Shown here piece by piece: positions 1-54,446 of a stretch of DNA of 54,446 nt. The stretch comes from Paracoccaceae bacterium (GTDB taxonomy: Bacteria > Pseudomonadota > Alphaproteobacteria > Rhizobiales > Stappiaceae): positions 1 through 54,446 of the forward strand of contig JABXHV010000103.1 of assembly GCA_013373445.1 (NCBI GenBank), read 5' to 3'. Below the pieces are notes generated by a model. That model was not told the origin of the DNA, ran no database searches, and saw nothing but the letters and a program-made list of their open reading frames with translations. The position numbers and the translations under genes were made by a program. Each line of letters opens with the position of its first letter. Within the stretch, counting starts at the first letter, position 1.

Positions 1-588
1 CTGTCGGCGCTCGACAAGAAGCTGCGTGACCAGATGCAGATCGAGCTGCGTCATCTGCACGAGAAACTCGGGATGACAACCGTCTATGTGACCCATGACC
101 AACGCGAAGCGCTGACGATGTCGGATCGCATTGCCGTGGTGAACCACGGCCGGATCATGCAGCTTGCGACGCCAAGGGACCTGTATGAACGCCCTGCAAA
201 CCGTTTCGTCGCAGACTTTATCGGCGACTCCACATTCCTGGATGTGACGCGAACAGCCGACGGCGTGTCCTACAATGGCATGCCGCTGAAATTCGCCGAA
301 ACGCCGCCAGACACGGCAACCCTGTCGTTGATGGTGCGACCCGAACGCATTGTGCTGTCGAGCGATGGACCGCGTGAAGGTGCCAACAACTTCTCTGCAA
401 CCGCTGCCGAGGTTGTGTATCAAGGCGACAGTTTTCTTTTGCACGCTCGTCTGGACGATGGCACGCAGATCGCCCTTCGCGGCGGTGTGCGCGGCGCCAG
501 CGTCTCCGCGCTTCCTGAGGTTGGCGATAAGGTCACATTGACCCTTGCACCTGAAGACACCGTCCTGATTGATGGAGGCGATGCCTGA
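1..588 (+). CDS. ABC transporter ATP-binding protein, PotA-like (5' end outside window)
   Basis: This is the C-terminal part of an importer ATPase. The window opens just after the Walker B region: the first codons read [11 protein letters not shown], the D-loop that follows the Walker B aspartate-glutamate. The H-loop follows in [16 protein letters not shown], and a TOBE-type regulatory domain fills roughly the last 110 residues (MVRPERI through the end). THDQ with a TOBE domain is typical of the spermidine/putrescine, Fe3+ and sulfate importer class, in which the ATPase couples ATP hydrolysis to two permeases on the cytoplasmic face. Both permease genes follow directly, so this is a PotABC-like operon; the binding protein is probably upstream of the window. 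The substrate cannot be read from this fragment. Confidence 0.93.
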
Positions 589-589
589 T

Positions 590-1474
590 ATGTCAATGGT
601 CCGGGAAAATGAGACGGGTCTTCGCGTCGACGGGCAGCTTGAGCGACTGAAGCTTTTCGGGCTGAGTTCGCCGGCCTTGCTGATGATCCTGTTTGTGCTG
701 GTCTTGCCGGTGGGATGGCTCTTCTATGTGTCGTTCATCGGCGGCGATGGCCAATTCTCGCTCGAGAACTACGAGCGCATGCTGAAGCGACGTTCCTATG
801 CGCGGATCTTCAGCACCACGTTTGAGGTCAGCGTGCTGACCACCGGATTGTGTATCCTCATCGGTTATCCGCTTGCCTATTTCCTGGCCCAGCTGCCAGC
901 GCGTCTGGCGAACCTGTGCATGATCGCCGTTCTGCTGCCATTCTGGACGTCACTTCTCGTCAGAACCTATGCCTGGCTGGTCCTTTTGCAGAAAAAGGGC
1001 CTGGTCAACGACTGGGCGATTGCACTGGGGCTCTGGGACGAACCGATCAAGATGGTTCACAACATGACAGGTACATTGATCGGAATGGTGCACATCATGC
1101 TGCCCTTCCTCATCTTGCCGGTCTACGGATCGATGAAGGCCATCGACCAGAATTTTGTCAAGGCAGCATCCAATCTGGGTGCTAGCCCGACCAAGGCATT
1201 CTGGCACGTGTTTTTCCCCCTGACGCTTCCAGGACTTTTTGCCGGAACCTTGATGGTATTCATTCTTTGCCTCGGGTTCTTCGTCACGCCTGCCGTACTT
1301 GGCGGCGGTAAGGTCATCATGGTGTCGATGAAGATCGTCTCCAACATTGAACTCTTCGTCAGCTGGGGCGCGGCCAGTGCTTTGGGTGTTGTGCTTTTGA
1401 TCCTGACGTTTGCGATTTTGTTGGTTGCCTCTCGTTTCCTTAAGATGGACCAGATTGCCGGGGGAGGTCACTGA
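590..1474 (+). CDS. ABC transporter permease, PotB-like
   Basis: Inner-membrane permease of about 294 residues with about six hydrophobic segments, the first near residues 25-45 (SPALLMILFVLVLPVGWLF). The ATPase-docking EAA loop appears as AASNLGASPTKAFWHVFFPLTLPG. This matches the PotB/PotH type used for polyamines and related cations. Several starts are possible (TTG 569, ATG 572, 581, 590, 596). A GGAGG at 573-577 lies 12 bases before ATG 590, which falls one base after the upstream stop, so 590 is preferred over 581, which is only 3 bases from it. The stop overlaps the next start (ATGA), which implies translational coupling to the second permease. Confidence 0.9.
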   Translation: MSMVRENETGLRVDGQLERLKLFGLSSPALLMILFVLVLPVGWLFYVSFIGGDGQFSLENYERMLKRRSYARIFSTTFEVSVLTTGLCILIGYPLAYFLAQLPARLANLCMIAVLLPFWTSLLVRTYAWLVLLQKKGLVNDWAIALGLWDEPIKMVHNMTGTLIGMVHIMLPFLILPVYGSMKAIDQNFVKAASNLGASPTKAFWHVFFPLTLPGLFAGTLMVFILCLGFFVTPAVLGGGKVIMVSMKIVSNIELFVSWGAASALGVVLLILTFAILLVASRFLKMDQIAGGGH

Positions 1475-2295
1475 TGCTTGATTGGCTGAAGAAACCGGCG
1501 ACCGAAACCCAGATCACACATGGACAGCGCCTCTGGCTGTATGTGCTGGCGGTCATCATCATGTTTTTGCTGTTGGCGCCGACACTTATTGTTGTGCCCA
1601 TGTCGTTCTCGGACAGCCAGTATCTGGAGTTTCCACCTCAGACCTGGTCGTTGCGCTGGTACGAGAACTATTTCACCTCTCCGGACTGGATGCTGGCGAC
1701 CTGGACATCCCTGAAGACGGCATTTCTGACAATGCTGGTGGCGACCCCGATCGGAGTGCTCGCAGCCTATGGCCTGCACGCTTCCAATGTACGCTTTGTG
1801 AAGGTGGCCTACACGCTCCTGATCACACCGATGATGGTGCCGCTGGTGCTCGTCGCGATTGGCGTCTTCTATGTCTATGTGCAGGTGGATCTGCTCTACA
1901 CAATCACCGGTCTGGTCATGGCGCATACCATCCTGGCATTGCCTTTGGTGGTGATCGTGGTCAGCTCTGGCCTCAAGAGTTACGATATGAGCCAGGAGAA
2001 CGCCGCCCGCAGCCTGGGCGCACCGCGCTGGAAGGCCTTCTTGACGATCACCTTGCCGCAAATCCGTTTTGCGGTGGTGACAGCCGCGCTGCTGTCATTC
2101 CTGACATCCTTCGATGAGGTTGTCGTGGCCATGTTCATTTCAGGCGGTGAAAACCCGACACTGACGCGCAACATGTTCAATGCGCTTCGTGATCAGATCG
2201 ACCCGACAATCGCTTCGATTTCCACGATCATGATTTGTGTGACGACATTCATGATGGTGCTTGCGCAAATGTTCGGTCAAAAGAAGAACAAATAA
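1474..2295 (+). CDS. ABC transporter permease, PotC-like
   Basis: Second permease of the importer, 273 residues, with six predicted membrane spans; the first is near residues 22-45 (VLAVIIMFLLLAPTLIVVP). The EAA loop reads NAARSLGAPRWKAFLTITLP, and the motif SFDEVVVAMFISGG near residues 210-223 is typical of PotC/PotI proteins. The ATG overlaps the stop of the previous permease by four bases, and GGGGAGG at 1461-1467 supplies a ribosome site. It would pair with the upstream permease as a heterodimeric channel. No terminator follows directly; the cupin gene begins 82 bases downstream and may be co-transcribed. Confidence 0.9.
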   Translation: MLDWLKKPATETQITHGQRLWLYVLAVIIMFLLLAPTLIVVPMSFSDSQYLEFPPQTWSLRWYENYFTSPDWMLATWTSLKTAFLTMLVATPIGVLAAYGLHASNVRFVKVAYTLLITPMMVPLVLVAIGVFYVYVQVDLLYTITGLVMAHTILALPLVVIVVSSGLKSYDMSQENAARSLGAPRWKAFLTITLPQIRFAVVTAALLSFLTSFDEVVVAMFISGGENPTLTRNMFNALRDQIDPTIASISTIMICVTTFMMVLAQMFGQKKNK

Positions 2296-2377
2296 ACGCA
2301 CCTGTTTGCGGAGGTCCGGTGATCGCCGGACCTTCAACCTGCCCACCTTTCCAGCTGATTTGCTTTGGAGCCATTCA

Positions 2378-2734
2378 ATGATCGATCTACTTGTATTCAA
2401 GGACCTCGCCGCACAAGCGCTTGGACCTTTTGGAGACAAACCAACAACTTTGACAGAGGGGCAGCAGGAAGCCGCCACGATCCTGTGGACCTCTGCCGAT
2501 GAAACCACCAAGCTTGGCGTGTGGGAATGCACACCGGGCCATTTCACCGCAGACCGCACCAAGGGCGGAGAATATTGCCACATCATCGCAGGACGGGCAT
2601 CCGTCACCAATGCAGATGGCAATGGCACCAAGGAAGTCGGGCCTGGCGATCTTCTGGTTTTGCCGCAAGGCTGGACAGGTGAATGGATCGTCCATGAGCC
2701 AATGCGCAAGCTGTTTGTCATCGACGCCGCCTAG
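2378..2734 (+). CDS. Cupin-domain protein (DUF861/cupin_3-like)
   Basis: Small single-domain cupin of 118 residues. The two cupin motifs are recognisable: a first segment WECTPGHFTADRTKGGEYCHIIAGRASVT and a second GPGDLLVLPQGWTGEWIVHEPMRKLFVI. It resembles the short cupin_3 group, many of which accompany ureide, amino-acid or polyamine catabolic genes. Fewer metal-binding histidines are visible than in enzymatic cupins, so metal binding is uncertain. The ATG at 2378 is chosen because TTGGAG at 2365-2370 lies seven bases upstream and the domain begins soon after. It follows the importer genes, so a role in handling the imported compound is likely but not shown. A hairpin terminator follows. 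Confidence 0.82.
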   Translation: MIDLLVFKDLAAQALGPFGDKPTTLTEGQQEAATILWTSADETTKLGVWECTPGHFTADRTKGGEYCHIIAGRASVTNADGNGTKEVGPGDLLVLPQGWTGEWIVHEPMRKLFVIDAA

Positions 2735-2768
2735 TTGCCATCACCATTGATATCGGTGAGATCAAATC

Positions 2769-2806
2769 AGAGCCCGGTCGGTGTTAAAATCGAACCGGGC
2801 TCTTTG
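2769..2806 (+). terminator. Hairpin terminator after the cupin gene
   Basis: AGAGCCCGGT at 2769-2778 pairs with ACCGGGCTCT at 2794-2803, a ten-base perfect stem, followed by a short T-rich run. It sits 35 bases after the cupin stop and probably ends the importer-cupin transcript. Confidence 0.7.
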
Positions 2807-3030
2807 CGTTCAGCTTGATGAGCTTACGCGCGTCGCTGCCCTGATGTTGAAGTAGCGTGCGATGGCGAAGGCATGGTCCGATCCACACTGAATGGTATGA
2901 TGATGAAATGAAAATGGACCTCATGACCAGACCAATTGGCGGCTAGGATCGAGCCCATATTGACCGTATTGTGTTTGGCGAAATGCCATCCTCCAGCGGC
3001 TGGATAGGTTGGAAAGATCCTTGGTGCCTC

Positions 3031-4647
3031 ATGTCTGAATTTGACTTTATCGTTGTAGGTGCCGGTTCATCCGGCTGCGTTCTGGCCAACCGGTTGAGTG
3101 AGAATGGCAAGTTCAGCGTCCTGCTGCTGGAAGCTGGCGGCAGCGATCGCAATTTCTGGATCTGGATGCCGATCGGCTACGGCAAGACCTTTTATCGGCG
3201 CAGCGTCAACTGGATGTATCACACCGAGCCTGACCCGGGCATTGGTGGCCGTGTGTCCTATTGGCCGCGTGGCAAGGTTCTGGGCGGATCAAGCGCCATC
3301 AACGCCATGGTCTATGTCCGCGGCCAGCAGGAAGACTTCGACGGCTGGAAGCACCTCGGCAATCCAGGCTGGGGATGGGACGACGTTCTGCCCTATTTCA
3401 AGAAGCTGGAGACCAATGATCGAGGCGCCGATGAGTTCCGCGGCGGTGAGGGGCCTGTCTACATTTCCACCATGGACGGCAACCGCCATCCCTTGTGCAA
3501 GACCTTCGTGGAAGCCGGACAGGAGCTGCAGTACCGCTACAATCCTGACTTCAATGGCAAGAGCCAGGAGGGTGTCGGCAACTATCAGAATACCGTCAAG
3601 GGCGGGCTCAGGATGTCCGCAGCAAGAGCCTATCTCGCGCCGGCGCGTGGACGATCAAACCTCAAGATCGAGACAAACGCTCACGCGACGCAGATCCTCT
3701 TTGCTGGCAAGCGTGCCACTGGCGTTGCTTACACGCAAAAGGGCAAGCCGAAGGTGGCACGGGCGCGCCGCGAAGTGGTGGTGGCAGGCGGAGCGATAAA
3801 CTCGCCCCAGCTCCTGCAGTTGTCAGGCATTGGACCACAGCAGCTCCTGAGCGAACACGGCATTGACGTCATTCACGATGCGCAAGGTGTCGGGCGGCAT
3901 CTCCAGGACCATCTTTGCATCGACTATCTCTATCGTTCAAAGGTACCGACCCTCAACGAGCAGCTTTATCCCTGGTACGGCAAGATCTGGGAGGGGATGA
4001 AATACCTTCTGACGCGGCGTGGCCCGTTGTCTCTCGGTTTGAATCAGGCAGGTGGTTTCATTCGTTCGAAAGCCGAGTTGAAAAGCCCGAATATCCAGCT
4101 CTTCTTCTCTCCGGTCAGCTACACAAAGACACCTCCGGGCACGCGTCCGCTGATGAGCCCGGACCCATTCCCCGGCTTCCTTTTGTCGGCGCAGCCGATG
4201 AAGCCATCAAGCAGAGGTCATTTGGGTATTCGATCCGCTGATCCATTCGAAGCGCCAGAAATCCACCCAAACTATCTTTCGACCGATCATGACATTGAAG
4301 AGATGCTTGAATCGGCCAAGTTGCTTCGTCAGTTCGCGCAAACGCCGGCGCTGTCCAAAATCATCGCGGCCGAAATTGCTCCCGGCGCGCATGTCGTCTC
4401 GGATGAAGATCTGGTCACCGATCTTCGCCAACGAACGTCTACAGTGTTTCATCCGGTCAGCACATGCCGGATGGGCCCTGACCCATCGACAGATGTCGTC
4501 GACGCACGTCTAAAGGTCTACGGTGTTGAGGGTCTGAGGGTGGCTGACACGTCTATCTTTCCCACGCTGACTTCTGGGAACACCAATGCCCCGGCAATTA
4601 TGGTTGGCGAAAGAGCCGCAGACCTGATCCTCCAGGATCAACGCTGA
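3031..4647 (+). CDS. GMC-family FAD-dependent oxidoreductase (choline/alcohol dehydrogenase type)
   Basis: Flavoprotein of 538 residues, the usual length for BetA-like GMC enzymes, which oxidise primary alcohols to aldehydes. The N-terminal dinucleotide fold is clear (FIVVGAGSSGCVLANRL, residues 6-22). GMC signature 1 appears as GKVLGGSSAINAMVYVRG (81-98). The C-terminal active-site block contains VFHPVSTCRMG with the catalytic His474 and SGNTNAPAIMVGERAADLI with Asn517. ATG 3031 is chosen because the FAD fold starts within five residues; GTG 2971 and ATG 2983 would add an unconserved extension. It lies between the importer and the CoA-dependent genes and could supply their aldehyde or acid substrate. 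The specific alcohol cannot be inferred. Confidence 0.92.
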   Translation: MSEFDFIVVGAGSSGCVLANRLSENGKFSVLLLEAGGSDRNFWIWMPIGYGKTFYRRSVNWMYHTEPDPGIGGRVSYWPRGKVLGGSSAINAMVYVRGQQEDFDGWKHLGNPGWGWDDVLPYFKKLETNDRGADEFRGGEGPVYISTMDGNRHPLCKTFVEAGQELQYRYNPDFNGKSQEGVGNYQNTVKGGLRMSAARAYLAPARGRSNLKIETNAHATQILFAGKRATGVAYTQKGKPKVARARREVVVAGGAINSPQLLQLSGIGPQQLLSEHGIDVIHDAQGVGRHLQDHLCIDYLYRSKVPTLNEQLYPWYGKIWEGMKYLLTRRGPLSLGLNQAGGFIRSKAELKSPNIQLFFSPVSYTKTPPGTRPLMSPDPFPGFLLSAQPMKPSSRGHLGIRSADPFEAPEIHPNYLSTDHDIEEMLESAKLLRQFAQTPALSKIIAAEIAPGAHVVSDEDLVTDLRQRTSTVFHPVSTCRMGPDPSTDVVDARLKVYGVEGLRVADTSIFPTLTSGNTNAPAIMVGERAADLILQDQR

Positions 4648-4853
4648 TCGTCGCGCCAGTGCTTTAACCTGCAGGGCAGCCGGAGCGAACGCGCTTCGGT
4701 TGATAGCGACGCGCGTCTCATGGAACCGCGGAAATTGGGCGTTCTACTCAAGATATAGGCAAACTGAATAACGCACCACGGATTGTGCTATTACTCCGGG
4801 TCGCTGCTTTTGTGCCAAATGGTCTAAATTGCGAAATGACCTTGGAGCACTTA

Positions 4854-5996
4854 ATGACGAACGACTTGGATGGCCTGCTGGTCGTGTCAATCGAGCAGGC
4901 GGTTGCCGCGCCTTACCTGTCCGGTCGTCTGGCAGAAGCAGGTGCGCGCGTCGTCAAGGTGGAACGTCACGAAGGTGACTTTGCACGTGAATATGATCAT
5001 CTCGTTCATGGTGAAAGCGCCTATTTCGTCTGGTTGAACCGTGGCAAGGAATCCGTTTGTCTCGATCTGCGCGCTGATGAAGACAAGAGCGTGCTAGAGG
5101 GACTGCTCAAAAAAGCAGACATCTTCATTCAGAACCTGGCACCCGGTGCAGTAGATCGACTGGGTTTTTCTCCGGAGCGTCTGCGCATTGAGAACCCTGG
5201 TCTGATCACGGTCACGATTTCTGGCTACGGAGAAGATGGCCCCTATGCCAAGCTTAAGGCATATGACCTGCTGGTTCAGGCGGAGAGCGGTCTTTCCGCG
5301 ATTACGGGAAATGCTTCAGGCTCTGCGCGCGTCGGCGTCTCGGTTTGCGACATTGCCTGCGGAATGACTGCCCATGAAGCCGTCTTGCAAGCACTGATTG
5401 GTCGTGGCCGCACCGGAAAAGGGCGGCATATTTCAGTCAGCCTGTTCCACGCGCTCGCTGATTGGATGAACGTTCCCTATCTGCAGTTTGCCTATGGCGG
5501 AAAGTCGCCCGAAAGAAATGGTCTGACTCATCCAACAATTGCACCCTATGGCGCCTTTTCAGGTGGTGATGGCAAGCAGGTGCTTTTTTCCATCCAGAAC
5601 GAGCGGGAGTGGGTCCAGTTCTGCGAAAAGGTCCTTGGCCGTACCGAGATTGCGTCTGACCCAAAGTTCAATAGCAACTCCAATCGCGTGGCAAATCGCG
5701 GCGAACTGGACGGCATGATCGAAGACATCTTCTCACAATATTCGCGTGATGAACTGTCTAAAATGCTGCTCGATGCCGGTATTGCCCGCGGTCAGGTTTC
5801 CACGATGGAAGATCTGACACAGCATCCGCAGAACCGTTACGTAGAAGTAGATACGCCAACAGGCCCGGTGCGTATGCTTGCACCTGGTGCGTTGATGGAT
5901 GGCAAGACGCCTGAATATCGACCCGTGCCCGCCCTTGGCGAGCATTCCGAGGCAATTCGGCACGAGTTCTCGGCGGCAAACAAGGTTGCCGAATGA
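4854..5996 (+). CDS. Class III (CaiB/BaiF family) CoA-transferase
   Basis: Protein of 380 residues, the length of formyl-CoA-transferase-type enzymes, which move CoA between carboxylic acids through an aspartyl intermediate. Family landmarks are GLLVVSIEQAVAAPYLSGRLAEAGARVVKVE (residues 7-37), LNRGKESVCLDL (61-72), TISGYGEDGPY (121-131) and the region SVCDIACG, in which Asp166 aligns with the catalytic aspartate of formyl-CoA transferase. GGAG at 4844-4847 lies six bases before ATG 4854, favouring it over ATG 4836 or further upstream starts. The downstream acyl-CoA dehydrogenase, lyase and hydratase suggest that it activates a dicarboxylic acid such as itaconate, mesaconate or methylsuccinate. 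Substrate assignment is inference. Confidence 0.9.
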   Translation: MTNDLDGLLVVSIEQAVAAPYLSGRLAEAGARVVKVERHEGDFAREYDHLVHGESAYFVWLNRGKESVCLDLRADEDKSVLEGLLKKADIFIQNLAPGAVDRLGFSPERLRIENPGLITVTISGYGEDGPYAKLKAYDLLVQAESGLSAITGNASGSARVGVSVCDIACGMTAHEAVLQALIGRGRTGKGRHISVSLFHALADWMNVPYLQFAYGGKSPERNGLTHPTIAPYGAFSGGDGKQVLFSIQNEREWVQFCEKVLGRTEIASDPKFNSNSNRVANRGELDGMIEDIFSQYSRDELSKMLLDAGIARGQVSTMEDLTQHPQNRYVEVDTPTGPVRMLAPGALMDGKTPEYRPVPALGEHSEAIRHEFSAANKVAE

Positions 5997-6065
5997 CAGC
6001 TTTTCGGGACTTTGAGTCGGGTGGCGCGCCTTTGATTGGCGGGCTGAGGATTTTTCTGGCGCCCT

Positions 6066-6082
6066 GATAGTAATTTTATATG
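6066..6082. promoter_or_regulatory. Degenerate LysR-type box (ATA-N9-TAT)
   Basis: GATAG at 6066-6070, seven bases, then ATATG at 6078-6082. This fits the general T-N11-A LysR pattern and differs at two positions from the CATAG-N7-CTATG box found twice elsewhere in the window. It lies about 105 bases before the acyl-CoA dehydrogenase start. Weak on its own. Confidence 0.3.
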
Positions 6083-6185
6083 CCCTCTCGAGCCCATCGG
6101 GCCACTAGCATTGCCTGACTGATAAAACCGCAATGGGAGGAATGCTTCGCAGCCGGGAGGAGCGGAGCGTCGATCTTCCCGATGC

Positions 6186-7376
6186 ATGAGCTTAGGAAAC
6201 AGACCCTTGTCAATACCGAGCAGTTCCAGCGCTGAGCATGATGATCTTCGTGGTGCATTGCGCGCCCTGTGCGCCGAATATCCTGATGAGTACCATCGCA
6301 GGCATGCGGCAGCTGAGACCTATCCGGAGGAGTTCATCAATGCGTTGACCCAGGATGGTTGGCTCGCTGCGATGATCCCTGAGGAATACGGTGGCTCTGG
6401 TCTCGGTCTGACGGAAGCGTCCATCGTGATGGAAGAAGTGAACCGCTCCGGCGGCAATGCCGGACACTGTCATGGACAGATGTACAACATGGGTACTCTT
6501 CTCAGACATGGCTCAACCGAACAAAAAAGCGCCTATCTTCCGAAGATTGCTACAGGTGAACTGCGTTTGCAGTCGATGGCCGTGACGGAGCCGACCACCG
6601 GAACGGATACGACCAAGATCAAGACTGTCGCAAAGAAAAAAGGTGATCGCTACATCGTCAATGGCCAAAAGGTCTGGATCAGCCGTATTGAACATTCGGA
6701 CCTGATGATCTTGCTGGCCCGCACGACACCGATTGAAGAGGTCAAGCGCAAGTCTCTCGGCATGTCGATCTTCATCGTTGACCTAAAAGACGCGCTTGGC
6801 AACGGTATGAAGATCAGTCCGATAAAGAACATGGTCGGGCATGAAACATATGAAGTGTTCTTCGACAATCTCGAAATCCCGGCAGAAAACCTCATTGGCG
6901 AAGAAGGTATGGGCTTTCGGTATATCCTTGACGGTCTCAACGCCGAGCGGACGCTGATCGCAGCCGAGTGCATCGGTGACGCCTATTGGTTCCTGGAACG
7001 CGCCACCGCCTACGCCGGAGAGCGCGTCGTCTTTGACCGTCCTATCGGTCAGAACCAGGGTATCCAGTTTCCTTTGGCCCGGTCCTACGTGAATTTGGAA
7101 GCTGCCAATTTGATGCGCTTTGAAGCTTGTCGTCGTTTCGACGCCCAGCAGGATTGCGGCGCGCAGGCAAATATGGCCAAACTCTTGGCAGCGGACGCAT
7201 CCTGGGAAGCAGGTAATGCGTGTCTTCAGACCCATGGTGGCTTTGGTTTTGCGGAGGAATACGACATCGAGCGGAAGTTCAAGGAAACCCGCCTCTACCA
7301 GGTCGCTCCGATCTCAACCAATTTGATCTTGTCGTATGTGGGTGAGCATCTGCTCGGCCTGCCGCGGTCGTTTTGA
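6186..7376 (+). CDS. Acyl-CoA dehydrogenase family protein with relocated catalytic base
   Basis: Flavoenzyme of 396 residues predicted to make an alpha,beta double bond in an acyl-CoA thioester, passing electrons to ETF. Family blocks: PEEYGGSGLGLTEASIVMEE (65-84), MAVTEPTTGTDTT (131-143), KVWISRIEHSD (162-172) and LQTHGGFGFAEEYDIER (347-363). The usual C-terminal catalytic glutamate (YEG) is replaced by Tyr371-Gln372-Val373. A glutamate is present at position 254 in LNAERTL, the helix-G position used as base by isovaleryl-CoA and long-chain dehydrogenases. It starts a tight operon, its stop lying two bases before the lyase start. No clear ribosome site precedes ATG 6186, so the start is tentative. 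Methylsuccinyl-CoA or another branched C5 acyl-CoA is a plausible substrate. Confidence 0.9.
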   Translation: MSLGNRPLSIPSSSSAEHDDLRGALRALCAEYPDEYHRRHAAAETYPEEFINALTQDGWLAAMIPEEYGGSGLGLTEASIVMEEVNRSGGNAGHCHGQMYNMGTLLRHGSTEQKSAYLPKIATGELRLQSMAVTEPTTGTDTTKIKTVAKKKGDRYIVNGQKVWISRIEHSDLMILLARTTPIEEVKRKSLGMSIFIVDLKDALGNGMKISPIKNMVGHETYEVFFDNLEIPAENLIGEEGMGFRYILDGLNAERTLIAAECIGDAYWFLERATAYAGERVVFDRPIGQNQGIQFPLARSYVNLEAANLMRFEACRRFDAQQDCGAQANMAKLLAADASWEAGNACLQTHGGFGFAEEYDIERKFKETRLYQVAPISTNLILSYVGEHLLGLPRSF

Positions 7377-7378
7377 CA

Positions 7379-8236
7379 ATGAGTGTGACGGTGGACCTGA
7401 AATCTGATCGACTGATGTTCCCGTTGTTCGTGCCTGCGACGCGGCCGGACCGTATCGAGAAGGCGAGGGTTTGCGGTGCAAGCTTTGTGATCGCCGATTT
7501 GGAGGATGCTGTTGCACCAGGCGATAAGGAGACTGCGCGCAACACCCTAGCGGAGCTTCAGCTCGGCGAGAGTGGTGCGCCAGTTTGCGTCCGCATAAAT
7601 GGCGTCGGAACACCTTGGTTCGAGGAAGATCTCGCCATGGTGGCGAAAAGCAGCTTTGCTGGTCTGGTTTTGCCGAAGGCTGAAGACAGCAAGCAGCTCA
7701 ATGTCATTCATCACGCTCTACCGCCTGAAATGGTGTTTTTCGGTATTGTAGAGACGGCGCTTGGATTGGGCTGTGTGCGCGATTTGGCCCCTCAGTTGGA
7801 TCGTTTGTTCTTTGGTTCCCTCGACTATGCTGCAGATCTCGACTGCGCACACACGATCCCTGCTTTGGCCCATGCACGTGCTGAGATTGTTTTGGCCGCG
7901 CGAATGGCGCAAAAGCCCGGTCCATTGGACGGCGTGACCGCAGACACCAAGAATCTTGACCTGATTGAAAAGGAAGCTGCCTATGGCTCCGAACTCGGGT
8001 TCAAGGGCAAGCTTTTGATCCATCCGGCGCAGCTATCGCCGGCCATGGCAGGGTTTCGCCCAAGTGATGACGAGCTTGCCTGGGCGATGAAGGTTCAGGG
8101 AACGATCGACGATGCAGGTGTCGCTAAAGTCGATGGAGAGATGGTTGATGCTCCTGTGATTGCTCGAGCAAAACTTTTATTGGCGAGAGCTGCTGAGGCT
8201 TCACCGAAAAATACTGACAAAACTTCTGAGGAATAA
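7379..8236 (+). CDS. CitE/HpcH-family CoA lyase (citramalyl/malyl-CoA lyase type)
   Basis: TIM-barrel lyase of 285 residues that would cleave a beta-hydroxyacyl-CoA to a 2-oxoacid plus acyl-CoA. Visible family motifs: SFVIADLEDAVAP with Glu42-Asp43, VRING with Arg73, GLVLPKAED (95-103), GIVETALGLG with Glu125 (metal ligand), FFGSLDYAADL with Asp149, and GKLLIHPAQL near 210-219. With a CoA-transferase and a MaoC-like hydratase beside it, (S)-citramalyl-CoA lyase forming pyruvate and acetyl-CoA is the best guess; malyl-CoA lyase or CitE proper are alternatives, but no citrate-lyase alpha or gamma subunit is present. ATG 7379 is preferred over TTG 7373. The stop is one base before the next start. 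Confidence 0.88.
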   Translation: MSVTVDLKSDRLMFPLFVPATRPDRIEKARVCGASFVIADLEDAVAPGDKETARNTLAELQLGESGAPVCVRINGVGTPWFEEDLAMVAKSSFAGLVLPKAEDSKQLNVIHHALPPEMVFFGIVETALGLGCVRDLAPQLDRLFFGSLDYAADLDCAHTIPALAHARAEIVLAARMAQKPGPLDGVTADTKNLDLIEKEAAYGSELGFKGKLLIHPAQLSPAMAGFRPSDDELAWAMKVQGTIDDAGVAKVDGEMVDAPVIARAKLLLARAAEASPKNTDKTSEE

Positions 8237-8237
8237 G

Positions 8238-9563
8238 ATGTCTGCTTTGATGGAAACTATTCTGGATATTGCAGGGCTGCCCTTCTCGTCTATTCCAGAG
8301 GAAGCATATGAAACCGCGCGCTTGTCTCTCTATGACTGGCTGATTTGCGGTATCGCAGGAAGGGACGAGCCACTGGCGTGCAAGTTGCGTCAGATGGTTG
8401 CAGATGAGGGCGGATCACTAACCGCATCGATTTTTGGGAGCAGCATGGCCCCGGCACGTGCTGCAGCTCTGGTCAATGGGGCAACGAGCCATGCGCTTGA
8501 CTACGACGATACCCATTTTGCTCATATAGGCCATTTGTCTGTGGGGATTTATCCTGCAGCTCTTGCAGCTGGTGAGGAAACAAGAGCTTCTGCGAGTGCT
8601 GTCGTTACAGCATTCTTGCTTGGCGCAGAGGCTGCCATTCGTGTGGGTGTTGTTCTTGGGGCAGGGCACTACAATCGTGGCTTTCATCAAACAGCGACAG
8701 CTGGCGCCTTTGGGGCAACGGTCGCAGCAGGGCGGCTGTACGGCCTGAGCCGAGATGAAATGCGCGCAGCTCTTGGACTATGCGCGACAAGGACCTCAGG
8801 TCTGAAGTCGCAGTTCGGGACAATGGGCAAACCCTATAATGCGGGCGTTGCTGCATCGAACGGCGTTGAATGCGCCAAGCTCGCCAAGCTCGGCATGACA
8901 TCTTGCGAAGACGGACTGATGGGCGACCAGGGGTTCGTCGTCACTCATGCCGATGAGTGGGGGCGGGAGGTTGTCAGTGCCAATCAATTTCTGTTTGGCG
9001 ATATCAGTTTCAAATTCCATGCCTGCTGCCATGGAACTCACGCAATGATCGAAGCCTTGTTGGAAATCATGCCGCAGCTGAGCGGCAAGACAAACCAGGT
9101 CAAGATGATAGCCTTGCGGACCAATCCACGTTGGTTGAAGGTCTGTAACATTCCAACACCGCAGACAGGCCTAGAAATCAAGTTCAGCTATCGCTGGCTC
9201 GCCGGCATGGTGATGGAAGGCCTGAACACCGGAGCCTTTGATACCTATCGTGATGACCTCGCAACCAGCTCTGTTCTTGCCGACTTCGCCGAAAAGGTCG
9301 AAGTGATTGGCGATGCAGGGATCACCGACATGCAGGCTGAGGGAGAAGTGATCTTTGAAGATGGAAGTAAAGTCGCTTTCTCTCATGATCTGGCTCAGCG
9401 CCCGACACTTTCCAACCTTAAACAACGTTTGCAAGCAAAGGGAGCTGCTGTACTCGCAGACAACGCAGCATTGGTAAAACCTGTGATGGAAGAGTTTGCA
9501 TCGCTGAGCGCAGCAGACCTCGGGCTGATTGCTAGGAAGCAGGATGACAGTGGAAACAACTGA
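8238..9563 (+). CDS. MmgE/PrpD family protein (2-methylcitrate dehydratase/cis-aconitate decarboxylase superfamily)
   Basis: Protein of 441 residues, the normal family length. The family includes 2-methylcitrate dehydratase and cis-aconitate decarboxylase, the itaconate-forming enzyme (IRG1/CAD). Active-site blocks are conserved: HALDYDDTHFAHIGH with Asp88, Thr92 and His99, RGFHQTATAG with His150, GKPYNAGVAA with Lys198, and FKFHACCHGTHAMIEA with Lys259 and His261. Residues alone do not separate decarboxylase from dehydratase. ATG 8238 is set by GAGGA at 8228-8232; longer upstream starts run back into the lyase gene. It sits between the lyase and hydratase genes with almost no spacing, so it should act in the same pathway. 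A cis-aconitate-decarboxylase-like role feeding itaconate is an interesting possibility, not a conclusion. Confidence 0.88.
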   Translation: MSALMETILDIAGLPFSSIPEEAYETARLSLYDWLICGIAGRDEPLACKLRQMVADEGGSLTASIFGSSMAPARAAALVNGATSHALDYDDTHFAHIGHLSVGIYPAALAAGEETRASASAVVTAFLLGAEAAIRVGVVLGAGHYNRGFHQTATAGAFGATVAAGRLYGLSRDEMRAALGLCATRTSGLKSQFGTMGKPYNAGVAASNGVECAKLAKLGMTSCEDGLMGDQGFVVTHADEWGREVVSANQFLFGDISFKFHACCHGTHAMIEALLEIMPQLSGKTNQVKMIALRTNPRWLKVCNIPTPQTGLEIKFSYRWLAGMVMEGLNTGAFDTYRDDLATSSVLADFAEKVEVIGDAGITDMQAEGEVIFEDGSKVAFSHDLAQRPTLSNLKQRLQAKGAAVLADNAALVKPVMEEFASLSAADLGLIARKQDDSGNN

Positions 9564-10371
9564 TTGGATAGGCAAACAGCGCGAAGCCAGCGAAACGGTC
9601 TCCGACCGCCAACTGCGTGAATTCCGCAGCACCCTGTCTGGGATCCTGGGCGATGAGACCGACTTGCCGGGTGTTCATTGGTGCCTTGTTCCGGAAATCT
9701 GCGCGCCTTCTGATCTTGGTAGCGACGGGCATCCGAAAGTTGGGTTGTTTTTGCCAGACCTCGACTTGCCAAGACGCATGTGGGCAGGTGGGCGTGTTGC
9801 CTATCGCGGAGGCGTACGGACTGGCGAAACCGTTACGCGCGTGTCGACCATCCGCGACATCAAATTCAAGGAAGGTCGCAGTGGGAAGCTGGGCTTCGTC
9901 ACCTTGGATCACCGTTATTCCTGCGGGCAACACCTCCGCATTGTCGAAGAGCAGAACATTGTCTACAGGCAAGCGCCTTCTTCTGATGCACCTGCCGCTG
10001 TTCCACCCCAAGCGCCACGTTGGGATGCAGGTTGGACCATCGAGGCGCTACCAACATCCACGCTTCTTTTCAGATACTCGGCGATGACCTTTAACGGACA
10101 CCGCATCCATTACGATAGAGACTATGCAATGGGCGTTGAAGGCTACAATGGCCTCGTCGTGCATGGGCCCTTACAGGCCACCTGGATGCAGATATTAGCG
10201 ACACGGATCTTCAAACGTCTGCCACAGGACTTCTCTTATCGCGGCTTGTCACCTTTGACATGTGACCGACCGGTAACCATCGAGGCGAAAGAGGGTGAAG
10301 CTGGCGGTCTTGACTTGCGTGTGCGCGATGTCGAGCTGAATGTTGTGACAATGGAAGCACAGGCGCGCTGA
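9544..10371 (+). CDS. MaoC-like double hot-dog hydratase (mesaconyl/itaconyl-CoA hydratase type)
   Basis: Protein of 275 residues with an N-terminal FAS1-like hot-dog half (RMWAGGRVAYRGGVRTGE around 78-95) and a C-terminal MaoC half. The hydratase motif is present in the form FNGHRIHYDRDYA (183-195), with His189 and Asn184 where R-hydratases have Asp, a form seen in mesaconyl-C4-CoA and itaconyl-CoA hydratases. It would add water across a C5-dicarboxyl-CoA double bond to give citramalyl-CoA, the substrate of the lyase two genes upstream. The start overlaps the PrpD-like gene by 20 bases and GGAAGCAGG lies directly before ATG 9544. It is the last gene of the plus-strand cluster and ends 49 bases from the convergent LysR gene. 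Confidence 0.87.
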   Translation: MTVETTDWIGKQREASETVSDRQLREFRSTLSGILGDETDLPGVHWCLVPEICAPSDLGSDGHPKVGLFLPDLDLPRRMWAGGRVAYRGGVRTGETVTRVSTIRDIKFKEGRSGKLGFVTLDHRYSCGQHLRIVEEQNIVYRQAPSSDAPAAVPPQAPRWDAGWTIEALPTSTLLFRYSAMTFNGHRIHYDRDYAMGVEGYNGLVVHGPLQATWMQILATRIFKRLPQDFSYRGLSPLTCDRPVTIEAKEGEAGGLDLRVRDVELNVVTMEAQAR

Positions 10372-10420
10372 GGCTGTCAGCTGTTATTGCCAACGTTGCG
10401 TGAGGTGGTTGAGCCTGCTC

Positions 10421-11365
10421 TCAGGCGTCGTTGGCGACGAGTTCGCCTTCCCAAAGGCCGCGCTCAACCATTTCTCGTGACACCTGCAGTGTGAGACTTT
10501 CTACGGCGGCACAGGCACGCGTTTGCACTGCGGACGGGTTGCGAACGAGATAGACCGGGCGGGAAATGACAGGATCGACAATCGGAGCTTTCAAAAGGCG
10601 TCCGGATTCAACGAAGTCGTGACAGGCCGCCGGTGCAAAGATCGTGTGACCGGAGCCCCGTGCAACGAGCTCCTTGATCTGGGTCATCGCATCGAGCTCC
10701 GTGGTAACATTCAAGACGATGCCGGCTTTGCGTGCAGCGCGCTCGATGATCCGGCGCAGCCCATGCGGCTCACCCGGCAGCACCAGCTCGGCATTCACCA
10801 GATCGCTCATGGAGACGGGTGCGCCCGGCTTTGATTTCAATGGCCAGGCATCGGGGGCGGAGAAAAAGAACAAGTGCTCGTTCAGAACATGGGTTGCGGA
10901 AAAATGCTCGACCCCGATCAGATCATAAAGAAAGCCGATCTCCACGGTTCCATCGTCGATCCATGTCTTGATGAAACCGCTCATGGCCTCGCTGGCGCGC
11001 AGCCGTACCTTGGGTAACTCCAGCCGGACAGTCTCGGCCAGTGGAACCGACATCACCATGGAGACGGAAGGTGGCATGCCGAAGCGGACCTTACCCCGCA
11101 CATCTCCGGAGAGTTCTTTGATTTCAGACACACAGTTTTCAACCATGCGGCAGATCTCGTAGGCGTGGCTCAGGAGTATTTCACCCTCGCTCGTAAGCAT
11201 CGATCCGCGTGGTGAACGCTCGACGAGTTTCACCTCCAGCTCGCGTTCCATATTCACCAGATGCTGGGAGAGGGACGGCTGTGCAATGCGTAGTTTTTGG
11301 GCTGCTGCCGAGACTGAACGAGCCTCTGCGATGGCGATGAAATATCGGAGTTGACGAATGTCCAA
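10421..11365 (-). CDS. LysR-family transcriptional regulator
   Basis: Regulator of about 314 residues. The N-terminal winged helix-turn-helix is textbook (LDIRQLRYFIAIAEARSVSAAAQKLRIAQPSLSQHLVNME), followed by an effector-binding domain from about residue 85 (RFGMPPSVSMVMSVPLAETV). A TTG at 11365 is preferred because GAGG lies five bases upstream and LysR proteins normally begin directly at (M)DIRQLRYF; GTG 11392 would add nine residues overlapping a palindrome. A perfect CATAG-N7-CTATG box lies about 100 bases upstream and recurs before the ABC operon, so autoregulation and control of that operon are likely. The gene converges on the C5-acid cluster, which carries a weaker box. The effector is unknown. 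Confidence 0.92.
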   Translation of the reverse strand: MDIRQLRYFIAIAEARSVSAAAQKLRIAQPSLSQHLVNMERELEVKLVERSPRGSMLTSEGEILLSHAYEICRMVENCVSEIKELSGDVRGKVRFGMPPSVSMVMSVPLAETVRLELPKVRLRASEAMSGFIKTWIDDGTVEIGFLYDLIGVEHFSATHVLNEHLFFFSAPDAWPLKSKPGAPVSMSDLVNAELVLPGEPHGLRRIIERAARKAGIVLNVTTELDAMTQIKELVARGSGHTIFAPAACHDFVESGRLLKAPIVDPVISRPVYLVRNPSAVQTRACAAVESLTLQVSREMVERGLWEGELVANDA

Positions 11366-11385
11366 AGCGGCCTCGTACCTGAAGT

Positions 11386-11413
11386 GATACACCGGGGGAG
11401 ATCCCGGTGTATC
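11386..11413. repeat. Perfect 11-bp palindrome with 6-base loop before LysR
   Basis: GATACACCGGG (11386-11396) and CCCGGTGTATC (11403-11413) are exact reverse complements separated by six bases. There is no T-run on either side, so it is not a standard terminator. It lies between the LysR-type box and the LysR ribosome site, in the predicted 5' leader, where it could be a second operator or an RNA hairpin limiting LysR translation. Confidence 0.75.
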
Positions 11414-11457
11414 GAAGTCTTAGCTCATATGACCAGATTGCATACGAACGGTCAAAT

Positions 11458-11478
11458 GTCATAGGTTTGGTCTATGAC
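11458..11478. promoter_or_regulatory. LysR-type operator upstream of the LysR gene
   Basis: GTCATAG (11458-11464), seven bases, CTATGAC (11472-11478): perfect seven-base arms containing the T-N11-A signature. It lies 19 bases beyond the aldehyde dehydrogenase stop and 93 bases before the LysR TTG. The same core CATAG-N7-CTATG appears at 21141-21157 upstream of the ABC operon. Confidence 0.75.
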
Positions 11479-11496
11479 GCTTGCTAAATCAGTGGT

Positions 11497-12993
11497 TTAG
11501 CGCAGGATGAACGGATTGGCAGGTCCGGGGCCGTAATCCATCCAAACAGACTTGGTTTCGAGGTATTCATAGAGGGCTTCCTGGCCGCTTTCACGTCCAA
11601 TACCGGATGATTTGAAGCCACCGAAGGGAACCATATAGGACACGGCACGATAGCAGTTGGTCCATATGTTGCCTGCACGAAGTGCTTTGGCCGCGCGGAA
11701 CATCCGGCCCTGATCCTTGGTCCACACACCGGCGGCAAGGCCATAGTCGGTATCGTTCGCCATCTCGTAGGCTTCTTCTTCCTCGCAGAACTTGATAATC
11801 GAAAGAACTGGCCCAAAGACTTCTTGCTGAGCGATCTTCATGGAATTTTCGACGCCTGTGAAAACCGTCGGTTCGATAAAGCGACCATTTCCGCATTCTG
11901 CACGCGTAGAAGCGCCGCCGCCGAGCACACATTCAGCGCCTTCGTCTTTCGCCATCTGGATGGAAGCCAGAATCTTGTCGAACTGAGGTTGGGTTGTCAC
12001 CGGTCCGACCTGGGTCGATGTGTCCATCGGGTCGCCGATACGGGCGGTCTTGGCGATGTTCAAAAAAGCTTCGACAAACGCATCATGCACGTCTTCGTGA
12101 ACCAGAACACGAGACCCGGCGATGCAGGTCTGTCCGGTCGCTGCAAAGATTCCCGAAACAACGCCACGCGCTGCGCTTTCCACATCCACATCCGGGAAAA
12201 CGAGTTGAGCCGACTTGCCACCAAGCTCAAGTGTCAGGCGCTTGAAGGTGTTCATAGCGGTTTGGGCAATCAAGCGCCCGCTCGCATCTCCCCCTGTGAA
12301 CGCCACCTTGTGAACGTCCCTGTGTTCCGTGAGCGGTGCACCGGCCTCTGCGCCAAAGCCGGTCACCGCATTTATGACACCAGCCGGGATACCTGCTTCG
12401 TCAGCTAGTTTGCAGAGCTCAAGCGTGGACGCAGACGTGAATTCCGAAGGTTTCAAGACGACCGTGCAACCGGCGGCAAGCGCCGGAGCCAGCTTCCATG
12501 CTGTCAAAAGGAGAGGAGAGTTCCACGGTGTGATTGCCGCGACGACACCCACCGGAACGTGTGTCGTGTAAGTGAACATGTCGGCCTTGTCGATCGGGAT
12601 AACGGCACCTTCGATCTTGTCACACAGTCCGGCGTAATAGCGGAACCAGTGTGTCATGTAGCCAGTCTGGGCACGCATTTCGGCGAAGAGCTTGCCATTG
12701 TCCTGCACTTCGATGCGCGCCAGGTGATCAGCTTCGCGTTCCAGAATGTCTGCAAAACGGTTCAGCAGTCTTCCGCGCTGGGTCGGATGCATCGTCGCCC
12801 ACTCACCGTTGTTCAGGGCGTTGTTGGCAGCCTCTACGGCTCGATCTACATCTTCAGATCCGCAGCGCGGGATCCGAGCCCAGACCTTGGTGGTGAACGG
12901 ATCGTCGCTGTCGAAATATTCACCAGTTGCCGGTTCAACCCATTGACCGTTGATGTAGCATTGGTAGCTCTGGATGCCCGTGGTGCGTTCCAT
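11497..12993 (-). CDS. Aldehyde dehydrogenase (NAD(P)+-dependent)
   Basis: Classical ALDH of 498 residues that oxidises an aldehyde to its acid. Catalytic elements: PWNSP with Asn158 (oxyanion hole), KPSE with Lys181, FTGGDASG in the cofactor loop (233-239), ELGGK with general base Glu256, and ATGQTCIAGSR with nucleophile Cys290. The C-terminal FGGFKSSGIGRESG block is also intact. It begins 17 bases after the Zn alcohol dehydrogenase stop, with GGAAGATC just before the ATG, so the two form an alcohol-to-aldehyde-to-acid pair at the end of the ABC operon. The exact substrate is unknown; betaine-aldehyde, hydroxybenzaldehyde and sugar-derived aldehyde dehydrogenases share this fold. Confidence 0.93.
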   Translation of the reverse strand: MERTTGIQSYQCYINGQWVEPATGEYFDSDDPFTTKVWARIPRCGSEDVDRAVEAANNALNNGEWATMHPTQRGRLLNRFADILEREADHLARIEVQDNGKLFAEMRAQTGYMTHWFRYYAGLCDKIEGAVIPIDKADMFTYTTHVPVGVVAAITPWNSPLLLTAWKLAPALAAGCTVVLKPSEFTSASTLELCKLADEAGIPAGVINAVTGFGAEAGAPLTEHRDVHKVAFTGGDASGRLIAQTAMNTFKRLTLELGGKSAQLVFPDVDVESAARGVVSGIFAATGQTCIAGSRVLVHEDVHDAFVEAFLNIAKTARIGDPMDTSTQVGPVTTQPQFDKILASIQMAKDEGAECVLGGGASTRAECGNGRFIEPTVFTGVENSMKIAQQEVFGPVLSIIKFCEEEEAYEMANDTDYGLAAGVWTKDQGRMFRAAKALRAGNIWTNCYRAVSYMVPFGGFKSSGIGRESGQEALYEYLETKSVWMDYGPGPANPFILR

Positions 12994-13010
12994 GATCTTC
13001 CTCTTTAGTG

Positions 13011-14138
13011 TCAGCTGAAGTCAATGACCTGGCGGATCGCCTGACCTGCGTGCAGGCGGTCAAAGCCTTCGTTGATGTCTTCCAGACGAATTTTCTCCGT
13101 CATCAATCGCTCGACAGGCAGCCTCCCCTGGCTGTGAAGCCCTAGGAAGCGCGGAATGTCGCGGCTCGGAACGCCAGACCCGAGATATGAGCCCTTGAGG
13201 GTCCGTTCTTCGCCCGTAAGACCAACGGCAGGGATTTGAAGCATGGCGTTTGGGTTCGGCAGGCCTGCGGTGACTGTTGCGCCGCCGCGCCGTGTTGCGT
13301 CATAGGCAAAACGAAGCGCGTGAACGTTGCCGGTAAAGTCCATTGCGGTATCCACGCCCCCCCCAGTGATTTCACGAAGTTCTTCCAGCGCGCCATCTTT
13401 TGAGGAGTTGATCGTGTGCGTCGCGCCCAGCTGTTTGGCGAGTTCAAGCTTTTCAGGGATGATATCGACGGCGACAATTTTCTCGGCGCCAGCAACATGC
13501 GCTGCCATGACGGCCGAGAGGCCGACACCGCCGAGGCCCACGACGGCCGTGGAACAGCCGGGACACACATCTCCGGTGTTGAAAACGGCACCGGCACCTG
13601 TCAGCACTGCACAGCCCATCAGGGCTGCAATGTCGAGGGGAATTGAGCTGTCGATGCGAACGATAGAGTTTTGCGAAACAACGGCATATTCCGCAAAACA
13701 TGACACTCCAGTCATGTGGTAGACGGTTTCGCCGTTGCGATTCAGACGTGTCCCGCCGCTGATCATCTCGCCCTTATTGTTTGAGGCGGCACCAGGTTCA
13801 CACAGGGCAGGCCTGCCTGAGCGGCATGGACCACAATGACCGCAACTTGGAACAAACACAGTAATGACGTGATCGCCCGGCTCAAACCTTTCAACGTCAG
13901 GTCCGACTGCCCTGACGATACCGGCGCTTTCGTGTCCCATGACCATCGGCAGCTGCCGCGGCCGGTCTCCGTTGATCACTGACAAGTCGGAATGACATAG
14001 ACCGGCAGCTGCGATCTCAATCAGCACTTCTCCGTCCCGTGGACCTTCCAGGTCGACTTCACAGACAGAAATCGGCCGGGTCTCGGCATAGGGACCTGGA
14101 CGACCAATTTCTTCTAGAACTGCAGCTTTGATTTTCAT
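13011..14138 (-). CDS. Zn-dependent alcohol dehydrogenase (MDR family)
   Basis: Medium-chain dehydrogenase of 375 residues, similar in layout to class I/III enzymes. Catalytic zinc ligands are visible as Cys48 (GLCHSD), His69 with Glu70 (MGHESAG) and Cys176. The structural zinc loop has Cys99, Cys102, Cys105 and Cys113 in PSCGHCGPCRSGRPALC. The Rossmann motif is GLGGVGLSAVMAAHVAGA, followed by VAVDI with an acidic residue that favours NAD+. It is 23 bases downstream of the sugar-type ATPase stop and 17 bases before the aldehyde dehydrogenase, so it is part of the transport operon and likely oxidises the imported compound or a lactone-derived alcohol. Formaldehyde/S-hydroxymethylglutathione use is an alternative given the overall type. 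Confidence 0.9.
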   Translation of the reverse strand: MKIKAAVLEEIGRPGPYAETRPISVCEVDLEGPRDGEVLIEIAAAGLCHSDLSVINGDRPRQLPMVMGHESAGIVRAVGPDVERFEPGDHVITVFVPSCGHCGPCRSGRPALCEPGAASNNKGEMISGGTRLNRNGETVYHMTGVSCFAEYAVVSQNSIVRIDSSIPLDIAALMGCAVLTGAGAVFNTGDVCPGCSTAVVGLGGVGLSAVMAAHVAGAEKIVAVDIIPEKLELAKQLGATHTINSSKDGALEELREITGGGVDTAMDFTGNVHALRFAYDATRRGGATVTAGLPNPNAMLQIPAVGLTGEERTLKGSYLGSGVPSRDIPRFLGLHSQGRLPVERLMTEKIRLEDINEGFDRLHAGQAIRQVIDFS

Positions 14139-14161
14139 TTTTCTCTCCCTTGCACCCGGTC

Positions 14162-15667
14162 TTAGTGAACAGCGGCGTACATGATTTTCTCTTCGCTCGC
14201 TTCCTCGATCGAGAATTCTTCGACGACACGACCAAGACGTGACACCAATACCCGATCAGACAGGGCAAGAATTTCCGGGAGGTAGGATGAGATCATCACC
14301 ACAGGCAGACCGGCATTGGCCAGCTCGTTGATCACTTCGTGGATTTCTGCAATCGCGCCGACATCCACGCCACGGGTCGGTTCATCGAGAATAATCAGCT
14401 TTGGTTTTTGCACCAGCGCTTTGGCCAGAACCACCTTTTGCTGGTTGCCACCTGAAAGTTCGATGACTTTGGAGTCATTGTCGATTGTTTTGACATTGAG
14501 GCGATCTGTCCATACTTTCGCTAGTTCCGCCATTTCGCTGTAGCTGATGACGCTTTTCTGGTTAAGGTCAGCCCCAAGCAGACCGGAATAGATGTTCTGC
14601 GCGATCGACTTTGTTTCGAAGAAACCTTCAACCTTTCGGTCTTCGGTCACATAGACAATCCCGTCGCGGATCGCTGGTCGCGGCACGCGATAGCGCACGG
14701 GACGACCGCTTAAGCGGACTTCGCCACCGTGGAAGAAGTCACGTTTCAGAACACCGGCGATGATCTTGAAGGTCTCAGTACGGCCGGAACCAACCAAGCC
14801 GAATACACCCGTTACCTGACCCGAGAAGATCGAGAAGGACGTGTTGCGAACGATAGAACCCATAGAAAGGTTCTGAACCGACAACATGCGCTTTCCGGCA
14901 GGTCGGGATTGCCGCGCCTGAACTTTCGTCTCGCCATAGAGCTCGTTGGATAAGCTGCGGCCGACCATGTGGCCGATAATCTTGTCGCGGTCAAAGGCTT
15001 TGACCTCATCAGTGATGACATGTTCACCGTCCCGCAGGATGGTGATTCGGTCTGAAATGGTGAGTGCCTCTTCAAGTGCATGGCTGATAAAGACGATGGA
15101 AACGCCTTCATCTTTCAGTCGGTTGACGAGTTTGAAAAAGTGGTACTTTTCTTCTGGCGTCAGGGTTGCTGTCGGTTCATCGAAAATGATCACCTTGGCA
15201 TTGTGGCGAACCGCGCGTGCGATTTCGACCATCTGCTTTTGTGCAGCCCCGAGTGTGGATACCAGCGCTGTCGGATCAACCTCGAAGCTGAGCGACTGCA
15301 GGAACTGCTGTGCAGAGATCCAAAGTCCGCGCAGACGGGTCAGGAATTTTTCATTGCCGAGTTCCAGGTTCTGGGCGACCGTTAATGACGGGATCAGGCT
15401 TGTTTCCTGAAACACCATTGCAATGCCGTTTTCCAGCGCTTCCTGCGGACTGGAGAATTCAACCTTCTTGCCGAGGTAACGAACTTCACCACCGGTGGGT
15501 TCATGAACACCGGCGACCATTTTCGTCAGCGTGGATTTTCCGGCCCCGTTTTCACCAAGCAGTGAGTGAATCTCGCCGGCGTGGAGTTCGAACGTCACAC
15601 CTTTGACCGCGGGATTGCCGTGGAATTCCTTGGTGACATTACGGAGTTCGACCACTGGTGTCGTCAT
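14162..15667 (-). CDS. Ribose/xylose-type ABC transporter ATP-binding protein (two ATPase domains)
   Basis: Protein of 501 residues with the duplicated architecture of RbsA/MglA. Domain 1 has Walker A LLGENGAGKSTLTK (36-49) and Walker B VIIFDEPTATLTPEE, but its signature is the altered LGAAQKQMVEIARAV. Domain 2 has a degenerate Walker A (GLVGSGRTE) and an intact signature LSGGNQQKVVLAKAL with LIILDEPTRGVDVGA. This asymmetry is normal in the family. ATG 15667 overlaps the preceding propeller gene's stop by four bases, indicating coupling. It would energise the two RbsC-type permeases encoded upstream in the same operon; the alcohol dehydrogenase gene follows after 23 bases. Confidence 0.94.
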   Translation of the reverse strand: MTTPVVELRNVTKEFHGNPAVKGVTFELHAGEIHSLLGENGAGKSTLTKMVAGVHEPTGGEVRYLGKKVEFSSPQEALENGIAMVFQETSLIPSLTVAQNLELGNEKFLTRLRGLWISAQQFLQSLSFEVDPTALVSTLGAAQKQMVEIARAVRHNAKVIIFDEPTATLTPEEKYHFFKLVNRLKDEGVSIVFISHALEEALTISDRITILRDGEHVITDEVKAFDRDKIIGHMVGRSLSNELYGETKVQARQSRPAGKRMLSVQNLSMGSIVRNTSFSIFSGQVTGVFGLVGSGRTETFKIIAGVLKRDFFHGGEVRLSGRPVRYRVPRPAIRDGIVYVTEDRKVEGFFETKSIAQNIYSGLLGADLNQKSVISYSEMAELAKVWTDRLNVKTIDNDSKVIELSGGNQQKVVLAKALVQKPKLIILDEPTRGVDVGAIAEIHEVINELANAGLPVVMISSYLPEILALSDRVLVSRLGRVVEEFSIEEASEEKIMYAAVH

Positions 15668-16743
15668 GCTGATGCTCCCTCGGTTCCCAGGTTCAAACGC
15701 AGGACCTCTCCAGATCCTCGTCCTGTCAGCCATAGATCGCCATTGGCTTCCACGGCTGAGGTGATGCCATGACGACGACCGCCTGCACGGCTGTGAAGGC
15801 TGTCGACCGGGATGAAGTTTTCATCCAGCGCAACAACAAGGCCGTAGGAAAGGGTGGGGGCCCATGGCTTGAGAATGCCCATCTGCTTAAGGGCCCCGCC
15901 CTGCATGGGTTCGTTGAATGATTTGCCGCTCGAGTAATTTGGTGCAACCCAATAGTCGCTGTGAATTTCCTTAAGCATGGCTTTGCGATAGGCAGGCTCC
16001 CTGAGGACAAACTCTATGAGAGTGCTACGGGGGGCAAAGATACAGAGCCAGAAGCCACCGCCCGAACGGGCCTGCAGGCGGCCCGGGTAGCCTGGGATTT
16101 CATCCAGAACAATTCGGGATGTCGCGCCATCGGCAGCCATTTCCACCACGTGAGATGACCAGGCTTCACTGTAGATGACCGCGCCGTTGCTCATGACGGC
16201 GATGCCTGCAGGGTATCCCAAACGCTGCTTGACGATATGCACGTCTCCCGAGATAGGGTCTCCATGTCCGATAAGGCCACTGCGGTTCATCTCCATGAGA
16301 TCGCGGCGCCATTCATCAGGCCCGCAATCCTGAGATCCAACGCAAAACCAGATCTTGCCCTTAGGACAAAAGTCCAGCGCAGTTACGTTATTGATCGGCG
16401 TGCTCCATTGGGGTGTCTTGGGCTCGAAGCTGCTGTTCAGGAATATCAGGCCGTCAGAGAGCGTTGCAACTGCAAGCATGTCGTCATGGGCCGCAATCGC
16501 TGTGATTTCTGAACCCATATCAGCCTTTTCACCGTTCGGCGAAATCAGCTTTGATCCGTCTGACCACAGCAAGCCACCTTGCCAGGAGACAATGCAGTCA
16601 GGTGCGCTACCTGCAAGTCCGTCAGGCAGAGCTTCAAGCCGGTTGTTTGGCTTGAGTGCGCCGTCGAGAGCGGGCAGGGTCACGGCTGCGGAGCCGCGTC
16701 CGAAAAACTTATCAAGTGTTCGGCTAATGAATGTTTGTCTCAT
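15664..16743 (-). CDS. Strictosidine-synthase-like/SMP-30-type beta-propeller protein
   Basis: Protein of 359 residues related to the C-terminal half of the fused permease encoded just upstream: IPGYPGRLQARSGGGFWLCIF here corresponds to LPGYPDNINRASDGTYWVAL there, and the following RSTLIEFVLREPAYRKAMLKEI to RSPALDLALRMPAFRRRMARRI. Such six-bladed propellers include gluconolactonases and arylesterase-like lactonases that use a bound Ca2+ or Zn2+. In this copy the PDN segment carrying a usual metal-contact asparagine is PGR, and the N-terminal ESPEDV-type glutamate segment is not evident, so it may be a non-catalytic or altered paralogue. There is no signal peptide, so it is probably cytoplasmic. 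It overlaps both neighbours by four bases (ATGA). Function is unproven. Confidence 0.8.
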   Translation of the reverse strand: MRQTFISRTLDKFFGRGSAAVTLPALDGALKPNNRLEALPDGLAGSAPDCIVSWQGGLLWSDGSKLISPNGEKADMGSEITAIAAHDDMLAVATLSDGLIFLNSSFEPKTPQWSTPINNVTALDFCPKGKIWFCVGSQDCGPDEWRRDLMEMNRSGLIGHGDPISGDVHIVKQRLGYPAGIAVMSNGAVIYSEAWSSHVVEMAADGATSRIVLDEIPGYPGRLQARSGGGFWLCIFAPRSTLIEFVLREPAYRKAMLKEIHSDYWVAPNYSSGKSFNEPMQGGALKQMGILKPWAPTLSYGLVVALDENFIPVDSLHSRAGGRRHGITSAVEANGDLWLTGRGSGEVLRLNLGTEGASA

Positions 16744-18869
16744 GACTGCCTCCGAGACTTGTCACCCCAGTAGCTTGACCAGCCACTCCAGCTTTCATCT
16801 GTCCCTTTAAGACGGATCCGACCGATGCGGTTGTTGGTAATGCCACCGAGATAGAGCCAGCCCTTGTGTTCACGCATTGAGGTGATCATTGGGTGGTTGG
16901 TCGCATGGCGATCCCACATGGATTCCAAGAAGGTTCCCTTGTCATCGAACCGTGCTACGCAACCAATGTTGAGGTTTGGATAGAGCCATTGGTCAGCGGC
17001 GATCCGGCGCGCCATCCGGCGCCGGAAAGCTGGCATGCGCAGGGCAAGATCCAGCGCCGGCGACCGCATGCCCATGAGGGCGACCCAGTATGTGCCGTCT
17101 GAAGCGCGGTTGATGTTGTCCGGATAACCAGGCAGCTTGTCGACGAGTACTTCTAGTTTGCCCTTCTTGGGACCGTCAATCCAGTAACGGTTGATGCGGC
17201 AAGCCCAGCTTTCAGCAAACAAGATCGACTTGCCATCATGGGCAGTGCAAACCCCGTTCGGGAACGTCAGGTTCTTGAGAACCGTGCGGGTTTTCCTTGC
17301 GTCCGGATCGTAGCAGATGATCCGGCCGTTGCCGCGGCTTTCAAGCGCATCCACGGGCCAGTCGTGCATCTCGTAACGGATGGTGGCTTCTGAGAAGTAG
17401 ATCTTTCCATCCGGTGCGATATCCAGGTCGTCGGCGAGGCGCAAACGGCTGTCATCGACAACGGAGAACAACGAACGATTGGTCTCATCGGTGACCTTGC
17501 TGACACTCCGATCAGATTTGGCAACTTTATAAAGTCCCATGCCGCCAACACAGACAATCAGATTGCCTTCCTTGTCGAAGCTCATTCCTAGCGGAGAGCC
17601 ACCGATATGCGCATAGACCTCATGGGTTTTATAGTCCGGGCCAAAGTAGCGAATGATATCGCCATGACGGTTGCCACTGTAAAGATTATCTTCCTCGTCA
17701 AGGATGACATCCTCCGGGCTCTCCACTTCACCCAGTGCGATAACTTCGACGTCACTCAGGCGGTCGTTGATTTCAAACGGTCCGGTATCTGTTGGTCGCG
17801 GCTCTGGCATTTCCACCAGCGTCGGCGATACATAGACCTTGCTGAGCAGCTTGTGACGGTTCTTCATCCAGCGCACATCGACGAAGACGCCGAGCAGCAG
17901 CGCAAGACCGAGAACCATTGGTCCGGAACCACTGTTCAGGCCAAGACGAAGCACACCGTTGGATAGCACCAGCACTGTTACAGCGCCCATCAGGGCTTTG
18001 GGTACTGAACCGCGTCCGCCGCCCAGAGAGTTGCCGCCCAGGATGGCCGCGGTCAGCGCCGAGATTTCCAGACCAATGCCCGTATCAGTACCTGCGCCGC
18101 TGAGGCGCGCTGCATAAAGAACGCCAGCCATTCCGACCAACGCACCGGATATGACATAAGCTGAGCAGACGATCTGCTTGACAGGAAGGCCCATGTTGAA
18201 GGCAGACCGTCGCGAGCCGCCAATCGCCAACAGGCGCCAGCCGGGCCCGGAACGGCTGAAAGCGATATGGGCGATAATCGCAATCACCACCAGCACAACA
18301 AAGCTGAACGGGAAGATACCAACGCCGCCAAGGCCCATCATGTCCCATAGCTGAGACGAGTAGAAGGACATTGACATGTCCTGGGCAAACTCAAGCAGCA
18401 GCAGATCAACGACTGCGCGCACAATGATCAAAGTGACCAGGGTTGTGAGAAAGGCTCGCAGCCTCATATAGCCGACCAGTAGACCATTGATCAGTCCGAC
18501 GCCCGCCGTAATCAAGATGGTCAGGAACGCGGCAACACCAACCGGAAAATGCGCAAGGTTGAGGAAATATAGCATCAGGAAGTTGGCGAGCGCGAAGTTT
18601 GACCCGACCGACAGGTCTATGCCGCCCACGAGGATCACGGTCGTCATTGCGAGGACCACGAGGGCCAGCTCACCATACTGACGGGCAAGGATCGAGATAT
18701 TGCTTCCGGTGAAGAAGTTCGGAAGCAGCAGACCGATCACTCCAACCACGACCACCATAAAGGCGAAAGGGATCGCGTTATCGATCCAGCTCTTGGAAAG
18801 CATTTCGCCGACTATATGGTCGGGGAAAAAGCGATACCGGGCTTTCTTTATGCTATTGGCTAGCGACAC
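16740..18869 (-). CDS. Fusion protein: RbsC-type ABC permease + strictosidine-synthase-like propeller
   Basis: One open frame of 709 residues joins two modules. Residues about 30-335 are a ribose-type permease with hydrophobic helices throughout and the family motifs VGGIDLSVGS (81-90) and AAILGGNSLGGGRGS (274-288). After a linker at about 336-372, residues 373-690 form a six-bladed propeller: SPEDVILDEEDNLYSGNRHGDI (384-405), LADDLDIAPDGKIYFSEA (478-495), LTFPNGVCTAHDG and LPGYPDNINRASDG (579-592). Ser, Glu, Asn and Asp positions expected for a metal-dependent lactonase/esterase are present. Because RbsC-like permeases end in the cytoplasm, the propeller should sit on the inner face at the exit of the channel. 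It would pair with the separate permease encoded first in the operon. No internal stop or frameshift is seen. Confidence 0.88.
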   Translation of the reverse strand: MSLANSIKKARYRFFPDHIVGEMLSKSWIDNAIPFAFMVVVVGVIGLLLPNFFTGSNISILARQYGELALVVLAMTTVILVGGIDLSVGSNFALANFLMLYFLNLAHFPVGVAAFLTILITAGVGLINGLLVGYMRLRAFLTTLVTLIIVRAVVDLLLLEFAQDMSMSFYSSQLWDMMGLGGVGIFPFSFVVLVVIAIIAHIAFSRSGPGWRLLAIGGSRRSAFNMGLPVKQIVCSAYVISGALVGMAGVLYAARLSGAGTDTGIGLEISALTAAILGGNSLGGGRGSVPKALMGAVTVLVLSNGVLRLGLNSGSGPMVLGLALLLGVFVDVRWMKNRHKLLSKVYVSPTLVEMPEPRPTDTGPFEINDRLSDVEVIALGEVESPEDVILDEEDNLYSGNRHGDIIRYFGPDYKTHEVYAHIGGSPLGMSFDKEGNLIVCVGGMGLYKVAKSDRSVSKVTDETNRSLFSVVDDSRLRLADDLDIAPDGKIYFSEATIRYEMHDWPVDALESRGNGRIICYDPDARKTRTVLKNLTFPNGVCTAHDGKSILFAESWACRINRYWIDGPKKGKLEVLVDKLPGYPDNINRASDGTYWVALMGMRSPALDLALRMPAFRRRMARRIAADQWLYPNLNIGCVARFDDKGTFLESMWDRHATNHPMITSMREHKGWLYLGGITNNRIGRIRLKGTDESWSGWSSYWGDKSRRQS

Positions 18870-18921
18870 GGGAACGTCTCCCCCCCATGAGAATGATTAC
18901 TGTTTTTCTGATTTGTCTGAT

Positions 18922-18953
18922 GTCAGGCCGCAGCGAAAAATGTGCGGCCTGAC
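18922..18953 (-). promoter_or_regulatory. Intercistronic hairpin after the binding-protein gene
   Basis: GTCAGGCCGCA (18922-18932) pairs with TGCGGCCTGAC (18943-18953), an 11-base perfect stem with a 10-base loop. It lies in the 102-base gap between the binding-protein stop and the fused-permease start and lacks a T-run in the direction of transcription. Such hairpins commonly protect the 3' end of the abundant binding-protein message or partly attenuate the downstream genes. Confidence 0.7.
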
Positions 18954-18971
18954 CCTTCGAGGAAGGTGGTC

Positions 18972-19991
18972 TTAGCGAAGACGGCTGGCGTAGATTTCTG
19001 CATCCCAGCAGGAAGCCTGGTCCACGTTGTCCTTTGTCATGATGTGGGTTGGCGAGAAGATCTGGGTCTTCGAGTTGCCGCCGCCACCGTTCTGCAGTGC
19101 AATCATGATTGCAGTCCACGCATCACGGCCCATACCAGGTGCGTCATAGTTGTAGACGATGTCGAACGTGTCATCGCGGATAAGGTCGCAGGTGCTGCCT
19201 GCACCGCCGCCGGACGTGATCACTGTAACGCTGTCGGCAAGGCCCGCCTGTTTGACAGCAGCACCTGTACCAATCGCCTGACCATCCCACATGTCGAGGA
19301 CAGCGCAGAGATCAGGATGCTGTTGCAGAACCGTTTCGGTGATCGCGCGGGCCTTGGAGGCATCCCAGTCAGCAGCCTGGCTGGAGACGATCTCGATGTC
19401 TTCGCGGTCCTTCAGCACATCCATGATGCCCTGAACCTGGAAGTAGCTCACGCCGCCAGTGATCACACCCTGCACGATGGAGATCTTGTGCGACGTGTCG
19501 GTTCCTTCGCCGCATTGCTCGATTGCCCTTTCAGCGATCTTGCGACCCATGTCGATGTAGTCCGGTCCGACGTAGGCATCGGTTTGAACTGCGCCTTGCA
19601 TGTTCATCTGGATGACGGTGATACCGGCGCGGTTGGCCTGCATCATCAAACGGGCGAGGGACTGGGTGTCCGGGTTCTGAGTCACGATAACATCAGGTTG
19701 TTCTGCGATGAGCGAGGTCATACCCTGGGCCATGGCATCGGTTGACCAGTTTGGATCCTGCACAGTGAACTTCATGCCGTAGCGCTCGGATTCTTCCTTA
19801 ACGACACCGCCCCAGGCCTGTGCCAGGTCGAAGCCGGCAGAGATCGGCAGGTATGCGATCCATTTGCCTTCAAGAGATTCAATTGCAGGATCTCGGAACG
19901 GATCGTTGGGCTCTTGTGCCAGAGCACCACCGGCCACACTGATGCTGGCAACGGTCATCAACGCTAATTTGCCAAGTTTCTTCAAAGTCAT
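18972..19991 (-). CDS. Sugar-type ABC transporter periplasmic substrate-binding protein
   Basis: Precursor of 339 residues with a Sec signal peptide MTLKKLGKLALMTVASISV..ALA, cleavage predicted near residue 26. The mature part is a type I periplasmic-binding fold (peripla_BP_4, RbsB/XylF-like): GKWIAYLPISAGFDLAQAWGG, then VIVTQNPDTQSLARLMMQANRAGITVIQMN in the first lobe and AVLDMWDGQAIGTGAAVKQAGL in the second. The start at 19991 is set by GGAGGA eight bases upstream. It follows the first permease gene by 52 bases and is followed by a strong hairpin. Ribose-class binding proteins of this divergence recognise many polyols, sugars or aromatic compounds, so the ligand is not inferable. Confidence 0.92.
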   Translation of the reverse strand: MTLKKLGKLALMTVASISVAGGALAQEPNDPFRDPAIESLEGKWIAYLPISAGFDLAQAWGGVVKEESERYGMKFTVQDPNWSTDAMAQGMTSLIAEQPDVIVTQNPDTQSLARLMMQANRAGITVIQMNMQGAVQTDAYVGPDYIDMGRKIAERAIEQCGEGTDTSHKISIVQGVITGGVSYFQVQGIMDVLKDREDIEIVSSQAADWDASKARAITETVLQQHPDLCAVLDMWDGQAIGTGAAVKQAGLADSVTVITSGGGAGSTCDLIRDDTFDIVYNYDAPGMGRDAWTAIMIALQNGGGGNSKTQIFSPTHIMTKDNVDQASCWDAEIYASRLR

Positions 19992-20043
19992 ATTAGTCTC
20001 CTCCAAGTATTTAATTTTATTGTTTGATCGGCTTCTGGCCGGA

Positions 20044-21030
20044 TCAGATATCGCCTTGTTGTCCCGTTTGTTCGTCGCGAGGGTTGATAACGCTGTCGGC
20101 CACAATTGCCAGCAACAGGATCAGGCTCTTGATGACGTTCTGGATGGTGTATTGGATGTCCATGATGGTCATTCCGTTCACTAGAACGCCGATCAACAAC
20201 GTGCCCACCATGACGTTGCGGACGCTTCCTCTACCTCCAGAAAGACTGACGCCGCCGAGCACGACGATCAAAATGACGTCGTAGATCATGTTGGAATTGA
20301 CCATGCGGGTGTTCATTGACTGAACTGCAGTGGCGGTGATGAGACCGGCCAGATATGCGGCTGTTCCGCTGAGCATGTATTGCAACACGATGGTCGGGCG
20401 CACAGCGATGCCGGTAATCCGCGAAGCCTGTGTGTTGTCGCCAATGTTGTAGGTGTTCCAGCCATGCTTTGAAAATCGCAGAAACAAATAGACCACTGCC
20501 GCAAGAATCGCCGCTAGAATGATCGGGATCGGAATTCCCAAGAGGCGCCCCTGACCAATCTGGGAAGCCCAACCGAAGTTAGACGGCAGATAGACAACAT
20601 CGGTGCCGGTGATAAGGTGAGCCCGGCCGAAGCCGTAAATGAAGGTCCCCATCGCCAGCGTGGCAAAAATGGCGGGAATTTCAGCGAATGCCACAAGGAT
20701 GCCGGTGATCAGGCTCATGCCCAAGGCAAAGCCGAGGCCAATGGCCAGCGCCGCCCACAGAGGCATGCCAGTTCCAACGAGCTGGATTGTCCAGGCCACC
20801 GAGATCGCCATATTGGCCACCATCGATAGATCAATACCGCGTCCGAGCACTACAATCAGCATTCCAAGCCCCAGAATGCCGAGAACGGCAACGCTCCTCA
20901 GAAGCGCTAAAAGGTTGCTCGTCCCGATAAATCCATCGAGGGTAAGAGCAAAGACTGCAAACATCACAAGCGTGATCGTGAATACAATCTTCTCCTGCGA
21001 GACATTCTTCAAACGCCCTGTAAGTTTCAT
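20044..21030 (-). CDS. Ribose-type ABC transporter permease (RbsC family)
   Basis: Permease of 328 residues with eight to ten hydrophobic spans and the family motifs VLGRGIDLSMVANMAISVAW near residues 61-80 and VVLGGVSLSGGRGSVRNVMVG near 255-275. It is the first gene of the minus-strand operon and has a good ribosome site (AGGGAGGA, about nine bases before the ATG). A second, fused permease is encoded two genes later, so the channel is probably a heterodimer with one plain and one propeller-bearing subunit. A LysR-type box lies about 110 bases upstream of the start and probably controls the whole operon. Confidence 0.93.
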   Translation of the reverse strand: MKLTGRLKNVSQEKIVFTITLVMFAVFALTLDGFIGTSNLLALLRSVAVLGILGLGMLIVVLGRGIDLSMVANMAISVAWTIQLVGTGMPLWAALAIGLGFALGMSLITGILVAFAEIPAIFATLAMGTFIYGFGRAHLITGTDVVYLPSNFGWASQIGQGRLLGIPIPIILAAILAAVVYLFLRFSKHGWNTYNIGDNTQASRITGIAVRPTIVLQYMLSGTAAYLAGLITATAVQSMNTRMVNSNMIYDVILIVVLGGVSLSGGRGSVRNVMVGTLLIGVLVNGMTIMDIQYTIQNVIKSLILLLAIVADSVINPRDEQTGQQGDI

Positions 21031-21548
21031 CTTTGATTGTCCTCCCTATTGGCAGGCAATTTGATATGGTTGCCTTTCCAATTCCCCTGAGTGTGATGCG
21101 TAATCGATAATTGCCGCTAATCCATAAATCTTAGTGGAGTCATAGTTTGAGGCTATGTCCCGAAAGGAGGTTCGCTTTGGATGTGTCGCAACGACGCCAA
21201 TCGGACGTGTAATTTGGTTGGAGCCCTTAACCCTTTGGGGTCGCCGTGGGCTAAGGAAATTCGGGGCAATGAATTGGGACACCAGAGTAACTTCCCAATG
21301 GGGCGCGTTTGGCTTGAAGAGCTATTTATGGCAGCGTTGCTGTTGGGGAACACGCGGCAATCCGGCGGCGCTGAATATGCTAAAACCCGGGTCTTTTGCC
21401 CCCTTTAGGGTGGCCGAGTTTGATCTGAAACGGCGGGGCAACGATGTTTTGGTACAGGTTGGGGAAAAACGCTTGGCAAAGCGCAATTAGGGCCGGTTCC
21501 AGGTCTTGCGCATTTGAAAACGTCTCGTTATATACCGTCCCACGTTGT
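21031..21548. other. Intergenic region holding the operon promoter
   Basis: No convincing gene in these 518 bases. It contains the LysR-type box at 21139-21159 and, at the right end, promoter-like TTGCGC and TATATA elements before the tRNA. A short frame follows an AAAGGAGG at 21163-21170, but its translation looks like non-coding sequence. Confidence 0.6.
21139..21159. promoter_or_regulatory. LysR-type operator upstream of the ABC/propeller operon
   Basis: GTCATAG (21139-21145), seven bases, CTATGTC (21153-21159), with the core CATAG-N7-CTATG exactly as at 11460-11476 upstream of the LysR gene. It lies about 110-130 bases before the first permease start, a normal place for a LysR site upstream of a promoter. 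Confidence 0.7.
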
Positions 21549-21623
21549 TGGGGTGTAGCCAAGCGGTAAGGCACTGGTTTTTGGTACCGGCATGCGCAGG
21601 TTCGAATCCTGCCACCCCAGCCA
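21549..21623 (+). tRNA. tRNA-Gln (anticodon TTG)
   Basis: A full cloverleaf with encoded CCA. The acceptor stem TGGGGTG pairs with CACCCCA (21613-21619), discriminator G, then CCA at 21621-21623. The anticodon arm is CTGGT-TTTTGGT-ACCGG, whose seven-base loop gives anticodon TTG, reading CAA. The T arm has the standard GGTTCGAATCC. Upstream, TTGCGC and TATATA spaced about 16 bases apart form a likely promoter. Confidence 0.97.
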
Positions 21624-21926
21624 CACAACGCTTTCCCATTTGACAATTGAAGACGCCCAAACGCAGCTCTGAAGCGGCATGCGACAGCCATTGTTTTGGC
21701 AATAAGCCTGCGCCTTGCTGTTTGAGCATCACGCTACCCCGTCCATGTAAGCCAAACACCAAGCTGCCAAGGCATCGCTGCCGCGCGTCTTGGCCTCATG
21801 GTCTTTGGAACAAGGGTCTCCGCACGTTCAATTTTGCAGCACTGCAAATATGATGAGCTCTTAAATATGTTCTTTAACATATTTTGATGGGTGCTATTCG
21901 TTTCATCTCAAGCAAGGGAGAACAAC
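21624..21926. other. Intergenic region after the tRNA
   Basis: About 300 bases with no supported gene. The only structured element is the AT-rich palindrome at 21863-21884, listed separately. Confidence 0.6.
21863..21884. promoter_or_regulatory. AT-rich palindromic operator candidate
   Basis: AAATATGTT (21863-21871), CTTT, AACATATTT (21876-21884): perfect nine-base arms. It ends 42 bases before the ATG of the YCII-like gene, overlapping the expected promoter, which is typical of a repressor site such as those of ArsR or MarR proteins. No regulator gene is adjacent. Confidence 0.6.
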
Positions 21927-22232
21927 ATGGCACGGTTTGTTTTGGCGTTTCGCGGCGGGATGCCCAAGACCCCGGAAGAGGGGCAGAAAATGATGGAAGA
22001 GTGGACCCGGTGGAGTGAAGGATTGGGAACAGCCCTCGTCGATAAAGGGGCGGGCTTCGGAAAATCGCGCTGGCTGATGGCATCCGACAAGCAAGGCAGG
22101 GGCAGCGATCCACTTTCGGGATACACTGTCGTTGAAGCCGCCGATATTGAAGCAGCGCTTGATCTTGCCCGGCCCAATCCGATTTTCAGCTTGGGCGGTT
22201 CGATCGAAGTTGCTGAAGCCATGCAGATGTGA
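21927..22232 (+). CDS. YCII-related (YciI/DGPF-type) small protein
   Basis: Protein of 101 residues resembling the DGPF/YCII-like ferredoxin-fold proteins: MARFVLAFRGGMPKTPEEGQKMMEEW at the start, a GYTVVEAADIEAALDLARPNP segment near residues 66-86 and a final SIEVAEAM strand. Members are often small alpha-beta barrels of unknown biochemical role, encoded near sigma factors or detoxification genes. AAGGGAG at 21914-21920 defines the start. It is followed after eight bases by a MAPEG-family gene, and both probably share the promoter with the palindrome upstream. Confidence 0.82.
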   Translation: MARFVLAFRGGMPKTPEEGQKMMEEWTRWSEGLGTALVDKGAGFGKSRWLMASDKQGRGSDPLSGYTVVEAADIEAALDLARPNPIFSLGGSIEVAEAMQM

Positions 22233-22240
22233 GGACCGTG

Positions 22241-22627
22241 ATGCTCGATTTTCAGTTTCCTGTTTCAATGACTTTCATTGCGATTTGCGCGGCCCTGATG
22301 ACATTAATGGTCGCTTATGTCGGTCTATACCGCGGCAAGGTGAAGGTGTTGCGGGGCGACGGAGGTAACGCGATCCTGTTCAAGCGGATACGTATTCATG
22401 GCAACTTCATGGAGACAGCGCCTTTGACGGCCCTTGTAATGATGGCAGCAGAGGTCGCAGGTCTTGGGGCAACCTGGCTTTGGCTTGCATTCGGATCATT
22501 CTTCCTGGGCCGTGTTCTTCACTTCGTCCTTTTCGACAGTACAAAGCGTGGCATAGCAATGTCCCTGACAGTCTTTCCGGGGTTTTTGATGGGTGTGTGG
22601 ATCCTGAGCAGAATATGGGGGATGTAA
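22241..22627 (+). CDS. MAPEG-family membrane protein
   Basis: Integral membrane protein of 128 residues with four hydrophobic segments and the MAPEG pattern: GLYRGKVKVLRGDGGNAILFKRIRIHGNFMETAPL (31-65) followed by LGRVLHFVLF. The RIHGNFMET part resembles the conserved glutathione-contact region of the family, and YecN-type bacterial relatives have the same size. Possible roles are glutathione transfer or lipid-peroxide handling; the substrate is unknown. GAGGA five bases before ATG 22241 supports this start over GTG 22229. It forms a two-gene unit with the YCII-like gene. Confidence 0.85.
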   Translation: MLDFQFPVSMTFIAICAALMTLMVAYVGLYRGKVKVLRGDGGNAILFKRIRIHGNFMETAPLTALVMMAAEVAGLGATWLWLAFGSFFLGRVLHFVLFDSTKRGIAMSLTVFPGFLMGVWILSRIWGM

Positions 22628-22788
22628 CAGAGCGTAGGGACCCAGCCACCCCAGCCACCCAAGGCTCAAGTGCCTTCGTATAAGCTTTTCAGGGCATCAT
22701 CTTGAACTTTTCTCATGGCAAGGCTAGGAGGGGGACAGCGCCGGTTGGCGTGCTGCTGCATCCTTTCCAACAACAAAGACCACGAACC

Positions 22789-23457
22789 ATGAGCAAGGGC
22801 CCAAAAGACACGCCGTCAGACGCTGCATCTGTGCCAACAGATGACGTGAAAGGCGTGGTCTCTGCCGTCACGCACAGCTGGCTGGATGATATCCAGGGGC
22901 TGTTGTTCGGGGTGGTGATGGCGACCTTCGGGGTTGTGCTGCTCAAGAGCGCCGGACTGATCACCGGTCAGGTCGCCGGCTTGTCGCTGTTGTTGTCCTT
23001 CACAACGGACTGGAGCTTCGGGGCCTGGTTCTTCCTGATTAATCTGCCGTTCTATGTTTTCGGCTGGATGCGTCTGGGGTCCCGCTTTGTCATCAAGTCT
23101 CTGGTTTCGGCTGTCGGCATCTCCATTCTGGCAGATCTTGCACCTCACTATATAAGCTTCGAGTTTCTTCATCCGCTCGTTGCCGGTCTGCTCGGCGGTT
23201 ACACTGCGGCTGTCGGCTTGATTGCCCTGTTTCGTCATGGGGGAAGTGCCGGCGGTGTTGGTATTCTCGCGCTTTATATACAGGAGCGGCTGGGGTTCCG
23301 CGCAGGTTGGTTCCAGCTTGGCTTTGACGCGGTCCTGTTTGCTGTCAGCTTCGCGTTCCTCGACTGGCAGGCCGTTCTGGCTTCCCTGTTTGGTGCGTTC
23401 GTTCTCAATGTATCGATCGCGATGAACTATCGGCGCGACTGGTATGTGGCACAATAA
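22789..23457 (+). CDS. YitT/DUF161-family membrane protein
   Basis: Protein of about 222 residues with five to six hydrophobic spans. The YitT pattern is visible in GLLFGVVMATFGVVLLKSAGLITGQVAGLSLLLSF and in GGYTAAVGLIALFRHGGSAGGVGILALYIQE, with GGSAGG typical of this family. It lacks the C-terminal DUF2179 soluble domain found in longer homologues. The start is uncertain: ATG 22789 has only a weak ribosome site, GTG 22750 is in frame, and AGGAGGGG at 22726-22733 lies too far upstream of either. The function of the family is unknown. It stands alone between the MAPEG gene and the TRAP operon. Confidence 0.85.
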   Translation: MSKGPKDTPSDAASVPTDDVKGVVSAVTHSWLDDIQGLLFGVVMATFGVVLLKSAGLITGQVAGLSLLLSFTTDWSFGAWFFLINLPFYVFGWMRLGSRFVIKSLVSAVGISILADLAPHYISFEFLHPLVAGLLGGYTAAVGLIALFRHGGSAGGVGILALYIQERLGFRAGWFQLGFDAVLFAVSFAFLDWQAVLASLFGAFVLNVSIAMNYRRDWYVAQ

Positions 23458-23766
23458 TTCGCGCGAAAAGTGTGGTTGCGGCCCGGTTCAAACGGCACCC
23501 TGATAATTCTTGACTGGTAGGCTCATAAAATGATGGATTCCTGCAGGTTCGGCCTTGGGAGAAGGGTGGTGCTTTTCAAGAAAACGGTAATGAGATCAGA
23601 ATGTTGCACTGCACAAGATCATAAAAAAACAGGTCTTATTGCCGGTTATTTGGCCTTGCTTTTTTTGCTCGATAATGTTCCATTCCCGCGCAGGGCCGGC
23701 GGAGCTTGTGATCAAGCCGCCACATTTTGATGGCCTCCAAAACAATGTTTCTCGGGAGGAACACGC
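23458..23766. other. Intergenic region upstream of the TRAP operon
   Basis: About 309 bases without a supported gene. It should hold the TRAP promoter; GATAAT near 23670 with TTGGCC upstream is only a weak match. The ribosome site GGGAGGA at 23754-23760 belongs to dctP. Confidence 0.5.
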
Positions 23767-24786
23767 ATGTTCAAATCCTTAATGAAGACCGTTGCAGTGA
23801 CGGTTTCCGTTCTTGCTATGTCTGCCGCTGCGCAGGCTGCTGACTACAACTGGACGTTTCAGACTTCTGAATCTGCTGGTGAGCCAGGCTACATCAACAA
23901 GCAGAAGTGGGCTGACGCTGTTGGTGAAATGTCCGGCGGTCGTATCGAAATCGACATTCTGCCAATCGGTTCTGTTGTGCCACACACCGACACGCTTGAA
24001 GCTGTTGGCGCTGGCATCCTTCAGGGCCACCTGACTGACCCAAGCTACTTTGCCGGTAAAGACCCAGCATTCGCAATGATGGGCAACCTCGTTGGCGCAT
24101 GGTCCGATCCGTTTGAACTTCTTGGCTTCATGCAGTCCGGTGGCGGCAATGAACTCTACGCTGAGCTCGTTGAGCCTTATGGCGTTCACTTCCTCGGTGC
24201 TGCTGCAACTGAGCCAGAAGCATTTGTTGCTGCTGTGCCGATCCGCACTGTTGAAGATCTGAAGGGCGTGAAGCTTCGCGCACCTGAAGGCATGGTCTAT
24301 GAAATCTTCCAGAAAGCTGGCGCTGCACCTGTTGCTCTGCCAGGTTCTGAAGTGTTCACCGCGCTTGATAAAGGCGTTGTGGATGCAGCTGACTACACTG
24401 TCTTTGCTGCAAACCAGAAGCAGGGCATGAACGATATTGCGCATTACCCGCTGTATCCTGGCTTCCACTCCCTGCCTTTGATCGACATGTCGATCAACAA
24501 GGAAATCTGGGACAGCCTTCCTGCAGATCTGCAGTCGATCCTGAATGCATCTGTTGATGTATTCATCTTCCAGCACGTCTATTCCGTTCGTCAGCTCGAC
24601 GCCGAGGCAGTTGCCCAGGCAAAGGCTAACCCGGAAATCGAGATCATTAACTGGTCTGGTGATGAGCGTGCAAAGTTCCGTCGTATTGCTCAAGCTGAGT
24701 GGGAAACCTGGGCCGGTAAGACCGAAATGACCCAGCGCTACTACGATGCGGTTGTGGCTTACCTCAAAGGCCGGAACCTGCTCTAA
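23767..24786 (+). CDS. dctP: TRAP transporter substrate-binding protein (DctP family)
   Basis: Periplasmic binding protein precursor of 339 residues. The signal peptide is MFKSLMKTVAVTVSVLAMSAAAQA, cleaved near residue 24. The mature protein shows the DctP fold: YNWTFQTSESAGEPGYINKQKWADAV, then RTVEDLKGVKLRAPEGMVYEIFQKAGAAPVALPGSEVFTALDKGVVDAADYT around residues 160-215, which contains the conserved arginine that binds a ligand carboxylate. A carboxylate ligand is therefore likely. Codon use is strikingly biased (GCT, GTT, CTG, GGC), unlike the neighbours, as expected for a highly expressed protein. A strong hairpin follows before dctQ. GGGAGGA precedes the ATG. Confidence 0.94.
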   Translation: MFKSLMKTVAVTVSVLAMSAAAQAADYNWTFQTSESAGEPGYINKQKWADAVGEMSGGRIEIDILPIGSVVPHTDTLEAVGAGILQGHLTDPSYFAGKDPAFAMMGNLVGAWSDPFELLGFMQSGGGNELYAELVEPYGVHFLGAAATEPEAFVAAVPIRTVEDLKGVKLRAPEGMVYEIFQKAGAAPVALPGSEVFTALDKGVVDAADYTVFAANQKQGMNDIAHYPLYPGFHSLPLIDMSINKEIWDSLPADLQSILNASVDVFIFQHVYSVRQLDAEAVAQAKANPEIEIINWSGDERAKFRRIAQAEWETWAGKTEMTQRYYDAVVAYLKGRNLL

Positions 24787-24812
24787 GCGAGCCAGTACAT
24801 AAAAACCTCAAG

Positions 24813-24836
24813 CGCCCGGCAGGTAACTGCCGGGCG
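24813..24836 (+). promoter_or_regulatory. Intercistronic hairpin between dctP and dctQ
   Basis: CGCCCGGCAG (24813-24822) and CTGCCGGGCG (24827-24836) form a perfect ten-base stem closed by a GTAA tetraloop. It lies 27 bases after the dctP stop and has no long T-run, so it is more likely a message-stabilising or attenuating element that keeps binding protein above permease levels than a full terminator. Confidence 0.75.
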
Positions 24837-24861
24837 TTCGGCTCTTAAGGAGAGTAAATAG

Positions 24862-25485
24862 ATGCCGGATAAAGAAAGGCTTCAGGCGCAAGACCAGAGC
24901 CTAGAAGTGCAAAGCGGAGTAGACGCGGCCAAGGAAGACCTTGGTGAAGGCGGTTCAGTTCGCTCCCCCCTCGATTCTGCAATCGCAATGAGCTCCAAGC
25001 TTTTTGCCTGGGCAATTTTTCTGGCATTCATTGTGAGTGTTTACGAAGTTATCTCACGATACGTCTTTGACAGCCCCACCTACTGGGCCCATGAAACAAC
25101 GACGTTTCTGATTGCCGCCGTCTTTCTGATTGGTGGTCCGATCGCGTTGGCGCGCGACAAGCATATCCGAGTGCGTATCATTTATGATGCGGTTTCGGCT
25201 TCCACGCGGCGCTGGCTCGACGTTCTCAATTCCTTGATCGCAATGTTGTTTTTTGCAGGTCTCGGCCATGCGGGCTGGACACTGATGTGGAAAGCAACCC
25301 ACACGCCAACCGGCGCAATTCACTTCGAAGGAACAGGCACGGCCTGGAACCCTCCGACCCCTGCGCTCCTGAAGATTATCATTTTTGTTTGCGTCTGCCT
25401 GATGTTCGTGCAGTCGTTCCTGCATCTGATTGAGGCTCTGCGCCGCAAGACGCCGGAAACATCCGCCTCTCAGGGAGGGCGTTGA
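24862..25485 (+). CDS. dctQ: TRAP transporter small permease (DctQ family)
   Basis: Membrane protein of 207 residues with an unusually long hydrophilic start (about 45 residues) before four hydrophobic spans. The DctQ core reads LFAWAIFLAFIVSVYEVISRYVFDSPTYWAHETTTFLIAAVFLIGGPIALARDKHIRV, with the conserved R-Y-V/F and RDKHIRVRI pieces. It forms the membrane complex with DctM, whose start lies one base beyond this stop. AAGGAGAG precedes the ATG. The next gene's ribosome site GGGAGGG lies inside this reading frame, so translation of the two permeases is coupled. Confidence 0.9.
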   Translation: MPDKERLQAQDQSLEVQSGVDAAKEDLGEGGSVRSPLDSAIAMSSKLFAWAIFLAFIVSVYEVISRYVFDSPTYWAHETTTFLIAAVFLIGGPIALARDKHIRVRIIYDAVSASTRRWLDVLNSLIAMLFFAGLGHAGWTLMWKATHTPTGAIHFEGTGTAWNPPTPALLKIIIFVCVCLMFVQSFLHLIEALRRKTPETSASQGGR

Positions 25486-25486
25486 T

Positions 25487-26797
25487 ATGGACCTCAGTTC
25501 TCTCGGCATTGAAACTGGAACATATGTTCTCGTAGGCGCCATTTTTGCGCTGCTCATCACCGGTCAGCCGCTGGCTTGGGTAACAGGTCTGGTCGCACTC
25601 GCCTTCACATATGGCTGGTTCGGCGAAATGGCTTTGCCGCTGGTGACCTCGCGCATCTTCGGCTTCATCACCGAATATTCCCTTGTCGCCATTCCGATGT
25701 TCGTCTTTATGGCAGCGCTTCTTGATCGCTCGGGGATCGCCAAGGACCTCTTTAACGGGATGCGAATCCTGGCTGGGCGACTGCCTGGCGGTGTCGCCGT
25801 CCAAACCCTGATCGTTGCCATTTTGATGGCCGCCATGTCCGGCGTGATTGGTGGTGAGATCGTTCTTCTTGGCATTTTGGCCCTGCCGCAGATGTTGCGT
25901 CTTGGCTATGACAAGAACCTCTCCATTGGCGTGGTCTGCGCGGGCGGCTCGCTCGGCACGATGATGCCGCCGTCGATCGTCTTGATCATCTACGGACTTG
26001 TTGCGGGCGTCTCCATTGCCGATCTCTTCGTCGCTGCGATTACGCCTGCGATGCTGCTTCTGGGCTCCTATGTCGCCTATGTGCTTTATCGTTGCTGGCG
26101 CAATCCGGAGATGGGTCCACCAATGTCCGAGGAAGATCGGGCAAAGGAATCCATTGGTGGTGCCATCAAGGCGCTGATTCAGCCGTTCTTGATCATTCTG
26201 GTCGTCCTGGGTTCGATCTACGCCGGTATTGCTTCGGTGACGGAAGCTGCGGCCCTCGGCGTTTCATCTGTTTTGGTTCTATCGCTCGTGCGGCGCGAAC
26301 TGAACTTCAAGATGATGCAGGAAGGCCTGGTTCACACGCTTGAAACCTGCGGCATGATCATCTGGATCGGTATCGCAGCTGCGGTTCTGGTCGGTGTCTA
26401 CAACCTCATGGGCGGCAACCGCTTTGTATCGGCGACCATTCTGGGCCTCGATGCAGCACCGGTCGTCATCATCATGGTGATGATGCTTATCCTGATCGTG
26501 CTCGGCATGTTCCTCGACTGGATCGGCATTGCCTTGCTGACCCTGCCGATCTTCGTACCGATTATCGTAAAACTCGGTTACGATCCGATCTGGTTCGGTA
26601 TCCTGTTTGCGGTCAACATGCAGGTGTCTTACCTGACACCGCCGTTCGGACCGGCTGCCTTCTATCTGAAGAGCGTCGCACCGCGCGATATCACGCTTGG
26701 CCAGATCTACAAGTCGTTGCTGCCTTTCATCGCGCTGCAGCTGATTGTTCTGGCACTGCTGCTGTTCTATCCACCCCTGGCAATCTGGGCGCTGTAA
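25487..26797 (+). CDS. dctM: TRAP transporter large permease (DctM family)
   Basis: Main ion-coupled permease of 436 residues with about twelve hydrophobic spans. Family motifs include YSLVAIPMFVFMAALLDRSGIAKDLF (residues 60-88), the signature MSGVIGGEIVLLG, GGSLGTMMPPSIVLIIYG (near 155-172) and FLDWIGIALLTLPIFVPII. ATG 25487 is preferred because CAGGGAGGG lies about seven bases upstream; an upstream in-frame ATG at 25430 would overlap dctQ. With DctP and DctQ this makes a complete Na+-dependent TRAP importer for an organic acid. A strong terminator closes the operon. Confidence 0.94.
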   Translation: MDLSSLGIETGTYVLVGAIFALLITGQPLAWVTGLVALAFTYGWFGEMALPLVTSRIFGFITEYSLVAIPMFVFMAALLDRSGIAKDLFNGMRILAGRLPGGVAVQTLIVAILMAAMSGVIGGEIVLLGILALPQMLRLGYDKNLSIGVVCAGGSLGTMMPPSIVLIIYGLVAGVSIADLFVAAITPAMLLLGSYVAYVLYRCWRNPEMGPPMSEEDRAKESIGGAIKALIQPFLIILVVLGSIYAGIASVTEAAALGVSSVLVLSLVRRELNFKMMQEGLVHTLETCGMIIWIGIAAAVLVGVYNLMGGNRFVSATILGLDAAPVVIIMVMMLILIVLGMFLDWIGIALLTLPIFVPIIVKLGYDPIWFGILFAVNMQVSYLTPPFGPAAFYLKSVAPRDITLGQIYKSLLPFIALQLIVLALLLFYPPLAIWAL

Positions 26798-26817
26798 GCA
26801 ACAGCATATTCAAACAC

Positions 26818-26853
26818 AAAGCCCCGGAGCCTCTTCAGGTCCCGGGGCTTTTT
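26818..26853 (+). terminator. Rho-independent terminator after dctM
   Basis: AAAGCCCCGG (26818-26827) pairs with CCGGGGCTTT (26842-26851), followed by further T residues. It serves the TRAP operon and, read in reverse, may also stop the convergent YbaK gene. Confidence 0.88.
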
Positions 26854-26882
26854 CATTTCAAGACAGTGCTCAGTCCAGATGT

Positions 26883-27356
26883 TCAGGCTCCGGCAGGGTC
26901 CTGGCAAACATCGACCCAGGTCGCATCGGTGATCTCGGCCATGCGCTCAGGCGAAATACGCACCGCGGCATTGGTTGCACCTGCTGCCGGTATGACTTCT
27001 GAAAAGGCTTTCAGGCTCTCGTCACAATAGACCTTGAGCGGCTGGGCCAGACCAAACGGGCAAACACCGCCAACGGGATGACCCGTCAATGCCTCAACTT
27101 CTTCGAGCCCCAGCATCTTCACCTTGCCGCCGAAAGCGGCCTTGGCCTTCTTGTTGTCCAGGCGGGCATCACCGCGTGCGACCACCAGAAAGACATCGTC
27201 CTTAAGCTTGAACGACAGCGTCTTGGCAATCTGTGCCGGTTCAACGCCGTGCGCAGCGGCGGCCAAATCGACGGTCGCGCTGCTGTCTGTTGTCTCAAGT
27301 ACGGTCAGGTCGGGGGCGACTTCGGCAAGGTGGGACTTCACACTTTCCAGGCTCAT
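26883..27356 (-). CDS. YbaK/EbsC-family aminoacyl-tRNA deacylase
   Basis: Protein of 157 residues with the YbaK fold, which hydrolyses mischarged aminoacyl-tRNAs such as Cys- or Ala-tRNA(Pro). Seen in the sequence: QIAKTLSFKLKDDVFLVVARGDARLDNKKAKAAFGGK with the conserved lysine in AKTL, and TGHPVGGVCPFGL, the GG-C-PFG substrate-pocket motif. The final block is AAGATNAAVRISPERMAEIT. It fits the short ProXp-type or YbaK-like editing factors. ATG 27356 (MSLESVKSHL) is chosen because the domain starts directly; ATG 27371 is an alternative. It is convergent with dctM across a terminator. Confidence 0.88.
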   Translation of the reverse strand: MSLESVKSHLAEVAPDLTVLETTDSSATVDLAAAAHGVEPAQIAKTLSFKLKDDVFLVVARGDARLDNKKAKAAFGGKVKMLGLEEVEALTGHPVGGVCPFGLAQPLKVYCDESLKAFSEVIPAAGATNAAVRISPERMAEITDATWVDVCQDPAGA

Positions 27357-27526
27357 GATGGCTTTCTTCATTCGTGGGGGTGTTGGATGAGAAGGGTTGG
27401 AGGAGATGCTAACGCCTTGAAGAAACAGCATCAAGTTCCACACGCATACACGCTTGGTTAATGCATCGTAAGTATAGTGGCGGTGTTCTTGGTTCCAACT
27501 TGTGTGTCTTGCCGGAGTATTCATCA

Positions 27527-27673
27527 ATGTCAGTCTCATCAGGCAGCGCGCATATCGAGCCAAAAAGAATTGCCTTCCAGCTCTTGAGCTTTTCCAGGAA
27601 GGTGGCCTTTTGGGCGACGGTCTTCGCCGTCCTCTATGTCCTGCACTTCATGGCCGGTCTGGCTTTGAACTGA
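27527..27673 (+). CDS. Small hypothetical membrane protein
   Basis: Candidate protein of 48 residues: a polar start (MSVSSGSAHIEPKRIAFQLL) and one hydrophobic helix in the second half (VAFWATVFAVLYVLHFMAGL). GGAG lies ten bases before the ATG. It occupies a gap between two minus-strand genes that is otherwise unexplained. I do not recognise a family. The helix followed by a short tail suggests an inner-membrane small protein, but length alone gives little statistical support. Confidence 0.4.
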   Translation: MSVSSGSAHIEPKRIAFQLLSFSRKVAFWATVFAVLYVLHFMAGLALN

Positions 27674-27723
27674 TGTGATCAGGCTTGCGAGAAGCAGGCC
27701 GTCAAAACACTCTCAAATCATTC

Positions 27724-28872
27724 TCATGAAAAATGGTGTCCGGGCAGATAGCTGGGCGGCAGCGGAACTTCTGTGGCTGAGCCTGTCAGGTCACAGACGA
27801 GCGCGTCTGCGATCAAATGCGCAATGCCGAAGGAAATCTTGAAACCGCCTGTCGCGACATAGGTGTTGGCTCTACCCGGCAGCGGGCCGACCAGCGCATC
27901 GCGCTTGTTGCAACGTGGGCGGATGCCTGCCCATTCCTCCAGAACCTGGCGTCCGGCGAGCGCCGGGCAGAAGGCTGTTGCCCGCGCGACCAGCTCGGCG
28001 CTGCGATCAGGGTTGACCACCTCGTCATCAAAAAAGCGGTCGGACGTGCTGCCAATGGCAACCGTCCCATCATCATGGGGAACCACATAGAGCCCGTCGC
28101 AATAAATTGCGGGCAGGTCTTCAAGACCCTTGCCCTCCATGATCAGAGCCTGGCCTTTTTCACCTCGCCCGATCATCTCTCCGGTCATGCGCTCAAGCTG
28201 TTCAAAGGACGCAGAGCCGGTCGCAAGCACCAAACGCTGAGCCTTGATCCTCTTGGGTGTTCTGTCGGGCGCTCCCAGCAGCACGATCTCACCGCTTTGA
28301 CCGTCAAAGTCTTCAAAAGCAACACCTTCTAGCAGCTTTCCATGTTCTCGGACATAGGCTGCGAGCGCTGCCAAATAGGCCCGCGGGGCGACACGGGCTG
28401 CCAGAGTTTCATAGACGATGCCAAACGGTGCAGATGCCGCCGAAAGCCATTCGGAGCGACTTCCCTTCGGCTCCACCTCGTAGGTGAAGCCGGTCTCTAG
28501 CGGGTGCCAGCGCTCCTTGGCTTCTTCAGCGCGTTCCTGATGATGCTCAAGCTTGTCTTGCGTCGTGATTGGCAGGATGCGTGCGCAGCGTCGATATCCG
28601 GTTGAAAGTCCGGTCTCCCGCTCCAGCTGGTGCAAGACAGCCTCCATCCTCATCAGAGACTGGAATTGGAACTCCTTCTTCGGGTTCCAGCGTGCGGGCA
28701 TATGGGGCATCAAGGCGCCCAGAACACCGCCGCTGGACCCGGCTCCAACCATGTCTTTTTCGATCACGATGGTTTTGAGGCCCGCCTTGAGGGCGCGGTA
28801 GGCGATCGACATACCGAATATGCCCCCGCCAACGACGGCAAGATCAAACGTGTCTGTGTTCGATTGGGGCAT
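27724..28872 (-). CDS. FAD-dependent oxidoreductase (DAO fold, MnmC C-terminal-like)
   Basis: Flavoprotein of 382 residues with an N-terminal Rossmann motif DLAVVGGGIFGMSIAYRALKAGLKTIVIEKD (residues 10-40), a GAGSSGGVLGALMPH segment like that in glycine/D-amino-acid oxidases and MnmC2, and a C-terminal VATGGFKISFGIAHLIADALV that contacts FAD. It lies head to head with mnmD. In E. coli the two activities are fused in MnmC, where the FAD domain removes the carboxymethyl group from cmnm5s2U34 of tRNA and the methyltransferase then adds a methyl. Separate genes side by side here suggest a split MnmC. Glycine/sarcosine oxidase-type activity is the main alternative. ATG 28872 begins just before the FAD fold. 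Confidence 0.85.
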   Translation of the reverse strand: MPQSNTDTFDLAVVGGGIFGMSIAYRALKAGLKTIVIEKDMVGAGSSGGVLGALMPHMPARWNPKKEFQFQSLMRMEAVLHQLERETGLSTGYRRCARILPITTQDKLEHHQERAEEAKERWHPLETGFTYEVEPKGSRSEWLSAASAPFGIVYETLAARVAPRAYLAALAAYVREHGKLLEGVAFEDFDGQSGEIVLLGAPDRTPKRIKAQRLVLATGSASFEQLERMTGEMIGRGEKGQALIMEGKGLEDLPAIYCDGLYVVPHDDGTVAIGSTSDRFFDDEVVNPDRSAELVARATAFCPALAGRQVLEEWAGIRPRCNKRDALVGPLPGRANTYVATGGFKISFGIAHLIADALVCDLTGSATEVPLPPSYLPGHHFS

Positions 28873-28965
28873 GGAAAACCTGTCACACGGCAATGGGAAA
28901 ACGGAAACGCTCTTTATTGCGCTCTGCAGCCCGATTAAAAGGACGGAGAGACAAGTGCAAGGGTC

Positions 28966-29748
28966 ATGGAATATTTAATGTCGGCAAAGCCAGTAGAGCC
29001 AGAGAACCCGGAGCATCCGCGACCTATTGCAAGCGAGGGCGTTGCGCCGGAGCTTCAGTGGCTTGACGATGGCGTGCCCAGGGCGACGGCCTTTGATGAT
29101 ACTTATTTTTCAAGGGCAGGCGGTCTTGAAGAAACCCGGCATGTGTTTTTGGGTGGCAACGGTTTGCCCGAGCGGTTCTCAGGTCGCAGTCACTTCGCAA
29201 TTGCCGAATTTGGCTTCGGCACAGGATTGAACTTTCTCACCACCTTGAACGCTGTGCGCACCGAGCTGGCGCCGCCCCATCTCAGCTTTTTGTCGTTCGA
29301 ACTCTATCCGTTTTCTAAAGAGCAGCTCGAGCGAGCCTTGGCTGCTTTCCCGCAGCTGAGCGCCGAGGCAAGTGAATTGGTCGGTCAATGGGCACCGACA
29401 CCCGGCTGGAACGTGCTGCGTTTCAAGGCTGCAACCTTGATCCTGGCCGTTGGTGATGCACGGCAGTTGATCGGCGAAGCACATCGCCAAGAGGGCTTGA
29501 GTGATGGCATCGACGCCTGGTTTCTCGATGGCTTCAGTCCGGCAAAAAATCCGCAGCTCTGGGAGCTGGACCTGTTGCAATCAGCTTTTGAGCTTACAAA
29601 TGAAACCGGGACACTCGCCACTTACACGTCGGCTGGTTGGGTCCGGCGCAATTTGCAGGCCGCTGGCTTTACTGTGCAAAAGCAAAAGGGATTTGCCGGA
29701 AAACGTGAGATGGTTGTGGGCTGGCGAAATCCGGTTGGTACAGTATGA
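28966..29748 (+). CDS. mnmD: tRNA (mnm5s2U34) methyltransferase MnmD
   Basis: Protein of 260 residues matching the N-terminal half of MnmC. It starts with PELQWLDDGVPRATAFDDTYFS, where the family conserves the W and the DDxYFS block, then a SAM-binding motif IAEFGFGTGLNFLTTLNAV (residues 73-91) and the signature DAWFLDGFSPAKNPQLW (183-199). It would methylate the aminomethyl group on wobble uridine 34 using S-adenosylmethionine. ATG 28966 or ATG 28978 could be used; GGACGGAGAG and AAGGG lie upstream. Divergent from the FAD oxidoreductase, sharing a short 93-base promoter region. Confidence 0.93.
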   Translation: MEYLMSAKPVEPENPEHPRPIASEGVAPELQWLDDGVPRATAFDDTYFSRAGGLEETRHVFLGGNGLPERFSGRSHFAIAEFGFGTGLNFLTTLNAVRTELAPPHLSFLSFELYPFSKEQLERALAAFPQLSAEASELVGQWAPTPGWNVLRFKAATLILAVGDARQLIGEAHRQEGLSDGIDAWFLDGFSPAKNPQLWELDLLQSAFELTNETGTLATYTSAGWVRRNLQAAGFTVQKQKGFAGKREMVVGWRNPVGTV

Positions 29749-29839
29749 TCCAGATGGCTGCAGACCAAAGCAAGACGACCTGACAAGACAGGCGATCCTG
29801 AAGAACAATTAGAATCCTGCGATAGGGGAGGAAGTTCCA

Positions 29840-30304
29840 ATGAAAATGACCGATAGCCAGCGCATCGAAGCGCCGCGCGCCAAGGTATGGGATGCCTTGA
29901 ACGATGCAGAGGTTCTCAAGGCCAGCATTCCTGGCTGTCAGGAACTGGAAAAGACGTCCGACACCGAGTTGGAAGCCAAAGTCACTTTGAAGATCGGGCC
30001 GGTGAAAGCCAGCTTCAAGGGCAAAGTTACGCTGGAAGACATCGTCGTTGGCGAAGGTTATCGGATTGTCGGTGAGGGCTCCGGCGGTGTCGCTGGCTTT
30101 GCCAAGGGCGGCGCAGATGTGAAGCTGGAAGACGATGGTCCTGACGCAACGATCCTGCACTATGATGTAGATGCTAAGATTGGTGGCAAGATTGCCCAGC
30201 TCGGATCCCGTTTGATTGACGGCACCGCGAAGAAATTGGCAGGAGAGTTCTTTCAGAACTTTGCAGAGCAGGTTGCACCTTCAAGTGATACTGAAGAAAG
30301 CTGA
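29840..30304 (+). CDS. CoxG-family SRPBCC protein (carbon monoxide dehydrogenase subunit G-like)
   Basis: Protein of 154 residues with the CoxG pattern: IEAPRAKVWDALNDAEVLKASIPGCQELEK (residues 8-37), KVTLKIGPVKASFKGKVTLEDI (47-68) and GAGSRLIDGTAKKLAGEFFQNFAEQV-type C terminus. These START-like proteins are best known as accessory or membrane-docking factors for molybdenum hydroxylases, but stand-alone copies occur without CO dehydrogenase genes. No cox structural genes are in this window. GGGGAGGAAG precedes the ATG. A terminator follows. Confidence 0.88.
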   Translation: MKMTDSQRIEAPRAKVWDALNDAEVLKASIPGCQELEKTSDTELEAKVTLKIGPVKASFKGKVTLEDIVVGEGYRIVGEGSGGVAGFAKGGADVKLEDDGPDATILHYDVDAKIGGKIAQLGSRLIDGTAKKLAGEFFQNFAEQVAPSSDTEES

Positions 30305-30349
30305 AAAACAACATCACTTGGCGATTCTAACGCTATGAATGTTCAAGAA

Positions 30350-30374
30350 AAAAGCCGCTCACTGAGCGGCTTTT
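30350..30374. terminator. Bidirectional terminator
   Basis: AAAGCCGCTC (30351-30360) pairs with GAGCGGCTTT (30364-30373), loop ACT, with A-rich and T-rich flanks so that either strand ends in a U-run. It separates the CoxG-like gene from the convergent DMT transporter gene. Confidence 0.85.
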
Positions 30375-30419
30375 ACTTTTGAATCAGAACTTTAACTGAG
30401 CTGCTTGGATCAATAGGTC

Positions 30420-31349
30420 TCAATCGACCGGCGGCACTTCGCGTACCTTGCGTTCCGAGAGCCCGATACCTCCGAGTACCAGCGCCATAGAAAGCGCATG
30501 ATAGAGGTGAAACTCTTCCGACAGAATGAGGACAGCGAGCGTCGCGGCGAATACCGGAACGAGGTTGATGAAGACCCCGGCGCGAGCCGGACCGATCAGC
30601 TCAACACCGCGCACGAAAAAGATCTGTGCCAGGCAGGAAGGGAAGAGCGAGATATAGAAGACGATCAGCCAACCTTCAGCATCCGGCCACTGCAGGTCAC
30701 CCATTTGCATTTCGTATAAAAATGCCGGCAGGGACAAAATGGCTGCAAGGGCTGACAGCACGGTGAAGAACGGTAGGGCAGGGATCTTCGGCCGGTTGCG
30801 CAATGCCAAGGTGTAGATCGCATAGGAAATACACGCCAGCATCATCACCCCGTCACCTGGGTTGATGCGCAGGTTTAGCAGCGCATTGAAGTCGCCATGA
30901 CTGGCAACGATCGCCACGCCGACCAGGGTCGCAACCACGCCCAGTGCCTGCAGCAGTCGGATCTTGTTGGCAAACAGGAAAGCGCTGCCGATCAGGACCA
31001 GGATCGGAATGGACCCTTGCAGAATGCCAAGGTTCAAAGCCGTCGTGTGATGGGCCGCGATGTAAAAGAAGGAGGTGAAGGCGACAAAGCCGAACAGGCT
31101 CATCGCTGCCATGATCGGCAGAGCCTTGCGCAAGATGGGCCACTCGCGTTTTAGCTGGGCGCGTGTCAGGACGATCAGGACGCTGGCAACGATGAACCAG
31201 CGGAGACTGACCACCACCATCGGCGAAACATGGCCAATGGCCAGACGGCCGGCAATGGTGTTTCCGCCCCAAAAGAGGGTGGCCATGATGAGCAAGAGAT
31301 AGGGGTTGCCAAAAACGTAGCGACTGAAGAGCGTGCGGGCGATTTCCAT
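30420..31349 (-). CDS. EamA/DMT-superfamily transporter
   Basis: Inner-membrane protein of 309 residues with ten hydrophobic segments in two EamA repeats. The first repeat begins YLLLIMATLFWGGNTIAGRLA (residues 17-37), the WGGN-type motif typical of drug/metabolite exporters; the second starts near residue 168 (DGVMMLACISYAIYTLALRNRP). Such proteins usually export amino acids or metabolites, or transport sugars; the substrate cannot be read from sequence. It stands alone between a terminator and the malate synthase gene, which is divergent. Confidence 0.9.
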   Translation of the reverse strand: MEIARTLFSRYVFGNPYLLLIMATLFWGGNTIAGRLAIGHVSPMVVVSLRWFIVASVLIVLTRAQLKREWPILRKALPIMAAMSLFGFVAFTSFFYIAAHHTTALNLGILQGSIPILVLIGSAFLFANKIRLLQALGVVATLVGVAIVASHGDFNALLNLRINPGDGVMMLACISYAIYTLALRNRPKIPALPFFTVLSALAAILSLPAFLYEMQMGDLQWPDAEGWLIVFYISLFPSCLAQIFFVRGVELIGPARAGVFINLVPVFAATLAVLILSEEFHLYHALSMALVLGGIGLSERKVREVPPVD

Positions 31350-31640
31350 GGGTTTCCTTGACGATCCTTATCGGCAAACACGGCTTGGCGCCCTGTCAAA
31401 GGTTGCGCACTGGATCATTGTTATTTGCTCCCGAATTGCAGATTTTGTTCATTTTAGCAAGCGCTCTTCCGTCAAACTGCGATCGCCACGTTCAATTGGC
31501 TCGCCAAATTTGACTGAAATGGACTTGCTATTGACCCTGTGAAATGGTCTGAAGTGACCGATGATTTCACTGCGCGAACCCCGCCGGGTTTGCTGAATGG
31601 CGCTCCAAGCATGTGAGCGTGCCCTTTCAGGAGGATTGAT

Positions 31641-33803
31641 ATGACAACACGTGTCAACGTGGGCTCCCTGCAGGTCGCCAAGGACCTCTACGATTTCGTA
31701 AATGACAAGGCTTTGCCTGGAACAGGCGTCGATCAGGCGCACTTCTGGTCTCAATTCTCGCAAATCGTTGATGACCTGGCGCCGAAGAACCGGGCCCTCC
31801 TGGCCAAACGTGATGCGCTTCAGGAACAGGTCGACGCCTGGCATAAAGCCAATCCGGGAGTGCCGGACATGGCGACCTACAAGGCGTTTCTGACCGACAT
31901 CGGTTATCTTGTTGCCGAAGGACCTGACTTCGAAGTCTCGACCCAGAACGTAGACCCCGAAATTGGCAAGGTTGCCGGACCGCAGCTTGTGGTTCCGGTC
32001 ATGAATGCGCGCTATGCGCTCAATGCTGCCAACGCGCGTTGGGGCTCTCTCTATGATGCGCTTTATGGTACCGATGCCATGGGGTCCAAGCCTGCGGGCG
32101 GCGGCTTCGATGAAGCGCGCGGTCAGGAAGTCATCTCCTATGCGCGCAAGGTTCTGGACGAAAGCGCTCCGCTGGCTGTTGGCTCATGGGCTGACATCAC
32201 AGGCCTGAGCATCGACAACAGCACGTTGTCCGTCACGCTCGATGGCAAACCTGTTGCACTGGCCGATGGAACCCAGTTCGCCGGATACATTGGTGATCCG
32301 GCTGAGCCTCAAAAGGTTCTTTTGGCCAAAAACGGCCTTCACATGGAAATTGTCATCGACGCCGATCATCCGATTGGATCCGTCGACAAGGCCAATATCG
32401 CTGATGTGATCCTTGAATCCGCAATGTCCACCATCATGGACTGCGAAGATTCCGTTGCTGCCGTTGATGCTGAAGACAAGGTTGTTGTCTACACCAACTG
32501 GCTTGGTCTGATGAAGGGAGACCTTGAGGAAACCTTCGAAAAGGGCGGCAAGACAGTTACCCGCAAGATGAACCCTGACCGGGTTTACATCGCTCCTGAC
32601 GGCTCCGATGTGACCCTGCACGGCCGTTCTCTTCTGCTGGTGCGCAATGTTGGTCACCTGATGACCATCAGCGCCGTGCTCGACAAGGATGGCAACGAAG
32701 TACCTGAAGGTATTATCGATGGCATGATCACTTCAATGATCGGCCTGCATGACATTGGTCCGAACGGCAAGCACACAAACAGCCGCGCCGGATCGCTCTA
32801 CATCGTCAAGCCGAAGATGCATGGTCCTGAAGAAGTGGCCTTCGCCAGCGAGTTGTTCGATCGCATTGAAGACGCACTGGGCATGAAGCGCAGCACATTG
32901 AAGATGGGCATCATGGACGAGGAACGCCGCACCACGGTGAACCTTAAAGAGTGTATCCGCGCTGCCAAGGATCGTGTGTTCTTCATCAACACCGGCTTCC
33001 TGGATCGCACAGGCGACGAAATGCACACCTCCATGGAAGCAGGGCCGATGATCCGCAAAGGTGACATGAAGGCCGCTACATGGATCAGCTCATACGAGAA
33101 CAACAACGTTGACGTGGGTCTGGCTTGCGGCCTGCCGGGTCACGCCCAGATCGGCAAGGGCATGTGGGCCATGCCGGACCTGATGAACGCAATGCTCGAT
33201 CAAAAGATCGGACATCCGATGTCTGGCGCCAACACAGCTTGGGTACCATCTCCGACAGCTGCAACACTGCACGCAATGCATTATCACAAGGTCTCGGTTG
33301 CAGATCGTCAGAAGGAACTGGCGACCCGCACACCGGCAAAGCTCGAAGACATTCTGTCCGTTCCTGTTGCGACGCGTCCAAACTGGTCGCCTGAGGACAT
33401 TCAGGCCGAACTCGACAACAATGCTCAAGGGATCCTTGGCTACGTTGTGCGCTGGGTCGAGCAGGGTGTCGGCTGTTCCAAGGTGCCTGACATCAATGAC
33501 GTCGGCTTGATGGAAGACCGCGCAACGCTGCGTATTTCCTCACAGCACATTGCCAACTGGCTGCGCCACGGCGTTTGTTCCGAAGAGCAGGTGATCGCAA
33601 CGCTGAAGAAGATGGCCGCTGTCGTGGACAAGCAGAACGAAGGTGACGCTGCCTATCGTCCAATGGCGACAGATTTCGACGGGTCCGTGGCGTTCCAGGC
33701 TGCCTGTGAGCTGGTCATTGAAGGCTGCAAGCAGCCAAATGGCTACACAGAACCTGTGCTGCATCGCCGCCGCATCGAGTTCAAGGCCAAGCAGGCAGGA
33801 TAA
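31641..33803 (+). CDS. glcB: Malate synthase G
   Basis: Enzyme of 720 residues, the G-type length, condensing glyoxylate with acetyl-CoA to malate in the cytoplasm. Features include [30 protein letters not shown] near residues 265-295, typical of GlcB, the barrel segment [67 protein letters not shown], with conserved metal and glyoxylate ligands, and C-terminal [12 protein letters not shown]. Strong ribosome site AGGAGG six bases before the ATG. With the acetyl-CoA-producing pathways on this window it would serve the glyoxylate cycle or glycolate use, but no isocitrate lyase is present here. A strong terminator follows. Confidence 0.97.
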
Positions 33804-33842
33804 CCGCAGGCTGTCGTTACTCTGCGCAGTGCGTGATTAAAA

Positions 33843-33877
33843 AAGAAGGCTCCAGGATCTGTATCCTGGAGCCTTTT
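33843..33877 (+). terminator. Rho-independent terminator after glcB
   Basis: AAGGCTCCAGGAT (33846-33858) pairs with ATCCTGGAGCCTT (33863-33875), a 13-base stem with a four-base loop, then T residues. A-rich on the left, so it can also serve the convergent histidine kinase transcript. Confidence 0.92.
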
Positions 33878-33899
33878 CTGTTCACGGCACCATCAATCC

Positions 33900-35336
33900 C
33901 TAAAGCGGCAAAGTGACAACCGCTTCCAATCCGCCATCCGGATGGTTTTGCAATTGAATCATGCCGCCATGAGCATGGATAATGGAACGGGTGATCGACA
34001 GACCCAGCCCGATGCCGCCGGTTTCCTCGCTGCGCGAGTCCTCCAGCCGCACAAACGGTTCGAAAATGTCTTTCAGCCTGTCTTCCGGCACGCCGGGGCC
34101 TTTGTCGCGAACACGGATCACGATGTCTTGGCTTTCCTTTGCCATGGAGACGGTGACCGCTTCGCCGTAGCGCACGCCATTTTCAATCAGGTTGATCAGC
34201 GCGCGTTTCATCGCCAGTGGTCTGATCGACACCACCTGTTTGGGTATGTCTTCTGCCATGGACACTGGCCGCCCCATATCCGATTGATCATCGACAATGC
34301 TGTGCAACAGGCTCGTCAGATCAGTTTGGACGGTGGGCTCCTTTTGCGCTTCGTCGCGTGCAAAGGCCAATGTGGCTGCCGTCATCTGTGCCATTTCATC
34401 GAGCGTTGCGATGATCTTCTCGCGGTTCTCATCATCGTCGATGAATTCGGCGCGAAGGCGCAAGGACGTGATCGGTGTGCGCAGGTCGTGGCTGATCGCC
34501 GCCAACATCCGCGTCCTGTCAGAGACGAAACGGGTCAAACGAGTCTGCATGTCATTGAAGGCACGCGTCAGGTCCTTGACTTCCCGCGGACCTCTTTCTT
34601 CCAGCGTCTCCAGGTGTTCACCGCGGCCGAGCTTGGCTGCTGCCACCGATAGATCCTTGAGCGGTTTCGATATCCGTCGCACCAGAAACGCGACGATCAG
34701 GATCACCGCAAGCATAGTGACTGCCATCTGGCTCAACAGGGGAATGAGTGTCTTGGTTGGCGGAAGAAACAAGGTGCGCGTGTTGAACCAGCGCCCATCA
34801 TTGAGCTGGATCGAGATCGACAGATCACCTTCGCGGTCAAACCGGCGACGATCGCGCGGACGCTCATCTTCATCGTCGTCTTGTCCCTCTCTGCTTTCGC
34901 GCGGCGGTGGGCGAGGCATGTCGCCGTCCTGACGATCGCCGGTCCGCAAGCGCACGCGAATACTCCGATTGTCCTGGAATTCACTGGCCAACGTATCCTG
35001 CAATCTGCGCGCAATTACGGTTTTGCCGGGCTCGTCGAGCAGAGGCTCCTCGTTGATCCAGATGCGGGCAAGCTGGCTCCGGGACGCGTTCAGGATCCGG
35101 CGGTGATAGACTTCGGGTGTCTCATCAATCAGACGGACCATGGAGACAACTCTGCGCAGGATATTTTCACGCGCCATGTCTCGCAGTGTGATGCGGCGTT
35201 CGTCAAAGAACATCATGAAGCTGACGGCCTGCGCCACGATGATGGCCAACAGCAAGAGCCCCATGAACTGGGTCGCAAGACCCGGCTTGGACAGCCACGA
35301 GAACCTTCTTTTGTCAGCAGATGGGCCCTGGCTCAT
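33900..35336 (-). CDS. Sensor histidine kinase (EnvZ-type, acidic sensor loop)
   Basis: Membrane kinase of 478 residues. A first transmembrane helix lies near 22-44 and a second near 201-220, enclosing a periplasmic domain of about 155 residues. The HAMP linker follows (RRISKPLKDLSVAAAKLGRGEHLETL), then the dimerisation helix with phospho-acceptor His283 in AAISHDLRTPITSLRLR. The ATP domain has N-box NLIENGVRYGEA, G1 VRDKGPGVPEDRL and G2 TGGIGLGLSITRSI. The periplasmic loop contains an extremely charged stretch (147-172, e.g. REGQDDDEDERPRDRRR) that looks like a divalent-cation or polycation sensor. It overlaps the response regulator by four bases. The neighbouring EF-hand protein makes calcium the leading ligand guess. 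Confidence 0.93.
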   Translation of the reverse strand: MSQGPSADKRRFSWLSKPGLATQFMGLLLLAIIVAQAVSFMMFFDERRITLRDMARENILRRVVSMVRLIDETPEVYHRRILNASRSQLARIWINEEPLLDEPGKTVIARRLQDTLASEFQDNRSIRVRLRTGDRQDGDMPRPPPRESREGQDDDEDERPRDRRRFDREGDLSISIQLNDGRWFNTRTLFLPPTKTLIPLLSQMAVTMLAVILIVAFLVRRISKPLKDLSVAAAKLGRGEHLETLEERGPREVKDLTRAFNDMQTRLTRFVSDRTRMLAAISHDLRTPITSLRLRAEFIDDDENREKIIATLDEMAQMTAATLAFARDEAQKEPTVQTDLTSLLHSIVDDQSDMGRPVSMAEDIPKQVVSIRPLAMKRALINLIENGVRYGEAVTVSMAKESQDIVIRVRDKGPGVPEDRLKDIFEPFVRLEDSRSEETGGIGLGLSITRSIIHAHGGMIQLQNHPDGGLEAVVTLPL

Positions 35337-36061
35337 TTGGTGTCGTCCTCAACCTTCGCCGCGAACATGTATCCGCCGCCCCAGACGGTCTTCACAAAAT
35401 CCGGGGTCTTGGGATCTTTTTCGATCTTGCGCCGCAGACGCGAAACCTGGTTGTCAATCGATCGGTCGAACATGTTGGTGGAGCGGCCCGAAGTCAGGTC
35501 TAGAAGCTGATCCCGGTTCAGCACCATGTTGGGACGCTTGAGAAACGCGCAGAGCAGCTGAAACTCACCACTCGACAAATCGACACGAACACCTTCCGGA
35601 TCGAACAGCTCACGTTTGGTGACATCTAGTCGCCAGCCGTCGAAACGGAACTCATCGGTTTCCACCGGGTCTCTGTCTTTGGGTGTTGCATTGGTTCGGC
35701 GCAGCACCGCCTTGATGCGTGCAAGCAGCTCACGTGGATTGAAGGGCTTGGTAACATAATCATCGGCGCCTATTTCCAGGCCGATGACGCGGTCTGTTTC
35801 TTCGGCCATTGCCGTCAAAAGGATCACTGGCGTGCTTCCGGTCTCTACCAGATGGCGACAAAGGGACAGCCCATCTTCACCCGGCATCATGATGTCGAGG
35901 ACAACCAGATCAATCACGGCGGCCTTCATGGCCTTGCGCGCATGGGCCGCGCTTTCGGCCGTCGTGGCCCGCAAGCCATTCTTGACGAGATAGCGCGCCA
36001 GTGTTTCGCGAATGTCCCGATTGTCGTCAACGACAAGAATATGTGGGCTCGGATCTGTCAC
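35333..36061 (-). CDS. OmpR/PhoB-family response regulator
   Basis: Regulator of 242 residues. The receiver domain has the acidic pair in ILVVDDNRD, phospho-acceptor Asp56 in VVLDIMMPGEDG, the threonine in VILLTAMAEE and Lys105-type lysine in DDYVTKPFNPRELL. The C-terminal winged helix ends with NVSRLRRKIEKDPKTPDFVKTVWGGGYMF-like sequence typical of DNA-binding OmpR proteins. Its stop overlaps the kinase start, so the two are one unit. It is divergent from the EF-hand gene; a 14-base inverted repeat in the shared 229-base region is its most likely target. Confidence 0.94.
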   Translation of the reverse strand: MTDPSPHILVVDDNRDIRETLARYLVKNGLRATTAESAAHARKAMKAAVIDLVVLDIMMPGEDGLSLCRHLVETGSTPVILLTAMAEETDRVIGLEIGADDYVTKPFNPRELLARIKAVLRRTNATPKDRDPVETDEFRFDGWRLDVTKRELFDPEGVRVDLSSGEFQLLCAFLKRPNMVLNRDQLLDLTSGRSTNMFDRSIDNQVSRLRRKIEKDPKTPDFVKTVWGGGYMFAAKVEDDTK

Positions 36062-36168
36062 AGTTGTCTCCCGTCAAACACCAGCATTTAGAGAACAATG
36101 TCCTTAGACACTTAATATCCAGTCTAGTCATATTGGAAAAACGTTCTGCAGCACGGATCAAATTGTAT

Positions 36169-36246
36169 CCGTTTGTCGCAAAGCTCCAAGACGACACACA
36201 TGGCGACACTTCAGCGGTTTTCTGCAGATACTTTTGCGACAAACGG
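36169..36246. promoter_or_regulatory. 14-bp inverted repeat in the two-component/EF-hand divergent promoter
   Basis: CCGTTTGTCGCAAA (36169-36182) is the exact reverse complement of TTTGCGACAAACGG (36233-36246). The arms are 50 bases apart, so this is better read as two oppositely oriented protein-binding sites than as one operator. The right arm ends 44 bases before the EF-hand ATG and the left arm lies about 108 bases before the response-regulator ATG, suitable for coordinated control. Confidence 0.7.
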
Positions 36247-36290
36247 TTCCTAGATTGAGGTCATCGGAATGACCAAGAGGAGTTGTTGAA

Positions 36291-37289
36291 ATGTCCATGA
36301 CCAAGAAAATTGTAGCTGCAGTCCTGACTGCCAGTGTTTCCGTCGGTGCCTTGAGCGCTGCATATGCCCAGACCGCAACAGGTGGTCAGCAGTTCAAGAT
36401 GGCGCGTGCAGAAGGCGGCCAGATGCGCGGTTCAGAAGAGCGCGGTGCGATGTTCTTTGCACGCTTCGACGCAGATGGCGATGGCGTCATCAACAAGACC
36501 GAGTTGAGCGAAGCGACAGCCGAGAATTTCGCCAGCACGGATACGGATGGCGACGGCAATGTCTCCCTGGCCGAGTTCAAGGTCAGCTATATGGAAAACA
36601 CCATGCCGAAGCAGGTACGGACCTTCCAGCGCATGGATCTTGATGGCGATGGGACCGTTACAAAGGCCGAGTATGAAGACGTCGCGGGGCGCATGTTTGC
36701 CCGTCTGGATCGTATGGGCGGCAGAGGCGGCCAAGGTGAGCAGGCCGGCAAATGGGGTCGCAGTGATGATCGCAGCGAGGGCTACGGACGTGGCGGCTAC
36801 AATGACGACGACGACAATGATCGTCGCGGCAAATGGGGCAAAGGCGAAGGAAAGCATGTCCGCGACGGCGAGCGGGGCGGGCGTGACGGCGGTCGACGCT
36901 TCGGTCGCGGTGGCAGGGGCGGGCCGCTTGGAGCTCTGATTGCCCAGTTTGATGTCGATAACAACGGCAAGGTGTCCAGGGAAGAATTTGATACCAAGAG
37001 CGCCGAACTCTTTGCTTCGGCCGACACAAATGGTTCCGGTGGCTTTGAACTGGACGACTTTGCCAACATCTGGGCGACACTCAATGACCGCGATGCGGTG
37101 CGCAAGTTCCAGGCGCTGGATACCAATGGTGACCTCTCCGTGACCCAACAGGAGCAGTCCAAGCAGGCCGAGATGATGCTGGACCGTATGGACCGCAATG
37201 ACGACGGCGTGATCTCCAAGGCTGACTTTGGTCCCGGTATGCGGGGTCATGGGAAACGCGGACACGGCGGCGAACACAAACGCGGCTGA
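36291..37289 (+). CDS. Secreted protein with seven EF-hand calcium-binding loops
   Basis: Precursor of 332 residues with a signal peptide ending near AYA-QT (residue 26). Seven 12-residue EF-hand loops are visible: starting at Asp60 (DADGDGVINKTE), Asp84 (DTDGDGNVSLAE), Asp116 (DLDGDGTVTKAE), Asp221 (DVDNNGKVSREE), Asp245 (DTNGSGGFELDD), Asp277 (DTNGDLSVTQQE) and Asp301 (DRNDDGVISKAD). The first three are canonical, and loops 5 and 7 end in Asp rather than Glu. Between loops 3 and 4 lies a Gly/Arg/Asp-rich linker (about 142-214). It would be periplasmic or extracellular and bind several Ca2+ ions. Divergent from a two-component system whose sensor loop is acidic. GAGGAG lies eight bases before the ATG. 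No enzymatic domain is seen. Confidence 0.9.
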   Translation: MSMTKKIVAAVLTASVSVGALSAAYAQTATGGQQFKMARAEGGQMRGSEERGAMFFARFDADGDGVINKTELSEATAENFASTDTDGDGNVSLAEFKVSYMENTMPKQVRTFQRMDLDGDGTVTKAEYEDVAGRMFARLDRMGGRGGQGEQAGKWGRSDDRSEGYGRGGYNDDDDNDRRGKWGKGEGKHVRDGERGGRDGGRRFGRGGRGGPLGALIAQFDVDNNGKVSREEFDTKSAELFASADTNGSGGFELDDFANIWATLNDRDAVRKFQALDTNGDLSVTQQEQSKQAEMMLDRMDRNDDGVISKADFGPGMRGHGKRGHGGEHKRG

Positions 37290-37322
37290 CCCTGTAGAGC
37301 GGACCGACAGTACCTGCAAACC

Positions 37323-37358
37323 AAAGCCGCCGGATGGACATTCATCCGGCGGCTTTGC
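37323..37358 (+). terminator. Terminator after the EF-hand gene
   Basis: AAAGCCGCCGGATG (37323-37336) pairs exactly with CATCCGGCGGCTTT (37343-37356), a 14-base stem with a six-base loop. The T-run is short, but the stem is very strong and lies 33 bases after the stop. Confidence 0.85.
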
Positions 37359-37439
37359 TGTATGAAACGGGCGCACGGATTTTTTTCAACAGAGCCAAAA
37401 AAAATCTTGAATTCGCAAACGAATTGTTGCATCTAGCTT

Positions 37440-37853
37440 TTGCCCAACTTCGCACGTGCCCGTGGTCGTTCATGGGATGCCTAACTCAGACATCTCTTAA
37501 GGGGCCTCTGCCAATAAACACCGCCAAGGGGCGGGGCAGTAGGATCCGGACGGCTTAAAGCAACGACGTAAGACGGTTTTTTCAGTCTTATCTGAGGTTC
37601 CAATCTCAGAGATGGCTGGAAGAGCAGATGTTACATCATTGCCCGACGTGCGGTTCGGTTTTTCCGATTCCAATCTAAGGCATCACACGCGGGAAAGCGT
37701 CGTCAAAGCTCGTTTTGAGTTTCGCCGCCCTACCGTTGCCACATAACTCGTTGGTTTCCGCCTCCATCCCGGAAAAACCCCTTCGTGCATGTGGCTCCCT
37801 GCGACGTGACTGGCTGCAATGACAGCCACCTAAAATTGGACGGGAGCAACCCG
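37440..37853 (+). ncRNA. Candidate structured leader of ornithine decarboxylase (speF-leader-like)
   Basis: The 564 bases before the decarboxylase hold no supported gene. Several local hairpins are visible: TAAGAC/GTCTTA, CTGAG/CTCAG (37592-37607), GATG/CATC and TGGCTG/CAGCCA. TTCCAATCT occurs twice, at 37598 and 37668. A conserved 'speF leader' RNA upstream of ornithine decarboxylase genes is established in Alphaproteobacteria (Rfam family speF), and the context fits. Close to the start codon two mutually exclusive pairings are possible: GTGGCT (37791-37796) with AGCCAC (37824-37829), or TGGCTG (37811-37816) with CAGCCA (37823-37828), the latter freeing GCTCCC (37794-37799) to pair with the ribosome site GGGAGC (37842-37847). 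Assignment to the Rfam family is inferred, not matched. Confidence 0.5.
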
Positions 37854-38984
37854 ATGAGTGAACGTATCCGTGAATTCCTGCGCAGCCGCGAAAGCGATGG
37901 TCCATGCGTAGTTGTCGACACTGAAATTGTCCGTGAAAACTACCTGGCATTTGCCCGGTCTTTGCCGGACACATCCGTTTATTATGCGGTCAAGGCCAAC
38001 CCTGCTCCTGAAATCCTTTCGCTTTTGGAAGCTCTCGGTTCTTCTTTCGATTGTGCCTCTGTCGGTGAGATCGAAATGGTTCTGGCGACCGGCGCAGACG
38101 CATCCCGTATTTCTTATGGCAACACCATCAAGAAGGAACGCGATGTTGCGCGTGCCTATGAGTATGGCGTTCGTCTCTTTGCTGTCGACTGCAACGAAGA
38201 AGTCGACAAGATTGCACGCGTGGCGCCTGGCTCGCGCGTCTTCTGCCGCGTCCTTTGCGACGGTGCCGGTGCTGAATGGCCGCTGTCCCGCAAGTTCGGT
38301 TGTGATCCGGTTATGGCTGCCGATGTTCTGGAGCATGCGCATCGCCTCGGCCTCGTTGCTTACGGTGTGTCCTTCCACGTCGGGTCACAGCAGGCAAACC
38401 TGGGCGCCTGGGACTTCGCGCTTGAAATGGCTTCCGGCGTTTTCCACGAAATGCAGACCCGTGGAATCGAGTTGAAGATGGTCAACATGGGCGGCGGTTT
38501 TCCAACTCGCTATCTGAAAGATGTACCTGGCGTGCCAAGCTACGGCGAAGCAATCTTCGACGCGTTGAAAAAGCACTTCGGCAACCGCCTTCCATCGACA
38601 ATCATCGAACCAGGTCGCGGCATGGTCGGCAACGCCGGCATCATCGAAACCGAAGTCGTGCTGATTTCCAAGAAGTCTGCGTCCGACGACGTGCGCTGGG
38701 TGTATCTCGACATCGGCAAGTTCCATGGCCTTGCAGAAACAATGGATGAGGCCATTCGCTATCCGATCCGCACTGAGCGTGATGGCGATCAGACCACACC
38801 TTGTGTCCTGGCTGGTCCGACCTGTGACAGCGTGGACGTCATGTACGAAAAGACGCCTTACGAGCTACCTGTCAGCCTGTCGATTGGGGACAAGATCCTG
38901 ATTGAAGCTTGTGGTGCCTACACCACAACCTATTCCACAGTGGGCTTCAACGGTTTCGCACCGCTCGCCTCATACGTCATCTAA
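37854..38984 (+). CDS. Ornithine/lysine decarboxylase (fold type III, alanine-racemase-like)
   Basis: PLP enzyme of 376 residues of the eukaryotic-type ODC family, common in Alphaproteobacteria, that forms putrescine (and often cadaverine) in the cytoplasm. The PLP lysine is Lys47 in VYYAVKANPAPEI. FDCASVGEIEMVLATG, the glycine-rich phosphate loop MGGGFPTRY and EPGRGMVGNAG follow, and the catalytic cysteine and aspartate of the other subunit lie in LAGPTCDSVDVMYEK. The C-terminal ACGAYTTTYSTVGFNGF block is standard. GGGAG eight bases before ATG 37854 sets the start. A long structured leader precedes it, and a GNAT acetyltransferase gene starts 11 bases after the stop, so polyamine level control is probable. 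The gene name varies (odc, speC2 or ldc), so none is given. Confidence 0.95.
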   Translation: MSERIREFLRSRESDGPCVVVDTEIVRENYLAFARSLPDTSVYYAVKANPAPEILSLLEALGSSFDCASVGEIEMVLATGADASRISYGNTIKKERDVARAYEYGVRLFAVDCNEEVDKIARVAPGSRVFCRVLCDGAGAEWPLSRKFGCDPVMAADVLEHAHRLGLVAYGVSFHVGSQQANLGAWDFALEMASGVFHEMQTRGIELKMVNMGGGFPTRYLKDVPGVPSYGEAIFDALKKHFGNRLPSTIIEPGRGMVGNAGIIETEVVLISKKSASDDVRWVYLDIGKFHGLAETMDEAIRYPIRTERDGDQTTPCVLAGPTCDSVDVMYEKTPYELPVSLSIGDKILIEACGAYTTTYSTVGFNGFAPLASYVI

Positions 38985-38995
38985 AGACGCGCGTT

Positions 38996-39547
38996 ATGAT
39001 CCATATCCTTGAAGAGGCGCCGAACCACATCGGCGCCCGCGAGGCCTTGCTCGATCAGAGTTTCGGTCTCGACCGGCATCTCAAGACCAGTGAACGGCTG
39101 CGTGAAGGTCGTTTGCCTGCCTTTGCCTATTCGGCCCTGGACGATGATGAGCGTCTTGTTGGCACAGTGCGCCTGTGGTCGATCGCCGATGAGGCTGGTT
39201 CACCAAGCTTGATGCTGGGACCGATTGCCGTCGAAAAAGGTCTTCAAGGCCAGCGTATCGGTGATCGCCTGATGCGCCACGCCTTGCACCAGGTGGCGCA
39301 TGCGGGCAATGGCTCCATCGTGTTGGTGGGCGACTATGCCTATTACGCACGCTTCGGTTTTGCACAAGGCCTTCTGGATCAGGCAACGTTGCCTGGCCCG
39401 CTCGAACGCGACAGATTTCTCGGGATCGAATTCGTGCCCGGTCATCTGGCAGCACTCAAGGGCTGCCTGAATGGGACCGGTGCTATCGACCCGGCCGCAA
39501 TTCAGCATGTCGATCCGGAATTCATGCAGGTGTTCAAAACGGTTTGA
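38996..39547 (+). CDS. GNAT-family N-acetyltransferase
   Basis: Protein of 183 residues with the GNAT core: ALDDDERLVGTVRLW, LMLGPIAVEKGLQGQRIGDRLMRHALHQV, in which Q-G-Q-R-I-G binds the CoA pyrophosphate, and VLVGDYAYYARFGFA, the YYxRFGF C-terminal motif of the YhbS-type group. It is almost contiguous with the decarboxylase, so acetylation of a polyamine or related amine is possible but unproven. The ATG at 38996 has only a weak ribosome site, suggesting reinitiation after the decarboxylase. Longer in-frame starts lie inside that gene and are unlikely. Confidence 0.87.
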   Translation: MIHILEEAPNHIGAREALLDQSFGLDRHLKTSERLREGRLPAFAYSALDDDERLVGTVRLWSIADEAGSPSLMLGPIAVEKGLQGQRIGDRLMRHALHQVAHAGNGSIVLVGDYAYYARFGFAQGLLDQATLPGPLERDRFLGIEFVPGHLAALKGCLNGTGAIDPAAIQHVDPEFMQVFKTV

Positions 39548-39559
39548 AAGGAAAGCGTC

Positions 39560-39796
39560 ATGACCTATGGACGTAAGACAACCGCCAGATCCAAAGCGCC
39601 GTGGTCGCCAACGACCGCCTTGTCGAAACCAGCTGGTGCATCCAGTGGCTCGCAGGCAAAACAGGCAAAGTCGGTGCGTGTTTTAAAAGACCCGCTGCCG
39701 GGACGCCTGTTTCGTCCTGATGCTGCAAAGCCGCGCACTGTGGCCTCGGACAAGCCTGCAAGCGTGACGCCTTTCCCAAAGCTGGGCAAGAAATAG
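39560..39796 (+). CDS. Small basic hypothetical protein
   Basis: Predicted protein of 78 residues, rich in Lys, Arg, Ala, Ser and Pro (MTYGRKTTARSKAPWSP..., ending FPKLGKK), with no membrane span or known motif, probably disordered. GAAAGGAAAG precedes the ATG by about six bases and the gene follows the GNAT gene after 12 bases, so it is likely the third gene of the decarboxylase operon. A perfect terminator follows 38 bases after the stop. I do not recognise a family. A nucleic-acid-binding or ribosome-associated role would fit the composition but is speculation. Confidence 0.6.
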   Translation: MTYGRKTTARSKAPWSPTTALSKPAGASSGSQAKQAKSVRVLKDPLPGRLFRPDAAKPRTVASDKPASVTPFPKLGKK

Positions 39797-39833
39797 ACGC
39801 AGCGTCTTCAGCGCAAAAGCAGAAGTTAAAACG

Positions 39834-39866
39834 AAAGCCCCGACAATCACTTGTCGGGGCTTTCTT
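39834..39866. terminator. Bidirectional terminator
   Basis: AAAGCCCCGACAA (39834-39846) pairs with TTGTCGGGGCTTT (39851-39863), loop TCAC, with A and T flanks. It ends the decarboxylase operon and the convergent VOC gene. Confidence 0.93.
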
Positions 39867-39878
39867 ATGATTTGGGTT

Positions 39879-40430
39879 TCATCGACTTTCTTTGCCGGGC
39901 AGCGTCCGCCAAAAGTTCTTCTCCGCGTCCGCTCCGAGCTCCGGATGCTCTTGAATTCCAGCTTTCAGCGCCCGTTTCCATGCCAGGTAGTCCTTGATTG
40001 AGGGGAGCCTTGGGATATGCGCCAGCTCCCAATGCAGACCATTGATGGGATCGTCGAAGAAGACTGCATAGTAGCCCGGTGCATAGACAGGATAGGCAGA
40101 CGGCTTGTCTGAAACCGGTATTCCGTTGGCGACCAGAAAGTCTTCGTAGAACCGGTCGACCTCTTTCCTGCTCTTTGCCCACAAGGCGATGTGATGAACG
40201 CCGACAGGCCGGGCATCGTGGTCGAGCTTGGGGCCGGTCTTCGCTGGCTGTATGCCGATGTAGCTGTGCGGGAAGGGAAAGCGCGCCATGTAGTATGTGG
40301 ACCGGTAACCCAGATCGAGCGTCCAGAAACTCTTGTAGCCAAGCCAGCCAAACATCCGGTCGTAGAATGCGATGGATGTGTCGTAGTCGAGCACTGAAAA
40401 TTCAACGTGATTGATACCGCGCCACCGCAT
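39879..40430 (-). CDS. VOC-superfamily (glyoxalase/dioxygenase-fold) protein
   Basis: Protein of 183 residues with two beta-alpha-beta-beta-beta modules: INHVEFSVLDYDTSIAFYDRMFGWLGYK (6-33) and GVHHIALWAKSRKEVDRFYEDFLVANG (about 77-103), then YAVFFDDPINGLHWELAHIPRLPS, whose His and Glu fit the metal site. It may be a lactoylglutathione-lyase-like detoxification enzyme; the specific substrate is unknown. AAAGGA precedes the ATG. It is divergent from a TetR regulator, and two palindromic operators fill the shared region, so it is the probable target. The C-terminal tail after about 150 is unusual for simple glyoxalases. Confidence 0.88.
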   Translation of the reverse strand: MRWRGINHVEFSVLDYDTSIAFYDRMFGWLGYKSFWTLDLGYRSTYYMARFPFPHSYIGIQPAKTGPKLDHDARPVGVHHIALWAKSRKEVDRFYEDFLVANGIPVSDKPSAYPVYAPGYYAVFFDDPINGLHWELAHIPRLPSIKDYLAWKRALKAGIQEHPELGADAEKNFWRTLPGKESR

Positions 40431-40473
40431 GGGGCTATCCTTTCAAGGGCTGGTGATGAGCAAACAGATCGGG

Positions 40474-40490
40474 TTAGACCAGTGGTCTAA
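40474..40490. promoter_or_regulatory. TetR operator 1
   Basis: TTAGACCA (40474-40481), one base, TGGTCTAA (40483-40490): a perfect palindrome with eight-base arms in the VOC/TetR divergent promoter. The TAGACC...GGTCTA half-sites resemble those described for E. coli NemR, a TetR protein that controls a reductase and glyoxalase I. Confidence 0.85.
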
Positions 40491-40497
40491 CTTGTTT

Positions 40498-40514
40498 TTA
40501 GACCACTGGTCTGA
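40498..40514. promoter_or_regulatory. TetR operator 2
   Basis: TTAGACCA (40498-40505), one base, TGGTCTGA (40507-40514): the same palindrome with one mismatch in the outer right arm. Its centre is 24 bases from that of operator 1. It ends 49 bases before the TetR ATG. Confidence 0.83.
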
Positions 40515-40563
40515 TAGATGCAAGTGCAGCTCATTCACGAGCGTTCAAGGCAGGGGTGCGATC

Positions 40564-41220
40564 ATGGGGGAAGGTTCGAAGGTGTCGCCGCGCGACAGAT
40601 TGCGAGCGCTATCCACCGAGCAGCAGTCTCAACTGCTGGACCCTGCGGAGCTGGAGTTTTCTAGGCACGGCTATTCGAAAGCTTCGCTAAACCGCATTTT
40701 AGCATCTGCCGGCATGAGCAAGGGGCAGGCCTACTACTACATTTCGGACAAGGCAGATCTTTATGGTGCCGTCATTGAGCGCGCGCTTGCGCGGCTAGTG
40801 GAGCGGATCGGACTGGCCTGGCAAACCCCTTTGGCAGCAGAGGACTTCTGGCGCCAGGTGGGGGTATTCTTTGACCGTCTTGCCGCGGTCTTCAAGGAAG
40901 ATGAAACATTGGCAGCGCTTGCCCGCGGTCTCTATGAAGGGCCAACCTCGCAAGGGGCATCGAGCGGTCTGATGCGCATGATACGGCAAAAGCTCGAGGA
41001 GCTGCTGTGCGAGGGGCAGAACGCCGGCGCAATCCGCAAGGACATGCCCCGTTCCCTGATCGCCGCCGCGCTCTTTGGAGCCGCACGTGAAATCGACTTC
41101 TGGTTTGCGACCCACTGGGATGAGTTGAGTCTGAGCGAGGCGTTGGAGCTCAACAGCAAGACGATCGGAATGATCCGCGCGATGGCTGCAGAACCAGAGT
41201 TGCCGGTCTTGCAGTCATAG
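40564..41220 (+). CDS. TetR/AcrR-family transcriptional repressor
   Basis: Regulator of 218 residues. The helix-turn-helix reads AELEFSRHGYSKASLNRILASAGMSKGQAYYYISDKADLYGAVIERALARL (about 25-75), a classic TetR N terminus; the rest is a helical ligand-binding domain with the Trp-rich segment ARGLYEGPTSQGASSGLMRMIRQKLEELL. ATG 40564, about six bases after GGCAGGGG, gives a normal N-terminal arm; earlier frames run through the operators. Two near-identical palindromes upstream show autoregulation and control of the divergent VOC gene. The inducer is probably a reactive electrophile or aldehyde, by analogy with NemR; this is inference. Confidence 0.93.
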   Translation: MGEGSKVSPRDRLRALSTEQQSQLLDPAELEFSRHGYSKASLNRILASAGMSKGQAYYYISDKADLYGAVIERALARLVERIGLAWQTPLAAEDFWRQVGVFFDRLAAVFKEDETLAALARGLYEGPTSQGASSGLMRMIRQKLEELLCEGQNAGAIRKDMPRSLIAAALFGAAREIDFWFATHWDELSLSEALELNSKTIGMIRAMAAEPELPVLQS

Positions 41221-41307
41221 CGCCGTCACCTCGCGCGCTTTTGAAGTGCGGTGCTTTTCCCAAGGCAGGTCAGCAAACAGAAGCTTGGAAACAACAGCGG
41301 CTAAAAT

Positions 41308-41341
41308 AAAAGCCCCGGCAATTCCTTGCCGAGGCTTTTTT
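41308..41341. terminator. Bidirectional terminator
   Basis: AAAAGCCCCGGCAA (41308-41321) pairs with TTGCCGAGGCTTTT (41326-41339) with one mismatch and loop TTCC, between the convergent TetR and SulP genes. Confidence 0.85.
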
Positions 41342-41360
41342 GTTTTTGCTTTGAAGACGA

Positions 41361-42962
41361 TCAGGTCTGCTTTTCGAAGCCATCGTAGTCGACGGCGACT
41401 TCATAATCCGGATCTTCCAGAACCGAAATTTCGACCAGATTGCCTGCCTTGGCCAGAAGTTTCTGGCAGTCGGGTGACAGATGGCGAAGGTGCAAACGTT
41501 TGCCGGCAGCCTCGTATTTTGAGGCAAGCGCATCGATCACTTCCAGGCCCGAGTGATCAACCACACGGCTTTCCATGAAATCAACGACGACGTCATCCGG
41601 GTCTTTTTCGATCTCGAAGAGATCCACAAACCCTGTTGTCGACCCGAAGAACAGCGGGCCGGAGAGGCGGTAGACTTTCCAGCCTTCCTTCGACACTCCG
41701 GTGCGCGCATCAATGCGGCTGGCTGCGTTCCAGGCATAGGTGAGGGCGGAAATGATCACGCCAACCACAACTGCCATGGCAAGGTCGGAATAGACGGTCA
41801 CAACGGTCACGACGATAATGACCAGTGCATCTGTCAACGGGATCTTGTTCATGATCTTGAACGAGTTCCAGGCGAACGTGCCAATCACCACCATGAACAT
41901 CACGCCGACCAGTGAGGCGACAGGGATCTGCTCAATCAGGTTGGAGGCAAACAGGATGAATGACAGCAGGAACAGCGCCGCAACCGTGCCGGAAATACGC
42001 GTGCGTGCTCCCGATTTCACGTTGATCATGGACTGGCCGATCATTGCACAGCCACCCATTCCGCCAAAGAAGCCCGTCACGACATTGGCCGTGCCCTGAG
42101 CAAGGCACTCTTTGGATGCACCGCCCTTGGTGCCGGTCATGTCGGCCACAAGGTTCAAGGTCAGAAGGGATTCAATCAGACCGATGGCTGCAAGGATTAT
42201 CGCATAGGGCCCGATGATCTGAAGCGTTTCCAGGTTGATCGGAACCATTGGAATATGGAAATCAGGCAGCCCGCCTGAAATCGACGCAAGATCGCCGACC
42301 GAGCGTGTGTCGAGATTGAGCCCGATCACGAGTGCAGAGACAACCAGAATGCCGGCAAGCGGAGCAGGAAAGGCCGTAGTGATCTTTGGCAGGACCCAGA
42401 TGACAGCCATTGTCAGAACCACAAGACCAAGCATCAGGTAAAGCGGCATACCCGTGAGCCATTCATAACCGCCGGCACCATCGGCAACCTTGAACTGTCC
42501 CATTTGGGCCAGGAAGATCACGATTGCCAACCCGTTGACGAAGCCGAGCATCACCGGATGGGGAACCATGCGGATGAATTTACCCCACTTCAAAAGGCCG
42601 ACGACGATCTGAATGATGCCCATCAGCACGACGGTCGCGAACAGATATTCAACGCCGTGGGTCGCAACGAGCGACACCATGACCACGGCCAGGGCGCCGG
42701 TAGCACCGGAAATCATGCCTGGGCGACCGCCGAACAGAGCGGTAATCAGACCAACGATGAAGGCAGCGTAAAGACCAACCAGTGGGTTGACCCCGGCAAC
42801 AAAGGCAAAGGCCACAGCTTCGGGAACGAGCGCCAGCGCAACAGTCAGACCGGCAAGCACTTCGGTCTTGATGACGGAAGGGCTCAATTTCGTCGAAGTT
42901 GCAGGCAAGGGTGTCTCGGCGCGTCCGGACAAGAGCAGCTCCAATTCTAATCTGTGAGGCAA
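41361..42962 (-). CDS. SulP-family inorganic anion transporter with STAS domain
   Basis: Membrane protein of 533 residues. Ten or more hydrophobic spans follow the SulP layout: LTVALALVPEAVAFAFVAGVNPLVGLYAAFIVGLITALFGGRPGMISGATGALAVVM (about 39-95) is the SulP signature region, and the transport domain ends near residue 415. A C-terminal STAS domain (about 430-533) includes GPLFFGSTTGFVDLFEIE and VVDFMESRVVDHSGLEVIDALASKYEAAGKRLHLRHLSP. Relatives import sulfate, bicarbonate or other anions; BicA-like bicarbonate transport is possible. It converges on the TetR gene over a terminator. Confidence 0.93.
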   Translation of the reverse strand: MPHRLELELLLSGRAETPLPATSTKLSPSVIKTEVLAGLTVALALVPEAVAFAFVAGVNPLVGLYAAFIVGLITALFGGRPGMISGATGALAVVMVSLVATHGVEYLFATVVLMGIIQIVVGLLKWGKFIRMVPHPVMLGFVNGLAIVIFLAQMGQFKVADGAGGYEWLTGMPLYLMLGLVVLTMAVIWVLPKITTAFPAPLAGILVVSALVIGLNLDTRSVGDLASISGGLPDFHIPMVPINLETLQIIGPYAIILAAIGLIESLLTLNLVADMTGTKGGASKECLAQGTANVVTGFFGGMGGCAMIGQSMINVKSGARTRISGTVAALFLLSFILFASNLIEQIPVASLVGVMFMVVIGTFAWNSFKIMNKIPLTDALVIIVVTVVTVYSDLAMAVVVGVIISALTYAWNAASRIDARTGVSKEGWKVYRLSGPLFFGSTTGFVDLFEIEKDPDDVVVDFMESRVVDHSGLEVIDALASKYEAAGKRLHLRHLSPDCQKLLAKAGNLVEISVLEDPDYEVAVDYDGFEKQT

Positions 42963-43473
42963 CCATGGGAGGTGGCTGCCTGCATGTCCCTGAAAGGATC
43001 AGGTCGGCAATGCATGAAGGTCATTGCCGCGAGTGTTTTGAAAGTAATCTGTCGCTCTTCTACTCAAAGATACCTTCTGCGGCAAGACACCGCAGGTCTC
43101 AACGCCCCTTGGTATCCCTATTTAAAAAGTGAAGGGCTGATCAGTAGTCAGCACTATTCAGTGTTCAAGAGTCGGATTTGCCACGGCAGGACAGAAGAAA
43201 CCCAGGAGTTGGATTTTGTTAACGTAAACAAAAAGATCAATGTTTTTGGAGGTTTGAGCATGCCCGTTAAGGCTATTTTGCCACAAAATGGCTGTTTTTC
43301 GTACCGATACGCCGACAAACATCATTCCGTAAACTTCCTGGAAACCAAGTTTGTTCATTCTTTGTGGAGCTTGGGACTGGGGCTTTGGATGTCACGAAGA
43401 CATCTGAGAGGTCTGTTTACCGAATACGGCAGCGCGTATGGGCTGTCAGTTCAAGCGAAATTAGGCAGTTGTT
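42963..43473. other. Long intergenic region with a palindrome
   Basis: More than 500 bases with no convincing gene; the one long plus-strand frame (42954-43481) has atypical composition and no ribosome site. Two structures are present: a hairpin CTGCGG/CCGCAG at 43077-43095 and a palindrome TTTTGTT/AACAAAA at 43214-43233. Confidence 0.5.
43214..43233. repeat. TTTTGTT/AACAAAA palindrome
   Basis: TTTTGTT (43214-43220) and AACAAAA (43227-43233) flank AACGTA, forming a near-symmetric 20-base site of the kind bound by LacI or MarR-type repressors. It lies about 240 bases before the DUF2778 gene and its target is unclear. Confidence 0.4.
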
Positions 43474-44613
43474 TTGAGTAGTAAGCCTTCGAAGTCTCCC
43501 AAGCGGGAAAAGCGCGGTCGTGTCGCAAGGCGCACCCCTGTCATTTGGTGCGGTCTGATTCTGGGTGGCCTGATCGTTGGCGGCCAGATCTTTGGTAGCC
43601 AGATATCTGGTAACCTGGGCACCAGCGTCGCAGTGCATGATGCGAATGATCAAGAAACCCATGACTATCAACGCCATGAAAAACGGCGTCTGATCTCCTC
43701 TTCGAGCGACAGCGGTTCGGGCATGCAGCCAGCGGATCCTCCGGTATCGGCGTCAATTGAGGCTCAAAAGGCCCAGGAGACTCTCTACCAGAAGCTTCAG
43801 CACGAACTGCAGCTGCAAATGCAGACCGCGAAAGCGGAGCTCGCTGCAGGCCTTGCAAGGCTGACGCTCAAGAACATGCTGATGGCCCGCATGGATGCGG
43901 CACAAGGCAGTGTTCCTGAAGCTGCACCCAAGCCGGACCATAATACCGTCGTTGCCGCACTTTCAGATGGCAAGAGCCAAACGCAGGACGCGCCGGAAAC
44001 GGCAGCCCAGACTGCGCTGGTGACCGCCTCCCTGGCACTAGACGTCGTCCCTGTACCAAGCGCCCGCCCGCAAGCCCCTCGCAAACCGGTTGCTGCCGGT
44101 CTGGCCTATGCCCCGGCGCCTGAATTGCAGACCAACAAAGGTGGGATTTTCGACGGGCTGGGAAAGGTCTTCAAAAAGTCAGGCAAGATCGAACTGCCAG
44201 GCAAGCACATGGGCATCGCCGTCTATGAGATTTCGACGGCGACGGTTCATATGCCCGACGGAACCAAGCTGGAAGCCCATTCCGGTCTTGGCAAGATGAA
44301 AGACAATCCGAAATACGTCTATCGCAAGAACCGCGGTCCGACACCGCCTAATGTTTATAATCTGCGGATGCGGGAGCGCCGGTATCATGGTGTCGAAGCC
44401 ATTCGCATGCTGCCAGTGGATGTCGCCGCCATGCGCGGACGTGATGGCATGCTGACCCACACAAGCCTGGTGCGCGGCACCAACGGATCGCACGGATGCG
44501 TGGCCTTCAAGGACTACAACAAGTTCCTGTCAGCATTTAAGTCGGGTAAGGTCAAGAAGATGATCGTGGTGCCGCAACTCGATGAATTGCCAACCTATAT
44601 GGCCTCGCTCTAG
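43474..44613 (+). CDS. Membrane-anchored Tlde1/DUF2778-domain protein (L,D-transpeptidase-like)
   Basis: Protein of 379 residues: a basic cytoplasmic start (residues 1-20), one transmembrane helix (about 22-44), a periplasmic stalk with a helix-forming segment (95-135) and Pro/Ala-rich linkers, then a C-terminal DUF2778 domain (about 245-365). Active-site residues appear as His269 in LEAHSGLG, His329 in GMLTHTS and Ser339-His340-Gly341-Cys342 in GTNGSHGCVAF, the pattern shared with L,D-transpeptidase-like peptidoglycan enzymes. The predicted role is peptidoglycan modification in the periplasm. The family also includes type VI toxin Tlde1, but no secretion genes or immunity gene are adjacent. 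The start is an unusual TTG at 43474 (TTAGGCAG upstream); GTG 43522 is the alternative. Confidence 0.85.
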   Translation: MSSKPSKSPKREKRGRVARRTPVIWCGLILGGLIVGGQIFGSQISGNLGTSVAVHDANDQETHDYQRHEKRRLISSSSDSGSGMQPADPPVSASIEAQKAQETLYQKLQHELQLQMQTAKAELAAGLARLTLKNMLMARMDAAQGSVPEAAPKPDHNTVVAALSDGKSQTQDAPETAAQTALVTASLALDVVPVPSARPQAPRKPVAAGLAYAPAPELQTNKGGIFDGLGKVFKKSGKIELPGKHMGIAVYEISTATVHMPDGTKLEAHSGLGKMKDNPKYVYRKNRGPTPPNVYNLRMRERRYHGVEAIRMLPVDVAAMRGRDGMLTHTSLVRGTNGSHGCVAFKDYNKFLSAFKSGKVKKMIVVPQLDELPTYMASL

Positions 44614-44842
44614 CAGCGCGCCAGATCACGGACACTTCAACGGGTTCGCGGGCAGGCTGCTTGACTTCGGCGCTGGCTATGCTATTTCGCCTTTGCAAGG
44701 CATCCAGACGCCTGCCGCCCGCAGCTCATAGAGCTTGGTAAAGGTCTGGTTTAGACGATTGATTGACAGCCTCGACGCATTTCGTGCCGGTGGCAACGCG
44801 GGCCCCTCCAGAGAAATTCGAAATGTCGGAAAGGGGACTGAA

Positions 44843-45001
44843 ATGTCGTCCAACACCACACTTGAATCTGGATCCGAAACCAGAATCGACGCTCATGTCG
44901 GTCGCGCCATGACCTGCGCCATGGCGTTCGAAAAACATGCACATGCTCATCAGGCGAAAACCTGGATCGCCTGTCCGGGGTCAGGAAGGAGCGTGTCATG
45001 A
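44843..45001 (+). CDS. Small hypothetical protein coupled to the downstream gene
   Basis: Candidate of 52 residues, MSSNTTLESGSETRIDAHVG..., with AAGGGG six bases before the ATG. Its TGA overlaps the ATG of the next gene by four bases. Five histidines, four in HVG...KHAHAHQ, and two cysteines give a possible metal-binding character, but no family is recognised. The good ribosome site and the ATGA overlap support a real, perhaps coupling, ORF. Confidence 0.5.
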   Translation: MSSNTTLESGSETRIDAHVGRAMTCAMAFEKHAHAHQAKTWIACPGSGRSVS

Positions 45002-45426
45002 CAAGCAAGCTGCCCTCCATCAACGAAGCCAAGGCACAGGCAAAGCGTTTGCGCACCACACTTGAAGCGGACGGCAAGGGCATCAGCCATTGCAAGGCGC
45101 TTGAGATCGTTGCCCACCAGCATGGGTACCGGGACTGGAACACGCTGTTTGCCGCGATCGGCAACCGGCCTCCCAAACTCGTTTCGGTCGGGGACCGTAT
45201 CAAGGGGCGTTACTTGTCCCAGCCCTTTGAAGCGGATGTGCTCGCCGTTGAAATGGTTGGTGAGGACTGGATGCGCGTGACCCTGGATCTCGATGAAGCG
45301 GTTGATGTTGTCACCTTTGACAGCTTCTCTTCCTTCCGCAAGCGCGTGAGGGGATTGATCGGGCCCAAAGGATCAACCAGGGAGAAAACCTCTGATGGTG
45401 TTCCGCATCTGGAACTCGATCTTTAG
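44998..45426 (+). CDS. Glyoxalase-related (Glyoxalase_8-like) domain protein
   Basis: Protein of 142 residues. The first half, SINEAKAQAKRLRTTLEADGKGISHCKALEIVAHQHGYRDWNTLFAAIG, matches the small helical domain often found attached to glyoxalase-superfamily proteins, including the conserved H-C-x-A-L-E and G-Y-x-x-W-N-T-L parts. The second half is a basic beta-rich part (VSVGDRIKGRYLSQPFEADVLAVEMV). Function is unknown; this helical domain occurs in many stand-alone alphaproteobacterial proteins. It overlaps the 52-residue ORF upstream. GGAAGGAG at 44984-44991 lies six bases before the ATG. Confidence 0.78.
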   Translation: MTSKLPSINEAKAQAKRLRTTLEADGKGISHCKALEIVAHQHGYRDWNTLFAAIGNRPPKLVSVGDRIKGRYLSQPFEADVLAVEMVGEDWMRVTLDLDEAVDVVTFDSFSSFRKRVRGLIGPKGSTREKTSDGVPHLELDL

Positions 45427-45531
45427 AGCATTGTAAGCGGCACGCGGTTGCATCAATTGTCTGCCGCTTACAAAAATCCTCGACGACGGCTTCTGAGATG
45501 ACTACAAGCATCGAAAATCTCAGGAGAAACC

Positions 45532-46692
45532 ATGAAGCCGACGAATCCTGTTTTTACCGGACTGGAAACGACCATCTTCGAAACCATGTCGCGCCTTGCC
45601 ATGGCGCATCAGGCTGTGAACCTGGGGCAGGGGTTTCCGGATGTGGATGGCCCATTGGACATCCGCCAAGAGGCGGCGCAGGCGCTGCTTGATGGTCCCA
45701 ACCAATATCCGCCGATGCTGGGCATGCCGGAACTGCGTCAGGCAGTGGCCGCTGCAAACAAGCGCTTCTATGGTCTGGACATCGATTGGCAAAGCCAGGT
45801 GATTGTCACGTCCGGTGCAACCGAGGCACTGGCCGATTGCATCATGGCTTTGGTTGAGCCGGGCGATGAGGTCATTCTTGTCGAGCCTCTCTATGATTGC
45901 TATCTGCCGCTGGTCAAACGCGCAGGTGCAACACCTGTCCGCATCCGTGTGACACCGCCAAGCTGGCAACTGGATTTCGATGCACTGGCTGATGCTTTTT
46001 CCGATAAGACCAAGGCCATTCTGATCAACAATCCGATGAACCCGGCAGCCAAGGTGTTCTCCAAGGCAGAACTGTCGGCCATTGCCCGCTTGTGCGTTGA
46101 GCATGATGTGTTCGCGATTTGCGATGAAGTCTATGAGCACCTTGTGTTCGACGGCAAAGAGCATCTTCCCCTGATGTGTCTTGAGGGCATGGAAGAGCGC
46201 TGCATTCGCATCGGCTCCGCTGGCAAGACCTTTTCACTGACAGGCTGGAAGGTCGGATACATCACCGGTTCCAGGAACCTGATTGAGCCGGTGGCCAAGG
46301 CGCATCAATTCGTGACCTTCACCACGCCGCCGCACTTGCAAAAGGCTGTCGCTACCGGGCTGGCAAAAGAAGACTCTTATTACAATGACTTGGCGGGCGA
46401 CCTCCAGGCTAAGCGTGACCGCATGGCTGTGCGTCTGGCCGATCTCGGATTTGATGTCCTGCCGTGTGATGCGACCTACTTTTTGACCTGTGACATCAGC
46501 TCGATGAGCATCGGCGCAAATGATGTCGAGGTCTGTACCAAGATGGTTGAGAAAGCCGGTGTGGCTGTCGTGCCCGTGTCTGCCTTTTATGGCGGCGATG
46601 CGCCGACCAACTTCATTCGCTTCTGCTTTTGCAAGCAGGACCATGTGATAGACGAGGCGATGGATCGTCTGGCGCGCTGGATTGCATCTTAG
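45532..46692 (+). CDS. Class I/II PLP-dependent aminotransferase
   Basis: Enzyme of 386 residues of the fold-type I family. MAHQAVNLGQGFPDVDGP (24-41) and the PLP lysine in IGSAGKTFSLTGWKVGYITG (about 223-242) are clear. Other blocks are VTSGATEALADCIMALVEPGDEVI, INNPMNPAAKVFSKAEL and ICDEVYEHLVFDG, with the Asp and Tyr that contact PLP. The whole resembles the YbdL/KAT group (methionine, kynurenine or aromatic aminotransferases). AGGAG lies six bases before the ATG. Together with the next two genes (asparaginase and DDAH) it forms a same-strand run for amino-acid nitrogen recovery. Confidence 0.93.
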   Translation: MKPTNPVFTGLETTIFETMSRLAMAHQAVNLGQGFPDVDGPLDIRQEAAQALLDGPNQYPPMLGMPELRQAVAAANKRFYGLDIDWQSQVIVTSGATEALADCIMALVEPGDEVILVEPLYDCYLPLVKRAGATPVRIRVTPPSWQLDFDALADAFSDKTKAILINNPMNPAAKVFSKAELSAIARLCVEHDVFAICDEVYEHLVFDGKEHLPLMCLEGMEERCIRIGSAGKTFSLTGWKVGYITGSRNLIEPVAKAHQFVTFTTPPHLQKAVATGLAKEDSYYNDLAGDLQAKRDRMAVRLADLGFDVLPCDATYFLTCDISSMSIGANDVEVCTKMVEKAGVAVVPVSAFYGGDAPTNFIRFCFCKQDHVIDEAMDRLARWIAS

Positions 46693-46760
46693 CTCTGTCC
46701 GGCGTACCACATTCAAGTCGCGATTATTTGCCTGCTGTAAAGCCAATCCGGAGACACCGC

Positions 46761-47789
46761 TTGACCAACCCAATTACTGTAGAAGTCACCCGTGGCACTC
46801 TTGTTGAAAGCCGGCATCGCGGCTCTCTGGTAGTTGTAAACGACAAGGGTGAGACCCTTTGTGCGATCGGTGATGTCGATGCGCGGGTCTTTCCGCGCTC
46901 CGCCATCAAGATCATGCAAGCCCTGCCGTTGGTGGAAAGCGGTGCCGCTGATGCTCTTGGCCTCGATGAGGCAGAGCTTGCCTTGTGCTGTGCCTCCCAC
47001 TCAGGCGAGGCAACACATGTAAGCTCAGCACGGGTTATGTTGATCAAGGCCGGGCTGGACGAAGACGATCTGGAATGTGGTTCCCAGTGGCCCCAACGGA
47101 TGGACGATGTGGCGCAGCTGATCCGGGCCGACGAGGGACCATCGGCGCTTCACAACAACTGCTCCGGCAAACACGCCGGGTTTCTGGGGCTCGCAAAGGT
47201 TTTGGGCGCACCGACCAAGGGTTATGTCCTGCCGGACCATCCGGTGCAGCAGGAAATCAAGGCTGTGATGGAAGAGATGACCGGTGATGAGTTGACGTCG
47301 GATGTCTGCGGAACCGATGGATGTTCGATACCTACCTACGCAAGCCCTTTGCGCTCCTTTGCAAAAGCCTTCGCGGTTTTCGGAACTGGTGAAGGTCTGA
47401 GCGAAGGACGAGCCGAAGCCTGCGAACGGCTGTTTGAGGCCTGTGTGAACAACCCCTTCATGGTGGCGGGGTCGGACCGCTTCTGTACGGATATCATGAC
47501 AGCTTTCAAGGGGCGGGTCTTTGCCAAGACCGGCGCAGAGGGCGTGTTTTGCGGCTCTGTTCCAGAACTGGGCATCGGTATTGCGCTGAAGTGCGACGAC
47601 GGCGCGACCCGCGGCGCGGAGTCCATGATGGGCGCGGTCCTGGAAGTGCTGCTGGAAACCGACCGCGATCAGGCCGAGGTATTGGATAAATACGTCAATC
47701 CGCCCGTGCTAACCCGCAACAAGTTTGAGGCCGGTCAAGTGCGCCCAAGCACCGAATTCCTGGATGCGCTGAAAGCAGCGCTCACCTGA
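46761..47789 (+). CDS. L-asparaginase II, Rhizobium etli ReAV type
   Basis: Protein of 342 residues, unrelated to E. coli-type asparaginases. The ReAV class uses a Ser-Lys pair and a zinc site; the corresponding residues here are Ser47 and Lys50 in PRSAIKIMQALPL, Cys134 and Lys137 in HNNCSGKHAGF, and Cys188 in VCGTDGCSIP, each one position below the R. etli numbers (48, 51, 135, 138, 189). It would deamidate asparagine to aspartate in the cytoplasm. The probable start is TTG 46761, with GGAG seven bases upstream; longer frames run back into the aminotransferase gene. It lies 68 bases after that gene and 21 before the DDAH gene. Confidence 0.93.
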   Translation: MTNPITVEVTRGTLVESRHRGSLVVVNDKGETLCAIGDVDARVFPRSAIKIMQALPLVESGAADALGLDEAELALCCASHSGEATHVSSARVMLIKAGLDEDDLECGSQWPQRMDDVAQLIRADEGPSALHNNCSGKHAGFLGLAKVLGAPTKGYVLPDHPVQQEIKAVMEEMTGDELTSDVCGTDGCSIPTYASPLRSFAKAFAVFGTGEGLSEGRAEACERLFEACVNNPFMVAGSDRFCTDIMTAFKGRVFAKTGAEGVFCGSVPELGIGIALKCDDGATRGAESMMGAVLEVLLETDRDQAEVLDKYVNPPVLTRNKFEAGQVRPSTEFLDALKAALT

Positions 47790-47810
47790 TCCCAGTGGAA
47801 GGCTCTCTCA

Positions 47811-48617
47811 ATGACATATCGCAAGGGCCTGTCCTGGCACTTTAGTCATGCCATTACCCGTCAGCCCGCTGACAGCGTTTGTAACGGTCTGCGTGCCGAC
47901 GAGCGCGGCGGAGACCCGAGCGCTGAGGCGTTTCGCCGTGAACATGCCGGTTATGTCCGTGCACTGGAAGCGGCTGGCCTGAAAGTTGATGTGCTGCCGC
48001 AGCTGGAGGAATACCCCGACAGTTGTTTCGTTGAAGACCCAGCCTTCTGTCTGCCGGATGGTGCGATTGTGCTGCGGCCTGGTGCCGAGAGTCGCAAAGG
48101 CGAGACGACCCACATCCGCGCTGGGCTGGAAGCGCGCTTTGATCGCGTGGTGGACCTGCCGGGTGAGGGATTTGTCGATGGCGGCGATGTCCTGATGATG
48201 GATGATGAAATCATCATCGGATTGTCAGCACGGACAAACAGTGAAGGCGCGGAGGCCTTTTCCGCTCTTCTGGAGAGCTGGGGCTATGCAGCGCGCGTGG
48301 TGGAAACACCAGCCGGAGTGCTGCATTTCAAGACGGCATGCTCCACCTTGGGCGATGGCGTCGTTCTGGCGACCAGAACGCTGGCAAGCAGCAGGTTCTT
48401 CGATGGCCGCAAGGTTGTTGAGGTGCCTGAAGGTGAAGAGACGGCGGCCAATGCAATTCGGGTCAACGACGTGGTGTTGGTCTCCGAAGGCTTTCCAAAG
48501 ACAGTTGCCGCCATTGAGGTAGCGGGTTTCACAACCGTTGTCCTGCCGACTTATGAAGCGGCCAAGGTGGACGGTGGGCTGTCATGCCTGTCCTTAAGGT
48601 TCAATCTGCAAAGCTGA
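47811..48617 (+). CDS. ddaH: Dimethylarginine dimethylaminohydrolase family protein
   Basis: Guanidino-modifying enzyme of 268 residues. Catalytic residues fit DDAH: Glu75-Asp76 in SCFVEDPAF, His172 in GVLHFKTACSTLG and nucleophile Cys259 in DGGLSCLSLRF. Also visible are LEEYPDSCFVEDPA and GEGFVDGGDVL (119-128), typical of DDAH and arginine deiminase relatives. It would release citrulline and dimethylamine from methylated arginines, or deiminate arginine. Adjacency to aminotransferase and asparaginase genes suggests a nitrogen-scavenging role. Convergent with the beta-helix protein gene. Confidence 0.9.
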   Translation: MTYRKGLSWHFSHAITRQPADSVCNGLRADERGGDPSAEAFRREHAGYVRALEAAGLKVDVLPQLEEYPDSCFVEDPAFCLPDGAIVLRPGAESRKGETTHIRAGLEARFDRVVDLPGEGFVDGGDVLMMDDEIIIGLSARTNSEGAEAFSALLESWGYAARVVETPAGVLHFKTACSTLGDGVVLATRTLASSRFFDGRKVVEVPEGEETAANAIRVNDVVLVSEGFPKTVAAIEVAGFTTVVLPTYEAAKVDGGLSCLSLRFNLQS

Positions 48618-48658
48618 TCAGCACCTTGAAACAGGCTGATCTTTGGCCTGTGCACAGA

Positions 48659-50083
48659 TCAGCCGGTTTTGTCGAAGATCACCTGGTTGTCTTTGACCAG
48701 AAGGTGTGACCAGTCGCTTGTGTTGTTCAGCTCGCGGGTAGCCTTTTCAAGCCAGCGGTAGCCAACGATCGCATCCTTGCGTGCAAACTGGATCATGTTG
48801 TTGGTGATCATTGCGTGGCCTGCGCCCTTGGCAACGCTGACCGCGATGCCGGTCCCGCAATCGCGCACAACGTTTTGCGATGCCACGACATTGCGCAGAT
48901 AAGGGCCCCATCCGAGCATGATACCGAACCGCGGCGCGCCTTCAATCACATTGCCCGTCAGGGACGTGTCGGCTTCCACGACGATGCCATGACCAAAGCC
49001 CGCGACCTCTGGCGGGTAGGGGCCTTGTTGGGTCAGGTTGCGAATGAGATTGCCACTGCAGACGGCAAGCCTTCCGCCTTCGCGGTAGTTGGCGATGGAA
49101 ACACCAATGGTTGCTCCGTCAACAATGTTGCTGGAGATCACCGCCCCTTGAAAATTGAACTCGGAATAGATGCCGGTTTCGCCCGAACGCATGCAGGAGT
49201 TGCCGATGATCTGGACGTTTGAACCGGAGTTGGCGCGGATGGCCGAGAAGGCACAGTCAGCAATGCGGTTGTTGGAGATCACCACGCTATGAGCACGAAA
49301 GATGTTGATCCCGTTGCCCCATTGACCGGTGCCACCATTCTTGGAGGCGATCCGTTCAATTCGGTTACCGGTGACAATCGTGCCATCTTCGCCGTCTTTC
49401 CAGCGATGTACCCAGATCCCACCATTGGCACAATCACGCACCGTGTTGCGTGAAAGTGTCAGCCCCTTCGCATCGCGTGACCAGATACCGGTCTCCGCGG
49501 AGCCTGAGATGACGCACTCGGAAATCGTTCCGGAGGTGCGGTCCATCAAGAGGCCGGTCTTGGCGGATCCCATGATCTCGCAGTCGTGTATCGACAGATT
49601 TCGGACGCTTAGAAAATGCAGCAGGCCTTCCGTGATGTCACCGATGCTGCGATTGGCACCATCGAAGGTCAGACCGGAAAGGGTGACGTTGGAAACGCCT
49701 TCAGCGCGCGCTAAAAGGCCGCCGCCGCCCTGGTAGACCAGACGTGTGCGACCCGGTACGCCGACAATCAAGGTACCAGAGGGAAAGCGGATGTTTGAAA
49801 CGGGATAGTTGCCCGCAGGCAGGAACAGCGCCTTGCCATTTTCAACCGCCCGATTAACTGCATGCTGAAACAGAGCCGTCTGATCACCGGCCGCATTGGG
49901 AAGCAGTCCGACTTCGGCAGCTTCCATGGAACCGCGCAAGTCGGCCATGCGGATGGCTGCACTGGCAGCTGGAACGGCTGTCCCGGAAAGAAACAGGGCT
50001 ACGCCGCCGAGAAAACCGCGACGGGACAAATTCGAACGTTTTGAACCGGCCTGTGTGCCAGTTTGGGATTCTGCTTTGCTCAT
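48659..50083 (-). CDS. Tat-exported parallel beta-helix repeat protein (TIGR03808-like)
   Basis: Precursor of 474 residues. A twin-arginine signal is clear (NLSRRGFLGGVALFLSGTAVPAASA). The mature part consists of right-handed parallel-beta-helix coils, visible as repeats such as NLSIHDCEIMGSAKTGLLMD, TISECVISGSAETGIWSR and LTLSRNTVRDCANGGIWV, each about 22 residues. This matches an uncharacterised family in Rhizobiales with a Tat signal and repeats, and resembles pectate-lyase-like folds. No catalytic site is obvious. Export in folded form suggests a cofactor or fast folding. The substrate is likely a polysaccharide, but this is a guess. Confidence 0.88.
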   Translation of the reverse strand: MSKAESQTGTQAGSKRSNLSRRGFLGGVALFLSGTAVPAASAAIRMADLRGSMEAAEVGLLPNAAGDQTALFQHAVNRAVENGKALFLPAGNYPVSNIRFPSGTLIVGVPGRTRLVYQGGGGLLARAEGVSNVTLSGLTFDGANRSIGDITEGLLHFLSVRNLSIHDCEIMGSAKTGLLMDRTSGTISECVISGSAETGIWSRDAKGLTLSRNTVRDCANGGIWVHRWKDGEDGTIVTGNRIERIASKNGGTGQWGNGINIFRAHSVVISNNRIADCAFSAIRANSGSNVQIIGNSCMRSGETGIYSEFNFQGAVISSNIVDGATIGVSIANYREGGRLAVCSGNLIRNLTQQGPYPPEVAGFGHGIVVEADTSLTGNVIEGAPRFGIMLGWGPYLRNVVASQNVVRDCGTGIAVSVAKGAGHAMITNNMIQFARKDAIVGYRWLEKATRELNNTSDWSHLLVKDNQVIFDKTG

Positions 50084-50113
50084 ACCAACAACGGAGCAAA
50101 GCGCGTGCCGCTT

Positions 50114-50728
50114 CTAGATACGCCGGGCGGTTTCAAGAATGATGTTGATGCAGGCCTGCTCAACCTGAAGGTATCCCGGACGGGTTCGGTCGTTGGGGTG
50201 CGGCAACGGTGGAACATGAACGAAAGCAGCTTTGTAGCCGTCGCGAAGGCTGTCCCACAAGGTCGCATTGCAAAGATAGGTGCCCGCGTCCCTGGAAAGA
50301 CTGGTGGGCACACCGGCCCTGAGCGAGGCTTGCTGCAACGCCTTGACCGGCAGCGTGGAATAGCGCGCAGCGGGGGCGTCTTTTTCAAGAACCACATGAG
50401 GGAAATGGACGCCTGCAGCATCAGGTATGATACGCGTTGCACAGTTCACGGCACGGGTTTCAATGCTGATGTTGCGACGCTTGCCTGCCACGCCAAAATG
50501 CAGGATTGCGTCCGGCTGGAGTTTGGCGCGAAGCACGCTTGCGGCGCTCTTGCGGCCTGACCAGGTCGTTGGCAGCAGGGCAAACTGCACAAGAGTGTTT
50601 TGAAACAGGTCTGGAAGCCGCATGGGCAAGCGTTTGATCAACAGGCTGGTCGGGTTGATCGGCATGCCGGGAAACGGTTCAAAACCGGTGATCAAAAGTG
50701 ATTTCGGTGGTCGTGTGTTGCGCGTCAT
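50114..50728 (-). CDS. pcp: Pyroglutamyl-peptidase I (peptidase C15)
   Basis: Cysteine peptidase of 204 residues that removes N-terminal pyroglutamate. It opens with LLITGFEPFPGMPINPTSLLIKRL (11-34), the ITGFxPFxxxxxNPS motif. The catalytic residues are Glu90 (RRNISIETRAVN), Cys153 (AGTYLCNATLW) and His171 (AFVHVPPLP). The length is typical. The first residues MTRNTRPPK are not conserved, so the exact start could be later. It lies five bases downstream of the meaB stop and probably forms a transcript with it. Confidence 0.9.
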   Translation of the reverse strand: MTRNTRPPKSLLITGFEPFPGMPINPTSLLIKRLPMRLPDLFQNTLVQFALLPTTWSGRKSAASVLRAKLQPDAILHFGVAGKRRNISIETRAVNCATRIIPDAAGVHFPHVVLEKDAPAARYSTLPVKALQQASLRAGVPTSLSRDAGTYLCNATLWDSLRDGYKAAFVHVPPLPHPNDRTRPGYLQVEQACINIILETARRI

Positions 50729-50733
50729 TTGGG

Positions 50734-51738
50734 TCAGTCGTTCAAAGGCATTGGCCCGAACAGGCGTTCGAGCGCTGTCGTGACCTCAATTGATCCCTGT
50801 TGGACTTCAGCTTCCAAAGTCTTCATCAGGGCCGCTTTTTCGCGGTCCTGGTAAAGCTGGTCAATCAGTCTTTGCATCAGCTGATCCTTGAACCAGTCCA
50901 CGCGCTGTGCGTTGCGGCGGGCCTCAAAGGCGCCGTTGCTGCGACATGTCTCGTGGTGGTCGAGTGCATTTTGCCAAAGGGGTGCCATGTCTTCCAGCTT
51001 GAGCGCTGACATGGTTTGCACCGGGGGTGTCCAACCTGGCGTGTTGGGCATTAATAGTTCCAGTGCGCGCCGGTAGGAAGAAGCCGTTGAAAGCGCCAGC
51101 TCCCGGTTGTCGCCATCGGCCTTGTTGACCACCAGCATGTCGGCGACTTCCAGAATGCCCTTCTTGATCCCCTGCAATTCATCCCCCGCACCAGGCAGCA
51201 TCAGGACCATGAAGAAATCCACCATATTGGCAACGCTGGTCTCTGACTGCCCAACACCGACAGTCTCGACGAGGATGATATCGAAGCCAGCTGCCTCGCA
51301 TAAAAGCAGGCTTTCCCGCGTCTTGGCGGCCACGCCTCCCAATGTGCCTGCAGCCGGGCTCGGCCGAATGAAGGCGTTTCTATCGATTGAGAGCTGGGCC
51401 ATACGGGTCTTGTCGCCCAGAATGGACCCGCCGGTCCGCACGGAAGAAGGATCGACTGCCAGCACTGCGACCTTATGGCCACGGCCAGTCAGATAACTGC
51501 CGAGCATGTCAATCAACGTCGACTTGCCAACGCCTGGCACACCGGAAATGCCGATGCGCAGGCTTTTGCCAGTGTCGGCAAGCACGAGCTGAAGCAGCTT
51601 ATGCGCTCTGGCGCGGTGCTCGGGCTTGCGCGATTCAATCAAGGTGATGGCGCGAGCCAGCGCAGCGCGTTGTCCTGCCTTCAGATCGCGGGCAAGGTCA
51701 TCAAGGTCGAACGCTGGGCCATTGGTGTGCGCACTCAT
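50734..51738 (-). CDS. meaB: Methylmalonyl-CoA mutase-associated GTPase MeaB
   Basis: G3E-family GTPase of 334 residues that protects and reloads adenosylcobalamin in methylmalonyl-CoA mutase (ArgK/MeaB). Walker A is IGISGVPGVGKSTLIDMLG (58-76) and the G3E region includes VLAVDPSSVRTGGSILGDKTRMAQLS, with Walker B-like FDIILVETVGVGQSE and base-recognition NKADGDN. The C-terminal dimerisation arm is present. No mutase subunit is in this window; ethylmalonyl-CoA mutase, which uses MeaB in Alphaproteobacteria, is an alternative partner. The gene lies head-to-tail with the pcp-like gene. Confidence 0.95.
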   Translation of the reverse strand: MSAHTNGPAFDLDDLARDLKAGQRAALARAITLIESRKPEHRARAHKLLQLVLADTGKSLRIGISGVPGVGKSTLIDMLGSYLTGRGHKVAVLAVDPSSVRTGGSILGDKTRMAQLSIDRNAFIRPSPAAGTLGGVAAKTRESLLLCEAAGFDIILVETVGVGQSETSVANMVDFFMVLMLPGAGDELQGIKKGILEVADMLVVNKADGDNRELALSTASSYRRALELLMPNTPGWTPPVQTMSALKLEDMAPLWQNALDHHETCRSNGAFEARRNAQRVDWFKDQLMQRLIDQLYQDREKAALMKTLEAEVQQGSIEVTTALERLFGPMPLND

Positions 51739-51825
51739 GGCTCAAGGCTTACCTGACTCACCCCAAACGGTCACCTGTAAATTTGCCGCAGGGGGGCGAG
51801 CGGAGGAAGTTGGGAAACGACGCCT

Positions 51826-52425
51826 CTAGGCGTTTGGGGTCCACAAGATACGCTGGAGAGTTGCCTGGCGCAGCTCATCGTCAGGTGGCAGGCGGTCGAA
51901 CGGACCTTGGTACTGTGGAATGGCAAAGACCAGTTCGACGTTCGAGGTGTTCTTGGCCTGGCAAATTGCCATGCCGCGCCACAGGGCCTTGCCGACGCGG
52001 CAATTGCGACGGCTCAGGCCGATTTGGTCAAAGCTCATGTCGATCCGTTCGCCGTTCGGACCTTGCAGGAACGGGGACACGCCATGGACTTCGCGGACCT
52101 TGCCGTTCTTGGCCTTGAACGCCTGCAGAACCTGGAAACCGTCTGCATTGAACACAACCGTTGCCCATTCCGTCGTCGTTTCGACAGCTGATTGAATGCC
52201 ATCTGTCGTATAACCTGGCATGACAGCGGCAATCGACTTGGGACCATACGTTGTATCAACGGTGATACCACCAACGCCGCTATCGGTAATCTGCAGCAGG
52301 CTGGTATCCCTCTTGGGGCCTGAAGCGGACGATGAACCAAGATCCCCAGAGTAATCGACAGAGGGGGAACAGGACGCGAGCAGAAGACCAAAAAGGCAAA
52401 CAAGTCCCGAAGCCGTGAAACGCAT
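51826..52425 (-). CDS. Lipoprotein, DUF1131-like
   Basis: Precursor of 199 residues with a lipobox: MRFTASGLVCLFGLLLASCSPS, cysteine 19 following L-A-S. The mature region ITDSGVGGITVDTTYGPKSIAAVMPGYTTDGIQSAVETTTEWATVVFNADGFQVLQA resembles DUF1131 proteins such as E. coli YfeY, a sigma-E-regulated outer-membrane lipoprotein. Later IDMSFDQIGLSRRNCRVGKALWRGMAIC has two cysteines that could form a disulfide. The start at 52425 is favoured because the signal peptide begins there. Function is unknown; it may be envelope-stress related by analogy. Confidence 0.8.
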   Translation of the reverse strand: MRFTASGLVCLFGLLLASCSPSVDYSGDLGSSSASGPKRDTSLLQITDSGVGGITVDTTYGPKSIAAVMPGYTTDGIQSAVETTTEWATVVFNADGFQVLQAFKAKNGKVREVHGVSPFLQGPNGERIDMSFDQIGLSRRNCRVGKALWRGMAICQAKNTSNVELVFAIPQYQGPFDRLPPDDELRQATLQRILWTPNA

Positions 52426-52563
52426 GAAGAAATACCTGGAGAGTTTTGGATTGGTAGGTTGGGATCGATATGAAAACGCTCTTAGCACCTCGATTTGCCC
52501 ATTAAAAGCAGGCACAGGTTGCTGAGCAATCCACTGGTGGAAAACGGCTGTTCTAGGTGCGGA

Positions 52564-53145
52564 TTATAGCTCTTCCGGTTTGACCCACTTGGCAACCGCA
52601 GGCGGTTCATAGGATCGGAACAGCTCCAGAAGCTGCTTCGGCGTCTCCGCCGCTTGCACCATGGTACGCATTTCCAGCTTCATGAAGCCTTCCTTTTGCT
52701 GATGGTCCAGAAACGCCAGCAGGTGATCATAATAGCCGTTGGTGTTGATGAAGCCGCAGGGCTTCTTGTGATACCCAAGCTGACCCCAGGTCCAGACCTC
52801 GAAGATCTCTTCCATTGTTCCGGCCCCGCCGGGCAGTGCGAAAAAACCGTCTGATTTTTCTGCCATCAGCGCCTTGCGTTCGTGCATTGAGGAGACGATG
52901 TGCAATTCGCTCAAGCTCTCGTGGGCGAGTTCTTTTTCCTGCAACGCCTTTGGCAAGATACCGATGACGGTGCCGCCGGCCGCAAGCGCAGCGTCAGCAA
53001 CAGCACCCATAAGACCTACCTTCGACCCGCCATAAACGAGCGTAATACCTTCTTCGGCAAGCAGTCGCCCCGTCTGGGTCGCAGCCTCTTCATAGTTCGG
53101 CGCATTGCCGGAACTCGAGCCGCAGTAAACGCAAATGGATTTCAT
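52564..53145 (-). CDS. LOG-family protein (Rossmann fold, TIGR00730)
   Basis: Protein of 193 residues: MKSICVYCGSSSGNAPNYEEAA at the start and the key phosphoribohydrolase motif PGGAGTMEEIFEVWTWGQLGYHKKP (105-129), with an upstream SMHERKALM carrying the conserved arginine. These enzymes release free cytokinin-like bases from nucleotides in plants; bacterial homologues are often annotated as lysine decarboxylase, which is not supported by this motif. The true substrate in bacteria is a nucleoside monophosphate such as AMP or an N6-modified AMP. The gene is monocistronic between the lipoprotein and M20 peptidase genes. Confidence 0.92.
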   Translation of the reverse strand: MKSICVYCGSSSGNAPNYEEAATQTGRLLAEEGITLVYGGSKVGLMGAVADAALAAGGTVIGILPKALQEKELAHESLSELHIVSSMHERKALMAEKSDGFFALPGGAGTMEEIFEVWTWGQLGYHKKPCGFINTNGYYDHLLAFLDHQQKEGFMKLEMRTMVQAAETPKQLLELFRSYEPPAVAKWVKPEEL

Positions 53146-53252
53146 CGATGAGACCTTTGAAGCCGTTGAGAAAATGGAACTTTATTGCGCCATTCGACGA
53201 GAAGTCAGCCAGCGGAGAGGCTTGTTCATCTCCGCTGGCTGCTGGAATGGTC

Positions 53253-54446
53253 CTAACCTTCGGAAAGCTCTTCCAGAACCCGAGCCCAGGAGCGTATACC
53301 CTTGTGAAAGCTAGTCAAATTGTACTTCTCGTTCGGAGAGTGGATTTGATCGTCTTCCAGTCCGAAGCCGATCAACAGCGAATCCATACCGAGCATGCGC
53401 TTGAAGTCGCCGACGATCGGGATCGAACCGCCGCAGCCTACAAGCGCGGCTGACTTGCCCCATTCTTCTGTAAGCGCTTTCTTGCCCTTGGACAGGGCCG
53501 GGCTGTCAAAGTCGAGCCGCAGGGCAGGGCTGCCTTCCTTGGCAATGAAGTCAACCGTGCAATCAGCCGGCACCTTGGAGCGGACATAGGCGCGGAAGGC
53601 CTCCTGGATCTTTTGCGGATCCTGATCGCCGACAAGCCGGAAGGTGAACTTCGCGTGGGCTTCAGACGGAATAACCGTCTTGCTGCCGGGGCCTTGATAG
53701 CCGCCCCACATGCCGTTGACCTCAGCGGTCGGGCGCGTCCACATGTGCTCAAGCGGCAGGCGGCCCTTTTCACCCCGTGACGTCTCCAGACCGATTTCTC
53801 CAAGGAAGCGCTCAACGGAAAAACCGAGCTCGCCCCACATCTTGGTGACCTCTTCCGGCATATCGATCACACCGTCATAAAAGCCCGGGATCGTAATGCG
53901 GCCGTCTGCGTCGTGGATGCCGGCAATAATATCGGCAATAATGTGGTTCGGGTTTTGAGCCGTGCCGCCATAAAAGCCGGAGTGAAGATCGCGGTTGGCG
54001 GCCTTGACGACAACTTCATCGCCAACCATGCCGCGCAGCATGACGGAAATCGCCGGCGTTTCCGCGTCCCACATGCCGGTATCGCACACCAGCGCCAGAT
54101 CACACGTCAGCTCGTCCTTGTTGGCAACAAGGAAGGGGTGAAGTGACGGCGACCCGCTTTCTTCCTCGCCCTCAAACAGGATCGAGACGTCAACCGGCAG
54201 ATCTCCGGTCTCTGCGATAAAGGCGCGGGCTGCTTCCACAAAGGTCATCAGCTGACCCTTGTCGTCGGCAGAGCCGCGGGCAACGATGATCTTCGATCCG
54301 TCTTCGCGGGTCTGGATACTTGGCTCGAATGGGTCCTGGTTCCAAAGTTCCAGCGGATCGACAGGCTGCACATCATAGTGACCATAAAAGAGCACATGCG
54401 GGCCAGCCTTGCCTGACTTGCGATGTCCGACCACCATCGGGTGGCC
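53253..54446 (-). CDS. M20-family metallopeptidase (dipeptidase-like), truncated at the right edge
   Basis: The 5' part lies outside the window; the visible 397 residues extend to the stop at 53253. Metal-site motifs are FYGHYDVQPVDP (His and Asp for zinc), SADDKGQ, FEGEEESGSPSLHP (catalytic Glu) and DTGMWDAETPA, plus the HSGFYGG lid residues and C-terminal GCGGSIPIVGDFKRMLG. This matches the larger (about 450-residue) M20 dipeptidases acting on short peptides or acyl-amino acids. The adjacent gene order gives no further hint. It is not the short ArgE/DapE type, judging from the long lid domain. Confidence 0.92.
   Translation of the reverse strand, partial: GHPMVVGHRKSGKAGPHVLFYGHYDVQPVDPLELWNQDPFEPSIQTREDGSKIIVARGSADDKGQLMTFVEAARAFIAETGDLPVDVSILFEGEEESGSPSLHPFLVANKDELTCDLALVCDTGMWDAETPAISVMLRGMVGDEVVVKAANRDLHSGFYGGTAQNPNHIIADIIAGIHDADGRITIPGFYDGVIDMPEEVTKMWGELGFSVERFLGEIGLETSRGEKGRLPLEHMWTRPTAEVNGMWGGYQGPGSKTVIPSEAHAKFTFRLVGDQDPQKIQEAFRAYVRSKVPADCTVDFIAKEGSPALRLDFDSPALSKGKKALTEEWGKSAALVGCGGSIPIVGDFKRMLGMDSLLIGFGLEDDQIHSPNEKYNLTSFHKGIRSWARVLEELSEG

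Follow-up and report, generated by a model that had tools for sequence, protein, structure and literature searches.

We found that positions 37442 to 37853 of the window (the whole stretch of DNA analysed, 54,446 nucleotides, which is contig 64 of a 3.64-Mb genome) are best explained as one RNA leader in which the known elements ar45 and speF precede an ornithine-type decarboxylase gene, with a choice between termination and read-through (rough probability for this reading, 0.55). The core fold and the conserved hairpins come from comparison among relatives, the competition between folds comes from folding predictions, and termination and read-through are what we infer. As a diverged speF leader of the alphaproteobacterial type, the locus belongs to a known RNA family. 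Its stronger candidate switch lies at 37560 to 37642, about 200 bases upstream of the ribosome site, where the first-pass annotation had placed a bistable switch. The elements that define the locus are as follows.

37406 to 37436, plus strand: likely promoter of the whole leader, CTTG, about 17 to 18 nt, then CATCTA (family consensus)
37442 to 37581, plus strand: diverged ar45 sRNA-like element (RF02347; cmscan, 35.7 bits against a gathering threshold of 40, E value = 4e-6)
37442 to 37458, plus strand: 5′ arm of the ar45 fold, GCCC...CGCACGTG, with CGCACGTG also upstream in relatives
37589 to 37745, plus strand: speF leader (RF00518; full-length match, 25.1 bits against a gathering threshold of 37, E value = 2.5e-4)
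37854 to 38984, plus strand: PLP-dependent ornithine/lysine-type decarboxylase gene (PF02784 and PF00278; 5gjm)

At gathering thresholds, the sole Rfam match in the window was a tRNA gene (21549 to 21620, plus strand); a permissive scan covered 37290 to 37900, where both leader elements scored below gathering. The RF00518 score of the window was the lowest among the 45 genomes of its genus, all of which had a match (40 of 45 above the cut-off), and matches were found in 145 of 297 genomes of the order and 15 of 385 genomes of the class, the window's own being counted each time. Flanking blocks and their order were the same in the leaders compared, which makes the window leader orthologous to those of relatives scoring above gathering, and it stands directly upstream of the ornithine-type decarboxylase that starts with ATG 37854. 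A decarboxylase lay downstream of the RF00518 match in each of the 45 loci checked, namely, the window and 44 others; in a set of 250 loci, 9 had no decarboxylase match. The first-pass annotation was thus right in linking its site to the alphaproteobacterial speF leader already known, which here stands before an ornithine/lysine-type decarboxylase gene. The PDB entries nearest to this protein were lysine/ornithine decarboxylases (best, 5gjm, E value = 1.7e-63), and because its NCBIfam lysA match (176.3 bits) was under the cut-off of 297.9, we took the name ornithine decarboxylase from family and context.

The neighbouring genes were also noted. Directly 3′ of the decarboxylase is a GNAT-type acetyltransferase gene (38909 to 39547, plus strand; PF00583), and of the 84 loci with sufficient flanking sequence, 78 had a homologue after the decarboxylase in the same orientation, so the gene pair may form an operon. 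Upstream of the leader lies an EF-hand protein gene (36291 to 37289, plus strand), after which a perfect inverted repeat (37326 to 37353, GCCGCCGGAT...ATCCGGCGGC) may end that gene's transcription. Divergent from the EF-hand gene are histidine kinase and response regulator genes (33900 to 36061, minus strand), named by eye from open frames.

The two elements recurred together across relatives. ar45 reached gathering in 19 of 20 other loci scanned, and both elements stood at threshold, in tandem and 7 to 9 nt apart, in 18 of 20 loci scanned; in the remaining two, one of them was missing at threshold. CGCACGTG was present within 300 nt upstream of the conserved block in 176 of 177 unique loci. 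Before ar45, the consensus of 51 unique family rows (among them L014, which was misanchored) has a TTG, in most cases CTTG, and a −10 rich in A/T, whose distance from ar45 is constant within a base. Neither a scan for E. coli-type promoters nor a simple terminator scan returned anything on the plus strand here. In the part available to us, the table of a review (PMC7143759) lists “SmelC706/smrC45/SpeF” of S. meliloti, treating the sRNA and speF as one locus, with RpoH1/2 and not with RpoD; this entry is at odds with an ordinary housekeeping promoter.

Next, we looked into the structure of the speF core and of the sequence that leads into it. In the leaders read, a near-constant block, GCAACGACG...U-run, directly precedes RF00518; the RF00518 match begins after the U-run (37589), and the 5′ strands of two of the three core helices, P and Q, fall outside it. 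The arms of these helices are the following.

37560 to 37571, plus strand: shared arm GCAACGACGTAA, whose partner is the ar45 5′ part or 37631 to 37642
37576 to 37587, plus strand: U-run arm GTTTTTTCAGTC, either the ar45 tail or paired with 37614 to 37625 in helix Q
37591 to 37610, plus strand: UCCA-loop hairpin R, TCTGAGGT/ATCTCAGA (window fold; comparison)
37614 to 37625, plus strand: 3′ arm of helix Q, GGCTGGAAGAGC (window fold; comparison)
37631 to 37642, plus strand: 3′ arm of helix P, TTACATCATTGC (window fold; comparison)

In the minimum-energy fold of the window, helix P consisted of GCAACGACGTAA and TTACATCATTGC with two C-A mismatches, and helix Q of GTTTTTTCAGTC and GGCTGGAAGAGC (duplex energy, −14.0 kcal/mol). 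Across alignment A2, which held 74 diverse leaders less than 95% alike out of 142 unique ones, 95.2% of the cells of helices P, Q and R were paired, compared with 45 to 62% when partners were slid by 1 to 3 columns. Cells with two-sided changes numbered 77, against 26.0 after shuffling (0 of 500 shuffles), and the covariation score was 0.201, against 0.116 (0 of 500). The number of pairs with a two-sided change, counted over all helices, was 7 against 5.2 (59 of 500 shuffles as high), little above the shuffles because much of the region hardly varies. All four counted pairs of hairpin R had two-sided changes among relatives. Two pairs of helix P stood out: the first was G-C in 43 sequences, U-A in 26 and A-U in 2, and its adjoining pair was A-U in 50 and U-A in 21. 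The versions GUA/UAC, GGU/ACC, GGA/UCC and GAA/UUC appeared in the alignment; helix Q showed solely one-sided changes in the A2 count, with a two-sided change in the window seen by inspection. We also compared the duplex energies of species-matched and permuted arms over the 142 unique leaders that remained after 19 leaders lacking GTGCGG were dropped, and the matched arms were better for both helix P (z = −17, 0 of 1,000 permutations) and helix Q (z = −6, 0 of 1,000). Sequence comparison thus supports a speF core that is one long bulged stem (P, Q and R), with the end of ar45 and the U-run as its 5′ strand, and the same three helices are found in the window's own fold.

Further conserved segments lie downstream of this core.

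37755 to 37775, plus strand: second UCCA-loop hairpin, TTTCCG...CGGAAA (alignment A1)
37798 to 37806, plus strand: conserved block CCTGCGACG, as the motif or a close form in 48 of 52 family leaders

The UCCA loop occurs in two leader hairpins (37599 to 37602 and 37763 to 37766) with varying stems. In alignment A1, from which L247 to L249 were excluded, the UCCA columns of the second hairpin were invariant in 49 rows, and in a few rows the stem had a two-sided change. The repetition of the loop on changing stems suggests a common binding partner. As a separate observation, a CCGTCGC block (CCGUCGC in RNA; CCGTTGC at 37733 to 37739 in the window) and the GCGACG of CCTGCGACG (37801 to 37806) are both nearly invariant in the genus, and a pairing between them is conceivable by eye. 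Two other pairings were considered and set aside. One joined CGCACGU of ar45 to ACGUGCG of speF; several leaders, e.g., L107 and L125 (Bradyrhizobium), carry GTGAGCGG in its place, and compensation was not seen by eye, so the pairing is not claimed. The other joined a UUGGA beside the Shine-Dalgarno sequence to the UCCA loops; by eye, it was not constant in relatives, and it was dropped.

The end of ar45 is predicted to have two partners. In the ar45 model, GCA and CGAC of the block pair with the 5′ part of ar45, and the model ends at the U-run, with a GCCC/GGGC pairing just before it. We scored the two folds in 187 of 203 leaders (13 had no recognisable 5′ part and 3 no block). When ar45 was folded alone, all 187 leaders showed the GCCC/GGGC closure at a probability of 0.5 or more (10 when the first 20 nt were shuffled); pairing of GCAACGAC with those 20 nt reached a probability of at least 0.3 in 185 of 187 (57 when shuffled). 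When the full leader was folded, the U-run paired with the speF core in 184 of 187 leaders and GCAACGAC did so in 171 of 187, with probabilities below 0.5 in 16. In the window, the ar45 closure had a probability of 0.53 when ar45 was folded alone, its closing stem being weak (GCCC against CGGT), and the re-pairing had one of 0.93 in the full leader. The pairs that close ar45 show almost no variation, and the closed state is a model prediction. Closure of ar45 and capture by the core are predicted to compete as folds.

We propose that one promoter before ar45 would drive the whole leader. While only ar45 has been transcribed, folding predicts that the GCAACGAC arm folds back on the ar45 5′ end and that GCCC closes just before the U-run, giving a terminator-like fold; once transcribed, the speF core is predicted to capture the same arm and the U-run. 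A fraction of the transcripts would stop at the U-run as the ar45 sRNA, and the remainder would read through, refold and become the decarboxylase mRNA, with the read-through fraction setting expression; in this genus, translation would perhaps be further limited by a small Shine-Dalgarno hairpin. The core is transcribed later than the U-run and so cannot act as a classical antiterminator that prevents termination; the decision would have to fall within ar45, e.g., via a protein, an sRNA or a ribosome. A further step, that the decarboxylase mRNA has ar45 as its attenuated 5′ end and that two mutually exclusive folds give ar45 and speF as OFF and ON products, is tentative, and we put it at somewhat under even odds; as part of it, the ar45 terminator arm and the U-run would be the 5′ strand of the speF core, and ar45 might additionally act in trans. 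Since the window is the lowest-scoring member of its genus and its closing stem is weakened, its attenuator may be weaker than those of its relatives.

A different account treats ar45 as a trans-acting sRNA with its own terminator, places the mRNA promoter inside or after ar45 and regards the overlap of arms as incidental. Separate units are how authors have read both Bartonella and S. meliloti, in the parts of the literature available to us. In Bartonella bacilliformis, ar45 is described as a separate small RNA next to a speF transcript of more than 700 nt, and its authors read ar45 as independently expressed (PMC7717549), against the view of one attenuator. In S. meliloti, del Val et al. 2007 mapped the SmrC45 5′ end and assigned the 3′ end to the U-run after a predicted terminator (PMC2780559, in part), and SmrC45 binds Hfq (PMC2848018, in part). 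The mapped and assigned ends of SmrC45 and the pair of a short and a long RNA in Bartonella also count in favour of the attenuator reading. Another excerpt treats “smrC45 (speF)” as one locus and says that it may be independently transcribed (PMC2573895). The view of separate units has to be set against the spacing of no more than 7 to 9 nt in 18 of 18 loci where ar45 and speF are both at threshold, against the joint presence of CGCACGTG and the block in all but one of the unique loci, and against helices P (two-sided changes) and Q (one-sided changes), which join ar45 to speF; we consider separate units unlikely, and a promoter inside ar45 may still be compatible with the data. A leader peptide in the speF core that senses ornithine, like SpeFL of enterobacteria, was rejected almost outright. 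The window does have an open frame of 44 codons from ATG 37612 (the SLPDVRFG frame) that overlaps RF00518, but in relatives the same stretch differed in length by single bases (20, 21 and 22 nt) within a hairpin loop; these single-base length changes break the frame, and no conserved short reading frame was found by reading the speF core of relatives. Direct polyamine sensing by the RNA is likewise disfavoured, contrary to the riboswitch or polyamine-responsive logic offered at first: in the available part of Corbino et al. 2005, the A. tumefaciens speF RNA bound none of six metabolites, namely, ornithine, putrescine, spermidine, lysine, diaminopimelate and cadaverine (PMC1273637). On these published data, as far as seen, the regulatory signal is not the direct binding of ornithine or common polyamines.

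The 3′ end of the leader, for which the same source gives no confident structure in A. tumefaciens (PMC1273637, in part), holds three segments that bear on the ribosome site.

37791 to 37799, plus strand: upstream arm GTGGCTCCC, whose pairing with 37824 to 37829 is unsupported
37811 to 37828, plus strand: local hairpin TGGCTG-CAATGA-CAGCCA, a species-matched stem
37841 to 37853, plus strand: Shine-Dalgarno hairpin CGGG-AGCAA-CCCG, directly before the ATG

The Shine-Dalgarno hairpin, with a stem of at least 4 Watson-Crick base pairs, was present in 35 of 41 unique genus leaders, whereas shuffled genus segments, preserving base composition only, averaged 2.0 and never exceeded 7; it was also present in 3 of 4 further unique family leaders. 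Its stem came in several versions (GGGG/CCCC, CGGG/CCCG, GGGA/TCCC, AGGG/CCCT and GAGGG/CCCTC). Among control genes, whose starts were set by a simple rule and are in some cases wrong, it occurred in 15 of 381 from loci of at least 5 kb and in 3 of 31 from the window, the decarboxylase itself included. Outside the family, it was found in 11 of 130 leaders, hardly above shuffles (mean 7.8, maximum 14). The conserved feature at the ribosome site in this genus is thus a short hairpin that is predicted from sequence to hold the Shine-Dalgarno sequence. Control might then be mainly translational and lineage specific, with a protein, an sRNA or temperature acting on this hairpin and with the upstream elements setting stability only. 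The number of genus leaders that keep the hairpin, its several stem versions and its rarity in shuffles speak for such control; we nevertheless judged it decidedly unlikely, as the hairpin is hardly enriched outside the family while the ar45-speF core is shared, and as its probability in the window, 0.04 to 0.96 over 18 folding frames (6 starts by 3 ends), was 0.19 to 0.47 in the three frames from 37442, which does not make it a dominant prediction in the full leader.

In the switch put forward for the ribosome site, AGCCAC was to alternate between two upstream partners and so hide or free an anti-Shine-Dalgarno sequence. Its words are all present: GTGGCT (37791 to 37796), GCTCCC (37794 to 37799), TGGCTG (37811 to 37816), AGCCAC (37824 to 37829) and GGGAGC (37842 to 37847). 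They fall within the 65 bases preceding ATG 37854, 3′ of the RF00518 element, in a variable spacer at the leader's 3′ end. We compared the arms by permutation in 48 of 52 family rows (46 unique, of which 40 had a hairpin of −8 kcal/mol or lower), the four leaders without the CCTGCGAC block being excluded; in L041 and L028, the hairpin arms were poorly picked by the automatic procedure, a bias against the local hairpin. Consensus folding of A1 missed both the local and the Shine-Dalgarno hairpins, which we attributed to MAFFT column shifts, and scripts were used instead. The two alternative pairings of AGCCAC fared differently. TGGCTG and CAGCCA form a perfect 6-bp local hairpin, with a mean pair probability of 0.92 to 0.97 over the 18 frames, and its arms were species matched in the 40 unique leaders (−8.70 kcal/mol within species against −7.24 between; z = −6.6, 0 of 2,000 permutations). 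It was missing in 4 of 45 genus members (L014, L016, L029 and L030) and in two unique leaders of other family genera. The long GTGGCT/AGCCAC pairing had a mean probability of 0.000; enforcing it in the fold of 37785 to 37870 gave −17.0 kcal/mol against −25.2 when free, a penalty of 8.2 kcal/mol, and in the 40 leaders its arms were not species matched (−6.52 against −6.74 kcal/mol; z = +0.98). The comparison of leaders therefore bore out the local hairpin and not the long pairing, and the two were not conserved together.

Pairing between the anti-Shine-Dalgarno sequence and the ribosome site was weakly species matched (40 leaders, z = −1.2, equalled or bettered in 215 of 2,000 permutations; all 46 leaders, z = −1.7, 111 of 2,000). 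The window's own duplex, at −12.5 kcal/mol, was the strongest of the 40 hairpin-bearing leaders, and words of GTGGCTCCC are common to the window and L014, so a private effect in the window may exist. In 37785 to 37870, the Shine-Dalgarno sequence was paired both in the best fold (its own hairpin, −25.2 kcal/mol) and in the GCTCCC fold (−23.9 kcal/mol), which are 1.3 kcal/mol apart; both hide it, so the proposed logic of a free against a hidden ribosome site has no clear ON state there. In the frames from 37442, neither pairing dominated, GCTCCC reaching a probability of 0.001 to 0.002. In dinucleotide shuffles of 37754 to 37841, GCTCCC arose in 341 of 5,000, a 6-base arm able to pair with either of two upstream segments in 45 of 2,000 and both together in 5 of 5,000. 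The combination of words is uncommon, but it was chosen post hoc, and the local hairpin, one of the three components, is itself genuinely conserved. Weighing the strong duplex and the rarity of the words against the failure of the long pairing and the loss of the hairpin in some genus members, we regard this switch as very improbable: the letters had been read correctly, and the mechanism is unsupported.

If the attenuator reading is true, two catalogued families, ar45 and speF, are products of one attenuator, and the 3′-end and read-through behaviour of ar45 would be key to decarboxylase control in the Hyphomicrobiales. Nowhere in the portions of the literature available to us are the ar45 end and the speF core said to be mutually exclusive; these portions give no mechanism for the speF leader (2005 and 2020) and no characterised function for ar45 (2020). 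The locus also illustrates that comparison can overturn conspicuous matching words at a ribosome site while a better two-state structure lies nearby.

The window resembles several known systems. Like the speF leader described by Corbino et al. 2005, with in-line probing support for a conserved stem of about 80 nt, it precedes a COG0019 decarboxylase, has a core of about 80 nt that forms a long bulged stem and carries further blocks before the start codon (PMC1273637, in part); it differs in its below-gathering score, the lowest of its genus. With ar45 (SmrC45), it shares a whole-model match directly upstream, from the GCCC start to the U-run end; it differs in its lower score and weakened closing stem, and our proposal makes ar45 the 5′ portion of the decarboxylase leader. 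The speF leader of Salmonella and E. coli reportedly carries the SpeFL peptide. The window core, in contrast, has no conserved reading frame, and what the two have in common is a position before an ornithine decarboxylase gene and alternative conformations (PMC6386406, in part). Another related kind is that of 5′-UTR-derived sRNAs, e.g., UpsM of R. sphaeroides (PMC5089854). The window differs from UpsM in being described from sequence and folding alone, with termination and 5′ ends that are predicted. In UpsM-type systems, a short RNA and an mRNA leader arise from one start region, as we propose here for ar45 and the decarboxylase leader.
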